From positions 186,001-250,000 of the forward strand of contig NZ_JAEAGP010000001.1 of the NCBI RefSeq assembly GCF_015999305.1: a DNA stretch of 64,000 bases, written 5' to 3'. Shown in pieces: positions 1 to 64,000 of the stretch. The position numbers and the translations under genes were made by a program. Source of the stretch: Erythrobacter sp. YJ-T3-07 (GTDB lineage: Bacteria > Pseudomonadota > Alphaproteobacteria > Sphingomonadales > Sphingomonadaceae). The notes beneath the pieces are model-generated. The model did not search any database, was not told the origin of the DNA, and saw only the letters and a list, made by a program, of their open reading frames with translations. Numbering within the stretch: position 1 is the first letter of the stretch; the number at the start of each line of letters is the position of its first letter.

Positions 1-876
1 CTCGAGGCGGAGGCGATCCATATCATGCGCGAGGTCGTTGCGGAAACGCGAGCGCCCGTGATGCTCTATTCTGCGGGCAAGGACAGCGCGGTGATGCTGC
101 ATCTCGCGCGCAAGGCGTTCCACCCATCCGCCCCGCCCTTCCCGCTGCTGCATGTCGATACGACGTGGAAGTTCGGTGAGATGTACGCGGTGCGCGACAA
201 GTCCGCCGCCGATGCCGGAATGGAACTGCTGGTGTGGCAGAACGCCGAGGCCAAGGAGCGCGGGATCAACCCGTTCGACCATGGCGCGCTGCATACCGAC
301 ATGTGGAAGACGCAAGGGCTCAAGCAGGCGCTCGACCACTATGGCTTCGACGCCGCTTTCGGCGGCGCGCGGCGCGACGAGGAGAAGAGCCGCGCCAAGG
401 AACGTGTGCTGTCCTTCCGCACCGCGACCCACGCGTGGGACCCGAAGAACCAGCGGCCCGAATTGTGGAACCTGTATAATACCCGCAAGGCCCCGGGCGA
501 GAGCATCCGCGCCTTCCCGCTGTCCAACTGGACCGAGCTCGACATCTGGCAATACATCATGGCCGAGGGGATCGAGATCGCCTCGCTCTATTTCGCGGCC
601 CCGCGCCCGGTGGTGGAGCGCGACGGGATGCTGCTGATGGTCGAGGACGAACGCTTCCCGCTGCGCGGGGGCGAGCAGCCCGAGATGCGCTCTGTCCGGT
701 TCCGCACGCTCGGCTGCTATCCGCTGACGGGTGCCGTGGAGAGCGAAGCGGCGACCGTGCGCGACGTGGTGCAGGAAATGCTGCTGACCACCAGCAGCGA
801 ACGGCAGGGCCGCGCGATCGACAAGGACGAGGGCGGTGCCGGGATGGAGAAGAAGAAGGCGGAGGGGTACTTCTGA
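1..876 (+). CDS. cysD: Sulfate adenylyltransferase subunit 2 (5'-partial)
   Basis: Small catalytic subunit of ATP sulfurylase, which makes adenylyl sulfate (APS) from ATP and sulfate in assimilatory sulfate reduction. The frame is open from base 1 and reads into the conserved N-terminal stretch before the first in-window Met at 25, so the gene begins off the left edge. The PP-loop appears as SAGKDS at about residues 24-29 of the fragment (many family members have SGGKDS). [12 protein letters not shown] and the C-terminal [12 protein letters not shown] are typical of CysD. The stop overlaps the cysNC start by one base (TGATG), so the two subunits are translationally coupled. Confidence 0.95.
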
Positions 877-2804
877 TGGCTGACGCCGAAGACCGAACCT
901 ATCGCCCCGATGCGCTGATCGCTCAGGACATCGACGCCTATCTGGAACGGCATCGCGACAAGGGGCTGTTGCGCTTCATCACCTGCGGCAGCGTGGATGA
1001 CGGCAAGTCGACCCTGATCGGGCGGCTGCTGTACGATTCGCGCGCCGTGTTTGAAGATCAGCTCGGCCAGCTGGAAAGCGACAGCGCGCGGGTCGGCACG
1101 CAGGGGCAGGACCTCGATTTCGCGCTGCTGGTCGACGGTCTTTCCGCCGAGCGCGAGCAGGGCATCACGATCGACGTCGCCTATCGGTTCTTCGCCACTG
1201 AAAGCCGCAAGTTCATCGTCGCCGACACTCCGGGGCACGAGCAGTATACCCGCAACATGGTGACTGGCGCATCGACAGCCGATGCCGCCGTGCTGCTAGT
1301 CGATGCGCGCAAGGGCGTGCTGGTGCAGACCCGGCGGCACGCGTTTCTCGCCCAACTGCTGGGCATCCGCCACGTCATCCTTGCGGTGAACAAGATGGAC
1401 CTGGTCGACTACGATCGCGCCACGTTCGAGGCGATCCGCGACGATTTCGCCGCCTTCGCGAAGGATTTCGGGTTCGAGGGTCTGACCGCGATCCCGATCT
1501 CGGGCTTCAGGGGCGACAACGTGGTCGAACGCTCGGCCGTGACCGATTGGTACCAGGGCCCGAGCCTGGTCGAGGCGCTGGAGGCGGTGCCGCTGGCGGG
1601 CGAGGGCTCGCAGGCGCGCCCTTTCCGGATGGCGGTGCAGTGGGTCAATCGTCCCAATCAGGATTTTCGCGGGTTTGCCGGGCTGATCAGCGATGGCACC
1701 GTTCGCCCGGGTGACGCAGTGCGTGTGCTCCCCTCGGGCGCTCAAGCCACGATCAAGGCGATCCACACCTTCGACGGCCCGCTGGAGCAGGCGGTGGCCG
1801 GGCAGTCGGTCACGCTGACGCTGGCCGAAGAGGTCGATTGCAGCCGCGGCGACGTGATCTGCGCTGCGGACGATCCGCCGCAGGTCGCCGACCAGTTCGA
1901 AGCGAGCGTGGTGTGGATGGACCAGACCGCGATGAAGCCGGGTCGCGGATACTGGCTCAAGATCGGCACACGCACCGTCACCGCGACGCTCGCCGCGCCC
2001 AAGTACGAGATTGACGTCAACAATCCTGCCGGTTCCGGCTCCCGACTGGCGGCCAAGACGCTGGAGCTGAACGGGATCGGCGTGCTGGAACTGCGCACCG
2101 ACCGCCCGATCGCGTTCGAACCCTATGCCGACAGCAAGGCGCTGGGCGGGTTCATCCTTATCGACAAGGAACGCGATGCGACGGTCGCCTGCGGGATGCT
2201 CAATTTCGCACTGCGCCGCGCACAGAACGTGCACTGGCAGCCGACGGACATCGCCCGCGAGCATCACGCCGCGCTCAAGAACCAGACCCCGCGGGTGCTG
2301 TGGTTCACCGGGCTTTCCGGCTCGGGCAAGTCGACCATCGCCAATGCGGTAGAAAAGAAGCTGGCACTGATGAACCGGCACACCTTCCTGCTCGACGGGG
2401 ACAATGTCCGCCACGGGCTGAACAAGGATCTCGGCTTTACCGAGGCCGACCGGATCGAGAATATCCGCCGGATCGGCGAGGTTGCCAAGCTGATGGCGGA
2501 TGCCGGCCTGATCGTGCTGACCGCCTTCATCAGCCCCTTCCGTGCCGAGCGGAAGATGGTCCGCGACATGCTGCCTGAAGGCGAGTTCGTGGAGATTTTC
2601 GTCGACACGCCGCTGGAAGTGGCGGAGGAACGCGACGTGAAGGGCCTCTACAAGAAGGCGCGAGAGGGCAAGCTGAAGAACTTCACCGGGATCGACAGCC
2701 CTTACGAGCCGCCCGAGCAACCGGAGATCAGGGTGAACACCGTCGACATGAGCGTAGACGAAGCCGCCGACCATATCATCGCGCAGATCATGCCGCTCAA
2801 ATGA
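876..2804 (+). CDS. cysNC: Bifunctional sulfate adenylyltransferase subunit 1 / APS kinase
   Basis: 642-residue fusion of the GTPase subunit of ATP sulfurylase (CysN) and APS kinase (CysC), so APS made with CysD is phosphorylated to PAPS by the same polypeptide. The CysN part shows G1 GSVDDGKS at residues 38-45, a DTPGHEQY G3 near 115 and NKMD near 172, followed by EF-Tu-like beta-barrel sequence. The CysC part starts at about residue 450 with its own P-loop GLSGSGKS near 478. Both nucleotide sites look intact. It overlaps cysD by 1 base and cysQ by 4 (ATGA). CysNC fusions are known in many alphaproteobacteria. Confidence 0.96.
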
Positions 2805-3547
2805 GCCTGGCCGACGATACGAAGCTGGCCGCAGCGCTTGCCGAAGCGGCCGGGCGCATTGCGCTGGCGGTGCGCGCGAGCGGGCTGGTCGAAGGGCGCG
2901 GTCTGGGCGACGCGGGTGACAAGGCGGCCAATGCCTTCCTGATGCCCGCGCTGCGCCAGCACCGGCCCGCTGACGCGATCCTGTCTGAGGAGAGCGAGGA
3001 CAGTGCCGAGCGCCTCTCGCACACCCGCGCCTGGATCATCGACCCGGTCGATGGCACGCGCGAATTTGCCGAGGGACGCAGCGACTGGGCGGTCCATGTC
3101 GGCCTGTCGATCGATGGCGAGGCGCAGGTGGGTGCGGTCGCCCTGCCCGATCTGGGCATCGTCCTCTCCAGCGATCCGTCAGCGACACGGGCAGCCGAAG
3201 CAACCGGCAAGATGGTGGTCAGTCGCAGCCGTGCTCCCGCTCTGGCAGAGGAAGTTGCGCAGAAGGTTGGGCTGGAGCTGGTCGGCATGGGCAGCGCAGG
3301 CGCCAAGGCGATGGCCGTGGTGCGCGGCGAGGCGGACGCCTACCTCCACAGCGGCGGGCAGTACGAGTGGGACAATTGTGCGCCGGTTGCGGTGGCACAG
3401 GCGCATGGCCTGCACTGTTCGCGGATCGACGGTTCGCCGCTGCGCTACAACCGCGCGGAGGCGCTTTCGCCCGACCTGCTGATCTGCCGCCGCGAGCTGG
3501 CCGAGCCTTTGCTCGGCGCGATCGCGAGCGCCCAGGCCAGGGCCTGA
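2801..3547 (+). CDS. cysQ: 3'(2'),5'-bisphosphate nucleotidase CysQ
   Basis: Inositol-monophosphatase-fold enzyme of 248 residues. It is expected to hydrolyse the 3'-phosphate of PAP/PAPS and so clear the by-product of the pathway encoded upstream. The metal-binding motifs are visible: EESED near residues 66-70, then [12 protein letters not shown] (the DPxDGT signature) and a C-terminal EWDNCAP corresponding to the WDxA motif. Its ATG overlaps the cysNC stop as ATGA, making it the third gene of a coupled cysD-cysNC-cysQ operon. No obvious terminator is seen in the nine bases before the convergent OmpA-like gene. Confidence 0.93.
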
Positions 3548-3556
3548 TACGCCCGG

Positions 3557-4207
3557 CTAGCGCGCCCCGCCCGTGCCGGACGCGCCTGGCGTGGGCGAGC
3601 TGCCCGGTGCAGGCGAGGATGGCGGGCCGATCGGCGTTGGCGTCACGGTTGGCCCGGGATCGGGAATGGTCGCGCCCTTGGGCACCAGAATGGTGATCTC
3701 GACCCGGCGATTGGCCGCACGCCCCCGCTCATTGGGTTCGCCGTTGGGAAGCAGGTTCGGCTGGACAGGATTCTGTGCGCCGAAGGCGATGACGCGGATC
3801 TGGTCCTCGTCCAGCCCCTGCTCCATCAGCCAGTCGGCGACCGCCTGCGCACGCTCTTCCGACACGCGCATATTGACCCGGTCCGGGCCACCGGCATCGC
3901 TGTGCCCGCGCAAGATCACCATCTCCACCTGCTTCCACTGATCGGTATCGAGCAGGCCATTGAGTTCGGCCATCGCAGTCTCGTCCAGTTCGGTGCCGCC
4001 GGCCCCGAAGGGGATCGTGGTCCGCAGGGGCTCAAGCGCGATCGGAGGCCGCTCCACCTCGATGTCGGGCCGGATGATCGAATTGTTTTCGGGCGGGCTG
4101 TCGCTCGCGGTCGCGCTGGGCGTGGGGGTCGGCGAGGGGCTCGGCTCCTCGCTGTTGCAAGCCACCAGCAGCGCGCCCAGCGCCAGCACAATCATCGGGC
4201 CACGCAT
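3557..4207 (-). CDS. OmpA-family peptidoglycan-binding lipoprotein
   Basis: About 216 residues. The start at 4207 is chosen because AAGGAGG lies six bases upstream and the product opens with MRGPMIVLALGALLVAC, a lipoprotein signal with lipobox LVAC. An upstream in-frame Met at 4249 would bury this signal. A Ser/Pro/Thr-rich linker follows, then an OmpA C-terminal domain (from about IPFGAGGTELDE to RRVEITI) with the conserved RGHSD and N-x-R-G-R-AANRRVEI segments. A second Pro-rich tail ends the protein. It likely tethers the outer membrane to peptidoglycan. It follows the antiporter gene on the same strand with a 38-base gap. Confidence 0.85.
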   Translation of the reverse strand: MRGPMIVLALGALLVACNSEEPSPSPTPTPSATASDSPPENNSIIRPDIEVERPPIALEPLRTTIPFGAGGTELDETAMAELNGLLDTDQWKQVEMVILRGHSDAGGPDRVNMRVSEERAQAVADWLMEQGLDEDQIRVIAFGAQNPVQPNLLPNGEPNERGRAANRRVEITILVPKGATIPDPGPTVTPTPIGPPSSPAPGSSPTPGASGTGGAR

Positions 4208-4245
4208 GGCCACCCTCCTTCGATTACCAGTTCGTATCAGCTCAC

Positions 4246-6102
4246 TCATGCCGGTTTGGGCTTCCCGCCCGCTTGCCCCGCCTCACGCTTGGCCGATTCG
4301 GCCTCCGCGCGTTTGAGGTGCTGGGGCGTATAGGTGATGACGATATCGCCCGGGCGCGGCTCGGGCCGGGCCGCATGGGTGAAGAAGCGCATCGTACCGT
4401 TCTCGCGCAGCAGCAGGAGCATGTTGGCCTTCTCGCCCAGCTTCTCGCGCGCATCGTCGATCGTGAATTCTTCGGTCAGCTTGGTCCGGCGGAAAACCCA
4501 GCCTTCCTTCTGTCGCTGATCGACCTCGGCCACCCCGAAACCCGACTCGAACAGCGCTCGGCCGCGCAGGCTGCCCGGCAGCGCGCGCCGGTCATCCTCG
4601 ACCGCTTCGCCAAGCTGGTACACGCTGTCTCGCCCAATCTCGTGCGCGAACTCGTTGCAGACGAGCGCGTTGTAAGCCTCGTTATCGGTCGCCGCGACGA
4701 GCACCTGATAGGGGTTGAGGTCGAGATTGTGCTCGGTCGCCTCGTTGAGGAATTCGCCGTGATAATAGGGCAGGCCCTCGCGCCGCGCGGCGGCGAGCCG
4801 CTGCCAGCTCGAATCGACGATCATCACCGGGGTCTTGAGCGCGTGCATCTGCTTGGCCAGCGCGATCGTCCACGGTGTGCTGCCGGCAATGATCAGGCCG
4901 GGGCGATCGGTGCCCTTCACCTTGAGAAGCTTGGCAACCAGATCGACCGTAAAACCGTGCGCCACGATGGTCGCGACCACCACGGCGAAGCTCAGCCCGA
5001 TCAGCACGTTGCCGTCGCCATAGCCAAGCTCGCTCAGACGCAGGGCGAACAGGCCGGAGATCGCGACCAGCACGATCCCGCGCGGGGCGATCCAGGCGAG
5101 GAACAGGCGCTCGTTCCACGGAAGCGGGCTGCCGAGGAGACTGATCAGCACGGTCGCCGGGCGAACGAAGAACAGCAGCGCGAGCAGGAAGGCACCGAAG
5201 CGCCAGTTGAGATACTGCAGATCGTCGTAGCTGAGCGAGGCGGACAGCAGGATGAAGATGCCCGAGACCAGCAGAACCGCGATGTTTTCCTTGAAAGGAT
5301 GGATGCTGCGCAGGGACGAGACGTCCATGTTGGCGAGCGCGACACCCATCACGGTGACCGCGACCAGCCCGGCTTCGTGCTCAATCATGTTGCACACGAC
5401 GAACACGGCGATGACGAGCGAGAACAGCACCGGCACCTTCAGATATTCGGGCACCGCCCCACGCGGAAAAAGATACGAGATGATCCAAGCCGCAACATAG
5501 CCGATCAGGCCTGAGATCACTGCGGCTACGATCAAGGGCGGCACGACCTCGAACAGCGACGCGCCCGGCGTTTCGGCAACCTTGCGGAAATATTCGTAAG
5601 CGATGACCGCGCACAGCGCCCCGGTGGGGTCGTTGACGATCGCCTCCCACTTCAGGATCGAGGCTGGCCGGGTTTGTACATTGGATTGGCGCAGCAATGG
5701 CAGCACGACCGTGGGCCCGGTGACCACCAGAATCCCGCCGAACAGGATCGCGACCGGCCACACGAGGCCGGCGACGTAATATCCAGTGACCGCGCCGAGC
5801 GCCCAGCCGACCGCCACGCCGATCGTCGCGAGCCGCCAGACCGCGCTACCCGAATGCTGCAATTCACGAAAACTGAGGCTGAGGCCGCCTTCGAACAGGA
5901 TCAGGGCGACCCCGATTCCTATCATTGGCTCCAATAAAGAGCCGAAGGTTTCTTCGGGATCGAACAGGCCGAGGATCGGGCCGGCGAGGAACCCAGCCAC
6001 AAGCATCAGGACGATGGCAGGCCAATTGGTCCGCCACGCGATCCATTGCGCGCCGATACCCAGCGCGCCGACCGCTGCGATTACAACTGCTGCCGTTTGC
6101 AT
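4246..6102 (-). CDS. CPA1-type Na+/H+ (cation:proton) antiporter with C-terminal TrkA-N-like domain
   Basis: About 618 residues when started at MQTAAVVIAAVG (6102); an upstream in-frame start at 6135 would add 11 polar residues before the first membrane helix. The first ~400 residues are a series of hydrophobic helices of the NhaP/KefB exchanger type. Next comes a cytosolic Rossmann-like segment (PGLIIAGSTPWTIALAKQ onward) resembling TrkA-N, though the usual glycine-rich loop is degenerate. A further charged C-terminal domain has TrkA-C character. It presumably exchanges Na+ or K+ for protons at the inner membrane; the ion cannot be read from sequence. Confidence 0.85.
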   Translation of the reverse strand: MQTAAVVIAAVGALGIGAQWIAWRTNWPAIVLMLVAGFLAGPILGLFDPEETFGSLLEPMIGIGVALILFEGGLSLSFRELQHSGSAVWRLATIGVAVGWALGAVTGYYVAGLVWPVAILFGGILVVTGPTVVLPLLRQSNVQTRPASILKWEAIVNDPTGALCAVIAYEYFRKVAETPGASLFEVVPPLIVAAVISGLIGYVAAWIISYLFPRGAVPEYLKVPVLFSLVIAVFVVCNMIEHEAGLVAVTVMGVALANMDVSSLRSIHPFKENIAVLLVSGIFILLSASLSYDDLQYLNWRFGAFLLALLFFVRPATVLISLLGSPLPWNERLFLAWIAPRGIVLVAISGLFALRLSELGYGDGNVLIGLSFAVVVATIVAHGFTVDLVAKLLKVKGTDRPGLIIAGSTPWTIALAKQMHALKTPVMIVDSSWQRLAAARREGLPYYHGEFLNEATEHNLDLNPYQVLVAATDNEAYNALVCNEFAHEIGRDSVYQLGEAVEDDRRALPGSLRGRALFESGFGVAEVDQRQKEGWVFRRTKLTEEFTIDDAREKLGEKANMLLLLRENGTMRFFTHAARPEPRPGDIVITYTPQHLKRAEAESAKREAGQAGGKPKPA

Positions 6103-6189
6103 GGCGAGATCAGACCCCCTTCGATCCGCTAGCAACGGTGCCCGAAGGCAATCCGTTCCACAAGTCTCTGAAGAGACGCGTGGTTGACG

Positions 6190-6747
6190 CTAGTCGCCGT
6201 CGAACGAAACCAGCGAGTGGACGGGGATGTCCGCATCGCGCAATCGGGTCGATCCGCCGAGGTCCGGCAGGTCGACCACGAACAGCGCGCCCGCAACCCG
6301 CGCTCCGGCCAGCTCGACGAGTTGCGCCGCGGCCAAAGCGGTGCCTCCGGTGGCGATGAGGTCATCGACGAGCGCAACCGTTGCTCCGGGCGTCAGCGCG
6401 GTCGGGTCGAGCTCGAGCCGGTCGGTCCCATATTCGAGCGCGTAATCGACGCCGATCGTCTCCACCGGCAGCTTGCCCGGCTTGCGGATCGGCACGAAGC
6501 CGAGCCCCGCGTGGACCGCCACCGCTGCTCCGAAGATGAAACCGCGTGCTTCCATCCCGGCGATCACGGTTGCGCCCTGATCGCGCGCCATATCGGCCAG
6601 CAGCGACACGCTGGTGCGCAGCGCGGCAGGCTCGCTCAACAGGGTGGTAATGTCGCGGAACTGGATGCCCGGCTTGGGAAAGTCGGGCACCGTGCGGATG
6701 CTGGCCCGCAGCTGCTCGAGGTCGAGCGCTGCGGGAGCATTGCTCAC
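6190..6747 (-). CDS. apt: Adenine phosphoribosyltransferase
   Basis: 185-residue purine-salvage enzyme converting adenine plus PRPP to AMP in the cytosol. The PRPP-binding motif VALVDDLIATGGT is intact, as is the N-terminal PDFPKPGIQFRDIT segment typical of Apt. The start is GTG at 6747, because no ATG fits the conserved N-terminus; no strong Shine-Dalgarno is visible. It begins 22 bases after the cytochrome c1 stop, so it is probably transcribed with petABC. Confidence 0.95.
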   Translation of the reverse strand: MSNAPAALDLEQLRASIRTVPDFPKPGIQFRDITTLLSEPAALRTSVSLLADMARDQGATVIAGMEARGFIFGAAVAVHAGLGFVPIRKPGKLPVETIGVDYALEYGTDRLELDPTALTPGATVALVDDLIATGGTALAAAQLVELAGARVAGALFVVDLPDLGGSTRLRDADIPVHSLVSFDGD

Positions 6748-6769
6748 GGAAGCATCAGCCGGGATCGGC

Positions 6770-7639
6770 TCAGGCCTTTTTCGGCTTCACGCTCGACCAG
6801 ACCTGCCGCTTCGCGAAATAGGCCAGAACCGTTGCGAACAGCAGGAAGACGAGGACTGCGAAACCGGTCTGCTTGCGCTCGACCAGCTTGGGCTCGGCGG
6901 TCCAGGTCAGGAACGCGGCGACGTCCTCGGCCATCTGCGGCACGGTCGATTCGGTGCCGTCGTCGTAGGTGACCTGGCCATCCACGCCGAGCGGCGGTGC
7001 CATCGCCAGGTTGAGGTTGCCGAAATACGGGTTGAAGTAGAGCCCCGGCGGCGTCTGGAAGTCAGGGAATTCTTCCATCAGGCGCTTGCCGTCATCTTCA
7101 TAGGTCGCCGGGTCGGCATAGCCGGTTAGCAGCGAGTAGACGTAGTTGCTGCCGTGGTGGCGCGCCTTGGTCATCAGCGAAAGATCGGGCGGGATCGCGT
7201 TGTTATTCGCCGCAGCGGCAGCCACCGCATTGGGGAACGGCGAGGGGAAGTAATCGGTCGGTTCACCCGGACGCATGACGCTTTCGCCGGTGTTCGGGTC
7301 GATCCCGGGCACCTGCTTGGTCGCAGCGAAGGCCTTCACCTGCGCTTCGCTGTAGCCGATCTCTTCCAGATCGCGGAAGGCGACGAACTTCAGGCTGTGG
7401 CAGGCCGAGCAGACTTCGCTGTAGACCTTGAGGCCACGCTGCAGCTGCGCGACGTCCCACTTGCCCACGGGGCCATCGAAGGAATAGCCGCCTTGGGGGC
7501 CATGCGCTTCCTTATGAAACTCGTGTTCGGCCGAATGCATGGGCTCTTCGGTCAGCCAGGTGGTCGCACCCATGACGAAGGCGAGCAGGACGACGCCTGC
7601 AAAGACGAGTCCGGCAAGGGCGGAAAGAATGCGGATCAT
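6770..7639 (-). CDS. petC: Cytochrome c1 of the bc1 complex
   Basis: 289-residue heme-c subunit of ubiquinol:cytochrome c oxidoreductase. An N-terminal hydrophobic segment (LAGLVFAGVVLLAFVMG) acts as export signal. The heme-attachment motif CSACH follows, then the heme-side region with MRPGEPTDYFPSPFPN and a methionine-containing PGLYFNPYFGNLNLAMAPPL. A C-terminal transmembrane anchor (TGFAVLVFLLFATVLAYFAK) is followed by basic residues. AAGGA lies upstream of the ATG at 7639. It is the last subunit gene of petA-petB-petC. Confidence 0.95.
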   Translation of the reverse strand: MIRILSALAGLVFAGVVLLAFVMGATTWLTEEPMHSAEHEFHKEAHGPQGGYSFDGPVGKWDVAQLQRGLKVYSEVCSACHSLKFVAFRDLEEIGYSEAQVKAFAATKQVPGIDPNTGESVMRPGEPTDYFPSPFPNAVAAAAANNNAIPPDLSLMTKARHHGSNYVYSLLTGYADPATYEDDGKRLMEEFPDFQTPPGLYFNPYFGNLNLAMAPPLGVDGQVTYDDGTESTVPQMAEDVAAFLTWTAEPKLVERKQTGFAVLVFLLFATVLAYFAKRQVWSSVKPKKA

Positions 7640-7690
7640 CGGGTGTCCTTAACGTTTATCCGTCGTCACTAGGCAATCGGTGGCCGACCG

Positions 7691-8980
7691 TCAGGTCGCG
7701 GGCTGGGTGTTTTCGCCCAGCACGGCCTTCTTGTCGGACCCCAGCACCGCCTCGGTAATCGAGTAGGGCAGGGGCTTGGGTTTCTCGATCGAGGAAACGA
7801 TCGGCAGGATCACGAGGAAGTGCAGGAAGTAGTAAGCCGTCGCGATCTGGCTGATCATCACATAGGGCTCTTCAGCCGGCGCACCGCCGCAGTAGAACAG
7901 CACCGCCATGTCAACCAGCAGGATGATGAAGAAGGTGCGGAACAGCGGGCGGTAGTGGCCGCTGCGAACCGGCGAACGGTCGAGCCAGGGAAGCAGGAAC
8001 CACAGCAGGATCGAGCTGAACATCGCGAGCACACCCCACAGCTTCGCTTCGAGGATGAAGTCGAAGGTGAACGCACGCAGGATCGCGTAGAACGGGTAGA
8101 AGTACCATTCGGGCACGATGTGCGCGGGGGTCGAGAGCGGGTTCGCCTCGATATAGTTGTCCGGGTGGCCGAGCATGTTCGGCAGGAAGAACACGACCAC
8201 GCAGTAGATGATCAGGAACACGCCGAGCCCGAAGCCGTCCTTCGCCGTGTAATACGGGTGGAAGGGCACGGTGTCGCTTTCGCTCTTCACTTCGACGCCG
8301 GTCGGGTTGGACGAACCAGGGATGTGCAGCGCCCAGACGTGCAGGATCACGACACCCGCGATCACGAAGGGCAGCAGGAAGTGCAGGCTGAAGAAGCGGT
8401 TGAGCGCGGCATTGTCAGGCGCGAAACCGCCCAGCAGCCAGATCTGGATCGGCTCGCCGACGAAGGGAATGGCGCTGAACAGGCCGGTGATGACCTTGGC
8501 ACCCCAGAAGCTCATCTGACCCCACGGCAGCACGTAGCCCATAAAGGCGGTCGCCATGGCGAGCAGGAAGATGACCACGCCGAGCAGCCAGATCATCTCG
8601 CGCGGAGCCTTGTACGAGGAGTAGAAGAAGCCGCGGAAAATGTGGAGGTAGAGCACGAGGAAGAAGAAGCTGGCGCCGTTGGCGTGCATGTAACGCAGCA
8701 TCCAGCCCCAGTTCACGTCGCGCATGATGTGCTCGACCGTGCCGAAAGCGACCTGGGCGTTGGCGGCATAGTGCATCGCCAGCACCACGCCGGTGACGAT
8801 CTGCAGCACCAGGCAGAACCCGGCGAGAACGCCGAAATTCCACATGTAGTTCAGGTTGCGCGGCACCGGATAGCCCGCGCCCACCGCATTGTAGACGAAG
8901 CGCGGCAGCGGCAGCTTCTCGTCAACCCACTTGGTGAACCCGTTTGCCGGGGTATATTCCTTGGCCCAGGGAAAACTCAT
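7691..8980 (-). CDS. petB: Cytochrome b of the bc1 complex
   Basis: 429 residues, an eight-helix quinol-oxidising membrane subunit. The family landmarks are present: paired heme-ligand histidines in helices B and D ([24 protein letters not shown], and [24 protein letters not shown]), [19 protein letters not shown], and the Qo-site [15 protein letters not shown]. The start at 8980 is 21 bases after the Rieske stop, in the same operon. Confidence 0.97.
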
Positions 8981-9001
8981 CGCTCTCGTCTTTCTCTTGC
9001 C

Positions 9002-9592
9002 TTAGCCGACGGTAATCGTGGTGTCGGAACTGAACACGTAATCCGGAACCACGAGGTTCTTGGGCGCCGGGCCCTTACGGATACGGGCAGCGGTATCGTA
9101 GCTCGAACCGTGGCAGGGGCAGAAATAGCCGCCGAACTCACCCTTGTTCTCACCTTCGGCGGCGCCCAGCGGCACGCAACCCAGGTGGGTGCACACGCCC
9201 ATGGTCACCAGCATGTCCGTGTGACCTTCCTTGGTTCGGTCGGCCAGCGTTTCGGGATCGCGCAGCGCGGAAAGCGGCACGGCATCGGCTTCGGCGATTT
9301 CCTTCGGCGTCAGGCGACGCACGAACAGCGGCTGCTTGCGGAAGACCGCCTTGATCGCCTGGCCCGGTTCGATCGCGGAGACGTCGACTTCGGTCGTGCT
9401 CTCGGCAAGCACGTCGGCCGAAGGAGCCATCTGGCTGATCAGCGGATAGAGCACCGCCGCGCCGCCGACCCCGGCTGCACTGACCGCAGCGATGTTGATG
9501 AAGTCGCGGCGACGAACGCCACCTTCACCGGTTTCGCTGGTTTCGCCGATATTCTTGGGTTCCGCAGCTGCGGCACCGGTTGCGTCTGCCAT
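9002..9592 (-). CDS. petA: Ubiquinol-cytochrome c reductase Rieske iron-sulfur subunit
   Basis: 196 residues with the start at MADATG (9592), preceded by a GCAGGAACG ribosome site. An upstream open extension to 9727 is not expected in the family. The twin-arginine-type signal/anchor [16 protein letters not shown] is followed by a transmembrane segment. The [2Fe-2S] ligands sit in CTHLGC and CPCHGSSYD, the two Rieske boxes. It is the first gene of petABC and passes electrons from ubiquinol to cytochrome c1. The operon promoter should lie in the 211 bases upstream (9593-9803), where I see no clear consensus. Confidence 0.96.
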
Positions 9593-9803
9593 CGTTCCTG
9601 CCTTGTCGCACGCATGATGGACCAAACGGCCACCTTGCGCGAGTTGCTTTTTCTCAGGGAAATTCGGGCGATCCGCTCGGCCCCGGTGGCGCGAAAACGC
9701 CTGCTGGGGGAGCTGACCCCTTCCCATCTGCGGGGGCTGTTAGCGTGTCAGGCCCGAACTGCCAATGGCCTTTTGCGTGCGACCAGTTGCGCGCCGCGCA
9801 AAG

Positions 9804-10601
9804 CTAGCCGAGGCCGATGAACGCACCCTGCCTGCCGTAGGTCGCCTCGTCCCGGTGCGTCGCGCGGCGGAACGAGTAGAAACGGGCCGGGTCGGCATAG
9901 GTGTCGAGGCCCAGATTCTCGACCTTGCCGACACCTGCAGCGGCCAGTTGCGCGGCAACAAAACCGGGCAGATCGAACTGGAAATGGCCCGGTTTGCCGG
10001 GAACAAAGAAACATTCACACGACGCATCGTCGGCCAGAAAGGCATCGCGAAAACCGGCATCCACCTCGTAGCTGGGCTGCGCGATGGTCGGCCCGATGGC
10101 GGCGGCGATGCGGCTCCTGTCCGCACCCAGCGTCACCATTTGCGCGACCGTGTTGGCCAGCACGCCCTCCTTCGCGCCGCGCCAGCCGGCATGGGCGGCA
10201 GCGACCACGCCCGCCTGCCGGTCCGCGAGCAGCACCGGCGCGCAGTCGGCGGTGACAACGCCGACGAGCAGGCCCGGCGTAGCGCTGACCAGCGCATCGA
10301 CGCGCGGTCGGTCGTTTCCCTCGACCAGAGCGGACACGACCGCCACGTCGGGCGAGTGGACCTGAAAAGGCATCGCCAGCCCCGCACCGGGAAGCACGGC
10401 GGCGATCACCCGGCGGCGATTTTCCGCCACGGATTCCGGATCGTCTCCCGCGCCGAAGCCGACCTGCAACCCGGCCACGTCTCCGGTCGAGACACCGCCC
10501 TGCCGGCCGAAAAAACCGTGCGGCACGCCTTCCAGCGCGGCCGCGCGGATCGGTGCGGGGCCGCCGTCAGCCAAGGCTTGCCTCGACCTGTTCGGCGACA
10601 T
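9804..10601 (-). CDS. pgeF: PgeF / YfiH multicopper-laccase-fold purine nucleoside phosphorylase family
   Basis: 265 residues from ATG 10601. It carries the YfiH motifs: GFFGRQGGVS near the N-terminus, QVHSPDVA, DCAPVLLAD, the hallmark HAGWRGAKEG and IGPTIAQPSYEV. Family members act on purine nucleosides and on miscoupled peptidoglycan precursors; the exact activity here is inferred. The start overlaps the pepN end by 35 bases. A TTG at 10574, coinciding with the pepN stop (TTGGCTGA) and preceded by GAGG, is an alternative giving 256 residues. Confidence 0.88.
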   Translation of the reverse strand: MSPNRSRQALADGGPAPIRAAALEGVPHGFFGRQGGVSTGDVAGLQVGFGAGDDPESVAENRRRVIAAVLPGAGLAMPFQVHSPDVAVVSALVEGNDRPRVDALVSATPGLLVGVVTADCAPVLLADRQAGVVAAAHAGWRGAKEGVLANTVAQMVTLGADRSRIAAAIGPTIAQPSYEVDAGFRDAFLADDASCECFFVPGKPGHFQFDLPGFVAAQLAAAGVGKVENLGLDTYADPARFYSFRRATHRDEATYGRQGAFIGLG

Positions 10602-13209
10602 CGCGCGACAGCTTGCCCGCGCTCGCGATCCGCTCCAGCTCTGCGCGCATCATTGCGGCACGCTTTGGCTCGATCCGCCGAAAGCGACCCAGCGAGGGCA
10701 CGAAGCGTGCGGCAAGCTGCGGGTTCCTGAGGTTCAGCTCCAGAATCAGGTCGGCGATCATGCGATAGCCGGTGCCGTCCGCCGCGTGGAACGCCAGCGG
10801 ATTGCCCGCCGCGGCGGCATAGAGCGCGCGGACCCGGTTGGGATTGCTCATGGTGAAGGCCTGATGCCGGGCAAGCTGTTCGATCTGCCCCAGCACATCC
10901 TCGCGCAGGGCCGAGGCCTGCAGCGTGAACCACTTGTCGATCACCAGCGCGTTGTCCGCGAATCGGCTGTAGAAATCGGCCAGCGCCTCTTCCCGCTCGG
11001 GCCCGTCGAGCCCGGCGAGCACTGCGAGCGCACCCTGCCGGTCGGTCATGCCAGGCGCATCGCGATATTGCGCGAGCCCGCGTTTCGCTCCGTCCGCCGG
11101 GTCCGCCGCGGCAAGGTAGGCGAGCGCGACGCTGCGCATCCGCCGCGCCTGCTTGCCCGCCATGCCGGCCGCGCGCGACGGTTCGGCGAGCGCGTCATGC
11201 AGGTCGGCAAACTGGCTGGCGAACGTCACGCCCAGCCAGGTCTTGAGCCCTTCGCGCTTCTCCACCATCGCGCCCGGATCGAAGACTTCGGAGCGTTCGG
11301 CGAGATAGGCGAAGGTCGGCAGGCCGAGCAGTTCGGCGCGCATTTCGTGGTCGAGCGCATCGTCGGCCAGAATCGCGCCTGCCGCGGTGCCGATTGCCTC
11401 GCGCGCAGCCTCGTCGCCATCGCCCAGCAGATAGCCGAGCAGCAGCTCCTGCATCGCCTCGTGCCGCGCAAAGGCGTCGTCGTCGTGCGCGGCGAGGAAC
11501 ACCAGATCCTCGCGTGCAATCTCCCGCTCGATCGCGACCGGGGCGGTGAAGTTGCGGTTGATCGAGAGAACGGGCGGCTTCGCATGGCCATCGAAGGTGA
11601 AGTCCTGGGTTTCCTGCGTCAGCACGATCAGCTGCTCGCCCGAATGCGTGCCCGCCTCGCGGTCGAACAGCGCGATCTTGAGCGGGATCGGCACGGGCAA
11701 CTTGTCGGGCTGGCCCGGCGTCGCCGGGATGACCTGCGTCAGCGTCAGCGTGACGCGGTCGCCCTCATGGCGCTGCTCGACCGTCACCTGCGGCGTGCCC
11801 GCCTGCTCGTACCAGCGGCGGAACTGCGTGAGGTCGAGCCCTGCGCCATCCTCCATCGCCTTGACGAAATCCTCGCAGGTCGCGGCTTCGCCATCATGGC
11901 GCTCGAAATAGAGATCGCTCCCCTTCCGGAACGCCTCCAGCCCCGCCATGCTCCGCATCATGCGGATCACCTCGGCGCCCTTGTTGTAGATGGTCGCGGT
12001 GTAGAAGTTGCTGATTTCCTTGTAACTATCCGGCCGGATAGGATGCGCGAAAGGCCCGCTGTCCTCGGGGAACTGGACGCTGCGCAGCATCCGGACATCG
12101 CCGATCCGCTTGACCGCAGCGCCGTGCAAATCCTCGCTGAAGGTCTGGTCGCGCAGCACGGTGAAGCCTTCCTTCAGGCTCAGCTGGAACCAGTCGCGGC
12201 AGGTGATCCGGTTGCCCGACCAGTTGTGGAAATATTCGTGCCCGATCACGCCTTCGACCGCATCGAAGTCTGCGTCGGTCGCAGTCTCTTCATCGGCCAG
12301 CACGTATTTCGTGTTGAAGATATTGAGGCCCTTGTTCTCCATCGCCCCCATGTTGAAATCGCCCACTGCGACGATGTTGAACCGGTCGAGGTCGTATTCG
12401 CGCCCGTAGGTTTCCTCGTCCCATTTCATCGACCGCTTGATCGATTCCATCGCGTGTTCGGTGCGCGAGAGGTCGGCTTCGCGGACCCACACGCCCAGCT
12501 CGACTTCGCGCCCGCCCATGGTGGTGAAGCTGTCGCGGCGCGCGACCAGATCGCCCGCGACCAGCGCGAAGAGGTAGGACGGCTTGGGCCAGGGATCGTG
12601 CCACTCGGCAAAGTGGCGGCCACCTTCTAGCTGGCCCTCTTCCACCGGATTGCCGTTGGACAGCAGCACGGGGAACGCCACGCGATCGGCCTCCATCCGC
12701 ACGGTGTAGACCGACAGGACATCGGGCCGGTCGGGGAAGAAGGTGATCCGCCGGAACCCTTCCGCCTCGCACTGCGTGCACAGCATCCCGCCGCTGGCAT
12801 AGAGCCCCATCAGCTGGGTGTTTCCGGCAGGCGCGATCCGGGTGACGATGGTGAGCGTGTGCGGGCCGGAGGACAGCGGCACCACCAGCGCCTCGCCATC
12901 GCGTTGCCAGTCGTCGCGCGGCTCGCCATCCACGGCCACGCTTTCGAGCACCAGCCCGTCCCCATCGAGGCGGATGGCAGAGGCGGCGCCTGCCTGCGGG
13001 TTGGGCTCGACACTCAGCGTCGCTTCGACCCGGGTGCTCTCGATCCCGAGATCGAAGGCCAGCCGCACCTCGGGCACGCGCCACGGAAACGGCGTGTAAT
13101 CCTTGCGCCGGATGATGGCGGGCGCGTCAGGCTCGTGCGCGGCGTCGGGCAGCACGGGCGCCCCGGCGGGGGCATTGTCGGCGGCGGCGGGATTGCTGGG
13201 CTGGTCCAT
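10567..13209 (-). CDS. pepN: Aminopeptidase N
   Basis: M1-family zinc metallopeptidase of about 880 residues, removing N-terminal residues from peptides in the cytosol. The start at 13209 (MDQPSNP) is chosen because GAGGA precedes it at good spacing; an open extension to 13284 has no such site. The substrate motif GAMENKGLNIF precedes the zinc motif HEYFH (His324, Glu325, His328), with the third ligand expected in LSLKEGFTV. Length and helical C-terminal half match the E. coli PepN class. It is divergent from the SDR gene to its right and slightly overlaps pgeF. Confidence 0.95.
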   Translation of the reverse strand: MDQPSNPAAADNAPAGAPVLPDAAHEPDAPAIIRRKDYTPFPWRVPEVRLAFDLGIESTRVEATLSVEPNPQAGAASAIRLDGDGLVLESVAVDGEPRDDWQRDGEALVVPLSSGPHTLTIVTRIAPAGNTQLMGLYASGGMLCTQCEAEGFRRITFFPDRPDVLSVYTVRMEADRVAFPVLLSNGNPVEEGQLEGGRHFAEWHDPWPKPSYLFALVAGDLVARRDSFTTMGGREVELGVWVREADLSRTEHAMESIKRSMKWDEETYGREYDLDRFNIVAVGDFNMGAMENKGLNIFNTKYVLADEETATDADFDAVEGVIGHEYFHNWSGNRITCRDWFQLSLKEGFTVLRDQTFSEDLHGAAVKRIGDVRMLRSVQFPEDSGPFAHPIRPDSYKEISNFYTATIYNKGAEVIRMMRSMAGLEAFRKGSDLYFERHDGEAATCEDFVKAMEDGAGLDLTQFRRWYEQAGTPQVTVEQRHEGDRVTLTLTQVIPATPGQPDKLPVPIPLKIALFDREAGTHSGEQLIVLTQETQDFTFDGHAKPPVLSINRNFTAPVAIEREIAREDLVFLAAHDDDAFARHEAMQELLLGYLLGDGDEAAREAIGTAAGAILADDALDHEMRAELLGLPTFAYLAERSEVFDPGAMVEKREGLKTWLGVTFASQFADLHDALAEPSRAAGMAGKQARRMRSVALAYLAAADPADGAKRGLAQYRDAPGMTDRQGALAVLAGLDGPEREEALADFYSRFADNALVIDKWFTLQASALREDVLGQIEQLARHQAFTMSNPNRVRALYAAAAGNPLAFHAADGTGYRMIADLILELNLRNPQLAARFVPSLGRFRRIEPKRAAMMRAELERIASAGKLSRDVAEQVEASLG

Positions 13210-13267
13210 CGGTCCTCGTTTCTTCGCGCTTTTTCTTTTCGCGGCATTTGTGGCAGCAGGGCCGCCA

Positions 13268-14053
13268 ATGCCAAAATTATTCATCTTCGGGCTTGGCTAC
13301 AGCGCCAAGCGGATCGCACAACGCGCGCAATCGCTTGGGTGGCAAGTGGTTGCGACCGGCAGCGAGGGCAAGCTTTCCTTCGACGATGCAGATGCCGTGC
13401 GCGCCGAATTGTCGCGCGTAGATGCGGTGCTGTCCTCGGTCCCGCCCGACCGGGATAGCGAAAGCGACCCCGTGCTGGAACGCTATGGCGATGCGCTGGG
13501 CCACGCCTGGATCGGCTATCTCTCCTCCACCGGGGTCTATGGCGACCGGCAGGGCGCATGGGTCGATGAAAGCTCGCCTACCGGCGACGGGCGGCGCAAT
13601 GCGCGCATGGCCTGCGATGCCCAGTGGATGGAGCGCGGCGCGCGGGTTTTCCGCCTGCCCGGCATCTACGGCCCGGGGCGCAGCATTTTCGACCGGATTG
13701 CCGAGGGCAAGGCCAAGCGGATCGACCTGCCGGGGCAGGTCTTCAGCCGAGTGCATGTGGACGACATCGCAAGCGGCGTTGCCGCCGCGCTGGCAAGCGA
13801 TGCGCCCCCGGGGGCGTACAACCTGGGCGACGATCTGCCCGCAAGCCAGAACGCGGTGGTCGAGGAAGCCTGCGCGCTGCTGGGCGTGGAGCCGCCACCA
13901 ATGGTCACGCTGGAAGAGGCCGATCTCAGCCCGATGGCGCGCGGTTTCTATGCGGAAAACCGGCGGGTCGCGAACCTCAAGGCGAAACGCGTGCTCGGCT
14001 GGCAGCCGCAATACCCGACCTACCGCGAAGGTCTGAGGGCGCTGCTCCGCTAG
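13268..14053 (+). CDS. NAD(P)-dependent epimerase/SDR-family protein (YeeZ-like)
   Basis: 261 residues with start ATG 13268, placed so that the dinucleotide-binding strand MPKLFIFGLGYSAKRIA is N-terminal. The open frame runs further upstream but the extra sequence is antisense to pepN. The atypical SDR features include GxGxxA, YLSSTGVYGD and RLPGIYGPGRS; the usual YxxxK active-site pair is not evident, as in YeeZ-like proteins. The substrate is unknown. Confidence 0.8.
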   Translation: MPKLFIFGLGYSAKRIAQRAQSLGWQVVATGSEGKLSFDDADAVRAELSRVDAVLSSVPPDRDSESDPVLERYGDALGHAWIGYLSSTGVYGDRQGAWVDESSPTGDGRRNARMACDAQWMERGARVFRLPGIYGPGRSIFDRIAEGKAKRIDLPGQVFSRVHVDDIASGVAAALASDAPPGAYNLGDDLPASQNAVVEEACALLGVEPPPMVTLEEADLSPMARGFYAENRRVANLKAKRVLGWQPQYPTYREGLRALLR

Positions 14054-14066
14054 TCCGCCACGAGAG

Positions 14067-15023
14067 TCAGTGCCGCAGAGAGCCGGACTGCTGCACCTGC
14101 ACGGCTTTCTGGCGCCGCGCGGTGAGCGCGATCACCATGCCGATCACCGCCAGCACCATTCCGCCTCCGGTCAGCCAGGTCCAGCGATAGTCTTCGAACA
14201 ATGTCGACAGCAGCATCGCGACCGAAATCGTCAGGATCGAATTATACGCGGTCCGCCCCGCGCCGATCTCGCGCACCAGGTTGTAGTGCAGCGGGAAGGT
14301 CACGACCGACCCGATCAGCGCGAGATAGACGATTCCCAGCCAGTATCCCGGCGCGCCCGGCAGCGGCGGCGGGCCTGTCGTCACCCAGGCGAAAGCGAGA
14401 TCGAACACCGTGCCGTACAGCATCGCCCAGGCGAGAAGGCTGACCATCGGCACCGCGCGCCCGGTCGGGTTCGCCTGCACCACATTGGCGACCGAGGCGG
14501 ACAGGATACCGAGCAGCGCGAGGCCGATGCCCAACACCACATTGCCACCGATCACCCCCGCATCGGGATTCGCCTGCCATTCGTGGATCAGCAGGAAGGA
14601 CACGCCGATAATCGCGATGCCACTGCCCGCGATGAACCCGCCCTTCACCCGCTCGCCCAGGAAAAGCCGCGCGAACAGCGCGTTGGGCACCATCAGCAGG
14701 CCAAACATCATCGCGACGATGCCGGAGGTGACGTACAGCTCGGCATGGTAGACGAACAGGAAGTTGCCGCTGAACTGGAAGATGCCGACCACCAGCGCCA
14801 GCAGATGCTCGGGCCGCGTCAGGCGCAGCCGCCGCTTCATCAGCGCGGCGACCAGAAACAGTGCCGGGGTCGCGAGCGCGAAGCGGTAAAACACCGACCA
14901 CGCGGCAGGCACATCGGCAATCTGGCCGGTGATGACCAGCCAGGTCGATCCCCAGATCGTGCCCGTGATCAGGAAGGGCAGGATCACGCGGGGCCGCAGC
15001 ATCCCGCCGCCGCTATCGCTCAT
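14067..15023 (-). CDS. EamA/DMT-family transporter
   Basis: 318 residues starting at MSDSGGGML (15023), whose ATG overlaps the stop of the aldolase gene as ATGA. It has ten predicted hydrophobic helices in two EamA repeats, the first with ITGTIWGSTWLVITGQI and the second ending in TGGGMVLAVIGMVIAL. It is a probable inner-membrane exporter of amino acids or metabolites. Coupling to a threonine aldolase gene hints at amino-acid traffic, but that is inference only. Confidence 0.85.
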   Translation of the reverse strand: MSDSGGGMLRPRVILPFLITGTIWGSTWLVITGQIADVPAAWSVFYRFALATPALFLVAALMKRRLRLTRPEHLLALVVGIFQFSGNFLFVYHAELYVTSGIVAMMFGLLMVPNALFARLFLGERVKGGFIAGSGIAIIGVSFLLIHEWQANPDAGVIGGNVVLGIGLALLGILSASVANVVQANPTGRAVPMVSLLAWAMLYGTVFDLAFAWVTTGPPPLPGAPGYWLGIVYLALIGSVVTFPLHYNLVREIGAGRTAYNSILTISVAMLLSTLFEDYRWTWLTGGGMVLAVIGMVIALTARRQKAVQVQQSGSLRH

Positions 15024-16027
15024 AGGTCGGCAATCGCCTGGCCGAGCGCGCGCGCCTCGCCCGGATCGCTGTCCCACGAGGCGACGAAGCGCGCCGCGTC
15101 CGCGCCCCAGTCGTAGAACTGGTAGCCGATCCCGCGCAGCATCTCGCGCTCGTCGGGAGAGAGGCGGATGAAGACCTCGTTCGCCTCGACCGGATGCATC
15201 AGCCGCTCGCCGCCGCATTCGGCGATCGCTTGCGCCGCGGCATTGGCGGCGCGCGCATTGTCGAGCCACAGGTCGTCCTCAACCATCGCGAGCAGTTGCG
15301 CGGCGAGGAAGCGGCCCTTGGATTGCAGGTGGCCCGCGCGCTTGCGGCGGTAGCGTGCGACGTCCGCCAGCGCGGGGTCGAAGAAGACGATCGCTTCCGC
15401 GCTCATCCCGCCATTCTTGACGCAGCCGAAGCTGAGCGCGTCGACATCGCCAGCGACCTCGGCCGCCGATCCGCCCAGAAAGGCGGTGGCATTGGCGAAG
15501 CGTGCGCCGTCCATGTGCAGCGCAAGGCCGCGTTCGCGCGCCAGCCGGGAAATCGCGGCGATCTCTTCGGGGCGATAGACACGGCCATATTCGCTCGCCT
15601 GCGTGATCGAGATCGCGTGCGGCTGGACCTGATGGACATCGTCGCGGATCGGATCGATCACGTCGCGAATCGCCTGCGGGGTCAGCTTCGCGCCGTCGCC
15701 GCCATCGCTTCGACCGGCGAGCAGCAGCTTGGCACCGTGGAGGTAGAAGCCGGGCGCCCCACCCTCGTCCATCTCGATATGCGCCTCGCGGTGGCAGACC
15801 ACGCCGCCATGCGGCGGGCACATCGTCGCCAGCGCAAGGCAGTTGGCCGCCGTACCCGTGGCGACCCACAGGACGGTCGCATCCCGCCCGAACAGCTCGG
15901 AAAATCGTGCGTCGAGCCGCTGCGACAGCGCATCGCCGTCATAGGGCGAATCGACCCCATCGGCGGCGCGCAGCGCCTCCCACACCTTGGGGTGTACGCT
16001 TGCGGCATTGTCAGACATGAAACGCAT
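15020..16027 (-). CDS. ltaE: Low-specificity L-threonine aldolase (beta-eliminating lyase family)
   Basis: 335 residues from MRFMSDNAA at 16027, with AGGGG eight bases upstream; a longer frame to 16231 lies over the divergent gene's 5' side. PLP fold-type I enzyme cleaving threonine/allo-threonine to glycine and acetaldehyde. Visible: SDNAASVHPKVWEAL, VATGTAANCLAL, HMDGARFANA (PLP-contacting Asp) and the lysine in SFGCVKNGGMSAEA that should carry PLP. It is coupled to the downstream EamA transporter. Confidence 0.88.
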   Translation of the reverse strand: MRFMSDNAASVHPKVWEALRAADGVDSPYDGDALSQRLDARFSELFGRDATVLWVATGTAANCLALATMCPPHGGVVCHREAHIEMDEGGAPGFYLHGAKLLLAGRSDGGDGAKLTPQAIRDVIDPIRDDVHQVQPHAISITQASEYGRVYRPEEIAAISRLARERGLALHMDGARFANATAFLGGSAAEVAGDVDALSFGCVKNGGMSAEAIVFFDPALADVARYRRKRAGHLQSKGRFLAAQLLAMVEDDLWLDNARAANAAAQAIAECGGERLMHPVEANEVFIRLSPDEREMLRGIGYQFYDWGADAARFVASWDSDPGEARALGQAIADL

Positions 16028-16087
16028 TGGAACGCCCCTACGCAGCCCGGCGTTTGATGCAAGCATATCGCAAAGGACAGGACACCC

Positions 16088-16390
16088 ATGGGCACTCCCA
16101 CCATTACTCACCACGTCGTCGGCCAGGGCGGCAAGTATATCGCGCATCTGGAGGGCGAGGATGCGAAGGGCACGCTGGAGTGGGAGCCGGGCGACGAGGT
16201 CGACGGCAAGGAAGTGCGCATCGCGACCCACACGCTCGTCCCCGAAGCGATCGGCGGGCGCGGCGTGGCGGCCGAACTGGTCGATCGGCTGGTGGCGGAC
16301 GCGCGCAAGCAGGACTTCCTGATTCGCCCCGACTGCTCCTACGTCGCGAAGAAGTTCGAGGAGAACGACTGGGACGCCGTGCGCGCCTGA
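16088..16390 (+). CDS. Small GCN5-related N-acetyltransferase (YjdJ/Gcn5-like)
   Basis: 100 residues. This is the short GNAT subfamily with a minimal acetyl-CoA fold: ATHTLVPEAIGGRGVAAELV contains the acetyl-CoA pyrophosphate loop (GGRGVA), followed by the diagnostic IRPDCSYVAKKFEEN. The substrate is not known. It begins 60 bases from the divergent aldolase gene and ends four bases before the convergent PH-domain gene. Confidence 0.85.
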   Translation: MGTPTITHHVVGQGGKYIAHLEGEDAKGTLEWEPGDEVDGKEVRIATHTLVPEAIGGRGVAAELVDRLVADARKQDFLIRPDCSYVAKKFEENDWDAVRA

Positions 16391-16394
16391 GCGG

Positions 16395-18008
16395 CTATTT
16401 CACCAGCCGGGAGAAATCGGTTTCGACCATGCTCGCCAGCAGAGCGCGGCGCAGCGCCTCGGCCTCCTCGCGCGGGAGGCCGGGCAGCGCGAAATGGCCG
16501 CCCGCCAACCCGAGGTTGAGCGTGACGTAACCGAACATCCGCCCCAGCGGCCCGCGCGCGATCTCGACCGATTGCAGCTTCACCCGGTCCGCGATCTTGT
16601 ACCCGGGCGCGAGCCAGCCGCTGCGCTTGTAGAGGTGGCGAGGCGAGATCGCGTGCCGCTCCACCCGCCACAGGAACAGCTGCTGGATGGCGGTAAAGCC
16701 CGCCATCACGGCCAGCGCCGCCGCCACCAGCCACAACCAGTCATACCGTTCGGGCACGAACAGATGCGTCGCCACCGCGACTGCTGCGGCAAGCAGCACG
16801 AAGCTGACCGCGTTGATCAGCGCCGAAACCACGCGGTAGGATCCGGTGGTGCGATGCCATGAAAGGCCCCGGGGCGGCAGCGGGAAGCCCGCGACCTCCA
16901 GAATCGGGGTCAGCTCGGCAGCCTTGGCGAAAGGCGCGACCACGTGGCTGGCATTGCCCGCATCCTGCGCCAGGCTGACCAGCTTGAGGCTCTTCCAGCC
17001 GAACCGGTGGCTCACCGCGCCGGTCCCGATCCGGACCGCCTGCACCCGGTGCACCGGCATCACCACATCGGTCCGCGTGAACAGGCCGCGCCGCCGACGA
17101 AAGCCCTTGGGCGTACGCTCCAGCCGGAAATCCCAGTCGCGTGCGAAGGTCTTTGCGATTCCGCTGACCACGCCGACCACCAGGAGGGTGATGATCGCAG
17201 CAACCGCGCCCAGCGCCTGCGCAATCGGGCCCAGTTCGGCGAGCTGTTCACCCTGCCCCGCAACCAGCCCGCGCCAGAAATCGAAATCCCAGATGTCGAA
17301 CGGCAGCAGGAAGTCGAGCTGCTGCGCCGCCGCGCCGAGAAAGGCGACCAGCGCGAGCGAGAATTCAAACAGGCCGAACACGAACAGACGTCGCGGACCC
17401 ATCGCGAACAGCAGCTGGGCGTCGGCCTCCTGCGCGCCTTGCTCCTCGCGCGCCTCCTGCACAGCGGCGGGCGTGGCCACGCCATCGGCCTCGTCGCGCA
17501 GCTCCCGCACCAGTTCGCGCAACCGCTCGCCTTCGTCGGTGGAGAGGTAGGCGAGCTTGATCTCGTCCGATCCGCCCGCGCCGGTTTCGAACTTCACGCT
17601 GGTCAGCCCGAACAGGCGCGGCACGAAACCCTGTTCGAGGCTGACGTCCTGAATCCGCTCGTAAGGCACGGAACGGGCCGCGCGCGACAGGACGCCGGTT
17701 TCCAGCCGGATGTCGCTGTCGCCCACGCGGTAGGTCTGCCGCCACCAGCCAAGGAAGGTGAAAAACGTGCTCGCCGCCAGAAACAGCGCGCCGAAGCCCA
17801 GCATCACCGGCAGCGCGAAGGAGCCTTCGTCGCGGGTTGCGAAGGCCACCGCGACCAGCGGCACGACCATCCTCGGGATGATCTCGACCGCCTGGACCAG
17901 AAAGGTGCGCGGATCGGTCCGCCGGGGTTCGCCATCGCGCATGTCGTCGGAGGCGGCGCTGTCTGGCGCCTCCTCGCGATTCGGATCGCTGGCGGAAAGC
18001 TCGCTCAC
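16395..18008 (-). CDS. PH domain-containing membrane protein (YdbT-like)
   Basis: 537 residues with a GTG start at 18008 that overlaps the stop of the upstream partner as GTGA. It contains several transmembrane segments and repeated bacterial PH (formerly DUF304) domains, each recognisable by a W-R-x-x-Y-x-V motif and a P-x-x-R-I/V-Q-x-V/D strand (VPYERIQDVSLEQGF, MPVHRVQAVRIGTG, KLQSVEIARGPLGRMFG). This paired ydbS-ydbT arrangement is common; its function is poorly known and thought to be membrane-linked. Confidence 0.82.
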   Translation of the reverse strand: MSELSASDPNREEAPDSAASDDMRDGEPRRTDPRTFLVQAVEIIPRMVVPLVAVAFATRDEGSFALPVMLGFGALFLAASTFFTFLGWWRQTYRVGDSDIRLETGVLSRAARSVPYERIQDVSLEQGFVPRLFGLTSVKFETGAGGSDEIKLAYLSTDEGERLRELVRELRDEADGVATPAAVQEAREEQGAQEADAQLLFAMGPRRLFVFGLFEFSLALVAFLGAAAQQLDFLLPFDIWDFDFWRGLVAGQGEQLAELGPIAQALGAVAAIITLLVVGVVSGIAKTFARDWDFRLERTPKGFRRRRGLFTRTDVVMPVHRVQAVRIGTGAVSHRFGWKSLKLVSLAQDAGNASHVVAPFAKAAELTPILEVAGFPLPPRGLSWHRTTGSYRVVSALINAVSFVLLAAAVAVATHLFVPERYDWLWLVAAALAVMAGFTAIQQLFLWRVERHAISPRHLYKRSGWLAPGYKIADRVKLQSVEIARGPLGRMFGYVTLNLGLAGGHFALPGLPREEAEALRRALLASMVETDFSRLVK

Positions 18009-18511
18009 AGCGATGCGCGCTTGATGTGGGCGCGGATCGTCTCGCGCATGGCGAGCGCATCCTCATGCGCGAGGCCGGGCAGGCTGATCACGTCGCCGTG
18101 TGAGCCTGCGGTATAAAGCTGCAGCGTGGCGAGCCCGTAATACCGCTCGATCGGCCCGCGATCGACGTCGATATGCTGGACCCGGCCGAAGGGGACGACG
18201 GTGTCCGAATGGAACATCATGCCCCTGACAACCCGCAGCCGGTCCTCGCTCAGCGCGTAACCGCGCACCGCGTAGCGGCGGTGGGGCAGCATGATGACCA
18301 CCAGCAGCAGGATCAGCGCAACCGGCCCGGCGATCAGAAAATTGGGGAACGGGGTCAGATATTCGGCGACCAGCGCGCCGATCAGCAGCGGCAGGGCAAC
18401 CAGCGCAGCCTCGACCCGCATCGCCTTGGGATGGTTGGGATGGCCCTGCTGCAAGGGCTGTTCGTCGCCCTGTGTCGCCGCCACCTGTGCGTGTGCCCCG
18501 TGTTCGTTCAT
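18005..18511 (-). CDS. PH domain-containing membrane protein (YdbS-like)
   Basis: 168 residues from ATG 18511. A longer open frame to 19228 is rejected because it crosses the tRNA gene. Two hydrophobic helices (ALVALPLLIGALVAEYL and LIAGPVALILLLVVIML) are followed by one bacterial PH domain with VVPFGRVQHIDVDRGPIERYYGLATLQLYTAG. It precedes and is translationally coupled to the YdbT-like gene. Function is inferred from the family only. Confidence 0.82.
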   Translation of the reverse strand: MNEHGAHAQVAATQGDEQPLQQGHPNHPKAMRVEAALVALPLLIGALVAEYLTPFPNFLIAGPVALILLLVVIMLPHRRYAVRGYALSEDRLRVVRGMMFHSDTVVPFGRVQHIDVDRGPIERYYGLATLQLYTAGSHGDVISLPGLAHEDALAMRETIRAHIKRASL

Positions 18512-18609
18512 GGCTGCGATGAATGGCCAAGCGGCAAAAGGCCCGCAAGCCCTTTCGGGCGAGTGGCCGAGGCGAATCGACGGGTGATTCGCGAGAGGGG
18601 GTAGAGAAG

Positions 18610-18684
18610 TGGTGCTGCTGGGGAGGATTGAACTCCCGGCCTCACCCTTACCAAGGGTGCGCTCTACCACTGAGCTACAGCAGC
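18610..18684 (-). tRNA. tRNA-Thr (anticodon GGT)
   Basis: Read on the minus strand, the acceptor arm GCTGCTG pairs with CAGCAGC, followed by the discriminator A and an encoded CCA at 18612-18610. The anticodon stem CACCC/GGGTG encloses a seven-base loop TTGGTAA, giving anticodon GGT (plus-strand 18650-18652), which reads ACC and ACT threonine codons. The T arm has the canonical TTCAATC core (GGGAGTTCAATCCTCCC). The gene lies alone between the YdbS gene and a small ORF. Confidence 0.96.
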
Positions 18685-18801
18685 ATAAGGGGGTGTGGGC
18701 GAACGCTATCGCCCGCCACAGGCCGCGCGCTATTGTCGCGTGCGCCGCACAAGTCAAGCCAAGCTTGCCTCGAAGCCTTCGCAATAGCATGGGAGCACAC
18801 G

Positions 18802-18951
18802 ATGAGCGAGCCCGACAGCCCCCCTCCAGCACCGCCCACAAGGGAGGAACGCCTTGCCGCACAGCTGCGCGCGAACCTGCGGCGGCGCAAGGCGGGCACG
18901 CAGGCCACACCGCAGGAACGCGACCTTTCCAAAGACGGCGAGGCCCGCTAA
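18802..18951 (+). CDS. Small hypothetical protein (49 aa)
   Basis: ATG at 18802 is preceded by GGGAG at proper spacing. The product is hydrophilic, starting with a Pro-rich segment (SPPPAPPTREER) and continuing into a basic, probably helical stretch (LAAQLRANLRRRKAGTQ). I do not recognise a family. It sits 35 bases upstream of gpmA on the same strand and may be co-transcribed. Evidence is the ribosome site, position and frame rather than homology. Confidence 0.55.
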   Translation: MSEPDSPPPAPPTREERLAAQLRANLRRRKAGTQATPQERDLSKDGEAR

Positions 18952-18986
18952 CGGCTCGCAGCCTATCCGCAAGGGAGCACAAGAAT

Positions 18987-19673
18987 TTGTCGACGCTGAT
19001 CCTCGTCCGCCACGGACAGTCGGAATGGAACCTCGCCAACCGCTTCACCGGATGGTGGGATGTCGATCTGACCGACAAGGGCGTGGAAGAAGCGCGCGCC
19101 GCGGGGCGCCTGCTCAAATCAAAGGGCGTGCTGCCCGATATTGCCTTCACCTCGCTCCAGACGCGGGCGATTCGCACGCTCAACCTCGCGCTGGAGGAAT
19201 GCGGGCGGCTGTGGATTCCGGTGACCAAGGACTGGCACCTGAACGAGCGGCACTATGGCGGCCTGACCGGGCTCGACAAGCAACAGACGCGCGACAAGCA
19301 TGGCGACGAGCAGGTGCATATCTGGCGCCGCAGCTTCGACACCCCGCCCCCGCCGATGGAGCCGGGCAGCGAATATGATCCCGGCGCCGATCCGCGCTAC
19401 GAAGGGATCGACGTGCCCTATACCGAGAGCCTGAAGCTCACGATCGAGCGCGTGCTGCCTTACTGGGAAGAACACATCCTGCCCCAGCTGACCGGCGAGC
19501 GGACGGTGATCGTCTCCGCCCACGGCAATTCGCTGCGTGCGCTGGTCAAGCACCTCTCGGGCATTTCGGACGACGAGATTACCGGCCTCGAAATCCCCAC
19601 CGGGCGGCCGATCATCTACCGGTTCGAAGATGGGCAGGTCGCGGGTGAACGCCGCTACCTGGACGAAACCTGA
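18987..19673 (+). CDS. gpmA: 2,3-bisphosphoglycerate-dependent phosphoglycerate mutase
   Basis: 228 residues, the usual GpmA length, if started at TTG 18987 (TTG TCG ACG CTG), with GGGAG upstream. No ATG or GTG fits, since the conserved [14 protein letters not shown] must be N-terminal. LVRHG carries the phosphorylated histidine; ERHYGGLTG and the second catalytic histidine in [15 protein letters not shown] follow. It interconverts 3- and 2-phosphoglycerate in glycolysis/gluconeogenesis. Its stop shares one base with the purE start (TGATG). Confidence 0.95.
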
Positions 19674-20164
19674 TGTCGGGCGCCGCGACCGTCGCCATCG
19701 TCATGGGCAGCCAGTCCGACTGGCCGACGATGAAATGCGCCGCCGATGTTCTGGAAGAACTGGGGATCGCGCACGAGGCGCGAATCGTCTCCGCGCACCG
19801 CACGCCCGACCGGATGTACGATTTCGCGAAAGGAGCGGCGGACGAAGGCTTCAAGGTCGTGATCGCGGGCGCGGGCGGTGCGGCGCACCTGCCGGGCATG
19901 ATCGCCGCGATGACCCCGCTCCCGGTGCTCGGCGTACCGGTCCAGTCGAAAGCGCTGTCGGGCATGGATAGCCTGCTGTCGATCGCGCAGATGCCCGCCG
20001 GCATCCCGGTCGGCACGCTCGCGATCGGAGAGGCGGGTGCGACCAATGCCGCGCTGCTCGCCGCCGCGATTCTCGGCGCGCATGATCCGGTAGTGATGGA
20101 GCGGCTGGTAGCCTGGCGCGCAGCGCGCAGCGATGCGGTCGCGGAAAAGCCCAGCAACGGATGA
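19673..20164 (+). CDS. purE: N5-carboxyaminoimidazole ribonucleotide mutase
   Basis: 163-residue class I PurE, which shifts the carboxyl group of N5-CAIR to give CAIR in purine synthesis. [13 protein letters not shown] forms the phosphate/CO2-binding loop, and [13 protein letters not shown] and [12 protein letters not shown] are the further signature segments. Coupled to gpmA by TGATG and followed within ten bases by purK, its metabolic partner. Confidence 0.96.
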
Positions 20165-20174
20165 TTCGGCTCTC

Positions 20175-21248
20175 ATGATCAAACCGGGCGGCACGATCGG
20201 CATCCTCGGCGGGGGGCAGCTTGGCCGTATGCTGGCGATTTCCGCCGCGGAGCTGGGCTATCGCGTGATCGCCTACGCTCCGGCAGGCGATGCGGTGATC
20301 GCGCAGGTGTGCAACGAATATATCGCCGCCGACTGGCACGATGCGGACGCGCTGAAGGCCTTTGCCGATGCCTGCGACGTGGTGACGCTCGAGTTCGAAA
20401 ACGTCCCCGCCGCACCGCTGGACGCGATCGCCGACAAGCTCGCCCCGCACCCCCGCGCGCTCGCCATCGCGCAGGACCGGCTGGCCGAGAAGCGCTTCGT
20501 CGCCGATCTGGGCGGCACGCCGGCCCCGTTCCACGCGGTCGATTCACGCGCGGACCTGCTCGCCGGGATCGAGGCGCTGGGCACACCGGCAATCCTCAAG
20601 ACTCGCCGCGACGGGTACGACGGCAAGGGCCAGTGGCGGATCGGCTCGCGCGAAGAGGCCGAGGCGCTCGACCTGCCCGACACGCCCTGCATCCTCGAAG
20701 GCTTCGTACAGTTCGAATGCGAGTTCTCGGTCATCCTCGCCCGGCGCGCCGATGGTACGGTGGCCTTCTGGGAAAGCTCGCAGAACGGCCACGAGGACGG
20801 CATCCTCGCCCGCTCGACCCTGCCCGGTGCGGCGATCATCGGCGAACAGGTGGGCGAAGCGCGCAAGCTGGCCAAGGCGGTGGCGGACAAGCTCGACTAT
20901 GTCGGCGTCCTGACCCTCGAATTCTTCGCCAGCGAAAGCGGCCCGATCTTCAACGAGATGGCCCCGCGCACGCACAATTCGGGCCACTGGACCATCGAAG
21001 GTGCCGCCACCAGCCAGTTCGAGAACCAGGTCCGCGCGATCTGCGGCCTGCCGCTGGGCGATACCCGCCGCGTCGCGCCCCGCGTGGTGATGGAGAACGT
21101 GATCGGCCCGGCCGCCGCGACCGCGCACGAAGCGCTCGCCGATCCGGCCGCGCATCTCCACCTCTACGGCAAGACCGACTCGCCCGAGGGGCGCAAGATG
21201 GGCCACATCACACGGCTCGAATGGCCCGAGGGAGAAACCAGCTCATGA
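20175..21248 (+). CDS. purK: N5-carboxyaminoimidazole ribonucleotide synthase
   Basis: 357-residue ATP-grasp enzyme making N5-CAIR from AIR, bicarbonate and ATP. The start at MIKPGGTIGILGGGQLGRML (20175) places the glycine-rich loop at the N-terminus. The ATP-grasp features are LKTRRDGYDGKGQ, ILEGFVQFECEFSVI and EMAPRTHNSGHWTIEGA. The stop overlaps the folA start (ATGA). The gpmA-purE-purK-folA run joins central carbon, purine and folate metabolism in one coupled unit. Confidence 0.96.
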   Translation: MIKPGGTIGILGGGQLGRMLAISAAELGYRVIAYAPAGDAVIAQVCNEYIAADWHDADALKAFADACDVVTLEFENVPAAPLDAIADKLAPHPRALAIAQDRLAEKRFVADLGGTPAPFHAVDSRADLLAGIEALGTPAILKTRRDGYDGKGQWRIGSREEAEALDLPDTPCILEGFVQFECEFSVILARRADGTVAFWESSQNGHEDGILARSTLPGAAIIGEQVGEARKLAKAVADKLDYVGVLTLEFFASESGPIFNEMAPRTHNSGHWTIEGAATSQFENQVRAICGLPLGDTRRVAPRVVMENVIGPAAATAHEALADPAAHLHLYGKTDSPEGRKMGHITRLEWPEGETSS

Positions 21249-21736
21249 TTCAGGATCAGCTCTTCCTCGTCTATGCGCGCGCCGCCAACGGCACGATCGG
21301 CAAGGATGGCGGCCTGCCATGGCACATCCCGGCGGACCTGAAGCACTTCAAGGAAGTGACCATGGGCAAGCCGATGATCATGGGCCGCAAGACCTTCGAG
21401 AGTTTCCCCGCCCCGCTGCCCGGCCGCCGCCATATCGTGCTGAGCCGCGATTCGGACTGGCAGGCCGAAGGTGCCGAGCATGTAATGTCGGTCCCCGAAG
21501 CACTCGCCGCCGCCGGGGGCGAAGAGACCGCTATCATCGGCGGGTCCGACGTGTTCGTGCTGTTCGAACCGCAGGCCGAACGGATCGAGCTGACTCAGAT
21601 CCACGCCGATTACGACGGCGACACCTTCATGGACGCGCCCGATCCCGAACGCTGGACCGAGGTCGCGCGTGAGGACCACGAGGCCAGCGGCGACACCCCC
21701 GCCTTCTCCTTCATCACCTACGAGCGGCACACGTGA
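21245..21736 (+). CDS. folA: Dihydrofolate reductase
   Basis: 163 residues. It reduces dihydrofolate to tetrahydrofolate with NADPH. Hallmarks: ANGTIGKDGGLPWHIPADLKHF with the active-site loop, MGRKTFES, and IIGGSDVF for the cofactor. ATG 21245 overlaps the purK stop (ATGA), and its own stop overlaps the following GTG start (GTGA). The trimethoprim-contacting region looks normal; no resistance-type replacement is apparent by eye. Confidence 0.96.
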   Translation: MIQDQLFLVYARAANGTIGKDGGLPWHIPADLKHFKEVTMGKPMIMGRKTFESFPAPLPGRRHIVLSRDSDWQAEGAEHVMSVPEALAAAGGEETAIIGGSDVFVLFEPQAERIELTQIHADYDGDTFMDAPDPERWTEVAREDHEASGDTPAFSFITYERHT

Positions 21737-22935
21737 AGAAAACCGTACTGATTATCGTCGGGCTGGTGCTCCTGTTTGGCATCGCAGCTTTCTTCCAGTT
21801 CGGCCCCGGTATGCTCGAGCGGAGCATGAACAAGGTCGATGGCGAGCCGCTGATCGAAGTCTCCGACGAGGCGAAGGCGCTGCACACAACGCTGACCATC
21901 GTCGATCTGCATTCCGACACGCTGCTGTGGAACCGCAACCTGCTCAATCGCGGGACCCGCGGCCACATGGACCTGCCGCGCCTCGAAGAGGGCAATGTCG
22001 CGCTGCAGGTTTTCTCCAGCGTGACCAAGACGCCTAAGGGGCAGAACTATGACGCCAACGACGCCGACAGCGACAACATCACCCCGCTGGTGATCGCGCA
22101 GCTTCAGCCCACCCGCACCTGGAACAGCCTGCTTGAACGCTCGCTGTGGCACGCCGAGAAGCTCGACCGCGCGGCGGCGAAATCGGACGGCGAGCTGCTC
22201 AAGGTCGCTTCCACCAGGGATCTCGACCGCCTGCTGCGTGAACGGTCCGGCCAGACGCCCAAGCCGGTCGGCGCGCTGCTGAGCGTCGAGGGATTGCAGA
22301 ACCTCGAAGGCGATCTGTCGAACCTCGACGTGCTGCGCAAACAGGGCTTCCGCATGGCCAGCCTCACGCATTTCTTCGACAATGATCTCGCCGGGTCGAT
22401 GCACGGGATCGAGAAGGGCGGACTGACCGACAAGGGCCGCACCGCCGTGCGGCGGATGGAAGCGCTCGGCATGGTGGTCGACATCGCGCATTGCAGCCAT
22501 GCCTGCGTCGCGGACATCCTCGCGATGGCGGAGCGCCCGGTGGTCTCCAGCCACGGCGGGGTGCAGGCGACCTGCGACGTCAACCGCAACCTGACCGACG
22601 ATGAGATTCGCGGGGTCGCCAAGACCGGCGGTGTGGTCGGCATCGGGTACTGGGATGCGGCGGTGTGCGGCACGTCGCCGCGCGATGCGGCCAAGGCGAT
22701 GAAGCATGTGCGCGATCTGGTCGGGATCGACTATGTCGCGCTGGGCAGCGACTATGACGGCGCGACCACGGTGCGCTTCGACACCTCGCAGCTGGTGCAG
22801 GTGACTCAGGCGCTGATGGACGAAGGCTTCAGCGCCGACGAGATTCGCGCCGTGATGGGCGGCAATGCATTGCGCGTGCTGCGCGGAGGCCTCGGCCCCA
22901 TACCCGCACCTGCGGAGCCGGCAGAAGCCGCATGA
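21733..22935 (+). CDS. Membrane-anchored dipeptidase (peptidase family M19)
   Basis: 400 residues from a GTG start that overlaps folA (GTGA). The N-terminal KKTVLIIVGLVLLFGIAAFF is an uncleaved anchor or signal, so the enzyme probably acts in the periplasm. The renal-dipeptidase fold shows DLHSDTLLW (metal HxD), EG in LSVEGLQNL, DIAHCSH, SSHGGVQATCDVNRNL and LGSDYDGAT. Unlike its neighbours it is not an obvious housekeeping gene, yet it is tightly embedded in the coupled run. Confidence 0.9.
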   Translation: MKKTVLIIVGLVLLFGIAAFFQFGPGMLERSMNKVDGEPLIEVSDEAKALHTTLTIVDLHSDTLLWNRNLLNRGTRGHMDLPRLEEGNVALQVFSSVTKTPKGQNYDANDADSDNITPLVIAQLQPTRTWNSLLERSLWHAEKLDRAAAKSDGELLKVASTRDLDRLLRERSGQTPKPVGALLSVEGLQNLEGDLSNLDVLRKQGFRMASLTHFFDNDLAGSMHGIEKGGLTDKGRTAVRRMEALGMVVDIAHCSHACVADILAMAERPVVSSHGGVQATCDVNRNLTDDEIRGVAKTGGVVGIGYWDAAVCGTSPRDAAKAMKHVRDLVGIDYVALGSDYDGATTVRFDTSQLVQVTQALMDEGFSADEIRAVMGGNALRVLRGGLGPIPAPAEPAEAA

Positions 22936-23867
22936 GGTGGCTCGACCATCGCGAGCCGGTGCCTGCGCCCTTGCGCGGTGCGATCGTCGCGCTCGGCAAT
23001 TTCGACGGATTCCACAAAGGCCATCAGGCGGTCGCGGGAGAGGCAATCCGCTGGGCGCGCGAGGAAGAGCGCCCCGTTATCGTCGCGACCTTCGATCCGC
23101 ACCCGGTGCAGTTCTTCCGGCCCGACACGCCACCCTTCCGCCTGACCAGCCTCGAACAGCGGCACGAGCTCTATCTCGCCTTTGGCGCGACCGCGATGCT
23201 GGTGTTCCACTTCGATGCCGAGCTGGCGGGCACCAGCGCGGAAGACTTCATCGAGCAGATCCTCGTCGAGCGATTCGGCGCGCACGGCGTGCTGACGGGC
23301 GAGGATTTCACCTTCGGCAAGGGCGCGACAGGCAATGCCGCGCTGCTGAAAGAGCATGGCGCGAAGCATGGGCTGCAAGCACGCACCGTATCGGCGGTGA
23401 GCGATGGGGACGCGGTCGTCTCCTCCAGCCGGATTCGCGATCTTCTCAAGGCGGGCGAGCCTCAGGCCGCCGCGCAGCTGCTAACCCGGCCCTTCGCGAT
23501 TCGCGGGATCGTGGAGCATGGCGACAAGCGCGGGCGCGAGATCGGCTACCCCACCGCCAACCTCGCGCTCGAAGATTACCTGCGCCCTAAATACGGCATC
23601 TACGCGGTGACGGGCCGCATCCTGTCCTCTGGCAAGGAGCTGCAGGGCGCAGCCAATATCGGCATCCGCCCGCAGTTCGAACCGGCCAAGGAGCTGCTGG
23701 AGCCGTATTTCTTCGACTTCTCGGGCGACCTCTACGGACAGGAAATCGAGGTCGCGCTGCACCACTTCATCCGGCCCGAAGCAAAGTTTGACGGGCTCGA
23801 CGCACTGATTGCGCAGATGGACCGGGATTGTGCGGAAGCGAAAAGGCTCTTATCCGCGCTCCCCTGA
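22932..23867 (+). CDS. ribF: Bifunctional riboflavin kinase / FAD synthetase
   Basis: 311 residues. The N-terminal FMN adenylyltransferase half has GNFDGFHKGHQAV (the H-x-G-H nucleotidyltransferase motif), TFDPHPVQFF and SSSRIRDLL. The C-terminal riboflavin kinase half has GIVEHGDKRGREIGYPTANL and AANIGIRP. It converts riboflavin to FMN and FAD. The start overlaps the dipeptidase stop (ATGA) and the stop overlaps ileS (TGATG); ribF-ileS-lspA order is common in proteobacteria. Confidence 0.96.
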   Translation: MRWLDHREPVPAPLRGAIVALGNFDGFHKGHQAVAGEAIRWAREEERPVIVATFDPHPVQFFRPDTPPFRLTSLEQRHELYLAFGATAMLVFHFDAELAGTSAEDFIEQILVERFGAHGVLTGEDFTFGKGATGNAALLKEHGAKHGLQARTVSAVSDGDAVVSSSRIRDLLKAGEPQAAAQLLTRPFAIRGIVEHGDKRGREIGYPTANLALEDYLRPKYGIYAVTGRILSSGKELQGAANIGIRPQFEPAKELLEPYFFDFSGDLYGQEIEVALHHFIRPEAKFDGLDALIAQMDRDCAEAKRLLSALP

Positions 23868-26692
23868 TGAGCGATGATATGAAAAAGGATTGGCGGGACA
23901 CCGTCTTCCTGCCGAAAACCGATTTCCCCATGAAGGCCGGGCTCCCCCAGAAGGAGCCGGGCATTCTGGCCGGGTGGCAGCAGGGCGACCTGCATGGCAC
24001 GCTGCGCGCCGAGCGTGCGGGGGCGGAGAAGTTCATCCTTCACGATGGCCCGCCTTATGCAAACGGCGATATCCACGTCGGCCACGCGCTCAATCACATC
24101 CTCAAGGACATGGTCGTGCGCACGCAGAGCCTGCTCGGCAAGGATGCGCCCTACGTGCCCGGATGGGACTGCCACGGCCTGCCGATCGAGTGGAAGGTCG
24201 AGGAACAGTACCGCAAGAAGAAGCTCAACAAGGACGAGGTCCCGCGCGCCGAATTCCGCGCCGAATGCCGCGCCTACGCCCAGAAATGGGTCGATACCCA
24301 GCGCGAACAGCTCAAACGCCTCGGCATCCTGGGCGACTGGGACAATCCCTACCTCACCATGGATTTCGACAGCGAAGCGACGATCGTCGCCGAGCTGATG
24401 AAGTTCGCCGAGGCCGGCAACCTCTATCGCGGCTCCAAGCCGGTGATGTGGAGCCCGGTCGAAAAAACCGCGCTCGCCGAAGCCGAGGTCGAGTACGAGG
24501 ACATCACGAGCACGCAGATCGACGTGGCGTTCGAGATCGTCGAATCGCCGATCCAGGAACTGGTCGGCGCGCATGCGGTGATCTGGACGACCACGCCGTG
24601 GACGATCCCGGTCAACCAGGCTTTGGCCTATGGGCCCAATGTGACGTACGAGTTGCTGAATACGACCGGAGGAAAGTTTCTTGTAGCCTTCGACCTCTCA
24701 GATAGTTTCCTCTCAAGAACGGGGCTGTCCTTAGTCGACGAGCCAAGCATGCCCATTGAGGCTGATGCCCTCTTGGAATGGAAGGCGGGGCGGATGTGGA
24801 CGGGTGAAAAACTCGCCGGCACCAAAGTCCGCCACCCGATGCACACCCTCGGCGGGTTCTACGAAACGCTCCGCCCCATGCTCGCAGGCGACTTCGTCAC
24901 CACCGACAGCGGTACCGGCCTCGTCCACATGTCGCCCGACCATGGCGAGGACGATTTCTACCTGTGTCGCGAGAACGGGATCGACCCGGTCTTCGCGGTC
25001 GACGATGGCGGCGTGTACCGCGATGACTGGCCGTGGCTGGGCGGTGACGACGAGCGTCGCCGCGCGGTCATCAACCCCAATTTCAATGCGCCCGACGGGC
25101 CGATTTGCTCGGACCTGCGCGGAGCGGGCGCGATGCTGAGCGCGAGCGCGGATTACAAGCACTCCTACCCGCACTCGTGGCGGTCCAAGGCGAAGATCAT
25201 CTACCGCTGCACGCCGCAGTGGTTCGTGCCGATGGACAAGGACTTGGCGGACGGCGGGACGCTGCGCAGCCGCGCGATGGGCGAGATCGAGCGTGTGCGC
25301 TTCGTGCCCGAGCGCGGGCGCAATCGCATCCGCGCGATGGTCGAAGGGCGGCCCGACTGGGTGCTCTCCCGCCAGCGCGCGTGGGGCGTGCCGATCACGC
25401 TGTTCGTCCGCAAGGACGGCACCTACCTGCAGGACGCAAGCGTCAACAGCCGCGTGGTCGATGCCATCCGCGAGGGCGGCGTCGATGCATGGGACGAGGC
25501 GCGCAAGGCCGAATTCCTCGGGAGCGAGCATAACCCCGACGATTTCGAGATGGTGCACGACATCCTCGATGTGTGGTTCGATTCGGGCTGCACGCATGTC
25601 TTCGTGCTCGAAAGCGATCGCTGGCCCGCGCTGACCTGGCCCGCCAATCTCTACCTCGAAGGCAGTGACCAGCATCGCGGCTGGTTCCAGTCCTCGCTGC
25701 TCGAAAGCTGCGCCACGCGCGGCCGCGCTCCCTACGACCAGGTGCTGACCCATGGCTTCACCATGGACCAGAATGGGCGCAAGATGTCGAAAAGCCTCGG
25801 CAACACGGTCGATCCGCTCAAGATCGTCGACCAGTACGGCGCGGATATCCTGCGGCTGTGGGCGCTGAGCGTCGATTCGACGATGGACCACCGCATCGGC
25901 GACGAGATCCTGAAGGGCGTCGCGGACCAGTACCGCAAGCTGCGCAACACCTTCCGCTACCTGCTCGGCGCGCTCGAAGGCTACGACGCTTCCGAAGCGG
26001 TCGATTATGCCGAGATGCCCGAGCTGGAGCGCTATACGCTGCACAAGGTGGCCGAGCTCGACGCCAGGCTATGGCAGGCGATCACGGATTACGACTTCAA
26101 CGAATATACCCGCCTCCTGACCGAGTTCGCGAACGAGGACCTGTCCGCGTTCCTGTTCGATATCCGCAAGGACCGGCTCTATTGCGACGATCCGGCGTGG
26201 ACGGAGCGCCGCGCGTACCGCACCGTGCTCGACACGCTGTTCCACGCGCTGGTGCGCTATGCCGCGCCGGTGCTGGTGTTCACTGCCGAGGAAGTGTGGA
26301 CCACCCGCTTCCCCGAGGCGAAGAGTATCCACCTCCAGCAGATCGACCTGCTGCCGGAGAACTGGACCGACGAAGCACTCGCCACCCGTTTCGCTGCGCT
26401 GCGCGAGCTTCGCGAGGATGTGACCGAGGCGATCGAGCCACTGCGGCGCGAAAAGACCATCCGCTCGAGCAACGAAGCGGCGGTATCCGTGCCCGCGCAG
26501 ACCGTGCCGGAAGGGTTCACACTCGACGATCTTGCCGAGCTGTTCATCGCTGCGTCAGTCGCCACCCACGATGGCGAAGGGGTGACCGTAACCCGTTCCT
26601 CCTGTAACAAGTGTGGCCGTTGCTGGCGCCTCCTGCCGAGCGTGGCTGAGGACGGCGACCTGTGCAGCCGGTGCGAAGAGGTGGTGAACTGA
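23867..26692 (+). CDS. ileS: Isoleucyl-tRNA synthetase
   Basis: 941 residues from ATG 23867, the one that overlaps the ribF stop; an upstream Met at 23828 lies inside ribF. Class I signature HVGH is at residues 70-73 and KMSKS at 639-643. The CP1 editing domain occupies roughly residues 200-400 (WTTTPWTIPVNQA, SPDHGEDDF). The C-terminal zinc ribbon SCNKCGRCW...CSRCEEV is intact. Bases 24661-24720 (about residues 265-285) are only 28/60 G+C and use codons rare in neighbours (AGA, TCA, GTA, then TTA); see findings. Confidence 0.97.
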   Translation: MSDDMKKDWRDTVFLPKTDFPMKAGLPQKEPGILAGWQQGDLHGTLRAERAGAEKFILHDGPPYANGDIHVGHALNHILKDMVVRTQSLLGKDAPYVPGWDCHGLPIEWKVEEQYRKKKLNKDEVPRAEFRAECRAYAQKWVDTQREQLKRLGILGDWDNPYLTMDFDSEATIVAELMKFAEAGNLYRGSKPVMWSPVEKTALAEAEVEYEDITSTQIDVAFEIVESPIQELVGAHAVIWTTTPWTIPVNQALAYGPNVTYELLNTTGGKFLVAFDLSDSFLSRTGLSLVDEPSMPIEADALLEWKAGRMWTGEKLAGTKVRHPMHTLGGFYETLRPMLAGDFVTTDSGTGLVHMSPDHGEDDFYLCRENGIDPVFAVDDGGVYRDDWPWLGGDDERRRAVINPNFNAPDGPICSDLRGAGAMLSASADYKHSYPHSWRSKAKIIYRCTPQWFVPMDKDLADGGTLRSRAMGEIERVRFVPERGRNRIRAMVEGRPDWVLSRQRAWGVPITLFVRKDGTYLQDASVNSRVVDAIREGGVDAWDEARKAEFLGSEHNPDDFEMVHDILDVWFDSGCTHVFVLESDRWPALTWPANLYLEGSDQHRGWFQSSLLESCATRGRAPYDQVLTHGFTMDQNGRKMSKSLGNTVDPLKIVDQYGADILRLWALSVDSTMDHRIGDEILKGVADQYRKLRNTFRYLLGALEGYDASEAVDYAEMPELERYTLHKVAELDARLWQAITDYDFNEYTRLLTEFANEDLSAFLFDIRKDRLYCDDPAWTERRAYRTVLDTLFHALVRYAAPVLVFTAEEVWTTRFPEAKSIHLQQIDLLPENWTDEALATRFAALRELREDVTEAIEPLRREKTIRSSNEAAVSVPAQTVPEGFTLDDLAELFIAASVATHDGEGVTVTRSSCNKCGRCWRLLPSVAEDGDLCSRCEEVVN

Positions 26693-27219
26693 TGGACGGT
26701 GCGTGGAATCGCCGCTTGCGCGGCCTTGCGCTGGCCGCGCTCGTCTTCGGGCTCGACCAGCTGGTCAAATGGCTGGTCACCGGCCCGCTGGGCATCGATT
26801 CCATCGGCGCGGTGAAGGAACTGCTGCCCTTCTTCGATCTGCGCTTCACCACCAATTTCGGCATTTCGCTCGGCCTGTTCGAGGCGCAGAGCGTCGAACA
26901 GCGCTGGCTGCTGGTGATGGGCACCGGGGCGATCGCGCTGATCGTGCTGTTCTGGATGCTGCGCGAGCGGACCAAGGGCGACATCTTCGGCCTCTCGCTG
27001 ATCCTCGGCGGTGCGCTGGGCAATATCCTCGACCGCGTGCTCTACGGCTACGTGATCGACTATGCGGACCTGCATTTCGGCGCGTTCCGCCCGTTCATGA
27101 TCTTCAACGTCGCCGATGCGTGCATCACCATCGGCGTCCTCATCATCCTTGCCCGTTCCTTCTTCCTGCGCGACAAGGGCGCGCAATCCGATATGCACCT
27201 GGCTGCGAAAGAGAGCTGA
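26692..27219 (+). CDS. lspA: Lipoprotein signal peptidase II
   Basis: 175-residue inner-membrane aspartyl protease that removes signal peptides from prolipoproteins such as the DUF3035 protein encoded next. There are four hydrophobic helices; the two catalytic aspartates are in GALGNILDRVLYG and FNVADACITIG. The N-terminal FGLDQLVKW motif is typical. The start shares a base with the ileS stop (TGATG). Confidence 0.96.
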   Translation: MDGAWNRRLRGLALAALVFGLDQLVKWLVTGPLGIDSIGAVKELLPFFDLRFTTNFGISLGLFEAQSVEQRWLLVMGTGAIALIVLFWMLRERTKGDIFGLSLILGGALGNILDRVLYGYVIDYADLHFGAFRPFMIFNVADACITIGVLIILARSFFLRDKGAQSDMHLAAKES

Positions 27220-27221
27220 AC

Positions 27222-27632
27222 ATGCGCCACAAGAGCCTCATCATCCTCGCCACCTTCGCCATGGGCCTGTCCGCCTGCGGCACCGGCGGCGGAATCCTGG
27301 GCCGCGACCGGCCGGACGAATTCGCAGTGCAGCGGCAGGCGCCGCTGGTGGTTCCGCCCGATTTCAGCCTCGCCCCGCCCGAACCCGGCGCACCGCGCCC
27401 GACCGAAGGCACTGCCGCAGAGCAGGCGCTCGATGCGCTGTTCGGCGGCCCGGCTGCGCGCAGCCAGGTGGAAGCTGCCGCGCTCAGCCGTGCAGGCGAG
27501 GCGGCTCCGGGCATCCGCTCCTCGGTCGGCGATCCCAAGACGCAGACCGTCGCCAAGGGCCGCGTGACGCGCGACATCCTCGCCGCGCCGCAGGGCGATG
27601 GCGGTTCGGCGCAGGCGGTCATCCCCGGCTGA
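27222..27632 (+). CDS. DUF3035 lipoprotein
   Basis: 136 residues. The signal peptide MRHKSLIILATFAMGLSAC ends in lipobox GLSAC. RDRPDEFAVQRQAPLVVPPDF is the recognisable DUF3035 core, followed by a Pro/Ala-rich low-complexity tail. It starts two bases after lspA, a position seen in many alphaproteobacteria. Function is unknown; an envelope location is likely. A strong terminator follows at 27689. Confidence 0.85.
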   Translation: MRHKSLIILATFAMGLSACGTGGGILGRDRPDEFAVQRQAPLVVPPDFSLAPPEPGAPRPTEGTAAEQALDALFGGPAARSQVEAAALSRAGEAAPGIRSSVGDPKTQTVAKGRVTRDILAAPQGDGGSAQAVIPG

Positions 27633-27688
27633 TCGCTGGGGCATTGCCCCCGCGCCCCCGCCTTCCTTTTTTCGAATCACCTGCGATG

Positions 27689-27720
27689 GCCCCGCCTGCA
27701 TCTCGCCGGCGGGGCTTTTT
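27689..27720 (+). terminator. Rho-independent terminator after the gpmA-to-DUF3035 run
   Basis: GCCCCGCC at 27689-27696 pairs with GGCGGGGC at 27708-27715 (8 bp, 11-nt loop), followed by five T residues. It lies 56 bases after the DUF3035 stop and probably ends the long plus-strand transcript. The rest of 27633-27904 contains no gene that I can support; it should hold the promoter of the UrcA-family gene. Confidence 0.85.
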
Positions 27721-27904
27721 GCGTCCCAGTCGTTGAGCGGACCAGATCGGCGGTTGATCCCCGATTCCGTAACGTCCGTCTAGCAATCACGCCTCCGGTC
27801 GAAACCCGCGTGCCCCGCCGGGCATGATGGCGCACTCCTGTGTCCGGCGGCGCACCACACCCCCTGACCCCCCGGTGCGCCGCCCGATAAAAGGAGGAAC
27901 CCCC

Positions 27905-28204
27905 ATGAAGATGTCTCTCGTACTGATCGCCGCCAGCGCCCTCGCCGTGCCGATGGCCCCCGCGCTGGCCCAGGGCCAGTCGATCAACGTGCCCTACGCC
28001 GACCTCAACCTCGCCACTCCCGCAGGGCGCGCGGCGCTCGACAAGCGGATCGAGGCGGCCGCGCGCAAGGTCTGCGCCGTCGACGAGGTCCGGGTCGGCA
28101 CGCGCATTCGCGATGGCAGCGCCCGCAAGTGCGTGGCCGATGTGGATCGTCAGGTCCGCGCGCAGATCGCCGCGATCACCGGCGACGAGACGCTGGGCGG
28201 TTGA
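27905..28204 (+). CDS. UrcA-family protein (secreted)
   Basis: 99 residues from ATG 27905, preceded by a strong AAGGAGG. The signal peptide MKMSLVLIAASALAVPMAPALA is followed by a mature region with INVPYADLNLATPAGRAALDKRIEAAARKVC and a second Cys in ARKCVADVD, the UrcA pattern of two cysteines probably forming a disulfide. The family is abundant in sphingomonads and Caulobacter; function unknown. It is monocistronic, bounded by terminators on both sides. Confidence 0.82.
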   Translation: MKMSLVLIAASALAVPMAPALAQGQSINVPYADLNLATPAGRAALDKRIEAAARKVCAVDEVRVGTRIRDGSARKCVADVDRQVRAQIAAITGDETLGG

Positions 28205-28227
28205 GTCCCCCTCCCAGCACTCGGCGC

Positions 28228-28263
28228 AAAGCCCCCGTCGGAGATGTATCCGGCGGGGGCTTT
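28228..28263. terminator. Bidirectional terminator hairpin
   Basis: AAAGCCCCCGTCGG at 28228-28241 pairs with CCGGCGGGGGCTTT at 28250-28263 apart from one internal mismatch. The A-run and T-run on the flanks suit termination in both directions between the convergent UrcA and LytTR genes. Confidence 0.75.
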
Positions 28264-28316
28264 CGTTTGCAGATGACTTGCGGGGCGGGCGCGAACGCCC
28301 GGCGGGCAGAGGCGAT

Positions 28317-29051
28317 CTAGCGGCCTGCCATCGCCTTGACTTTGGGCAGGTAGGTGCGGCCGATCCGCAACGTCTCGCCGTCTTCCAGCTCGACCGACCA
28401 GACGCCCAGCCCATCGTGACGAAGGCCCGCAATATGGTCCTTGCGCAGGATCGTGCTGCGGTGGATGCGAATGTACGCCTCCGGGTCGAGCTTTTCCTCC
28501 AGCCCGGCGATGGTCTGCAGCAGCAGGTAGGTCTTTTCGCCCACGAACAGCCGCACATAATCGCGCTCGGCATCGATCCGGCGGACGTCGGAGACGGACA
28601 CGCGGACCAGTTCGGAGCGATGCGGCACCCACAATTCCTGCAGCCACTTGGTTTCGCCCGTGCCCTGCGGCTCGCCCCGCTTGGCGATGGCGCGGCCGAT
28701 CGCGCGCTCCAGCCGCTCGGCGGCGACAGGCTTTAGCACATAGTCCACCGCGTCGAGATCGAAGGCTTCGACCGCAAAGCTTTCGTGCGCGGTGACGAAG
28801 ATCACCGCCGGCGGGGTTTTCTGGCCAGACAGCTTGCGCGCGACTTCGATCCCGTCGATCCCGGGCATGGTCAGGTCGAGCAGCACCAGATCGGGCGCGG
28901 TCCTGCCGATTACCTCCAGCGCGGCTTCTCCATGGTCGGCAGTGCCGACCACTTCGACGTCGGCGATCCGGCCGCACAGGGTTTCCAGACGCTCGATCGC
29001 GAGCGGTTCGTCGTCGACCAGTACGACGCGCAGAGGTCCATTATCGTCCAT
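28317..29051 (-). CDS. LytTR-family response regulator
   Basis: 244 residues. The receiver domain has the acidic pair in VVLVDDEPLA, the phosphoacceptor Asp in DLVLLDLTMPGIDG and the Lys in YVLKPV. The C-terminal LytTR DNA-binding domain includes RIDAERDYVRLFVGEKTYLLLQTI and IRIHRSTILRKDHI. ATG 29051 lies inside the end of the kinase gene (11-base overlap), so both are made together. The target is unknown. Confidence 0.92.
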   Translation of the reverse strand: MDDNGPLRVVLVDDEPLAIERLETLCGRIADVEVVGTADHGEAALEVIGRTAPDLVLLDLTMPGIDGIEVARKLSGQKTPPAVIFVTAHESFAVEAFDLDAVDYVLKPVAAERLERAIGRAIAKRGEPQGTGETKWLQELWVPHRSELVRVSVSDVRRIDAERDYVRLFVGEKTYLLLQTIAGLEEKLDPEAYIRIHRSTILRKDHIAGLRHDGLGVWSVELEDGETLRIGRTYLPKVKAMAGR

Positions 29052-30273
29052 CGTTGAAATCCAGCGGCATGATGAGTTCTGTACGGTAGCCTCCGCCCTC
29101 GACCCGTCCGGAGCGGACGTGCGCGTTCGAGCCGAAGCGGGCGGCGAGCCGGTCGCGCACGTTGGAGAGGCCGATGCCGAAGCCGCCCCCGGTGCCTTCG
29201 GGAAGGCCGGGGCCGTTATCGGCCACCACCAGATGCAGACGACCGTCGTCGGCGAATGCCTCGATCGAGACGCGGACCGGGGTGGTCGAGCGGGCAACTG
29301 CGTAGCGGACCGAGTTTTCGACCAGCGGCTGCAGGATCATCCCCGGCACCCGCGCGCGTTGCAGATCGTCGGGCAGGTCGATCGCGACCAGCAGCCGTTC
29401 GGGGAAGCGGACCTCCTCGATCGCGAGGTAGTCGCGCTGCAGCGCAATCTCGTCCTCCAGCGCGACATCCTCGGTCGGTTCTTCGGCGAGGCTGTGGCGA
29501 TAGAAGTTGGACACGGCCTGGATCATCGCCTCGGCCCGCGTTTCCCTGCCGGTGATCACCAGCGAGGAGAGCGAATTGAGCGTGTTGAACAGGAAGTGCG
29601 GATTGATCTGATAGCGTAAGGATCGCAGCTCCGCCGCCTTGGCCGCAGTGCGGAAGCGCTCTTCGCGCGCCTGTGCTCCGCGGGCCTGTGCGCCTGCCGA
29701 CATCGCAAGATAGAGCGCCGCCCAGGCGAGCAGCAGGAAATAGCGGCCCAGCGCCAGTTCCAGCGCGATCGCCCATTGCTGGTTCTCGCCGGGCGAATCG
29801 GGCAGCACCAGCCGCGCCTTGCCCGACCCTTCGGAGGGCAGCGGGTCGTCGAGATCGTGCAGCAGGTCGACCGAGGTCTCGATCACGATATTGCCCTCGT
29901 CGTCGCGGCTGATGCTGTAGCCGCGCCGGTCGCGCATCGCCTCCTCGATCAGCGGCTGGATATCGGCGAAGATCATCTGGTTCGCCTTGGCGATCGCAAA
30001 GGATGCCGGCAGCGCGAGGATCGCGGCGACGATGATTCGCGTGCGCAGCGTCCTGCGCTCGCAGAACCGCAGGGCGAGCCACAGGACGAAGGTCACCAGC
30101 ACGGCAAAGGCGCACAGCGCGAGACGCCGCGTCAGCAGTTCTTCCTGAAAACCGAAATCGACGATGTAGGATCGGACCGTGACCAGAACGAAATAGACCG
30201 CCCACAGCCCGAGGATCGAATACAAGACGTTCGAAAACGGCAGGGTGTCGGTGGCGGTCTCGTCCCGGGTCAT
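29041..30273 (-). CDS. LytS/YehU-type sensor histidine kinase
   Basis: 410 residues. The N-terminal half has about four hydrophobic helices with a periplasmic segment around residues 115-160. The His_kinase domain has the diagnostic LRYQINPHFLFNTLNSLSSL (phospho-accepting His) and a GHKL-type ATPase with VENSVRYAV and DNGPGLPEGTGGGFGIGLSNVRDRL. It pairs with the overlapping LytTR regulator. The signal sensed cannot be inferred. Confidence 0.92.
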   Translation of the reverse strand: MTRDETATDTLPFSNVLYSILGLWAVYFVLVTVRSYIVDFGFQEELLTRRLALCAFAVLVTFVLWLALRFCERRTLRTRIIVAAILALPASFAIAKANQMIFADIQPLIEEAMRDRRGYSISRDDEGNIVIETSVDLLHDLDDPLPSEGSGKARLVLPDSPGENQQWAIALELALGRYFLLLAWAALYLAMSAGAQARGAQAREERFRTAAKAAELRSLRYQINPHFLFNTLNSLSSLVITGRETRAEAMIQAVSNFYRHSLAEEPTEDVALEDEIALQRDYLAIEEVRFPERLLVAIDLPDDLQRARVPGMILQPLVENSVRYAVARSTTPVRVSIEAFADDGRLHLVVADNGPGLPEGTGGGFGIGLSNVRDRLAARFGSNAHVRSGRVEGGGYRTELIMPLDFNDGR

Positions 30274-30431
30274 CGCTCACCCACTACAGGGCTGCGGGAA
30301 AACGGAAAGTGCGTCGAACGACCGGTCTGGTTCGTTCATCGAATCCGGGTGAGGGGTGATGGCGAAGCGGGCGCGCGGTCGGCGGGCGGTACGCCACGCG
30401 CACCGCCCAGCCTGCCTGCCCGCTTGCGCGA

Positions 30432-31955
30432 TCAATCGGCGAGCAGCTTTTCTTCCGCGATCCGCTTCTTCCACTGCGCCGGGGCGAGCGTGTGGACGTT
30501 GTTGCCCTGCGCATCGACCGCGACCGTCACCGGCATGTTCTCGACCGTGAATTCGTAGATCGCCTCCATGCCCAGTTCCTCGAACGCAACGATCTTCGAT
30601 TCCTTGATCGCCCGCGCGACCAGATAGGCCGCGCCGCCGGTCGCCATCAGATAGGCGGTCTTGAAGCGGCTGATGACCTCGACCGCGTCCGCGCCCCGCT
30701 CCGCCTTACCGATCATCGCGAGCAGGCCGAGGTCGAGCATCATCTCGGTGAACTTGTCCATCCGGGTGGCGGTGGTCGGGCCGGCCGGGCCGACGACTTC
30801 GCCCATCACCGGATCGACCGGACCGACGTAATAGATCGCGCGGCCCCGGAAATCGACCGGCAGCTCCTCGCCCGCTTCCAGCATGTCCTTGATCCGCTTG
30901 TGCGCGGCGTCGCGGCCGGTGAGCATCTTGCCCGACAGCAGCAGGCGGTCGCCGTGCTGCCAGCTTTCGACCTCTTCCTGCGTGAGGGTATCGAGGTTCA
31001 CGCGCTTGGCCGCACTGTCCGGCTGCCAGTTGACCTTGGGCCACTGGTCGAGATCGGGTTTTTCGAGATAGCTCGGCCCCGACCCGTCGAGCGTGAAGTG
31101 TGCGTGGCGGGTTGCCGCGCAGTTGGGAATCATCGCCACCGGCTTGCCCGCGGCGTGGCACGGCCAGTCGAGGATCTTCACATCGAGCACGGTCGAGAGG
31201 CCGCCAAGTCCCTGTGCGCCGATACCCTGCGCGTTGACCGCGTCGAAAATGTCGATCCGCAGCTGTTCGATATCAGTCTGCGCGCCGCGCGCCTTGAGCT
31301 GGCCCATGTCGATCGGGTCCATCAGGCTTTGCTTGGCGAGCTTCACGCAATGTTCGGCGGTACCGCCAATACCGATGCCGAGCATCCCCGGCGGGCACCA
31401 GCCCGCGCCCATGCTAGGCACCTGCTCGACCACCCAGTCGACGATATTGTCGCTCGGGTTCATCATCTTGAACTTGCTCTTGTTCTCGCTGCCGCCGCCC
31501 TTCGCGGCGACGTCGATGGAGACGGTGTTGCCCGGCACCATCTCGACCGAGAGGACGCACGGCGTATTGTCGCGCGTGTTGCGGCGGGTGAAGGCCGGAT
31601 CGGCGAGGATGCTGGCGCGCAGCTTGTTGTCCGGGTGGTTGTAGGCCTGCCGCACGCCCTCATCGACCACGTCCTGCAGGCTGCGCTTGCTGTCGAGGCG
31701 GCAGTCCTGCCCCCATTTGACGAACACGTTGACGATGCCGGTATCTTGGCAGATCGGGCGGTGCCCTTCGGCACACATCCGGCTGTTGGTCAGGATCTGC
31801 GCGATCGCATCCTTGGCTGCCGCGCCCTGCTCCGCCTCGTAGGCCTCGCCCAGCGCGCGGATGTAATCCATCGGGTGGTAGTAGGAGATGAATTGCAGGG
31901 CGTCGGCCACGCTTTCGATGAGATCATCTTCGCTAATTATCGTCATGTCGCTCAT
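30432..31955 (-). CDS. fumA: Class I (iron-sulfur) fumarate hydratase
   Basis: 507 residues from ATG 31955, with GGAGG upstream; an open extension to 32006 lacks a ribosome site. The N-terminal Fe-S lyase domain has ICQDTGIVNVFVKWG, GGGSENKS and GAGWCPPGMLGIGIGG. The C-terminal beta domain has GKMLTGRDAAHKRI and VGPAGPTTATRMD. It interconverts fumarate and malate using an oxygen-sensitive [4Fe-4S] cluster. The 158 bases between it and the kinase start (30274-30431) show no gene. Confidence 0.95.
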   Translation of the reverse strand: MSDMTIISEDDLIESVADALQFISYYHPMDYIRALGEAYEAEQGAAAKDAIAQILTNSRMCAEGHRPICQDTGIVNVFVKWGQDCRLDSKRSLQDVVDEGVRQAYNHPDNKLRASILADPAFTRRNTRDNTPCVLSVEMVPGNTVSIDVAAKGGGSENKSKFKMMNPSDNIVDWVVEQVPSMGAGWCPPGMLGIGIGGTAEHCVKLAKQSLMDPIDMGQLKARGAQTDIEQLRIDIFDAVNAQGIGAQGLGGLSTVLDVKILDWPCHAAGKPVAMIPNCAATRHAHFTLDGSGPSYLEKPDLDQWPKVNWQPDSAAKRVNLDTLTQEEVESWQHGDRLLLSGKMLTGRDAAHKRIKDMLEAGEELPVDFRGRAIYYVGPVDPVMGEVVGPAGPTTATRMDKFTEMMLDLGLLAMIGKAERGADAVEVISRFKTAYLMATGGAAYLVARAIKESKIVAFEELGMEAIYEFTVENMPVTVAVDAQGNNVHTLAPAQWKKRIAEEKLLAD

Positions 31956-32031
31956 CGACGGGCACCTCCTGCTGATCGAAACCGAAGCGCCACTAGAGCA
32001 GCACAAGCCTATGCGACAAGTGATGCAGGTC

Positions 32032-32058
32032 TTGGCGAGCCTTTCCGCCCCCTATAAG
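32032..32058 (+). promoter_or_regulatory. Possible sigma70-type promoter of the PCMT-tolC operon
   Basis: TATAAG at 32053-32058 resembles a -10 box. TTGGCG at 32032-32037 could be the -35, with a short 15-base spacer. The expected transcription start near 32065 lies about 50 bases before the ATG at 32118. The divergent fumA gene starts 77 bases to the left. Consensus match only. Confidence 0.3.
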
Positions 32059-32117
32059 GCACCGCCAAGGCCCGCATCCGCCGATCCAATCCGGCGCCAG
32101 AAAACGAGACGAGAAAC

Positions 32118-32717
32118 ATGATCGTAACCGCGCACAAAGCACCCGACTTCACCGCCGCGCGCCGCCACATGATCGAAAGCCAGCTGCGCACCAGCGGGAT
32201 CAACGATGCATGGGTGCTGGACCGCATGGCCGCGATCCCGCGTGAAGATTACGTGCCCGAAGCCGCGCGCGCGTCCGCCTATGTCGACCGGACGGTTGCG
32301 CTGGGTGCGGGCGCCTTCCTCGCCCCGCCGCTGGCGCAGGGGCAGATCCTGACTCATGCGAAGCCGCGTACCGACGAACGCACGCTGCTGATCGGCCCTG
32401 CGACCGCCTATCTCGCCGCGCTGATCCGCCCGCTGGTCGGCGAACTGCGCGAAGCGACGCCGGACGAAGTGCTTTCGGGCGATGTCGACGGCGGGTTCGA
32501 CCTGGTGATCGTCGATGGCGCGGTCGAGCATGTGCCCGCGCAGCTGGCGGCCACGCTCGCCCCGTCGGGCAGGCTGGTTACCGGAGTTGTTTCGCGCGGT
32601 GTTCCCCGCCTCGCAATTGGCCGCCTTAGTGGCGCGGATGTTTCGCTGATGACGCTGGTCGAAAGCCAGCTTCCCCGCCTCCCCGCGTTCGATCGGCCGC
32701 AAAGCTGGACTTTCTGA
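32118..32717 (+). CDS. Degenerate protein-L-isoaspartate O-methyltransferase-like protein
   Basis: 199 residues. The N-terminal helix DFTAARRHMIESQLRTSGINDAWVLDRMAAIPREDYVP and PPLAQGQILTHAKP match PCMT. The SAM-binding motif expected as V-L-E-I-G-x-G-x-G is replaced by TLLIGPATAYLAAL, and the middle of the domain is shortened. VDGAVEHVPAQLAATLAPSGRLVTGV resembles motifs II/III. I infer a catalytically impaired or diverged relative. Its position two bases upstream of tolC is common in alphaproteobacteria. Confidence 0.75.
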   Translation: MIVTAHKAPDFTAARRHMIESQLRTSGINDAWVLDRMAAIPREDYVPEAARASAYVDRTVALGAGAFLAPPLAQGQILTHAKPRTDERTLLIGPATAYLAALIRPLVGELREATPDEVLSGDVDGGFDLVIVDGAVEHVPAQLAATLAPSGRLVTGVVSRGVPRLAIGRLSGADVSLMTLVESQLPRLPAFDRPQSWTF

Positions 32718-32719
32718 TC

Positions 32720-34219
32720 ATGAAACGCACCGCCATCCTCGCCCTGACGGCGTCGAGCATGCTCGTTCTCGCCGCGCCCGCCTATGCGGACACGCTGAAC
32801 GAGGCGCTGGCCGAAGCCTATCGCAGCAATCCCACGCTGCAGGCGGCGCGCGCGCAGCTGCGCGCCACGGACGAGAATGTCGCGATCGAGAAGGCGGACG
32901 GACGGCCCAGCCTGACCGGGTCCGCTGCGGTGACCGAGTTCCTGCAGCAGAGTTCGACGAGCATCTACACGCCCGACCGCGCGCTGACCGCTGGCGTCGA
33001 TCTGGGCGTGCCGCTCTATTCGGGCGGGGCGGTGAAGAATTCGATTCGCGCAGCCGAGCAGCGCGTGCAGGCCGGCCGCGCCGATCTTCGCGGGACCGAG
33101 AGTGCGATCTTCAGCCAGGTGGTTGCCGCCTACATGGACGTGCTGCGCGGTGAGGCGCTGGTCGGCCTCAGCGCCAATCAGGTGCAGGTGCTCGAAGTCA
33201 ATCTGCGCGCAACCAGCGACCGGTTCGAGATCGGCGACCTGACCCGCACAGACGTCGCCCAGTCGCAGTCGCGGCTGGCACTGGCGCGCGGCGACCTGCG
33301 TTCGGCCCAGGCGGGGCTGATCCAGGCGCGCGAAACCTACATCCAGCTGGTCGGCTCCGCCCCGGGCGAGCTCGAAGCGCCACCGCCGCTGCCGGGCCTG
33401 CCCGACGATCCGCGCATGGCGGTCGATATCGCGCTGGACAATAATCCCGACCTGATCGCCGCACGCGAGCGCGCGCAGGCCGCCGGCTACGACATCGATG
33501 TCGCCGGAGCGAGCCGCCTGCCGCGCCTGTCCGCCTTCGCGGGCTATGATTACCAGAACTTCCTCGGCTCGCTGCCGGGCTCGCCAATCGACCCGACCGA
33601 CCCCAACAGCCCGCTCGCGGTTAGTAGCCAGACCACCAATGCATCCTCTGCCGGCCTGACCCTTTCGATCCCGATCTTCCAGGGCGGACGCCCCGCGGCG
33701 CTGCAACGCCAAGCGCAGGCCCGCGCTTCTGCCGCGCTCGACCAGGTGATCGCTGCCGAGCGCGATGTGATCGCGCAGGTGCGCGCCTCTTACGCAAGCT
33801 ATTCCGCCGCGCTGGCGATCATCGACAGTTCGCGCGAAGCGGTTGCCGCAGCCGAGCTCAGCCTCGAAGGCGTGCGCGCGGAAAACTCGATCGGCAACCG
33901 CACCGTGCTCGACGTGCTCAATGCCGAGCAGGAGCTGCTGCTCGCGCGGGTCGATCTCGTGACCGCGCGCCGCAACGCCTACGTCGCCGGCTTCTCCCTG
34001 CTGGCCGCAATGGGCCGTGCAGAGGCGCGCGATCTGGGTATCGAAGGCGGTGCGCTGTACGATCCGCTGGCCAATTACGATCGCGTGTCGGACCGCTGGA
34101 GCGATTGGGCCAGCGATCCCGAACCCGAAGCCGCCGGCACACGAACCGTTGACATTCCCGCCGCCGACGCGGAAATCGGCAACACCTACGGCCCGATGGT
34201 CGAGCCGGGGCAGAACTGA
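32720..34219 (+). CDS. tolC: TolC-family outer membrane efflux protein
   Basis: 499 residues. The signal peptide MKRTAILALTASSMLVLAAPAYA is followed by DTLNEALAEAYRSNPTLQAARAQL, the start of the first TolC repeat, and a second repeat with NNPDLIAARERAQAAGYDIDVAGA. The family forms a trimeric outer-membrane channel for type I secretion and RND efflux. The glycine and acidic-rich C-terminal tail is not conserved. It starts two bases after the PCMT-like gene. Confidence 0.92.
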   Translation: MKRTAILALTASSMLVLAAPAYADTLNEALAEAYRSNPTLQAARAQLRATDENVAIEKADGRPSLTGSAAVTEFLQQSSTSIYTPDRALTAGVDLGVPLYSGGAVKNSIRAAEQRVQAGRADLRGTESAIFSQVVAAYMDVLRGEALVGLSANQVQVLEVNLRATSDRFEIGDLTRTDVAQSQSRLALARGDLRSAQAGLIQARETYIQLVGSAPGELEAPPPLPGLPDDPRMAVDIALDNNPDLIAARERAQAAGYDIDVAGASRLPRLSAFAGYDYQNFLGSLPGSPIDPTDPNSPLAVSSQTTNASSAGLTLSIPIFQGGRPAALQRQAQARASAALDQVIAAERDVIAQVRASYASYSAALAIIDSSREAVAAAELSLEGVRAENSIGNRTVLDVLNAEQELLLARVDLVTARRNAYVAGFSLLAAMGRAEARDLGIEGGALYDPLANYDRVSDRWSDWASDPEPEAAGTRTVDIPAADAEIGNTYGPMVEPGQN

Positions 34220-34244
34220 ACGACCACTGTCGGGGGACGGAAAC

Positions 34245-34721
34245 TTGCGGGACGGCGAAGCGTCGGTCGAGGAAATTCTCGATTCCATCAAGAAGGTGAT
34301 CGCGCGCGACAATCGCGCGGGCGCGCTGGATGCGCGGCGGCGGCGCGAACGCGCCAGTCGTGCGGAGCCGGTTCTTGAGGAAGAGGCCGACGAAGTGTTC
34401 GATCTGGCAGAAGCCGATCTGGTCGAAGACGACGATATGACGGACGCCGGGCACGCCACCGGCCATGAAGACGAACAGGACGAACCTCTGATGAGCGCCA
34501 CTTCGCGCGAATCCATGCGCGACAATCTCGCGACCCTCGCGCTGCTGGCGGAGCCGGGCGCGCAGCCGCAGATCGTCCGCTCGGGCGAGACCTCGCTCGA
34601 AGGCATGGTGCGCGAGATGCTGCGCCCGATGCTGGCCGACTGGCTCGACAAGAACCTGCCGCCGATGGTGGAGGAACTGGTCCGCCAGGAAATCGCGCGA
34701 ATCGTCAAGAAGCAGGACTGA
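34245..34721 (+). CDS. popZ: DUF2497 / PopZ-like polar organizing protein
   Basis: 158 residues if started at TTG 34245 with a G-rich ribosome site (GGGGGA) just upstream; no ATG fits. The N-terminal SVEEILDSIKKVIARDN helix and the C-terminal LEGMVREMLRPMLADWLDKNLPPMVEELVRQEIARIV are the two conserved ends of the DUF2497/PopZ family. They are joined by an acidic, disordered-looking linker (EEEADEVFDLAEADLVEDDD). In Caulobacter PopZ condenses at the pole and holds ParB/parS. Assignment as functional PopZ is inferred from this layout. Confidence 0.75.
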   Translation: MRDGEASVEEILDSIKKVIARDNRAGALDARRRRERASRAEPVLEEEADEVFDLAEADLVEDDDMTDAGHATGHEDEQDEPLMSATSRESMRDNLATLALLAEPGAQPQIVRSGETSLEGMVREMLRPMLADWLDKNLPPMVEELVRQEIARIVKKQD

Positions 34722-34810
34722 TCCGCGCAACAGGTGTTGGCCCCGGGTCACCCCGACTTGCCACCAGAATTCGCTTGCGAGCCACAGCGACAGGCTTAGT
34801 TTCGCGCGCC

Positions 34811-36946
34811 ATGCGCAAGGCTTTCAAACCGCTCGCCCTTCTCGCCGCGTCTGCGGCGTTCGTCACCACCCCCGCGATCGCGCAAGAGACTGCTCAGAGC
34901 AGCGCCGTCCAGCCGACAGTTCCGCACCCGATGACCGCGCTCGACCTGGTCACCATGCCGCGTCTCGGGGGCCCGAGCGTCAATGATGACGGCACGCTGG
35001 CGCTCTATTCAGTCACCACCACCGATCCCGAATCGCTTGCCCGCAGCACGCAGTACCGCGCCCGCACGATCGCCACGGGGGAAGAGGTCGTCGCGACCAT
35101 GCCCGAAGGCGCATCCTCTCCGGTGTTGTTGGGCGAGGACGAAGTCTATTTCCTCGCGCCCGGCGGCGAAGGGTCGACCGGCGCGCAGGTGTGGCGCGGG
35201 GCGCTGCGCGGCGACGGCACGCTGGGCGATCTGCGCCAAGTGACCCAGCTGACCCGCGAGATCGGCGGATTCGAAGTCTCGCCCAATGGCGAAAGCCTCG
35301 CGATCTTCGGCAATATTCCGCGCGGCTGCGCACAGTTCGACTGCCCGGATGCCGCCACCACCGCGACCGGTTCCGGCAGGCTGTACGACAATGAAGACGG
35401 CTTCGTGCGGCACTGGGATACGTGGGAGACGCCAGATGTGTTCAGCCGCGTGTTCGTGTTCCCGCTGTCGGGCGGCAAGGCGCGCGGCCCGGGCGTCGCG
35501 GTCGACGGGCCAGACGGCGAAGGCGCGCTGGTGGGCGACACGCCGCTGCAGCCCTTCGGCGGCTTGGAAGACATGGCGTGGAGCCCCGACGGCAAGACGC
35601 TCTATTTCGTCGCCCGCGAATCGGATGCGACAGAGCCGGCCTCGACCGACACCGATATTTACAGCTTCACCATGGGGGACACCGCCCCCGCCAATCTGAC
35701 CGACGCGAACGAGGCGACCGACGGCACCCCCACACCGTCACCCGACGGCAAGTGGCTCGCCTATCTCGCGATGGAGCGGCCCACATACGAAGCGGATCGG
35801 CTGCAGATCATGCTGCGCGATCTCGCAACCGGAGAAACCCGCGCGCTGACGCAGGATTTCGACCGTAGCTTCGGCTCGCTCGCGTGGACCCCCGATTCGC
35901 GCTGGATCGTCGCCACCGCGCAGGACGTGCTCGACACGCCCGCCTTCCGGATCGACCCGCGCACCGGCACGGTGACCAAGCTCGACCTGATGCCCGGCAA
36001 CGAAGCACATATCGGCAATGTGACCCCGCTCAGTGGCCAGCGCCTGCTGTTCACCCGCGATTCGATCGCCGCCCCGGCCGAAGTCTACCTGTCGCGCAAC
36101 TGGGGTGAGGCAGACCGGCTGACCAGCGTCGCGACCGACCGGATCGATGCACTCGCCCCGGTCGAAACCCGCCGGTTCGATTTCGCAGGCGCAAATGGCG
36201 ACACCGTGTGGGGCCAGATCACCAAGCCTTCGGGCGCCGCCGGGACGCTACCCGCAATTCTCTACGTCCACGGCGGTCCGCAGGGTTCGTTCAACGATGG
36301 CTGGTCGAGCCGCTGGAACCCGCGCGTGCTGGCGAGCCAGGGCTATGCGGTGATCTCGGTCGATTTCCACGGGTCGACCGGATACGGTCAGGCCTTCACC
36401 GATGCGATCAACCGCGACTGGGGCGGCAAGCCGCTGGAGGACCTGCAGAAAGGCCTCGCCGCCGCGCTCGCGCTCGATCCGCAGATCGACGGCGACAAGG
36501 CCTGCGCGATGGGCGCGTCCTACGGCGGCTACATGATGAACTGGATCGCCGGGAACTGGTCCGACCGGTTCGACTGCCTGGTACAGCATGACGGCCTGTT
36601 CGACATGCGCAGCTTCTATTACGCGACCGAAGAACTGTGGTTTCCCCGCTGGGACTTCGGCGGCAGCTACGCCGTGGCGCGCGACACCTACGAGCGCTGG
36701 AACCCGGTGAACTACGTCGACAGCTGGCAGACCCCGATGCTGGTGGTGACCGGGGAGAAGGATTTCCGCGTGCCCTATACCCAGGGCATCGGCGCCTTCA
36801 CTGCCTTGCAGGAACGCGGCATCCCCTCGCAGCTGCTGGTCTTCCCGGATGAGAACCACTGGGTGCTCAAGCCCGCGAACTCGCTGCAGTGGCACGATAC
36901 CGTGTTCGCGTGGCTCGATCGCTGGCTGGGCGAAGGCGCCGAATGA
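34811..36946 (+). CDS. S9-family serine peptidase (prolyl oligopeptidase/acylaminoacyl-peptidase type)
   Basis: 711 residues with start ATG 34811. The signal peptide ends at about TTPAIAQ, so the enzyme is periplasmic or secreted. A beta-propeller region (residues ~40-420) contains repeated [13 protein letters not shown] blades. The C-terminal alpha/beta hydrolase has catalytic Ser570 in GASYGGYM, Asp651 in GEKDFRVPY and His683 in DENHWVL. Its stop overlaps the ferredoxin-like gene (ATGA). Confidence 0.93.
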
Positions 36947-37329
36947 ACAAGGCCAGGGAGCTGCGCAAGGCGCGCGAGGCGCTCGCAAAGACGGGTGGAG
37001 AGCGCGCCGCGCGGCACATCTTCCTGTGCGCTCTGCCGGAAAAGGCGAAGTGCTGCGACCGTGCGCAGGGCAAGGAATCCTGGAACTACCTCAAGAAACG
37101 CCTGAAGGAGCTGCGGATCGGCCCGTCGAAGGATGACGGGCAGGATCTGCTGGTCCGGCGGACCAAGGCGGACTGCCTGCAGATCTGCGACGCGGGGCCG
37201 ATCGCGCTCGTCCAGCCCGATGGCGTCTGGTACCATTCCTGCACGCCTGAGGTGCTGGAGGAGATCATCCAGCAGCATCTGATCGGCGGCGAACCGGTGG
37301 AGGCGTATCGCCTGTATCCGGAGCGCTGA
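36943..37329 (+). CDS. (2Fe-2S) thioredoxin-like ferredoxin domain protein
   Basis: 128 residues; the ATG overlaps the peptidase stop. The protein resembles stand-alone [2Fe-2S] thioredoxin-fold ferredoxins. [14 protein letters not shown] supplies N-terminal cysteines, and [24 protein letters not shown] supplies the second pair with the conserved P-x-G-x-W-Y. A basic helix ([12 protein letters not shown]) precedes the domain. The electron partner is unknown. Confidence 0.85.
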
Positions 37330-37335
37330 GGGCTC

Positions 37336-37659
37336 TCAGCGTCGCCAGTCGTCCTCGCCGCTGTCGTGCCAGCCATCCTCGTCGGCCAGCGGGTTGTGGA
37401 TCGATTCGTCGTGGCCGGTGCCGTTGGACAGGAACACCAGCCCCATCAGCGCGCTGGCGAGCAGCATTGTCAGCCCGATACCCAGCGCGACCGCGATGAA
37501 GAAATGCGGGCTGACCTCCGCCTCGCTCCAGAAGATCGCTGCCATTGCCGCCGCGACCACGATGATCGTCACCAGCAGCATGAAGCGCATGATCCGCTTG
37601 TAGCGGGCCCAGGCGAAGGCGGCCTGTTCGGGATCGTCGAGCGGGGATTTGGGCGGCAT
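37336..37659 (-). CDS. Small membrane protein of unknown function (107 aa)
   Basis: Start ATG 37659 is chosen because AGGAGGG precedes it; a TTG at 37698 is possible. Two transmembrane helices (FMLLVTIIVVAAAMAAIFW and FFIAVALGIGLTMLLASALMGLVFL) are followed by a polar C-terminus ending in GWHDSGEDDWRR. I recognise no named family with certainty. It is convergent with the ferredoxin-like gene (6-base gap) and divergent from the CBS gene. Confidence 0.7.
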   Translation of the reverse strand: MPPKSPLDDPEQAAFAWARYKRIMRFMLLVTIIVVAAAMAAIFWSEAEVSPHFFIAVALGIGLTMLLASALMGLVFLSNGTGHDESIHNPLADEDGWHDSGEDDWRR

Positions 37660-37747
37660 CGGGCCCTCCTGTGGCAGGGTGTCGCGCAGATTCGCCAAAA
37701 CGAACCCTTCGTGTCATGATCCTCATCCAAAAAAAGGAGAGCTGAGG

Positions 37748-38179
37748 ATGGATATCGAACGGCTTGTCGCGGATCGCGATCCTCATGACATCGTGAGCTG
37801 CCAGACGCAAACTCCGATGCGCGACGCGGTTGCGCTGCTCGCGGAAAAGCGGATCGGCGCGCTGCCGGTGATGGACGGCGGCAAGGTCGCGGGCATTTTT
37901 TCCGAGCGCGACGTGATCTATTGCATGGCGCGACAGGGGCCCGAGTGCCTCGATCGGCCGGTGGGCGAGGTGATGACCTCACCCGCGATCACCGTCACGC
38001 GGGACCAGAAGATCGACCGCGCGCTGGCGCTGATGACCAAACGGCGGATCCGCCACCTGCCAGTGGTCGAAGGCGATCGCCTGCTCGGCTTCGTCTCGAT
38101 CGGCGATCTGGTCAAATCGCGCTTCGACGAGGTGGAGCGAGAGGCCGAGGATTTGCGTAGCTACATCCAGACGGCTTGA
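37748..38179 (+). CDS. CBS-domain pair protein
   Basis: 143 residues, essentially two CBS motifs: MRDAVALLAEKRIGALPVMDGGKVAGIFSERDV and KIDRALALMTKRRIRHLPVVEGDRLLGFVSIGDL. A GGAGAGCTGAGG-type ribosome site precedes ATG 37748. Such stand-alone Bateman modules bind adenine nucleotides and regulate other proteins; the partner is unknown. Confidence 0.88.
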   Translation: MDIERLVADRDPHDIVSCQTQTPMRDAVALLAEKRIGALPVMDGGKVAGIFSERDVIYCMARQGPECLDRPVGEVMTSPAITVTRDQKIDRALALMTKRRIRHLPVVEGDRLLGFVSIGDLVKSRFDEVEREAEDLRSYIQTA

Positions 38180-38210
38180 GGCAAGGCCCCTGCGCGCCCA
38201 TATCGTAGCT

Positions 38211-38540
38211 ATGACCGATACTCCCGCTCTCACAGAAGCCGCCGCAGCGCGCGTCTCCGCCATTGCCAGCAAGCAGGGCAAGCCTGCGGTTTTGCGGCTT
38301 GCCGTGGATGGCGGCGGATGCTCGGGCTTCCAGTATCGCTTCGAACTGGCCGATGGGCCCGAGAGCGACGACCTGACCAGCGAGACCAACGGGGTGACTC
38401 TGGTGGTCGATCCGGTCAGCCTCGATCTGGTGGCAGGCAGCAAGGTCGATTTCGTCGAATCCTTGGGCGGCGCGGCCTTCCAAGTCGAGAATCCCCAGGC
38501 CGCCGCCGGCTGCGGCTGCGGCTCCAGCTTCGGGATTTGA
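38211..38540 (+). CDS. erpA: Iron-sulfur cluster insertion protein (ErpA/HesB family)
   Basis: 109-residue A-type carrier that hands Fe-S clusters to client proteins. The three conserved cysteines are present: GGGCSGFQY, then the C-terminal CGCGSSFGI pair. Clients in this window could include fumarase. It starts 31 bases after the CBS gene and ends 37 bases before xthA. Confidence 0.92.
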   Translation: MTDTPALTEAAAARVSAIASKQGKPAVLRLAVDGGGCSGFQYRFELADGPESDDLTSETNGVTLVVDPVSLDLVAGSKVDFVESLGGAAFQVENPQAAAGCGCGSSFGI

Positions 38541-38577
38541 ATTAGACTAGGCGCTGCGCATCAGGCAGGAAGCCGCC

Positions 38578-39351
38578 ATGCGCATCGCCACCTTCAACAT
38601 AAACGGGATCAAGGCCCGTCTGCCCCGCCTGCTCGAATGGCTGGAGGAAACGCAGCCCGACGTCGCGTGCCTGCAGGAGATCAAGTCGCAGGACGACGGC
38701 TTCCCTGCGAGCGAGTTCGAGGCGATCGGCTATCAGGCGCTGTGGCACGGGCAGAAGAGCTTCAACGGGGTCGCCGTGCTCGCGAAGCAGGGTCTGAACA
38801 TGGCCGAGCGTCAGCGCGGCCTTCCCGGTGACGAAAGCGACGATCAGGCCCGCTATCTGGAGGTCGAGGTCGATGGCGTGGTTATCGCCAATCTCTACCT
38901 GCCCAACGGCAACCCGCACCCCGGCCCCAAGTTCGATTACAAGCTGGCGTGGATGGAGCGCCTGCGCACGCGCATGGCGGCGCTGTGGGCGGAGGAGAAG
39001 CCCACGATCGTCCTGGGCGATTTCAACGTCATCCCGCAGGACAAGGACGTGTGGTCGCCGCCCGCGATGGCAGACGACGCGCTGATGCAGCCTGAATCGC
39101 GCGATGCCTATGCCCGCCTGCTGGCGGACGGGTGGACCGATGCACTGGGCACGCTCAACCCGCGCGGCGGAGTGTGGACCTTCTGGGACTATCAGCGCGG
39201 CGCCTGGCAGCGCGACCATGGCTTCCGCATTGACCACTGCCTGCTCTCGCCCGAACTGGCCGACCGCTTGCAGGCAGCTGGCGTCGACAAGCACGCGCGC
39301 GGCCGCGAGAAGGCCAGCGACCATGCACCCGTGTGGGTCGAGATCGCCTGA
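38578..39351 (+). CDS. xthA: Exodeoxyribonuclease III
   Basis: 257 residues. An AP endonuclease/3'-5' exonuclease of base-excision repair. Landmarks are MRIATFNINGIKARLPRLLEWL, CLQEIKSQD, VLGDFNVIPQDKDV, RIDHCLLSPEL and the catalytic SDHAPVW near the C-terminus. AGGAAG lies upstream of ATG 38578. It is convergent with the SleB gene, with a terminator between. Confidence 0.95.
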   Translation: MRIATFNINGIKARLPRLLEWLEETQPDVACLQEIKSQDDGFPASEFEAIGYQALWHGQKSFNGVAVLAKQGLNMAERQRGLPGDESDDQARYLEVEVDGVVIANLYLPNGNPHPGPKFDYKLAWMERLRTRMAALWAEEKPTIVLGDFNVIPQDKDVWSPPAMADDALMQPESRDAYARLLADGWTDALGTLNPRGGVWTFWDYQRGAWQRDHGFRIDHCLLSPELADRLQAAGVDKHARGREKASDHAPVWVEIA

Positions 39352-39384
39352 TCCCCTGACCTGAATACGAACCGGCGCACAAAA

Positions 39385-39414
39385 GGGGCGCAGCACCCTC
39401 CCGTGCCGCGCCCC
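39385..39414 (-). terminator. Terminator of the SleB-type hydrolase gene
   Basis: GGGGCGC at 39385-39391 pairs with GCGCCCC at 39408-39414. On the minus strand the stem is followed by TTTT (plus-strand AAAA at 39381-39384), fitting Rho-independent termination of the gene ending at 39440. On the plus strand no T-run follows. Confidence 0.65.
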
Positions 39415-39439
39415 TCTCCAAAACTAAATCCGGTGTCGC

Positions 39440-40102
39440 TTACCGGTAGAAGATGTGCGTCTTGATGGTCGCCCGCGCGACCTTCTTGCGCGCCCAGCTC
39501 GGCTTCACATAGGTCGCGTGGAAATAGAGCGAGTCGTCCGCCGCGCTGTTCCACATGCCTTCGTGTGCGATGCGCGCGATCTTGCGCGCGCGTTCCCACG
39601 CGGCGGCATTGCTGCGGCGGCTGGGGATGACGCCGTTCTTCACGAAAGAGAACTGCGAACGCTGGGTGACAACCCCGCAATAATCCGAAGGGAAGGCGGA
39701 GGATTCGGCGCGGTTGATAATGACCTGCGCCACCGCCAGCTGGCCTTCGATCGGCTCGCCGCGGGCTTCGAAATAGACTGCGCCTGCCAGGCATTCGAGC
39801 TGGCGCGACAGCGTCGCGGGTGCATCGACCTCGGCGACCAGTTCGCGCAGCGATGATGCCTGCGGCGTGGCTGCGTCGGCGACCTGCGCCGTCTCGTCCG
39901 CCTTGCTCGTGTTCTCTTCCGGCAGCGGCTGAACCACTTCTTCGGAGATGAACACCGGATCGGCCGAAGCCTCCGGCTGCGGCGCGATTGAAATTTCAGT
40001 ATCGCCCTGTTGGGCTTGCGCGTCCGCGTAGGTGAACCCTGCGGAGGCGATCAGTCCAGCTGCGACAAACGCCGCAAAGCCGAATTTCGTCTTGCTACCC
40101 AT
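39440..40102 (-). CDS. SleB/CwlJ-type cell wall hydrolase
   Basis: 220 residues. The N-terminal signal/anchor is FGFAAFVAAGLIASAGFTYADA, then an acidic linker. The Hydrolase_2 domain starts at LECLAGAVYFEARGEPIEGQLAVAQVIINR, with the catalytic Glu in YFEARGE, and ends with DDSLYFHATYVKPSWARKK. Non-sporulating alphaproteobacteria carry such proteins for peptidoglycan turnover. The 215-base region upstream (40103-40317) holds no supportable gene and probably its promoter. Confidence 0.9.
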   Translation of the reverse strand: MGSKTKFGFAAFVAAGLIASAGFTYADAQAQQGDTEISIAPQPEASADPVFISEEVVQPLPEENTSKADETAQVADAATPQASSLRELVAEVDAPATLSRQLECLAGAVYFEARGEPIEGQLAVAQVIINRAESSAFPSDYCGVVTQRSQFSFVKNGVIPSRRSNAAAWERARKIARIAHEGMWNSAADDSLYFHATYVKPSWARKKVARATIKTHIFYR

Positions 40103-40317
40103 TGATCCCGTTCAAAGGGCGGTGAACGAACACAGACGCAGGCTGGAACCATCACGCGCCGAAGCGCTTGTTGAAGTTGTGTAAATGTGAGGGTTCTTGA
40201 AAGGCCTGCCGGCCGTTCCCCGACTGCGTGCTTATCGATGCGACCGTATTGCCGCTTCGACCGCCTGCGCAAATTCGAAGTCGGGCGCCCTTTGCCTGTG
40301 CGGCGCGCTAGGTCAAG

Positions 40318-40656
40318 TTAAGGCCGCATTTGTGCGACGAACCGTTGTGCATTTTCGACCTGTGCCTCGACGACCCACAAATCCTCGTCCTGAGCGTGTC
40401 TTCGATCGCAATATTCGTAGATTTCCCCTTCGTTTTCAGGGGTTTTCTCCTGCGTTACTTGCCATTCGAAGCCAAACCCGGCGGACGGGCGTCTTTCGAC
40501 TAGTTTCACGCTTCCGTCTCGCTCGCGCAGCAAAACAATATAGGTGCCACTTTCACGGTCACCTTTGGCAAGGATAACTCCATTGCCACCTTCTGCCGAA
40601 ACTTGCCGCAAAAGCGCACTCACCAGCAGGTGAGTCGGCAGCCGCGAATCGCTCAT
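40318..40656 (-). CDS. DUF1491 family protein
   Basis: 112 residues. The pattern LPTHLLVSALLRQVSAEGGNGVILAKGDRESGTYIVLLRERDG and the C-terminal RRHAQDEDLWVVEAQVENAQRFVAQM fit DUF1491, an alphaproteobacterial family of unknown function. ATG 40656 overlaps the stop of the thioesterase gene (ATGA), so it is the last gene of a ptsN-thioesterase-DUF1491 unit. Confidence 0.82.
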   Translation of the reverse strand: MSDSRLPTHLLVSALLRQVSAEGGNGVILAKGDRESGTYIVLLRERDGSVKLVERRPSAGFGFEWQVTQEKTPENEGEIYEYCDRRHAQDEDLWVVEAQVENAQRFVAQMRP

Positions 40657-41123
40657 TGCGATTCGTCCGCGTATCCTTCGAGGCCTGAAAGCGGGATTCG
40701 CGAGCGCATGAATGTGCCGGTGCCGCGCCCGATCTCGTCACCCTCTTCGTCGACCAGCCGCGATTCGGCGACCAGCACGCGCCGTCGCCCGCTGATCCAC
40801 ACGCCCGACGCGGTCACCCGCCCACCGCGCACCGGCTTGGTGAAATGGGCGTTGAACGCGGTCGTCAGCAGGAATCGGTCGGTGACCAGGGTGTTGGCGG
40901 CGTAGAAGGCCGCATCGTCGAGCATCTTGAAATAGACGGTGCCATGCGCCGCCCCCGCCGCGTGATAGACGCTTTCGGTAATATCGAACTCTATCCGCGC
41001 GCGGCCTTCACCCTCGATGGTGAGGCCCGATGCGAAGAGCGCGTTGATCGGGGCCGAGCGATAGAGCCGCTCAAGCGCGCGATAATGGGCGGCGGGCCCG
41101 GGGGAGTCCTCAGGCTGCGTCAC
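40653..41123 (-). CDS. PaaI-family hotdog thioesterase
   Basis: 156 residues from GTG 41123, which lies 14 bases inside the 3' end of ptsN; the open frame upstream of it is only ptsN antiframe. The hotdog fold shows HAAGAAHGTVYFKMLDDAAFYAAN (the catalytic helix with HGG-like HGT) and FLLTTAFNAHFTKPVRGGRVTASGVW. It likely hydrolyses an acyl-CoA; the substrate is unknown. Confidence 0.85.
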   Translation of the reverse strand: MTQPEDSPGPAAHYRALERLYRSAPINALFASGLTIEGEGRARIEFDITESVYHAAGAAHGTVYFKMLDDAAFYAANTLVTDRFLLTTAFNAHFTKPVRGGRVTASGVWISGRRRVLVAESRLVDEEGDEIGRGTGTFMRSRIPLSGLEGYADESQ

Positions 41124-41571
41124 GCAGACCCGAATTCGCGATGATCGCGAACAGCTCTTCCTCGCTGCGCGCTTCGAACAACTGGTGCAGCACGCGTTCG
41201 TCACGCGTCACCCGGGATATCGCCGCGAGCGCGTGGAGGTGCTGAGCACCCGCATCGCTGGGCGAGAGCAGGCCCACCACCAGCCGCACGGGAATTCCGT
41301 CGGCAGCGTCGAAATCGACGTCACGGTCGAGATGGATCAGCATCGCCAGCGGGCGATCGATCGTCTCCAGCCGGGCGTGCGGGATCGCAACTGCCCGGCC
41401 GAAGCCGGTGCTGCCGAGCGCTTCGCGCTCGCGCAGCGCGTCCAGCACCATGCCCTCGTCGAGCCCGTAGGCGGATGCAAATCCGCGCGCGAGCTCGGCA
41501 AGGATGGCACGCTTGTCGCTGCAATGGGCGCAGCGAACCGCCTCGGGAAGCAATCGGAACGGACTCGGCAA
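41110..41571 (-). CDS. ptsN: PTS IIA-like nitrogen-regulatory protein PtsN
   Basis: EIIA(Ntr) domain protein, 153 residues if started at TTG 41571, close to the usual 150-155. The frame stays open to a TTG at 41619, and neither has a convincing ribosome site. The phosphorylated histidine is in AVAIPHARLE. RLVVGLLSPSDAGAQHLHALAAISR is typical of the family. It regulates potassium and nitrogen responses by phosphorylation state. hpf lies directly upstream, the usual rpoN-type neighbourhood without rpoN. Confidence 0.9.
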   Translation of the reverse strand: MPSPFRLLPEAVRCAHCSDKRAILAELARGFASAYGLDEGMVLDALREREALGSTGFGRAVAIPHARLETIDRPLAMLIHLDRDVDFDAADGIPVRLVVGLLSPSDAGAQHLHALAAISRVTRDERVLHQLFEARSEEELFAIIANSGLRDAA

Positions 41572-41674
41572 GGTACTGTGCTTTCGTGAGCTGACGTCAG
41601 GTCTGGCGTGATGCCGCAAGAGGCGCGGCGGGCGCGCCCTTGCTGGTTGGCATCAATGCCGAACCGCTGGCGCG

Positions 41675-42241
41675 TCAGTGAGGCTCCACCCATCCGATCG
41701 AGCCGTCGTGGCGGCGATAGACCATATTATGGCGGCCACTGCCAGCATTTTTGAAGAACAGCGCATTGGTGTCGCGCAGGTCGAGCAGCATGACCGCATC
41801 GGCGACCGAGACTTCGGGGATATCGGTCTTGGTCTCGGCGACCACGGGTGCCGCTTCGTCGACCTCGCTCTCGTCTTCTTCGGCCCGTGCCGCGAAGATG
41901 CGGTAGGCCGCTTCCTCCGCCTCGGGCGACAGCGCGCGGTCGGTGTGCTTTTCGCTCAGCCGGCGCTTGTAGCGGCGCAGCTGCTTTTCGAGCTTGGCGG
42001 CCGACGCGTCGAGCGCCTGGTGGATGTCATGCGCCTCACCACGCGACTTCAGCGTCAGGCCCTGCTTGATATGGGCGACGATATCGCACGAGAACGCCCC
42101 GCCCGGCACCTTGCCGAAGGTGGCGTGGGCCGAAATCGCGCGGCTGAAATACTTGTCGACGATGGCTGCGAGACGATCGGTCGCGTTTTCCTGCAACGCA
42201 GCGCCGGTGTCGATCTGGTGGCCCGAAATCCTGACATCCAT
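41675..42241 (-). CDS. hpf: Long-form ribosome hibernation promoting factor
   Basis: 188 residues from ATG 42241 (MDVRISGHQIDTG), with AAGGAG 11 bases upstream; a TTG at 42250 is too close to that site. The N-terminal RaiA/HPF domain ends near residue 100. An acidic linker follows, and the C-terminal dimerisation domain is DAVMLLDLRDTNALFFKNAGSGRHNMVYRRHDGSIGWVEPH. The long form drives 100S ribosome dimers in stationary phase. Confidence 0.94.
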   Translation of the reverse strand: MDVRISGHQIDTGAALQENATDRLAAIVDKYFSRAISAHATFGKVPGGAFSCDIVAHIKQGLTLKSRGEAHDIHQALDASAAKLEKQLRRYKRRLSEKHTDRALSPEAEEAAYRIFAARAEEDESEVDEAAPVVAETKTDIPEVSVADAVMLLDLRDTNALFFKNAGSGRHNMVYRRHDGSIGWVEPH

Positions 42242-42290
42242 GCTCAGCAATACTCCTTCTTATTGGCCGCCTTCGGGGGGAGGGCGGGGC

Positions 42291-42992
42291 CTATCTATGC
42301 CAGATAGGTCTTGTCATACGGTCAAGAAAGGCCGCGTGGGCTGCGAGTTCCTGTTCGCTGGCGGAATGGGGCCGGGCCGGGCGCCGCGGGCGATCGCCGG
42401 AGGGAAGCATCGCGGCCAGTTCGGGCTCGGCCGGAGCGGTATCGCCTTCGCCAAGCTCGCCAATCAGGCCCATCGCGATCTGCCGCCCGCCGGTCAGCTC
42501 GATATAGACCTGCGCGAGCAGTTCCGCGTCGAGCAGCGCGCCGTGGAACACGCGGTGGCTGCGATCGACCCCGTAGCGCGAACACAGCGCATCGAGCGAA
42601 TGCTTGCCACCCGGGTTCTTGCGCCGTGCCATCTCCAGCGTGTCGATCTTGCGACTCAGGCAGATCGGCTCGCGCGTGCACAGCTCCAGCTCGGCATTGA
42701 GGAAGGCGAAGTCGAACCCGGCATTATGCGCCACCAGCATGTCGTCGCGGACGAAATCGAGAAACTCGTCGACCGCGTCGGCGAAGCGCGGCTTGTCCGC
42801 AAGGAACTGCGCGCTCAGCCCGTGGATCGCCTCGGCCTCGGCGGGCATATCGCGTTCGGGGTTGTAATAGGCGTGGAAGGTTTCGCCGGTCGGCATCCGG
42901 TCGATCAGCTCGACACAGCCGATCTCGACCATCCGGTGCCCCTGCTTGGGGTCGATCCCGGTGGTTTCGGTATCGAAGATGATTTCGCGCAT
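42291..42992 (-). CDS. dnaQ: DNA polymerase III epsilon subunit (3'-5' proofreading exonuclease)
   Basis: 233 residues from ATG 42992 (MREIIFDTETTG); an ATG at 43013 would add seven residues and is possible. The DEDDh exonuclease motifs are FDTETTGID (ExoI), HNAGFDFAFLN (ExoII) and HGALLDAELLAQVY (ExoIII with the final His/Asp). The C-terminal tail for polymerase binding is Pro/Arg rich. It sits in the dnaQ-coaE-aroE-maf block left of the proposed origin. Confidence 0.95.
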   Translation of the reverse strand: MREIIFDTETTGIDPKQGHRMVEIGCVELIDRMPTGETFHAYYNPERDMPAEAEAIHGLSAQFLADKPRFADAVDEFLDFVRDDMLVAHNAGFDFAFLNAELELCTREPICLSRKIDTLEMARRKNPGGKHSLDALCSRYGVDRSHRVFHGALLDAELLAQVYIELTGGRQIAMGLIGELGEGDTAPAEPELAAMLPSGDRPRRPARPHSASEQELAAHAAFLDRMTRPIWHR

Positions 42993-43029
42993 GGCCGGAG
43001 TATCGTCCTCCATGGGCCAACTGGCAAGG

Positions 43030-43638
43030 TCAGGCGGGGGAAGGGCGCTCGCTTTTCAATAGGGCGATCAGTTCGGCGACCTCCGCCTCGGTTTCGGCGA
43101 GCGACTGGCCGGTATCGATCACGTGGTCGGCGCGCGCGCGCTTGTCCTCGTCCGGGGTCTGCAGCGCGAGGATCTGCTCGAATTTCTCCTCGGTCATGCC
43201 CTCGCGCGCCAGCACCCGTTCGCGCTGGACGGGATGGGGCGCGGAGACCACCACCACCCGGTCGACCCCGCCCGCGCCGCCCTTTTCGAACAATAGCGGG
43301 ATGTCGAACACGATGACCGGCGCATCGCTGTTCTCCGCGAGGAATGCCGCGCGACGCTGCGCCACCGCAGGGTGCATGATCGCTTCGAGTCGGGCCAGCT
43401 CCTCGCGGTTGCCGAAGACCAGCGCGCCCAGCTTGCCGCGATCGACGCCCTCGGGCCCGGTCGTCCCGGGAAAGGCCGCCTCGATCGCGCCGAGCACCGG
43501 ACCGCCCGGCCCCTGCATCGCGCGAACCTGCGCATCGGCATCGAACACGGGCACGCCGTGCGCCTCGAACATTGCGGCGACCGCCGATTTGCCCATCCCG
43601 ATCGAACCGGTCAGGCCGAGGATCAGCGGGCGCGTCAT
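43030..43638 (-). CDS. coaE: Dephospho-CoA kinase
   Basis: 202 residues; the last step of coenzyme A synthesis. The P-loop GLTGSIGMGKS is N-terminal, with DADAQVRAMQGPGGPV and VVVVSAPHPVQRERVLAREGM following. ATG 43638 overlaps the aroE stop (ATGA). Confidence 0.96.
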   Translation of the reverse strand: MTRPLILGLTGSIGMGKSAVAAMFEAHGVPVFDADAQVRAMQGPGGPVLGAIEAAFPGTTGPEGVDRGKLGALVFGNREELARLEAIMHPAVAQRRAAFLAENSDAPVIVFDIPLLFEKGGAGGVDRVVVVSAPHPVQRERVLAREGMTEEKFEQILALQTPDEDKRARADHVIDTGQSLAETEAEVAELIALLKSERPSPA

Positions 43639-44492
43639 GCGCTCAGCAGCTCGCGCAGTTCGGCATCGTGCTCGCGCGGGGGAGGGGCGCCGTAGAACAG
43701 GCGGAACGCCTCCGCCGCCTGCCCGATCAGCATCGCCAGCCCGTCGATCGTCGAATGCCCCGCAGCGCGTGCGGCCTGCAGGAATGCGGTGTCGAGCGGG
43801 TCGGTGACGATGTCATAGGCGATCGTGCCGGGCGGGGCGTGGCTCCAGTCGAAGGCGAGCTCGTCCTTGCCGCGCATCCCCAGTGGGCTGGCATTGACCA
43901 CCAGATCGAGCAGGCCCTGCCGGTCGTCGAACGCGAAATCGGTCGGCGCGGCGAAGTGGTCGAGCGGGACGACATGGTGCTCCGTGGTGCCGGGCAGCTG
44001 CGCGATCAGCTCTTCGGCCTGTTCGGTCCGGCGCGCGGCGAGCACGAGGGTGAAGCCTTGCGCGGCCAGCGCATGGGCGATCGCCCGCGCGGCCCCGCCC
44101 GCACCGATGATCCGCGCCATGCGGAACAGGTGCGTGTCCCGCAGCTGCTGCGTCAGCGGTTCGAGAAACCCGGCGGCATCGGTATTGGTCCCCGCGAGCA
44201 CGCGATCGAACGCGGGGTAGATCGTGTTGACCGCACCGATCGAGGCCGCCGGGTCTTCCATCGAAGCCAGATACGGCTGGACCGCCTGCTTGAGAGGCAT
44301 TGTCACGTTGCAGCCGCGCCAGTTCGGGTCGCCCTGCCGCTCCGCAAGATAGTCCGCCAGATCATCCTCGGTCACGCGGGTGGCGCGGTAATCCGCCTTG
44401 ATCCCCAGCTTATCCAGCCAGAAGCGGTGGATCGCGGGCGACTTGGACTGGGCGATCGGATCGCCGATCACCTCCGCAAAGGGCATGCTCAT
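43635..44492 (-). CDS. aroE: Shikimate dehydrogenase
   Basis: 285 residues from ATG 44492 (MSMPFAEVIGDP), which overlaps the maf stop as ATGA. NADP-dependent reduction of 3-dehydroshikimate in the aromatic amino-acid pathway. The substrate site is IAQSKSPAIHRFWL, the catalytic lysine is in NVTMPLKQAV, and the dinucleotide loop is IIGAGGAARAI. It is coupled on both sides. Confidence 0.95.
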   Translation of the reverse strand: MSMPFAEVIGDPIAQSKSPAIHRFWLDKLGIKADYRATRVTEDDLADYLAERQGDPNWRGCNVTMPLKQAVQPYLASMEDPAASIGAVNTIYPAFDRVLAGTNTDAAGFLEPLTQQLRDTHLFRMARIIGAGGAARAIAHALAAQGFTLVLAARRTEQAEELIAQLPGTTEHHVVPLDHFAAPTDFAFDDRQGLLDLVVNASPLGMRGKDELAFDWSHAPPGTIAYDIVTDPLDTAFLQAARAAGHSTIDGLAMLIGQAAEAFRLFYGAPPPREHDAELRELLSA

Positions 44493-45079
44493 GAGGCCAG
44501 CACATCCTCGTCGCGCAACGCGCCAAGCACTTGCAGCAGCGGCATGCCCAGGATGGTGAAATAGTCGCCCTGAATCCGCTCGAACAATTGCACGCCCAGC
44601 GCCTCGATCCGGAATACGCCAACGCACTGGGCGACCTCGGGCCATTCGGCGGCGAGGTAGGATCCGATGAAATCCTCGGTCATCTCGCGCACATGCAGCG
44701 TGGCGACGTCTTCACCCAGCCACACGATCCGCCCGTCACGCGCGAGTGCCGCCGCGCTGTAGAGATGCAGCGGCTTGCCCGAGAAGAAGCGCAGGTGCTC
44801 GGCCGCGGCATCGCGGTCGCGCGGCTTGTCGAACCGCTCGCCCTCGACCATCACCAGACTGTCGCCCCCCAGCACCAGCGCGCCGGGATTTCCGGCGGAC
44901 ACCGCGCTCGCTTTTGCTGCGGCAAGCGCCTGCGCAATCTCTGCGGGCGGCGCATCGGCCATCTCCGCTTCCAGCGCGCGCTCGTCCACATCGGCACCGA
45001 TGGCGGACGCAATGGAAACGCCCGCGGCCTCCAGCATGACGCGGCGCGAGGCGCTGTTCGAGGCGAGGATCAGGGTCAG
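44489..45079 (-). CDS. maf: Maf family nucleotide pyrophosphatase, apparent CTG start
   Basis: 196 residues. The family requires LILASNSASRR at the N-terminus, which lies upstream of the first ATG (45037). No ATG, GTG or TTG precedes it in frame. A CTG at 45079 has AGGAG at eight bases' spacing and overlaps the PPSR stop as CTGA, the same 4-base coupling (ATGA/GTGA) used by its neighbours. I therefore place the start there. GGDSLVMVEGERFDKPRD and DYFTILGMPLLQVLGALR are Maf signatures. It hydrolyses non-canonical or dTTP/UTP nucleotides. Confidence 0.85.
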   Translation of the reverse strand: MTLILASNSASRRVMLEAAGVSIASAIGADVDERALEAEMADAPPAEIAQALAAAKASAVSAGNPGALVLGGDSLVMVEGERFDKPRDRDAAAEHLRFFSGKPLHLYSAAALARDGRIVWLGEDVATLHVREMTEDFIGSYLAAEWPEVAQCVGVFRIEALGVQLFERIQGDYFTILGMPLLQVLGALRDEDVLAS

Positions 45080-45912
45080 ATCGGTTTCTCCTGCGGCTTG
45101 GTGCGCGAGCCATGTTCGCCGGCCAGCTTGATGATCGCGGCGGCGGTTTCTTCGATCGAGCGGCGGGTAACGTCGATCACCGGCCAGTTATTGTCCGCGA
45201 ACATCCGCCGTGCGAAGCGGATTTCCTCCTCCACCCGCTCATGCTCGGCATAGGCGGTCTGCGATGCTTCGTTGAGCGAGAGCAGGCGGTTGCGACGGAT
45301 CTGCACCAGCCGGTCGGGCGCGGTGGTCAGTCCGACGATCAGCGGCCCGCTCAGTTCGAACAGCACCGGCGGCGGCGGGCTTTCGATCACCAGCGGGATA
45401 TTGGCGACCTTGTAGCCCCGGTTGGCGAGATAGATGCTGGTCGGCGTCTTCGATGTGCGCGAAACCCCGGTCAGCAGGATATCGGCGCGGTGCCAGTCTT
45501 CGCTACCCGCGCCATCATCATGCGCGATGGTGAAATGGATCGCATCGACCCGCTTGAAATAGGCATCGTCCATCCGGTGCTGGCGACCAGGACGGCCATG
45601 CGCCTCTTGCCCCAGATGGTTTTCGAGCGCGGTGGTCACCACCCCCAGCGCATCCACCGCGGGCAGGCCCAGGTGTCGACAGCGATCTTCGAGCAGCTCG
45701 CGCGTGTCCTCATTCACCAGGGTAAACAGGATCAGCCCGGGTGCCTTCTCCAGTTCCGGCATGATCCGTTCCAGATGCTGGCGCGATCGGACCATCGGCC
45801 AGAAATGGCGCACCACGTCCGCCCCTTCGAACTGAGCGAGCGCCGCGTTGGCGACCATCTGGAGGGTCTCGCCGGTCGAATCGGAGAAGAGGTGAATATG
45901 CGTGCGCGCCAA
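45076..45912 (-). CDS. Pyruvate, water dikinase regulatory protein (PPSR, DUF299)
   Basis: ADP-dependent kinase/Pi-dependent phosphorylase that controls PEP synthase or pyruvate phosphate dikinase. HIHLFSDSTGETLQMVANAALAQF and GVSRTSKTPTSIYLANRGYKVANIPLV (P-loop-like GVSRTSKT) are diagnostic. I prefer TTG 45912, giving 278 residues and an N-terminus like other members. An ATG at 45957 would add 15 residues, and neither has a strong ribosome site. It is the gene immediately left of the proposed origin, as in other alphaproteobacteria (the RP001-type neighbour). Confidence 0.88.
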   Translation of the reverse strand: MARTHIHLFSDSTGETLQMVANAALAQFEGADVVRHFWPMVRSRQHLERIMPELEKAPGLILFTLVNEDTRELLEDRCRHLGLPAVDALGVVTTALENHLGQEAHGRPGRQHRMDDAYFKRVDAIHFTIAHDDGAGSEDWHRADILLTGVSRTSKTPTSIYLANRGYKVANIPLVIESPPPPVLFELSGPLIVGLTTAPDRLVQIRRNRLLSLNEASQTAYAEHERVEEEIRFARRMFADNNWPVIDVTRRSIEETAAAIIKLAGEHGSRTKPQEKPI

Positions 45913-45938
45913 GGGAGGATCCGGCCTGTGGAAAGCTC

Positions 45939-45947
45939 TCGGGATAA
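45939..45947 (-). promoter_or_regulatory. DnaA-box-like site TTATCCCGA
   Basis: Reads TTATCCCGA on the minus strand, 7/9 to TTATCCACA. It shares the exact octamer TTATCCCG with the sites at 46061 and 46153, so it may be a lineage variant of the DnaA box. Confidence 0.45.
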
Positions 45948-46039
45948 ACCACTTCATATCCGCAAGGACAAGTCCGGCACGGTTTTCCTGCCCACCGGCC
46001 CCCGGATTCACACCGGGGGTTTGCCAACAGGGATGGCCT

Positions 46040-46048
46040 TTATCCGCA
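46040..46048 (+). promoter_or_regulatory. DnaA box TTATCCGCA
   Basis: TTATCCGCA differs from the TTATCCACA consensus only at position 7. It is the best single DnaA-box match in the PPSR-hemE gap. Confidence 0.6.
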
Positions 46049-46060
46049 TGCTGGGTACAA

Positions 46061-46069
46061 CCGGGATAA
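46061..46069 (-). promoter_or_regulatory. DnaA-box-like site TTATCCCGG
   Basis: Reads TTATCCCGG on the minus strand. It is the second copy of the repeated TTATCCCG octamer in the proposed origin. Confidence 0.45.
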
Positions 46070-46152
46070 GTTTCGATTGACCGCGCAGTCGTGCGGATTC
46101 GGTTGGCTGGGGGTGGCCCGGGTTATGAGTCAGGGGGCTGTGCAGCAGTGGG

Positions 46153-46161
46153 TTATCCCGC
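46153..46161 (+). promoter_or_regulatory. DnaA-box-like site TTATCCCGC
   Basis: The third TTATCCCG copy, here on the plus strand. It is followed directly by CTGTCCACA (46162-46170), itself 7/9 to the DnaA box, so two candidate boxes abut. Confidence 0.5.
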
Positions 46162-46192
46162 CTGTCCACAGGACCTACTTCCTTCATCCATC

Positions 46193-46213
46193 TATTAATA
46201 ATATTATTATTTA
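46193..46213. other. A/T-only tract, candidate DNA-unwinding element
   Basis: Twenty-one consecutive A/T bases in DNA of about two-thirds G+C, lying 15 bases before the hemE ATG and 32 bases right of the last DnaA-like box. It could be the unwinding element of the origin and also part of the hemE promoter. Confidence 0.55.
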
Positions 46214-46227
46214 GGATAGTTAGGCGC

Positions 46228-47253
46228 ATGCCCGGTCCTCTTCTCGATTGCCTGCGCGGCGAACGCGCCGAAAGCCCGCCCGTCTGGTTCATGCGCCAGG
46301 CAGGGCGATATTTGCCCGAATACCGCGCCTTGCGGGCCGACAAGGGCGGGTTCCTCGATCTGGTTTACGATAGCGAGGCGGCGTGCGAGGTAACCTTGCA
46401 GCCGATCCGCCGGTTCGGGTTCGACGGGGCGATCCTGTTTTCCGATATCCTGATCGTGCCGCATGCGATGGGGCAGAATCTCGAATTCCTCGCCGGCGAA
46501 GGGCCCAAGCTGAGTCCGCCGCTGGTCGAGAGCGAGCTTGCCGGGCTCAGCGTCGATCCCTCCCGCTACGACCCGGTCTACCAGACCGTGCGCTTGTGCC
46601 GGGAGCAGCTGGCACCCGATGTCACCATGCTCGGCTTTGCGGGAAGTCCGTGGACCGTGGCGACCTACATGATCGCGGGCGAGGGCAGCCGGGATCAGCA
46701 CGCGGCACGCGCGATGGCCTATGCCGATCCGGGCAAGGTCGAGGCGATCATCGGCGCGATCATCGAGCAGACCGTCGGTTATCTGCGCGGACAGATCGAC
46801 GCGGGCGCGGAGGCAGTGCAGCTGTTCGACAGCTGGGCAGGCAGTCTCGCTCCGGACGAGTTCGACCGCTGGGTGATCGAGCCCAACACGCGGATCGTGG
46901 CCGCGATCAAGGATAGCCATCCGGATATTCCGGTGATCGGTTTTCCCAAGGGTGCGGGCGAGAAGCTGCCTCGCTATGCGGAGCGGGCCGGGGTCGACGC
47001 GGTCGGCCTCGACGAAACGCTCGACCCCGAATGGGCGCATGCGGCGCTTCCCAAGGGCATGCCGGTGCAGGGCAATCTCGACCCGATGCTGTTGCTTGCC
47101 GGTGGCGATCGGCTGGACCGCACCATCCGGCATATCCTGTCGGCGCTGGCCGACCGGCCGCACGTGTTCAATCTGGGCCACGGAATCGACCGCCACACGC
47201 CGATCGCGCATGTCGAACATGCGCTGGGCGTGCTGCGCGATTGGCAGCGCTAG
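46228..47253 (+). CDS. hemE: Uroporphyrinogen decarboxylase
   Basis: 341 residues; it removes four carboxyl groups from uroporphyrinogen III in heme synthesis. The N-terminal signature RGERAESPPVWFMRQAGRYLPEYRALRA and the internal GFAGSPWTVATYMIAG are characteristic. TTAGG precedes the ATG at short spacing. As in Caulobacter it adjoins the proposed origin and is transcribed away from it. The hemJ gene follows after 22 bases. Confidence 0.97.
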   Translation: MPGPLLDCLRGERAESPPVWFMRQAGRYLPEYRALRADKGGFLDLVYDSEAACEVTLQPIRRFGFDGAILFSDILIVPHAMGQNLEFLAGEGPKLSPPLVESELAGLSVDPSRYDPVYQTVRLCREQLAPDVTMLGFAGSPWTVATYMIAGEGSRDQHAARAMAYADPGKVEAIIGAIIEQTVGYLRGQIDAGAEAVQLFDSWAGSLAPDEFDRWVIEPNTRIVAAIKDSHPDIPVIGFPKGAGEKLPRYAERAGVDAVGLDETLDPEWAHAALPKGMPVQGNLDPMLLLAGGDRLDRTIRHILSALADRPHVFNLGHGIDRHTPIAHVEHALGVLRDWQR

Positions 47254-47275
47254 GCAGAGCCGCTAAGGCAGCGTC

Positions 47276-47719
47276 ATGCAGGAAACGCTCAGCATGCTCT
47301 ATTTCTGGCTCAAGGCCGGGCACATCATCTTCATGGTGTTCTGGATGGCCGGCCTGTTCATTCTGCCGCGCCAGCTTGTCTACATGCACCCGAGCGCGCC
47401 CGGTTCGGCCGAGGAAACGCTGTGGGCGACGCGCACAGGCCAGCTTCGCAACATCATCCTGACCCCCAGCCTGATCGTCACCTGGGTGCTGGGCCTGACG
47501 CTGTCGATCACCATCGGCGCGTGGAGCGACGGGTGGTTCCACGCCAAGCTGTTTCTGGTGTTGCTGCTGACAGGCTATCACGGTTTCATGGTCGCGCTGT
47601 CGAAGAAGATGGCGCACGGCGAGCGACCGATGGAGGAAAAGCGGCTGCGCCTGTGGGGCGAAGTGCCTGCGCTGCTGCTCGCGCTGATCGTCGTTCTGGT
47701 GGTCGTAAAGCCGTTCTGA
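47276..47719 (+). CDS. hemJ: Protoporphyrinogen oxidase HemJ
   Basis: 147-residue four-helix membrane protein of the UPF0093/HemJ family that oxidises protoporphyrinogen IX. The conserved His is in WLKAGHIIFMVFWMAGLFILPR and the conserved Lys in FHAKLFLVLLLTGYHG. It lies 22 bases after hemE, so two heme-pathway genes form a unit. Confidence 0.9.
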   Translation: MQETLSMLYFWLKAGHIIFMVFWMAGLFILPRQLVYMHPSAPGSAEETLWATRTGQLRNIILTPSLIVTWVLGLTLSITIGAWSDGWFHAKLFLVLLLTGYHGFMVALSKKMAHGERPMEEKRLRLWGEVPALLLALIVVLVVVKPF

Positions 47720-47745
47720 TCGGGAAATTCGTGGGCCAAGGTCGA

Positions 47746-47774
47746 TTGACCTGCGCTGCGGACCGACCTATTTC
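47746..47774 (+). promoter_or_regulatory. Possible rho promoter and leader
   Basis: TTGACC (47746-47751) and TATTTC (47769-47774) are spaced by 17 bases. Transcription would begin near 47781, giving a ~100-base leader before ATG 47882. Just downstream is the perfect palindrome GACCCGGCCGGGTC (47782-47795) and a CGGCA/TGCCG stem at 47801-47813. Consensus match only; the -10 fit is weak. Confidence 0.35.
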
Positions 47775-47881
47775 GTGAAGCGACCCGGCCGGGTCCCTGT
47801 CGGCATCCTGCCGAACACCATCCATGCTTTCTCCAAGCCCTTACGGTGATGGCCGGCCGCATTCTTTCGGACTAAAAATCT

Positions 47882-49147
<1,266 letters not shown>

Positions 49148-49151
49148 GATC

Positions 49152-49670
49152 ATGCGCCGCGCCGTCGTTACCGGGGCGCCGGGGTCGGGCAAGTCGACCC
49201 TGCTGGCCGAGGTGGCAAGGCGCGGTGTCGCCATAGGGGAGGAGGTCGCACGGGCGATCCTCCAGGCTCCCGGTGGCATGGCTATGCGTGCGGAGCGGCC
49301 AACCGACTTCGCGCTCGCCATGCTGGAGGCGCAGCGCGCCTCGTGGGATCGTGCAGGGGAGGGCGATGCCCCGATCCTGTTCGATCGCGGCTTTGCCGAT
49401 ATCGTCGGTTTCCTGACGCTCGAAGAGCTGCCAGTGCCGCCCGCGATCGACGCGGCGTGCCGCGACTACCGATACGAAGGCCCGGTCTTCCATGCACCGC
49501 CCTGGCGCCAGATTTACCGACAGGACGACGAGCGCATCCAGAGCTGGGAAGAAGCGGTCGAAAGCGATGCGGCGGTGCTCGGCGCGTGGCGCGATTACGG
49601 GTACAGCCCGATCACGCTGCCCTTCGCCGACCCCGCCGCCCGCGCGGATTTCGTCATCGAGAGGCTATGA
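49152..49670 (+). CDS. AAA-family ATPase/kinase-like protein
   Basis: 172 residues with P-loop GAPGSGKSTLLAEVARRG at the N-terminus and a DRGFADIVGFL segment resembling a Walker B/LID-side motif, as in AAA_28 small kinase-like proteins. The C-terminal DYGYSPITLPFADPAARADFVIERL is typical of these. The substrate is unknown. It starts four bases after rho and overlaps the convergent NTF2-like gene by six bases at the 3' end. Confidence 0.8.
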   Translation: MRRAVVTGAPGSGKSTLLAEVARRGVAIGEEVARAILQAPGGMAMRAERPTDFALAMLEAQRASWDRAGEGDAPILFDRGFADIVGFLTLEELPVPPAIDAACRDYRYEGPVFHAPPWRQIYRQDDERIQSWEEAVESDAAVLGAWRDYGYSPITLPFADPAARADFVIERL

Positions 49671-50066
49671 GGCGGACGCTTTTTCCAACTGCGCCGCCAT
49701 CATTTCCCAGACCTTGTTCACCGCCTTGATCGGGCGGATCATCACCTTGAAATCGGCAATCTTGCCCGCCTCGTCGAAGCGGATGATATCGACCCCGTTC
49801 ACCTGGATGCCGTCGAGCACGCAGGTGAATTCCAGCATCACGTTCTGCCCGTCGACCAGTTCGCGCACATAGCGAAACTCGCCCTGGCCCAGCGTCGCTG
49901 CGGCGGCGCTCAGATAGGAAACCACCAGCGCACGCCCTTCCTGCGGGGTGTGGACAACAGGCGAGTGAAATACCGCGTCTTCTGCCACCAACCGCGCCAG
50001 ACGTTCCGGGTCCGGCGCGGTGGCGAGCGTGTGCCATTCGGCGAGGCTTTGCTGGGTGGGCGTCAT
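49665..50066 (-). CDS. NTF2/SnoaL-like protein
   Basis: 133 residues, a cone-fold single-domain protein: LAEWHTLATAPDPERLARLVAEDAVFHSPVVHTP and the C-terminal GVDIIRFDEAGKIADFKVMIRPI. Function is unknown; some relatives are isomerases or hydratases. ATG 50066 overlaps the dienelactone hydrolase stop (ATGA), so the two are co-expressed, interrupting the plus-strand origin cluster. Confidence 0.82.
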   Translation of the reverse strand: MTPTQQSLAEWHTLATAPDPERLARLVAEDAVFHSPVVHTPQEGRALVVSYLSAAAATLGQGEFRYVRELVDGQNVMLEFTCVLDGIQVNGVDIIRFDEAGKIADFKVMIRPIKAVNKVWEMMAAQLEKASAS

Positions 50067-50758
50067 CCCAGATGCTCGGCAAAGAAGGCCATCGTGCGCT
50101 TGTCGGCGAGCTGCGCGTTCTCTTCGTTGCGACGCTTGCCGAACTGGGTGGCGAAGCCGTGGTCCATCCCTTCGTAATCGTGGAGCGTGACCTTGGGGTG
50201 GTCGTCCAGTCCTTCGTGCATGGCCTTCTGAGTCTCCTTGTCGACGAAACCGTCCTCGGTCGGGATGTGGAGCATCAGCGGGTTGGAGATGGCGTGCTTC
50301 TCACGCAGCAGCCCGTCCACGCCGACCGCGTAATAACCCACGCTGGCGTCGGCATCGGTCCGCGCAGCAGTCATGTACGCAAGCCGCCCGCCGAGGCAGT
50401 AGCCGACCGCGCCGACCTTCTTGCCCGACTTCTGCCGCGCCCATTTGATCGTCGCCTCGATGTCGCGGACGCCTTTGTCCTGATCGAACTTGCCCATCAG
50501 ATCGAGCGCCTTCTGGAACTCGGGCTCGATATCGGGGTCGAGCTCGATCCCTTCGCCCAGCTGCCAGAACAGGTCGGGCGCGACCGCCAGATAGCCGGCC
50601 TCGGCCAGCAGGTCGCACTTGCGACGGATGCCCGCATTCACGCCGAAGATTTCCTGAATGACCACGATTGCCGCGCGTGGCTCGCCTTCGGGCTGCGCGA
50701 CATAGGCCATGAAGTCCTTGTCCCCTTCGAGGGTGGTGATCCGTGTCGTCTCGCTCAT
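50063..50758 (-). CDS. Dienelactone hydrolase family protein
   Basis: 231 residues from ATG 50758. Alpha/beta hydrolase with VVIQEIFGVNAGIRRKCDLLAEAGYLAVAPDLF, the nucleophile Cys in VGYCLGGRLAY, an acidic residue in PTEDGFVDKE and the catalytic His in YEGMDHGFAT. It likely hydrolyses a lactone or ester; the true substrate is not readable. It is divergent from the DUF6489 gene. Confidence 0.9.
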   Translation of the reverse strand: MSETTRITTLEGDKDFMAYVAQPEGEPRAAIVVIQEIFGVNAGIRRKCDLLAEAGYLAVAPDLFWQLGEGIELDPDIEPEFQKALDLMGKFDQDKGVRDIEATIKWARQKSGKKVGAVGYCLGGRLAYMTAARTDADASVGYYAVGVDGLLREKHAISNPLMLHIPTEDGFVDKETQKAMHEGLDDHPKVTLHDYEGMDHGFATQFGKRRNEENAQLADKRTMAFFAEHLG

Positions 50759-50850
50759 CGAAATGCTCCAGTCCTTGGTCGATCCGTGCGCTTGCGCGCT
50801 GGCTTTGCGCAGCCCACATAGCCTGCACGAGAGGTAACGGAGAACCCCCG

Positions 50851-51114
50851 ATGAAGGTCCACGTGGAAATCGACTGCACGCCCGAGGAAGCACGCGCCTT
50901 CATGGGCCTGCCCGATCTCTCCCGCGCGCAGGCTGCCTATTCGGAAGGCATGGAGAAGGCGATGCGCGGCGTTTCCAACCCCGACCAGTTGCAGGAGCTT
51001 GCCCGATCGATGGCTCCGATGGGGCAGGCGGGGCTGAAGATGTTCCAGGCCTTCATGGAGACCAGCGCGGCCAACATGGGCCGCAAGGGCGGCGAGACGA
51101 AAACTGGCGACTGA
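50851..51114 (+). CDS. DUF6489 family protein
   Basis: 87 residues from ATG 50851. MKVHVEIDCTPEEARAFMGLPDL and AMAPMGQAGLKMFQAFMETSAANMG-like sequence are characteristic of a small alphaproteobacterial family that often precedes mnmE; function unknown. The start region contains a CACGTG-centred site (50855-50870) weakly resembling parS (10/16). The mnmE frame begins around its stop codon. Confidence 0.75.
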   Translation: MKVHVEIDCTPEEARAFMGLPDLSRAQAAYSEGMEKAMRGVSNPDQLQELARSMAPMGQAGLKMFQAFMETSAANMGRKGGETKTGD

Positions 51115-52393
51115 CACGCGCGACACGATCTTTGCGCTGTCTTCGGGCGCGCCGCCTTGCGGTGTCGCCGTCATCCGCGTGTCCGGTCCCGGTGCCGCAG
51201 AGGCGCTGACCCGGCTTGCAGGCCCGCTGCCGACGCCTCGCCGTGCGAGCCTGCGGCAGATTGCCGACCCCGATCGGGGCTGGCTCGACGAGGCTCTGGT
51301 GCTGTGGTTTCCCGGCCCGAATACCGCCACCGGTGAAGACTGCGCCGAGATCCACTGCCACGGCGGACGAGCGGTGATTCGCGCGATCGAAACAGCGCTT
51401 GAGACAGGGTGTGGCTTGCGCCGTGCAGAGGCGGGGGAGTTCACCCGCCGCGCCTTCCTCAACGGCCGGATGGACCTGCTTGAGGCGGAGGCGCTGGGCG
51501 ACATTCTCTCCGCCGAGACCGAGTTGCAGCGAGCCGTGCTCGCCAGTTCGGCGGGTGGGGCAGCCTCTTCGCGGTTGGCCGAATGGCGGGAGGAAGTGCT
51601 GGCCGCGTCCGCAGCGGTCGAGCAGGAGCTCGATTTTTCGGACGACGACCAGGGCGATCTTGCGCCCGCGCCGTGGCGCGGTGCGCTGGAAGAGATTGGC
51701 GCCCAGATGGATCAATGGCTCGCCACACCTTCGGCGGATCGTTTGCGTGACGGCTTGCGGATGGTGCTCGCCGGGCCCCCTAATGCGGGCAAGTCGAGCC
51801 TGTTCAACGCTATTCTCGACGAAGCGGCAGCCATCGTCTCGCCGATCGCGGGGACGACCCGCGATGCGATCGAACGCCCGATCGCGCTGGGCGGTGTGCC
51901 CTTCCTGCTGGTCGATACGGCTGGCCTGCGGGGCGAGGGTGCGGACGAAATCGAGCAACTCGGCATCATGCGTGCGGAAGGCGAGTTGGGCCGGGCCGAC
52001 ATCATCCTGTGGTTGGGGCCGGAGGGTGAGGGCCCTGCGGAGGTGCTGGAGGTTGCCAGCATGAGCGATCTTGAGGGCGCTACGCGAAAGGGGGAGGGTG
52101 CGTTTCACGTGTCCTCGACGACTCGTGATGGACTGGCCGATCTGATCGCGCATCTGGTCGCGCTGGGTCGTGAGCGCTTGCCCAAGCCTGGTCAGGTGGC
52201 GGTCTCGCGGCGGCAGAAAGAGCGGCTGGCGGACGCGCGCGAGTCGATTCGCCGGGCGGCAGGCGAGGACGATTTGCTGATCGCCGGTGAGGCACTGCGG
52301 CAGGCACGTCACGCGATGGATGCAATGCTGGGCACAGTTGCGACCGAAGACATGCTCGACGCGCTGTTTGGACGCTTCTGCATCGGCAAGTGA
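51104..52393 (+). CDS. mnmE: tRNA modification GTPase MnmE, non-standard start
   Basis: With MnmG it installs the cmnm5 group on U34 of tRNA. The conserved N-terminus [22 protein letters not shown] begins at 51122, but the frame has no ATG, GTG or TTG before 51179. The nearest candidates are CTG 51104 (used here) or ACG 51116. G1 GPPNAGKS, G2 GTTRD and G3 DTAGL are intact, while the G4 NKxD position reads SMSD. The C-terminal FCIGK is complete. The parS site begins immediately after the stop. Confidence 0.85.
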
Positions 52394-52409
52394 TGTTCCA
52401 CGTGGAACA
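52394..52409. promoter_or_regulatory. parS: parS site 1 (mnmE-mnmG intergenic)
   Basis: TGTTCCACGTGGAACA, a perfect 16-bp palindrome, 14/16 to the ParB consensus TGTTTCACGTGAAACA. It begins at the base after the mnmE stop codon. It is expected to load ParB encoded 3.3 kb downstream. Confidence 0.9.
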
Positions 52410-52455
52410 TTGCTCCCTCTGGCGAGAGCGACAGAGCGCGCCTATAGGAGCGCGC

Positions 52456-54315
52456 ATGCAACATTATCCGATTATCGTCATCGGCGGTGGTCACGCCGGC
52501 GTGGAAGCGGCCTGCATCGCCGCGCGCATGGGCGTGCGCGTGGGCCTGGTCACGATGGACGCCAGCAAGATCGGCGCAATGAGCTGCAACCCGGCGATCG
52601 GCGGGCTGGGCAAGGGCCATCTGGTGCGCGAGGTCGATGCTTTCGACGGTGTGCTTGGCCGGGCGGCGGATGCGGGCGCGATCCACTACCGCATGCTCAA
52701 CCGGTCCAAGGGAAGCGCGGTCTGGGGACCGCGCGTACAGGCCGACCGCAAACTGTTCGGTGCAGCTGTGCGTGCGCAGGTCGCGGCGGAAGAAACGCTC
52801 GACGTGATCGCGGGCGAGGCGGCGGCGCTGCTGCTGGACGGCGAGCGGGTCGCCGGAGTCGAACTGGCGGACGGAACGCGAATCAAATGCGAAGCCGCTA
52901 TCCTGTGCACCGGCACGTTCCTGGGTGGCGTTCTGTTCCGGGGAGAGGAGACCTTCGTCGGCGGGCGCGTGGGCGAGGGTTCGGCCGCACGGCTTGCAGC
53001 CCAACTGCGCGAGACGGCTCTTCCGATGGCACGATTGAAGACGGGGACGCCGCCCCGGCTCGACGGGCGAACGATCGACTGGTCGCGGCTCGACGAGCAG
53101 CCGTCCGACGACGAATTGTGGACCATGTCGCCGCTTTCACGTGGACGAGCCAACCCGCAGATATTCTGCGCGATCACCCGGACCAATGCGCGCTCGCATG
53201 AGATCATCCGCGCGAACCTCTCGCGCTCCCCGCTCTATTCGGGTGCGATCGGTGCGCAGGGGCCGCGCTATTGCCCCTCTATCGAGGACAAGATCGACCG
53301 CTTCGGCGATCGCGATGGGCACCAAATCTTTCTTGAGCCGGAGGGGCTGGATACGCCGCTGGTCTATCCCAACGGCATCAGCACCTCGCTGCCGGTCGAT
53401 GTGCAGGAGGACTTTCTCCGCGCGATCGACGGGTTGGAGCAGGTCCGGGTGATCGAACCGGGCTACGCAGTCGAATACGACCACGTCGATCCGCGCTCGC
53501 TCGACCGGTGGTTGCAGATGCGGTCTTTGCCGAGGCTTTATTGCGCGGGACAGATCAACGGCACCACCGGCTATGAAGAAGCGGCTGCACAGGGGCTCGT
53601 CGCCGGTTTGCACGCCGCATCGAGTGTTCTGGGGCGCGATGCGCCGGCGCTCGATCGTGCGAACAGCTATATTGCGGTGATGGTCGACGACCTCACGCTG
53701 CATGGGGTGACCGAGCCCTATCGCATGCTTACCGCGCGTGCGGAGTATCGCCTCCGGTTGCGCGCCAACAATGCAGGCACCCGGCTCACCCCAATGGCTA
53801 TCGAAGCGGGCTGTGTTCACGTGGAACGGCGCGCGTGGCTCGAGGCACGGGCCGAGGCGCGGGAAGCGGTAGCGAGTGCGTTGGCCGAGCAATGTGGCCC
53901 CGCGCAGATGCGCGCGCTCGGCTTTGGAGCCACGGATGACGCGGGGCGGCAGCCCTTGCGGGATTGGACTCGCTTCCCTGGCATCGATCTTTCCGCACTC
54001 CAGTATGCCGGGCTTGTTCCACGTGAAACGGACCCGACCTTGCTGGAAGAGATCGGCGAAGACCTGCACTATGCTCCCTATATCGCGCGCCAGGATGCCG
54101 AATTGCGCGAGCTGCGGGCCAACGAGCAGGTCGCGCTCGCACCTAATTTTCCATTCTCCCAGGTTCCCGGCCTCTCGAACGAGATGGTCGAGCGCCTTTC
54201 ACGTGTACGGCCGGACAGCCTTGCGCAGGCGGGCCGCGTTGCGGGGATTACGCCTGCGGCAATGGCGGCGCTGCTGGTTTACGCACGCAAATATCACGAG
54301 AGCCGCGCCGCATGA
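52456..54315 (+). CDS. mnmG: tRNA uridine 5-carboxymethylaminomethyl modification enzyme MnmG
   Basis: 619 residues from ATG 52456 with AGGAG upstream; the longer frame from 52390 would read through parS and is rejected. The FAD-binding [10 protein letters not shown] is at the N-terminus, with [22 protein letters not shown] and [17 protein letters not shown] as GidA signatures. The partner of MnmE. One strong and several weak parS sites lie inside the gene. It overlaps rsmG (ATGA). Confidence 0.97.
54015..54030. promoter_or_regulatory. parS: parS site 2 (within mnmG)
   Basis: TGTTCCACGTGAAACG, 14/16 to the consensus. It lies within the mnmG coding sequence and is read there as the residues Leu-Val-Pro-Arg-Glu-Thr. 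Confidence 0.8.
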
Positions 54316-54953
54316 TGATCGAGACAGAGGAAGATGCGAAAGCCTTTGTGGCCGAGCGTTGCTCCGACACCGCGTTCGCCAAGCTGGAGAAATTCGTCGC
54401 CAAATTGCGAATCGAGGCCGAGCACCAGAACCTGATCTCACGCTCGACGATGGACAGCGTCTGGCAGCGCCACGTCGCGGATAGCGCGCAGTTGCTCGAC
54501 CATGTTCCACGTGAAACATCGGGACCATGGCTCGATATTGGCACCGGGGCGGGCTTCCCGGGCATCGTCACCGCTATTATGAGACCGGACCTGCCGCATG
54601 TACTTTGTGAACCAAGGGCAAAACGCGTCACGTGGCTCGAGCGGATGGCCAGTCTGGCCGAGCTGGGGAATTGCCGTGTCGCTGGCAGTCGAGTCGAGAA
54701 GGTGGAGACCTTCGCCGCAGGTGTCATCAGCGCACGTGCCTGCGCGTCACTGAAGGATCTCATCAGCTTGTCCGCACGCTTTTCCACCGACGGCACGCAT
54801 TGGGTCTTGCCCAAAGGCAGGTCGGCGGCGCAGGAAAGGGATGAGCTTGATTCTCAGCAGCGCGCAATGTTTCACGTGGAACAATCGCTCACCAGTCGCG
54901 ACGCTGCGATCCTGGTTGGCAAAGGCCGGCCCAAAGGCGGGAGCAGACAATGA
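54312..54953 (+). CDS. rsmG: 16S rRNA (guanine-527-N7) methyltransferase RsmG
   Basis: 213 residues. [26 protein letters not shown] and the SAM motif [13 protein letters not shown] are diagnostic. It methylates G527 of 16S rRNA. ATG 54312 overlaps the mnmG stop; a second ATG follows directly at 54315. Two strong parS sites are embedded in the coding sequence. Its end overlaps parA (ATGA). Confidence 0.95.
54503..54518. promoter_or_regulatory. parS: parS site 3 (within rsmG)
   Basis: TGTTCCACGTGAAACA, 15/16 to the consensus and a full match to the degenerate form TGTTNCACGTGAAACA. It is one of the two best sites. Confidence 0.92.
54868..54883. promoter_or_regulatory. parS: parS site 4 (end of rsmG, 67 bp before parA)
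   Basis: TGTTTCACGTGGAACA, 15/16 to the consensus. It lies 67 bp upstream of the parA ATG, so ParB bound here could also influence parAB transcription. Confidence 0.92.
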
Positions 54954-55729
54954 TCCGCATCGCAATTGCCAACCAGAAGGGCGGCGTGGGCAAGACCACC
55001 ACCGCGATCAATATCGCGACCGCCATCGCAGCGACCGGCTGGCGGACGCTTCTGATCGACCTCGATCCGCAGGGAAATGCCTCGACCGGGCTCGGTATTC
55101 CCAGCCGGGACCGCGAGGATTCGACCTACGACCTGCTGATGGAGGAAGCGACCGTTGCGCAGTGCACGCTGAAAACGCGCATTCCCAATCTCGATATCAT
55201 CCCCGCAACTCAGGATCTGAGCGGCGCAGAGGTCGAGCTGGTTGCGGAGGGTGACCGGGTCGAGCGGCTCAAGAAGGCACTGGCGAATGCCGATCATCAT
55301 TACGATGTCTGCTTCATCGACTGCCCGCCATCGCTCGGTCTGCTGACGCTCAACGCGCTTAGCGCGGCCGATTCGCTGATGGTCCCGCTGCAGTGCGAGT
55401 TCTTCGCGCTCGAAGGGCTCAGCCAGCTGCTCCAGACCGTCGAGCGCGTGCAGCAGGGGATCAATCCCTCGCTCAATATTATCGGCGTGACACTGACCAT
55501 GTTCGATCGGCGCAACCGGCTGACCGATGCTGTCGCCGAGGACGTTCGCGAATGTCTCGGCGGGCTGGTCTTCGATACCGTGATCCCGCGCAATGTCCGC
55601 CTGTCGGAAGCCCCCAGCCACGGGTTACCGGCATTGATCTACGACCACTCCTGCGCGGGCAGCCGCGCTTACATGGCGCTTGCCCGTGAACTGCTCGGCC
55701 GGATGCCCCTGGAAAGGAAAGCCGCATGA
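54950..55729 (+). CDS. parA: Chromosome partitioning ATPase ParA
   Basis: 259 residues. Deviant Walker A KGGVGKTT at residues ~11-18 with the signature Lys, IDLDPQGNASTGLG and DCPPSLGLLTLNAL. It moves ParB-parS complexes during segregation. The short N-terminus without an added DNA-binding domain marks it as a chromosomal type Ib-like ParA. It overlaps rsmG and parB by ATGA on both sides. Confidence 0.97.
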   Translation: MIRIAIANQKGGVGKTTTAINIATAIAATGWRTLLIDLDPQGNASTGLGIPSRDREDSTYDLLMEEATVAQCTLKTRIPNLDIIPATQDLSGAEVELVAEGDRVERLKKALANADHHYDVCFIDCPPSLGLLTLNALSAADSLMVPLQCEFFALEGLSQLLQTVERVQQGINPSLNIIGVTLTMFDRRNRLTDAVAEDVRECLGGLVFDTVIPRNVRLSEAPSHGLPALIYDHSCAGSRAYMALARELLGRMPLERKAA

Positions 55730-56721
55730 GCAGCAAGCCCGAAGTCTCCACTGCCGCCGCCGAGGTCACACCGGATCGCGCGAAGCGCAAGCTGGGCCGC
55801 GGGCTCGGCGCGCTGCTTGGGGAAACCCAGCGTGAGGAGAGCGTTGCGCCGAGCGAAGGTGGGACCGCGCTGTCGAGCGCTGCAGGGCAGGGCGAAGGCG
55901 GTATGGGCGCACCGCGTAGTGGACTTGCATCCATTCCTGTGGCCCGGATCGAGCCGTTGCCGGGCCAGCCCCGCCAGATTTTCGACGACGACGCGCTTGA
56001 CGATCTTGCCCGCTCCATCGCGCAGCGCGGCGTCATCCAGCCGATCATCGTCCGCCCGCTGGAACGCAAGGGCCGCTACCAGCTGGTCGCCGGCGAACGG
56101 CGCTGGCGCGCGGCGCAACGCGCCAAACTGCATGAAATTCCAGCGATTATCCGCGATCTCGACCAGCGCGAGGTCATGGCGATTGCGCTGATCGAGAATA
56201 TCCAGCGCGAGGATCTCAACCCGATCGAAGAAGCGCGGGCCTACCAGCATCTCGCCGACGAAGAGGGCATGAGCCAGGCGGAAATCGCCGAACTGGTCGA
56301 CAAATCGCGCAGCCACGTCGCCAATCATCAGCGGCTGCTGGCGCTCCCGGCAAAGGTCATCGCCTATGTCGAACGCGGCCAGCTGAGCATGGGACACGCC
56401 CGCGCTCTGATCGGCCACGATGCCGCAGAGATGCTGGCTGAGGAAGCCGTGACCCGTAATCTGTCGGTGCGGGACGTGGAAAAGCGCGTCCGCAGCAAGG
56501 GCAGCGCCTCGGGTCGCGCGTCGTCAGCAAAGCCCAGAAAATCTGACGGCCACGAAAGCGAGGATATCGCCGCGGTCGAACGGCACCTGGAAGAATTCCT
56601 CGGCATGTCGCTCAAGATCAAGCCCGATGCCGATCCGAGCTCAGGAGCGATCACGATCAGGTACAAGACGCTCGATCAGCTGGACTTGCTGTGCCAGCGC
56701 CTCACCGGCGGGAAGATCTAG
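55726..56721 (+). CDS. parB: Chromosome partitioning protein ParB
   Basis: 331 residues. The N-terminal RKLGRGLGALLGE contacts ParA. The CTP-binding ParB/Srx domain has PGQPRQIFDDDALDDLARSI and GERRWRAAQRA. The helix-turn-helix region MSQAEIAELVDKSRSHVANHQRLLALP should read parS. The C-terminal dimerisation domain is at DIAAVERHLEEFLGMSLKIK. Its target sites lie 0.8-3.3 kb upstream. Confidence 0.97.
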   Translation: MSSKPEVSTAAAEVTPDRAKRKLGRGLGALLGETQREESVAPSEGGTALSSAAGQGEGGMGAPRSGLASIPVARIEPLPGQPRQIFDDDALDDLARSIAQRGVIQPIIVRPLERKGRYQLVAGERRWRAAQRAKLHEIPAIIRDLDQREVMAIALIENIQREDLNPIEEARAYQHLADEEGMSQAEIAELVDKSRSHVANHQRLLALPAKVIAYVERGQLSMGHARALIGHDAAEMLAEEAVTRNLSVRDVEKRVRSKGSASGRASSAKPRKSDGHESEDIAAVERHLEEFLGMSLKIKPDADPSSGAITIRYKTLDQLDLLCQRLTGGKI

Positions 56722-56756
56722 CCGAGGCGCGGGGGCGCGGAAATGCGCCGCACAAC

Positions 56757-57569
56757 TCAGCGCTGCTTGGTGTAGCGAATCCGCTTGTCACCCCGTCGCC
56801 GTTCTACGGGCACGGGGACGTACTCGGTAACGCGTTCGCGAACCGTTTCGTACTCGGTCGTCTCGTACGTCTCTTCGATGAGTTCTTCTCGAATAACAGG
56901 CACATAGCGTTCGCCACGCTGGTGCTCGACAACCACGACTACGCCCGTCGCATAGCCCCCGCCGGCGTATCCACCAGCGTAGCCGCCCGAGTAACCCCCG
57001 CCGCTCGCGTAGGCGTAGCCACCGCCACCGCCACCATATCCACCGCCGTAGCCGGGCGCAGCATAGGCGTAACCATCGTCATACCCATACCCGTAGCCGC
57101 CCTGATCGTAGCCGTAGTCGTCGTCGTAGCCATATCCGTCCGCCGCGCGCTCTGCCGCTGCGCGCTCGTAGTGCTCCAGCCAGGCGCGACAATCACGGCG
57201 TTCGTCGTCGCGACCTGCGAGACCGATTGCCGTTCCGATAGCCACTCCCGCCAGGCCACCGATCCCGCCGCCGATCAACGATCCGGCAACGCGCGAACCA
57301 TCGTCCGCCAGCTCATTGCCGAGCAGGGCGCCGCCGGCTCCACCAATCAGTCCGCCGACGACTCCGCCAGTCTCGCCCCGGCGACGGCGGTCGCGAAGAT
57401 AGGCGCGGCATTCGCGGACCCAGTCGCCCCGATCATAGCTCGGCGGTAGCGGCGGGCTCGTGCGCGCAGGTGCAGGCGCATAGGCGGGGCGCGGCGCGTA
57501 GTACTGGGCCGACGCGGGCGCGGCGAGCCCGACGAGTGCAGCGGCACCGGAAATGAGAAACAGACGCAT
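56757..57569 (-). CDS. Glycine-zipper, Gly/Tyr-rich envelope protein
   Basis: 270 residues from ATG 57569. The signal peptide MRLFLISGAAALVGLAAPASA is followed by Pro-rich sequence and then a glycine-zipper segment (TGGVVGGLIGGAGGALLGNEL and SLIGGGIGGLAGVAIGTAIGLA), which probably inserts in the outer membrane. Residues ~140-205 are Gly/Tyr/Asp-rich low complexity (repeated GYGYDD, GGGYGG, GGYAGG). The basic C-terminus ends in RGDKRIRYTKQR. Function is unknown; it is convergent with parB. Confidence 0.75.
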   Translation of the reverse strand: MRLFLISGAAALVGLAAPASAQYYAPRPAYAPAPARTSPPLPPSYDRGDWVRECRAYLRDRRRRGETGGVVGGLIGGAGGALLGNELADDGSRVAGSLIGGGIGGLAGVAIGTAIGLAGRDDERRDCRAWLEHYERAAAERAADGYGYDDDYGYDQGGYGYGYDDGYAYAAPGYGGGYGGGGGGYAYASGGGYSGGYAGGYAGGGYATGVVVVVEHQRGERYVPVIREELIEETYETTEYETVRERVTEYVPVPVERRRGDKRIRYTKQR

Positions 57570-57707
57570 GGCAGACCAACCCCTTATTGACGGGAGGCAC
57601 GCCTCTAGCACGCGCTCCCGGTATACTTAATTTCGGGTTAGCGCTTTTGCTCCATTGAAGATTGTCGAACGATCCGACCTGTCCCGGGCTGGGGCAGCGG
57701 CAGCGCC

Positions 57708-58190
57708 TCAGACCCTGGTAGCGATCCGCTTGGCGAGTGCCTCGATACCGCGTGCATCGGCCCCACCGAACCGAGCCTTGCTGGGGCTGTCGAGATCGAT
57801 AACCGCGATAACCTGTCCATCGCGGATCACCGGAACGACCAGCTCGGACGCACTCGCCGAATCGCAGGCGATATGGCCGGGGAAGGCATGCACGTCCTCC
57901 ACCAGCTGGGTCTCGCCTGTCGTAGCTGCAGTGCCGCAAACCCCCTGACCGAAGGGGATACGGATGCACGCCGGGCGTCCGATGAACGGGCCTAACACCA
58001 ATTCGCCATCCACCACACGATAGAACCCCGCCCAGTTGAGATCGGGCACGAAGCTCCAGATCAGCGCCGCCAGATTGGCCATATTGGCCACCGTGTCGCT
58101 CTCGCCATCGGTGAGGGAATCCCCGGCATTGGCGAGCTCGCGATAGCGCTCTTCATCACTGGTATCGGCGGGCAGGGCAAAATCGAACAT
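57708..58190 (-). CDS. msrC: GAF-domain free methionine-(R)-sulfoxide reductase
   Basis: 160 residues. The fRMsr signature is present: LIWSFVPDLNWAGFYRV, then cysteines in PACIRIPFGQGVCGTAA and FPGHIACDSAS (the Cys triad of the family), followed by ELVVPVIRDGQVIAVIDLDSP. It repairs oxidised free methionine in the cytosol. It is divergent from the PQQ-type dehydrogenase gene with 70 bases between. Confidence 0.88.
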   Translation of the reverse strand: MFDFALPADTSDEERYRELANAGDSLTDGESDTVANMANLAALIWSFVPDLNWAGFYRVVDGELVLGPFIGRPACIRIPFGQGVCGTAATTGETQLVEDVHAFPGHIACDSASASELVVPVIRDGQVIAVIDLDSPSKARFGGADARGIEALAKRIATRV

Positions 58191-58260
58191 GAAGGCTCCA
58201 GAATCAGGGCCGCGATCATTGGCGATTGCCGCCTGCGTGCCCGCGCCCTATTTCGGGTGC

Positions 58261-59724
58261 ATGACCCTTCTTCGCAATATCGGCATCGCCCTGCTCGTCA
58301 TTCTGGTTGTGGCTGCCATCGCCATCGCGCTCCTGTTGCGCGGATCGAAGGCCGAACTTACCGTGGACGAGGTTAGCGGAACCGACCCGACGCTGGCCGA
58401 ACCCGACGCCGAGTGGTTCCCGACGATCAGGGTCGCCGAGCCGGTCGGCTGGGCGAAGGGCGAGGTGCCGTCTGCGGCCAAGGGGCTGGAAGTGGCGCGC
58501 TTCGCCGAAGGGCTGGATCATCCCCGCGTCCTCTATCGTCTGCCCAACGGCGATGTTCTGGTCACCCTCACCAACAGTCCGCCGCGTGAAGTCGGCGGGA
58601 TCCAGGGTCTGGTGATGAAATATCTGATGGGTCAGGCGGGCGCAGGCGTGCCGTCGCCCAACAAGCTGGTCCTGCTGCGCGATAGCAACGACGATGGGCG
58701 CGCAGAGGTGCAGAAAACTCTACGCGAAGCCGACCTCGATTCGCCTTCCGGCATCGCCTACCGCGACGGCAAGCTCTACATCGCCAACCACAACGCGCTG
58801 CTCGAATTCGATTATGAGCTGGGTTCGGACAAGGTGACCGGCAGTCCGCGCAAGCTGATGGACCTGCCGGGGGGCGGTAATCACTGGATGCGCAACATCA
58901 TCCTCTCGCCCGATGGGGAGCGAATCTACGTCGCGGTCGGATCGTCGAGCAATATCGGCGAGAACGGAATGGAGGCCGAGGAAGGCCGCGCCGCGATCTG
59001 GGAATACGACCTGACCGACGATTCCAAGCGGATCTATGCAACCGGCCTGCGCAACCCCAACGGGCTTGCCTGGAACCCGATGTCGGGCGAGCTGTGGACC
59101 ACGGTGAACGAGCGCGACATGCTCGGCGGCGATCTGGTGCCCGATTACCTGACCAACGTGCCGATCGGTGCGAATTACGGCTGGCCCTGGGTCTACTACA
59201 AGAACGAATTCGATCGCCGGGTCGATGCGCCGATGCCCAACTTCCTCTCCGAATATGCGCGCTATCCGGAATTTGCCCTTGGCCCGCATGTTGCAGCGCT
59301 CGGCCTTGCATTCAGCAGCGAGGGCAACCGGCTGGGTGAGCGTTACGGACGCGGTGCATTCATCGCGCGCCACGGCTCCTGGAACCGTAAGCCGCCCTCG
59401 GGTTACGACGTGGTGTTCGTCCGCTTCGACGAGCGCGGCAATCCGCTGGGCAAGCCGGTCCCCGTGCTGGGGAGCTTCCTGAACGGTGACGGCGAGACGC
59501 GCGGGCGCCCGACTTGGGTCGAATGGGCACCCGATGGCGGACTGCTGGTGAGCGACGATACCGCCGGGATCATCTGGCACGTCATCGACCCCAAGGCCGA
59601 TCCCGCGCCCGCGATCAAGCGCAACCAAGGCAAGTCGCTCGACCCGCAGGTCGAGCTCAAGGGTGATCCGCGCGAAGCCTTCACCGATGAGTTCGCCCGC
59701 GAATTCAATCCGATGGGGAACTGA
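58261..59724 (+). CDS. PQQ-type soluble-glucose/sorbosone dehydrogenase family protein, membrane-anchored
   Basis: 487 residues from ATG 58261 (a frame extension to 58189 lies over the divergent gene's start). The N-terminal helix LLRNIGIALLVILVVAAIAIALLL anchors it, with a periplasmic six-blade beta-propeller: HPRVLYRLPNGDVLVT, LDSPSGIAYRDGKLYIANHN, GLRNPNGLAWNPMSGELWTTVNERD, GANYGWPW and HGSWNRKPPSGYDVVFV. Relatives oxidise sugars with PQQ; I see no PQQ synthesis genes here, so cofactor and substrate are open. Confidence 0.85.
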   Translation: MTLLRNIGIALLVILVVAAIAIALLLRGSKAELTVDEVSGTDPTLAEPDAEWFPTIRVAEPVGWAKGEVPSAAKGLEVARFAEGLDHPRVLYRLPNGDVLVTLTNSPPREVGGIQGLVMKYLMGQAGAGVPSPNKLVLLRDSNDDGRAEVQKTLREADLDSPSGIAYRDGKLYIANHNALLEFDYELGSDKVTGSPRKLMDLPGGGNHWMRNIILSPDGERIYVAVGSSSNIGENGMEAEEGRAAIWEYDLTDDSKRIYATGLRNPNGLAWNPMSGELWTTVNERDMLGGDLVPDYLTNVPIGANYGWPWVYYKNEFDRRVDAPMPNFLSEYARYPEFALGPHVAALGLAFSSEGNRLGERYGRGAFIARHGSWNRKPPSGYDVVFVRFDERGNPLGKPVPVLGSFLNGDGETRGRPTWVEWAPDGGLLVSDDTAGIIWHVIDPKADPAPAIKRNQGKSLDPQVELKGDPREAFTDEFAREFNPMGN

Positions 59725-59734
59725 TCCCCATCGG
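59710..59734. terminator. Perfect 10-bp hairpin between convergent genes
   Basis: CCGATGGGGA (59710-59719) and TCCCCATCGG (59725-59734) form an uninterrupted 10-bp stem with a 5-nt loop that contains the stop codon of the dehydrogenase gene. It ends two bases before the stop of the acyl-CoA dehydrogenase gene, so both transcripts can fold it. There is no T-run, so it may be a 3'-end stabiliser or Rho-assisted terminator rather than an intrinsic one. Confidence 0.55.
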
Positions 59735-59736
59735 GT

Positions 59737-61488
59737 TCAGGCGGCGAGCACGCTGCCGTCCAGTTCGTAGAGCAGCGCTGCTCCGGCCGTTGCCGACGCC
59801 TTGAGGCCGATCGCTTCGGGCACGATGTGATCGAGGAAGAAGCGCATCGTCACCTGCTTGGCGTGGGTACGCTGGGCATCGTCGCTGTCCGTAAGCACTG
59901 CGTGCTGCTTCGTCAGGCACCAGCCGGCCACGGCGACCGCGCACATGGTGGTGAAGGGCACGCTGCCTGCAAGCCTGTCGTCGAGCGAGGCGTCTTCGCG
60001 CATCCACTTGGAAATGGCCGCACATTCGCCGGCCAGCGCCTGTAGCTGCGGTTCCTCGCCCGCATCGCGGGCGATATCCGCGAACAGCGCCTGCAGCACT
60101 TCGCCATTCTCCAGCCCGAGCTTCCGGGTGACCAGATCGGCCGCCTGGATGCCGTTGGTGCCTTCGTAGATCGGCGCGATCCGCGCATCGCGGAAATGCT
60201 GCGCGGCGCCGGTTTCCTCGACGAAGCCCATCCCGCCGTGGACCTGGATGCCGAGCGAGGCGACCTCGATCCCGGTATCGGTCGCCCAGGCTTTCAGCAT
60301 GGGAACCAGCACCTCGGCGCGTGCCTTCGCGGCAGCATCGCCGATATCGCCACGGTCGACCTGTCCGGCGGTGTAGTAGAGCAGCCCGCGCATCGCCTCC
60401 GTCAGGCTGCGCATGCGCAGCAGCATGCGACGCACATCGGGATGGTCCATGATCGCGACCGGCGTGCGGTTCTTCGCCCCGGCGCGGGCCGACTGAACCC
60501 GGTCCAGCGCGTAGGCGAGGGCCTGCTGCGTCGCACGCTCGGCGATCTGTACCCCCTGCGAGCCGACATTGATCCGCGCATTGTTCATCATCGTGAACAT
60601 CGCAGCGAGGCCCCGATTCTCGGCCCCGACCAGTTCCCCGATGCACTCGTCATTATCGCCGTAGGACATGACGCAGGTGGGGGAGGCGTTGATACCCAGC
60701 TTGTGCTCCAGACTGACGCAGCGCAGGTCGTTATGCGCGCCCGGCGTGCCATCGTCCTTCAGGTGGTACTTGGGCACCAGGAACAGCGAGATGCCGCGGC
60801 TGCCCTCGGGCGCGCCGGGGAGGCGGGCGAGAACCAGGTGGATGATGTTCTCGGCCAGCTCGTGCTCGCCCCAAGTGATGTAGATCTTCTGGCCCTTGAT
60901 CCGGTACTTGCCCGCGTGCTCACCGTCTTCGATCGGCTGAGCGGTGGTCCGCAGAGCGCCCACGTCGCTGCCAGCCTGCGATTCGGTCAGGTTCATCGTG
61001 CCCGACCACTTGCCGCTGATCAGATCGGGGAGGTAGCGGGCCTGCTGTTCCTGCGTTCCGTGCGCCGCCAGCGCCTCGATCGCGCCGACCGACAGCATGG
61101 GCAGGAGATTGAACGCGAAATTCGCGCTGCCGAGGTTCTCGAGCACGTTGCAGGCGAGGGTGAAGGGCAGGCCCTGCCCGCCATACTCGGCGCTACCCGC
61201 GATCGCATTCCAGCCCTGCTCGACATAGGCCTGATAGGCCTCCTCGAACCCGTCTGGCAGGCGGACGACACCGTTTTCCAGTTTGGCACCTTCCAGATCG
61301 CCCTTGCGGTTGAGCGGGGCCCACTCGCCCGCCGCGAACTGGCCCACCCCTTCGACGATCGCCTCGACAAGGTCGGGCTCGGCGGCGGCGAAGTGTTCAT
61401 GCTCGGCCAGTTCGGCGATGCCGGCATTGGCACGAATGGCGAGCAGCTGGTCTTGCGTGGCGGGCTTGTAGGGGGTCACTTGGCTCAC
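59737..61488 (-). CDS. Acyl-CoA dehydrogenase (long form with C-terminal extension)
   Basis: 583 residues from a GTG start at 61488. The flavoprotein core shows GLPFTLACNVLENLGSANFAFNL, LTESQAGSDVGALRT, YRIKGQKIYITWGEHELAEN and IQVHGGMGFVEETGAAQHFRDARIAPIYEGTNGIQAADLV, where the Glu in YEGTNGIQ is the likely catalytic base. The extra ~130 C-terminal residues place it with the long AcdA/DmdC-type proteins. Substrate chain length is unknown. Confidence 0.93.
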   Translation of the reverse strand: MSQVTPYKPATQDQLLAIRANAGIAELAEHEHFAAAEPDLVEAIVEGVGQFAAGEWAPLNRKGDLEGAKLENGVVRLPDGFEEAYQAYVEQGWNAIAGSAEYGGQGLPFTLACNVLENLGSANFAFNLLPMLSVGAIEALAAHGTQEQQARYLPDLISGKWSGTMNLTESQAGSDVGALRTTAQPIEDGEHAGKYRIKGQKIYITWGEHELAENIIHLVLARLPGAPEGSRGISLFLVPKYHLKDDGTPGAHNDLRCVSLEHKLGINASPTCVMSYGDNDECIGELVGAENRGLAAMFTMMNNARINVGSQGVQIAERATQQALAYALDRVQSARAGAKNRTPVAIMDHPDVRRMLLRMRSLTEAMRGLLYYTAGQVDRGDIGDAAAKARAEVLVPMLKAWATDTGIEVASLGIQVHGGMGFVEETGAAQHFRDARIAPIYEGTNGIQAADLVTRKLGLENGEVLQALFADIARDAGEEPQLQALAGECAAISKWMREDASLDDRLAGSVPFTTMCAVAVAGWCLTKQHAVLTDSDDAQRTHAKQVTMRFFLDHIVPEAIGLKASATAGAALLYELDGSVLAA

Positions 61489-61529
61489 ATCCTCTTGGAA
61501 TTCCTGCGCCCCGGATATAGCGCGCGGCG

Positions 61530-62501
61530 ATGGACCGCAAATACGTTACGGAACGGCTAGCGCCGGACGCGACCGGAATCGCACGTGCGGCGCAGATTCT
61601 GCGCGACGGCGGTCTGGTCGCGGTGCCGACCGAGACGGTGTACGGCCTTGCGGCGCGTGCGGATAGCGAAGAAGCTGTCGCACAAATCTTCGCAGCCAAG
61701 GGGCGACCGAGTTTCAATCCGCTGATCGTCCATGTGAGCGATGCCGATCAGGCAAGGGCACTGGTGGCGATGGAGCCTCGCGCTCTTGCCCTGGCAGATC
61801 GCTTCTGGCCCGGACCGCTCACTTTGGTGCTGCCGCACCATGAGCATGCTGCCGTGGCATCATCCATCCATGCAGGCCTGCCCACGCTCGCAGTGCGGTG
61901 CCCGGCGCACCCGGTGATGCGGGCAGTGCTGGACGAATTGGCCATCCCGGTTGCCGCGCCCTCCGCCAACGCGAGCGAAACCGTCAGCCCGACCACCGCA
62001 GAGCATGTTCTCGCGACGCTCAATGGCCGGATCGATGCGGTGCTCGACGCAGGCGCGAGCGAGCGCGGGCTGGAGTCCACGATCGTCGCGTTGCGTGAGG
62101 ACGGAAAGTGGTCGCTGTTGCGCGAGGGGCCGATCGCGCGCGAAGTGCTCGAAGATATGCTCGGTAGTGGAGCTTCTGATGGCCGTGGGATCGAAGCCCC
62201 GGGGCAGATGCGGCGGCATTATGCGCCGGGAAAGCCGTTGCGTCTGAACGCCCTGGAGGCCGAACCCGGGGAATTCCTGATCGGTTTCGGCGCAGTCGAA
62301 GGTGACGTCACGCTGTCAGCAGCCGGTGACGTCAGCGAAGCCGCGTCACGCCTTTACGCGTGCCTCCATCTGGGAGCCGCTTCGGACAAGCCGCAAATCG
62401 CGGTGGCTCCGGTGCCAAAGGACGCAGTAGGCCGCGCAATCAACGACCGGCTGCGACGTGCTGCTGCGCCGCGCGAGGGCGATCAGCGCTCGGGTTCGTA
62501 G
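61530..62501 (+). CDS. tsaC: L-threonylcarbamoyladenylate synthase (Sua5-type TsaC)
   Basis: 323 residues: an N-terminal YrdC/TsaC domain (GGLVAVPTETVYGLAARADSEEAVAQIFAAKGRPSFNPLIVHV, FWPGPLTLVLP, APSANASETVSPTTAEHV) plus a C-terminal Sua5 domain linked by a region around RRHYAPGKPL. It makes the threonylcarbamoyl-AMP used for t6A37 in tRNA. Divergent from the acyl-CoA dehydrogenase (41-base gap) and overlapping the small lipoprotein gene tail-to-tail by 19 bases. Confidence 0.95.
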   Translation: MDRKYVTERLAPDATGIARAAQILRDGGLVAVPTETVYGLAARADSEEAVAQIFAAKGRPSFNPLIVHVSDADQARALVAMEPRALALADRFWPGPLTLVLPHHEHAAVASSIHAGLPTLAVRCPAHPVMRAVLDELAIPVAAPSANASETVSPTTAEHVLATLNGRIDAVLDAGASERGLESTIVALREDGKWSLLREGPIAREVLEDMLGSGASDGRGIEAPGQMRRHYAPGKPLRLNALEAEPGEFLIGFGAVEGDVTLSAAGDVSEAASRLYACLHLGAASDKPQIAVAPVPKDAVGRAINDRLRRAAAPREGDQRSGS

Positions 62502-62809
62502 GGCACCGTCGGCAGGAGCCGCTGGATTTCCTCGTAGGTTTCGCGCGCTTCCTCGCAAGCGCGGCGGTCGCCGTCCCCGCAATCCTCGCGCAGATCGCGA
62601 TAGCGGCGCTCCAGCTTGCCGAGCCGTTCCTCGCGCTTGCGCAGCTCGCGCCCGCGCTTCTCGTCCGCCTCGCTCTGGCTGGTGGTGGCGAGGTCGACCG
62701 CCTTGCTGCCCGCCTTCACGGGCAGTGTGGCTACATCCCAGGCCGTCTTGGCGAGGCACCCCTGCAGGGCGAGGGCGGCGAGCAGCGCGAGCGGGATGAT
62801 CGGTTTCAT
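62483..62809 (-). CDS. Small lipoprotein with charged coiled-coil region
   Basis: 108 residues. The signal peptide MKPIIPLALLAALALQGC has lipobox LQGC. The mature part begins LAKTAWDVATLPVKAGSKAVD and then has a strongly charged helical stretch (KRGRELRKREERLGKLERRYRDLRED) followed by two cysteines (DCGDGDRRACEE). No named family recognised. Its 3' end overlaps tsaC on the other strand. Confidence 0.7.
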   Translation of the reverse strand: MKPIIPLALLAALALQGCLAKTAWDVATLPVKAGSKAVDLATTSQSEADEKRGRELRKREERLGKLERRYRDLREDCGDGDRRACEEARETYEEIQRLLPTVPYEPER

Positions 62810-62848
62810 ACCGCCAGCTTATGCCCAGCGCCGCCCCGGCACAAACGC

Positions 62849-63610
62849 CTATTCGGCGTCCTCGGCTGCCGCACCGCTTGCCGCAGTGCGCTTGCGGCAC
62901 TTGAGCTCGCCCGAGCCCATCGAACTGACCGAGCAGCTGGCATTGCCCAGCACCTCGACCGTGCCCGAACCCATGATGCTCGCCTCGACATCTCCATCCG
63001 AGGCGAAAGCGGCATCACCCGATCCGGCGATTGCAACCTCGGCGCTGTCCACCTTGACGTCACGCATATCCAAATCGCCCGATCCGGCAATCGAGAGATC
63101 GAGCGTCTTGGCCGCACCCGCAGCCTTGAGCGAGCCCGAACCCGCGACATTCACCTCCAGCGCGTCCGCATCGATCCGGCCGACCTTCGATTCGCCCGAT
63201 CCGGCGATCGAGATTTCCGCATCGCCGCCCTTGCCGAGCTTATCGACGGTCATCGTGCCCGATCCGGCCATGGACATGCGGGTCGGGGTGGGCATGGTCA
63301 CGCGAATGGTCGCGACCCCGCTTTGACGCCAATTCCCCTCGCGCCCAATCCCCAGCGAATCGTCGTCGAGATCGAAGCGAAGACCCTCGGTCACACTCGA
63401 ATCGCCTTCGACATCGATCGTCAGCGTGTCACCCGAGGTGACGATCACCCGATCGGGACCGGACAGCGAAATGCCGGTGGGGGTTGCGCCCTCGTAGTCG
63501 AGCTCGGCGAGGGGTACGCCGTCGCTGCTCGAGCTGATGTTGAAATCGGCGTTGCATGCCGAGAGCATGGTGGCTGCTGCGGCAACGGCGAGGCCTGGCC
63601 AGAACTTCAT
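62849..63610 (-). CDS. GIN-domain (DUF2807) lipoprotein-like protein
   Basis: 253 residues. N-terminal signal KFWPGLAVAAAATMLSAC with lipobox MLSAC. The rest is a repetitive right-handed beta-roll of about 20-residue turns containing IAGSGE/IAGSGD/VAGSGS/IMGSGT motifs, typical of DUF2807 (putative auto-transporter adhesin, head GIN domain). AGGGAG precedes ATG 63610. A 22-bp near-perfect palindrome lies just upstream, suggesting repressor control. Confidence 0.88.
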   Translation of the reverse strand: MKFWPGLAVAAAATMLSACNADFNISSSSDGVPLAELDYEGATPTGISLSGPDRVIVTSGDTLTIDVEGDSSVTEGLRFDLDDDSLGIGREGNWRQSGVATIRVTMPTPTRMSMAGSGTMTVDKLGKGGDAEISIAGSGESKVGRIDADALEVNVAGSGSLKAAGAAKTLDLSIAGSGDLDMRDVKVDSAEVAIAGSGDAAFASDGDVEASIMGSGTVEVLGNASCSVSSMGSGELKCRKRTAASGAAAEDAE

Positions 63611-63630
63611 GACGATCTCCCTGTGAATAA

Positions 63631-63652
63631 CTGTGTTAGAGATCTAATACAG
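63631..63652. promoter_or_regulatory. Operator-like palindrome upstream of the GIN-domain gene
   Basis: Two 10-bp arms, CTGTGTTAGA and TCTAATACAG, are separated by the 2-bp spacer GA; nine of ten arm positions are complementary. It overlaps the likely -10 of the gene's promoter and ends 21 bp before the ATG, as expected of a repressor-binding site. Confidence 0.6.
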
Positions 63653-63673
63653 AACGCAGGGCACGCAAAGCAA
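63644..63673 (-). promoter_or_regulatory. Possible promoter of the GIN-domain gene
   Basis: On the minus strand TTGCTT (63673-63668) and TATTAG (63649-63644) are 18 bases apart. The -10 candidate lies inside the palindrome at 63631-63652, and the -35 abuts the CarD terminator. Consensus match only. Confidence 0.35.
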
Positions 63674-63702
63674 GAGGGCCGCCCCTTTCGGGACGGCCCT
63701 CT
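63673..63702 (-). terminator. Terminator of the CarD-family gene
   Basis: AGAGGGCCG (63673-63681) pairs perfectly with CGGCCCTCT (63694-63702), with additional pairing toward the loop (CCC/GGG). On the minus strand the stem is followed by TTGCTTTG, a broken T-run. It ends the CarD transcript 27 bases after its stop. Confidence 0.7.
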
Positions 63703-63728
63703 GTCGGACTGCGTTGGCAGCCGGTCGA

Positions 63729-64000
63729 TCAGGCTTCTTCGGTATTCTCGTAATATTGCGGCGCGTGTTCGCGCAGCACGGAGAGGATCTTTTCGAGCGC
63801 TGCAGGCTCGTCGGTCTTCTCCATCGCGGCCAGTTCGCGGGCGAGGCGGCTCGAGGCGGCTTCGAAGATCTGCCGTTCGGAATAGCTCTGTTCGGGCTGG
63901 TCGTCGGGGCGGAAAAGGTCGCGGGTCACTTCGGCGATCGACACGAGGTCGCCCGAGTTGATCTTCGCTTCGTATTCCTGCGCACGGCGGCTCCACATGG
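63729..64000 (-). CDS. carD: CarD-family transcriptional regulator (5'-partial)
   Basis: Only the C-terminal ~90 residues are in the window; the frame is open to the right edge. MWSRRAQEYEAKINSGDLVSIAEVTRDLFRPDDQPEQSYSERQIFEAASSRLARELAAM is the helical DNA-binding domain of CarD/CdnL proteins, which bind RNA polymerase at promoters and support rRNA and housekeeping transcription. The N-terminal RNAP-interaction domain lies outside. Confidence 0.9.
   Translation of the reverse strand, partial: MWSRRAQEYEAKINSGDLVSIAEVTRDLFRPDDQPEQSYSERQIFEAASSRLARELAAMEKTDEPAALEKILSVLREHAPQYYENTEEA

Follow-up and report, generated by a model that had tools for sequence, protein, structure and literature searches.

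A predicted hemE-type replication origin between divergent ppsR and hemE genes in a Citromicrobium-like member of the Sphingomonadales

The ppsR-hemE locus

The window analyzed here is a 64-kb stretch comprising bases 186001-250000 of a 3,074,277-bp contig within a 3,315,910-bp assembly of 491 contigs. It contains a 315-bp intergenic gap flanked by the divergent genes ppsR and hemE, with a GC content of 0.559 versus 0.657 for the whole window. In window coordinates, used throughout unless stated otherwise, the gap and its boundaries are:

45076..45912, minus strand: ppsR (PEP synthase regulator), left boundary (NF003742, E 4.8e-98, above the NCBIfam cut-off)
45913..46227, no strand: predicted oriC, the gap separating the two divergent genes (strand skew, parS proximity, DnaA-like boxes, A/T tract)
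46228..47253, plus strand: hemE, uroporphyrinogen decarboxylase, right boundary (TIGR01464, E 9e-116, above the NCBIfam cut-off)

For ppsR, which we take to be the equivalent of COG1806/RP001, a TTG start codon bounding the gap at 45912 was assumed, leaving the left edge uncertain by a few codons. The elements listed in a preliminary description of this DNA, namely a 315-bp gap with TTATCC motifs, a 21-bp A/T tract, three GANTC motifs and divergent flanking genes, were all found again. The closest named hemE is that of Citromicrobium bathyomarinum (97%), on which the genus label used here is based, and a search of a plasmid collection gave no match.

A ppsR match is present in 141 of 149 genomes of a family sample, this genome included, and a divergent ppsR-hemE gap of 298-382 bp occurs in each of the best 30 of these 141 loci (own locus again included). 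The same divergent pair was found in 20/20 neighbourhoods, nine of them from genomes also among the 30; the 30 loci and the eleven further neighbourhood genomes make up a set of 41 gaps, all different in sequence. A second collection, partly overlapping the first and divided into groups by record title and place in an identity-ranked list, has a divergent gap in 37/37 sphingomonad-type hemE loci and, within the DNA taken, in 18 of the 43 other hemE loci. The gap thus has the placement of a hemE-type origin, between hemE and the ppsR/COG1806 gene.

This address is already known for origins in alphaproteobacteria (PMC1914354) and in Sphingomonadaceae, where hemE-linked origins have been reported (PMC4741004). 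Cori of Caulobacter crescentus, 404 bp long, lies between hemE and the COG1806 gene as the gap does (PMC1914354), and resembles it further in its several DnaA boxes, the presence of GANTC and a parS within 8 kb (PMC1914354, PMC4468827, PMC3973325), and oriC of Rickettsia prowazekii has the identical hemE/COG1806 address (PMC1914354). The origins of Sphingopyxis granuli TFA and its relatives are like the gap in lying beside hemE, within a gene order that is conserved, and in having DnaA boxes together with a putative unwinding element (PMC4741004), and that of Novosphingobium PP1Y likewise adjoins hemE (PMC4059872), although Sphingopyxis and Novosphingobium are each a different genus from the present one.

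Judged from the sequences of the second collection, close pairing of hemE with ppsR is not universal in alphaproteobacteria: 25 of the 43 hemE loci from other members of the class (within L211-L255) have no ppsR match in the DNA taken, at most 3 kb on each side. In one record (L207), ppsR diverges from a Sphingomonas-like hemE; its title, Bacillus sp. 2B10, is probably wrong.

Neighbouring genes and parABS

Downstream of hemE lie hemJ (profile match below cut-off) and then rho, and mnmE, mnmG, rsmG, parA and parB are all found no more than about 10.5 kb from where hemE starts. The preliminary description named parAB and parS as known neighbours of alphaproteobacterial origins; parA and parB homologues and parS-like sites could indeed be located in the same window:

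52396..52407, no strand: parS-like site TTCCACGTGGAA, exact match
54017..54028, no strand: parS-like site, exact match
54505..54516, no strand: parS-like site, exact match
54870..54881, no strand: parS-like site, exact match
54950..55729, plus strand: parA (ParA-family ATPase; TIGR03453, E 2.5e-32, and NF041546, E 3.3e-28, both below cut-offs; adjoins parB)
55726..56721, plus strand: parB (TIGR00180, E 2.8e-57, above cut-off)

The assembly as a whole contains four exact copies of the palindrome TTYCACGTGRAA, every one of them at 52396-54881 and 6.2-8.6 kb from the hemE start, and the pattern read in reverse has zero occurrences in the assembly. The gap is accordingly accompanied by parAB and parS at close range, as expected of a hemE-type oriC. 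Among 20 relatives, for each of which 20 kb was inspected, hemJ and rho follow hemE in 19, mnmE-mnmG-rsmG is present in 18 and parAB in 17 (one of the three misses is a stretch that ends around the expected place), and parS-like sites stand at 5.2-12.4 kb in 18. The cluster can break up: the ~12.7 kb next to hemE lacks hemJ, rho and the par genes in one relative (L125, G045), and mnmE onward as well as the par genes in another (L131, G140).

Strand asymmetry

Cumulative GC skew, sampled over 1.65 of the 3.07 Mb of the contig, has its minimum at 225.5 kb and its maximum at 1,893.5 kb. In the contiguous first 470 kb the minimum lies at 222,271 (36.3 kb in the window) and the best change-point at 222 kb, with change-points from 182 to 237 kb within 2 log units; the gap, at 232 kb, falls inside this interval. 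The minimum had been predicted at about 46.1 kb of the window and is thus some 10 kb off, with a support range that includes the gap. With an amplitude of about 1-2% the skew is weak, and it resolves nothing finer than ~50 kb.

The skew is positive in 38 of 43 stretches of one arm of the contig and negative in 35 of 37 of the other, counts that exclude the window itself and are partly circular because the far arm boundary was set at the skew maximum. Two single-contig relatives were sampled in 20 evenly spaced stretches plus one at the ppsR-hemE site. The expected sign was obtained in 10/10 and 10/11 stretches of the two arms in the first (G096), with a minimum 28 kb from the site at a sample spacing of ~150 kb, and in 8/10 and 11/11 in the second (G033), with a minimum 1.8 kb from the site. 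The gap is therefore situated at a turning point of strand skew, as a bacterial oriC should be.

Two stretches of the contig stand out in composition: 2436313-2456312 (L097) has a GC content of 0.487 versus about 0.65 elsewhere and is perhaps an acquired island, and 2877715-2897714 (L107), with a GC content of 0.611 and the wrong skew sign for its arm, is possibly an island or a local inversion.

DnaA-like boxes

Four TTATCC cores lie within the gap, as parts of 9-mers at 45939(-), 46040(+), 46061(-) and 46153(+), compared with 10 in the window and 328 (190 + 138) in the 3.32-Mb genome. With 0.031 expected per 315 bp, four in the gap correspond to a Poisson P of 3.8e-8, or ~4e-4 once multiplied by the number of gap-sized windows, for a motif picked after viewing the gap. 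Scans for rival places, which cover 1.65 Mb (54%) of the 3.07-Mb contig, revealed no other 315-bp place with four TTATCC, and nowhere else in the contiguous 1-470 kb matches either the four TTATCC of the gap or its five boxes. The individual sites, with their mean mismatches over the 41 aligned gaps, are:

45927..45935, minus strand: DnaA-box-like site CTTTCCACA, with a mean of 1.44 the best conserved of the boxes
45939..45947, minus strand: DnaA-box-like site TTATCCCGA, TTATCC core; weaker in the family, mean 3.54, inside the block GGcATAAACCACGGGA
45956..45964, plus strand: DnaA-box-like site ATATCCGCA, 2 mismatches; unconserved (mean 6.95), private to close kin
46040..46048, plus strand: DnaA-box-like site TTATCCGCA, 1 mismatch; conserved, mean 2.41
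46052..46060, minus strand: DnaA-box-like position, conserved (mean 2.39); the present genome has 3 mismatches
46061..46069, minus strand: DnaA-box-like site TTATCCCGG, conserved, mean 3.05
46153..46161, plus strand: DnaA-box-like site TTATCCCGC, TTATCC core; weaker in the family, mean 3.71; commonest family letters TTGTCCCCG
46162..46170, plus strand: DnaA-box-like site CTGTCCACA, mean 2.12, adjoining the A/T-rich side; strong conservation of TCCACAGG

In the 41-gap alignment, five 9-base windows match the consensus TTATCCACA at a mean of <=3.2 mismatches, whereas 300 permuted consensuses gave 0.15 such windows on average and 4 at most; at each of four thresholds, all 300 fell short of the observed count, in a control that retains the relatedness of the 41 sequences. 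Exact TTATCCACA and TTNTCCACA are both absent from the gap of this genome; across the 41 gaps there are 35 copies of TTNTCCACA, spread over 28 gaps, where shuffles give 0.38, and 13 of the 37 sphingomonad-type gaps of the second collection contain it. The TTATCC count and the windows conserved across the 41 gaps together amount to a DnaA-box cluster of the kind found at bacterial oriC.

Two other measures were discarded. At <=2 mismatches TTATCCACA has five sites in the gap, equalled by two other sampled places; at <=1 mismatch the single site is unremarkable, 67 sampled places including the gap having one; and the weighted box score of the gap, 8, is equalled by two sampled places and exceeded by one, at 9. 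In view of these ties and higher scores, TTATCCACA alone was dropped as a discriminator, and it fails to single out the gap because the boxes form a degenerate set; the evidence for the putative boxes lies in the TTATCC core and the 41-gap alignment. The 9-mers shared by at least 70% of 18 relatives (near-identical G006 and G045, which lacks the hemJ-rho gap, being left out) make up 2.3% in this gap, 0.6% in the hemJ-rho gap and 0 in the shuffle, with means of 0.141, 0.115 and 0.044, respectively, and the difference between the two gaps was judged too small to count as evidence.

The A/T tract

One further element of the gap adjoins the boxes on the hemE side:

46193..46213, no strand: pure A/T tract, 21 bp, candidate DNA-unwinding element, longest A/T run in the 1.65 Mb sampled

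Only two A/T runs of at least 14 bp occur in the sampled genome, the runner-up measuring 14 bp; by A/T content over 45 bp, six sampled places, the gap included, attain the same value. An A/T-rich candidate unwinding element is thus found next to the boxes, as in bacterial origins generally.

The basal unwinding system consists of a DnaA box, a spacer and DnaA-trios (PMC8287927, PMC6669920), and the gap resembles it in that a DnaA-like box is directed at an A/T-rich stretch. We searched for a box, a spacer of 0-16 bp and three or more trios, in the single-box form and leaving uncoded the tandem-box extension of PMC8287927, with the last 60 bp of the gaps shuffled as null. The rule is no commoner in the gaps than with shuffled 3' ends, being satisfied anywhere in 12/41 gaps versus a null mean of 14.05 and beside the A/T side in 8/41 versus 10.4, and was rejected as evidence. 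The gap of this genome gave no match to the single-box rule; read off the sequence, seven in-phase NTN triplets start 21 bp past the box, outside the rule.

The gap as chromosomal replication origin

The skew support range, the parS sites, the synteny and the conserved DnaA-like boxes all support the reading of the preliminary description, and in our view the gap is almost certainly the origin (oriC) from which this Citromicrobium-like member of the Sphingomonadales replicates its chromosome. That it is only a conserved divergent promoter region of ppsR and hemE, with the origin elsewhere in the 182-237 kb skew interval, is very improbable. The blocks AT[AG]AACCA and GACAAG on the ppsR side keep constant spacing in 32/41 gaps, as promoter elements might, the A/T tract sits immediately upstream of hemE and may hold parts of its promoter too, the skew cannot separate places closer than ~50 kb, and by shared 9-mers the gap is barely more conserved than the hemJ-rho gap. 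However, a sigma-70-type promoter scan of 45800-46300 gave no match above threshold, the DnaA-like boxes are conserved across the 41 gaps, the four TTATCC and five boxes are unequalled elsewhere in the contiguous 1-470 kb, and the hemE/COG1806 address is that of the origin in Caulobacter (PMC1914354). A promoter role is, moreover, compatible with an origin role in one gap.

An origin at dnaA would be the usual arrangement in bacteria (PMC6669920), and dnaA shares the contig with the gap, at 3,004,758; it nevertheless lies 302 kb away, the stretches sampled to its left and right both show negative skew, and no 315-bp window of its 4.4-kb locus scores higher than 4, against 8 for the gap. As dnaA is, moreover, described as not kept near ori in Sphingomonadales (PMC8116508), this location is scarcely credible. 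Just as implausible is a noncoding RNA or leader element as the cause of the conservation: short conserved blocks are present, but several of them resemble DnaA boxes, and an Rfam scan of 45700-46400 found no family at gathering score and one weak match (E 0.48).

From the anatomy of the gap, its conservation, its location at the skew turning point and the clustering of parS, we infer a course of DnaA binding, opening, firing and ParABS action for this oriC. DnaA-ATP would assemble over some 240 bp on about five to seven boxes, most of them weak and degenerate, and opening would be nucleated by the box at 46162, next to the A/T tract, and take place at about 46190-46213, where helicase would be loaded and from where two forks would depart; the duplicated origins would then be moved by ParAB via the parS sites 6-9 kb off. 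As an origin, the gap would fix the start point, the arms and the strand polarity of the chromosome. What is new here is one more hemE-type oriC, a family alignment of 41 origin sequences and the GANTC pattern described below.

GANTC enrichment and CtrA sites

The gap contains three GANTC sites against 0.63 expected (P = 0.027, weak for this genome alone):

46005..46009, no strand: GANTC site, common to 2/41 gaps
46096..46100, no strand: GANTC site; 36/41 gaps have GANTC at this position
46127..46131, no strand: GANTC site, common to 2/41 gaps

The main GANTC positions of the alignment are 46096 (36/41), 46079 (26/41) and 46180 (26/41), only the first of which is occupied in this genome. The 41 gaps contain 4.84 GANTC per 330 bp versus 0.71 for the 20-kb neighbourhoods, an enrichment of about 7-fold, and 19 hemJ-rho gaps contain 0.92. 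The enrichment is lower near this genome, the nearest 17 loci of the second collection (L176-L192) having 2-4 GANTC per gap. Of seven control palindromes, AGNCT is enriched 3.7-fold, probably by overlap with a conserved block, and the remaining six lie at 0.4-1.2-fold. Between genes, GANTC is on average >1.5-fold over-represented in CcrM-bearing orders (PMC3973325), and the enrichment in the gap therefore exceeds the usual level; no report of this enrichment was found among the open-licence papers searched.

The full CtrA site TTAA-N7-TTAA occurs in 0/41 gaps, with a chance expectation of only 0.08, and the half-site TTAAC is depleted, with 3 in the 41 gaps versus 17.9 in mononucleotide shuffles; within the second collection, 4 of the 18 gaps outside the sphingomonad group contain the full pattern. 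An IHF consensus, WATCAANNNNTTR, was found in 0/41 gaps, 0.2 being expected by chance. In lacking the full CtrA pattern the gaps differ from Cori, where five CtrA sites are accompanied by an IHF site. The A/T-rich oriC of Rickettsia prowazekii reportedly has CtrA and IHF sites too, and no counterpart of these was found in the gap. The absence of CtrA sites at such origins is not new: a review describes them as unseen in origins beyond the Caulobacters and possibly Rickettsia (PMC4468827), though they have been predicted in Wolbachia, Ehrlichia and Rickettsia origins (PMC1914354). For Sphingomonas melonis, a review passage that we take to concern loss of ctrA reports that growth is not impaired (PMC8116508).

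These results raise the question of why GANTC is ~7-fold enriched in the gap of this family while the CtrA half-site is depleted. A GcrA-family protein is encoded in the genome (the control set gave matches in both Caulobacter and Sulfolobus), as is a RAMA-domain protein (among 14 controls, a match only in Caulobacter) that is likely CcrM. It is conceivable, though unlikely, that the Sphingomonadales origin is gated by adenine methylation instead of CtrA. GANTC sites would then occupy fixed places among the DnaA boxes, and the hemimethylated state left by firing, acted on by a CcrM-type methylase and possibly read by GcrA, would delay re-initiation, a function analogous to that of Dam/SeqA in E. 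coli. Overexpression of CcrM in Caulobacter is said to yield extra chromosome copies (PMC3973325). Methylation gating is less probable because only one of the three main GANTC positions is occupied here and the nearest relatives have 2-4 sites, and we also count against it the normal DNA-content profile of a Caulobacter ccrM deletion in minimal medium (PMC3973325). If true, such timing would constitute another methylation-gated initiation beside that by Dam in E. coli and V. cholerae (PMC3973325). The top GANTC counts of the second collection, 12 in a gap of 311-312 bp, are those of three Sphingomonas loci (L205, L206, L232).
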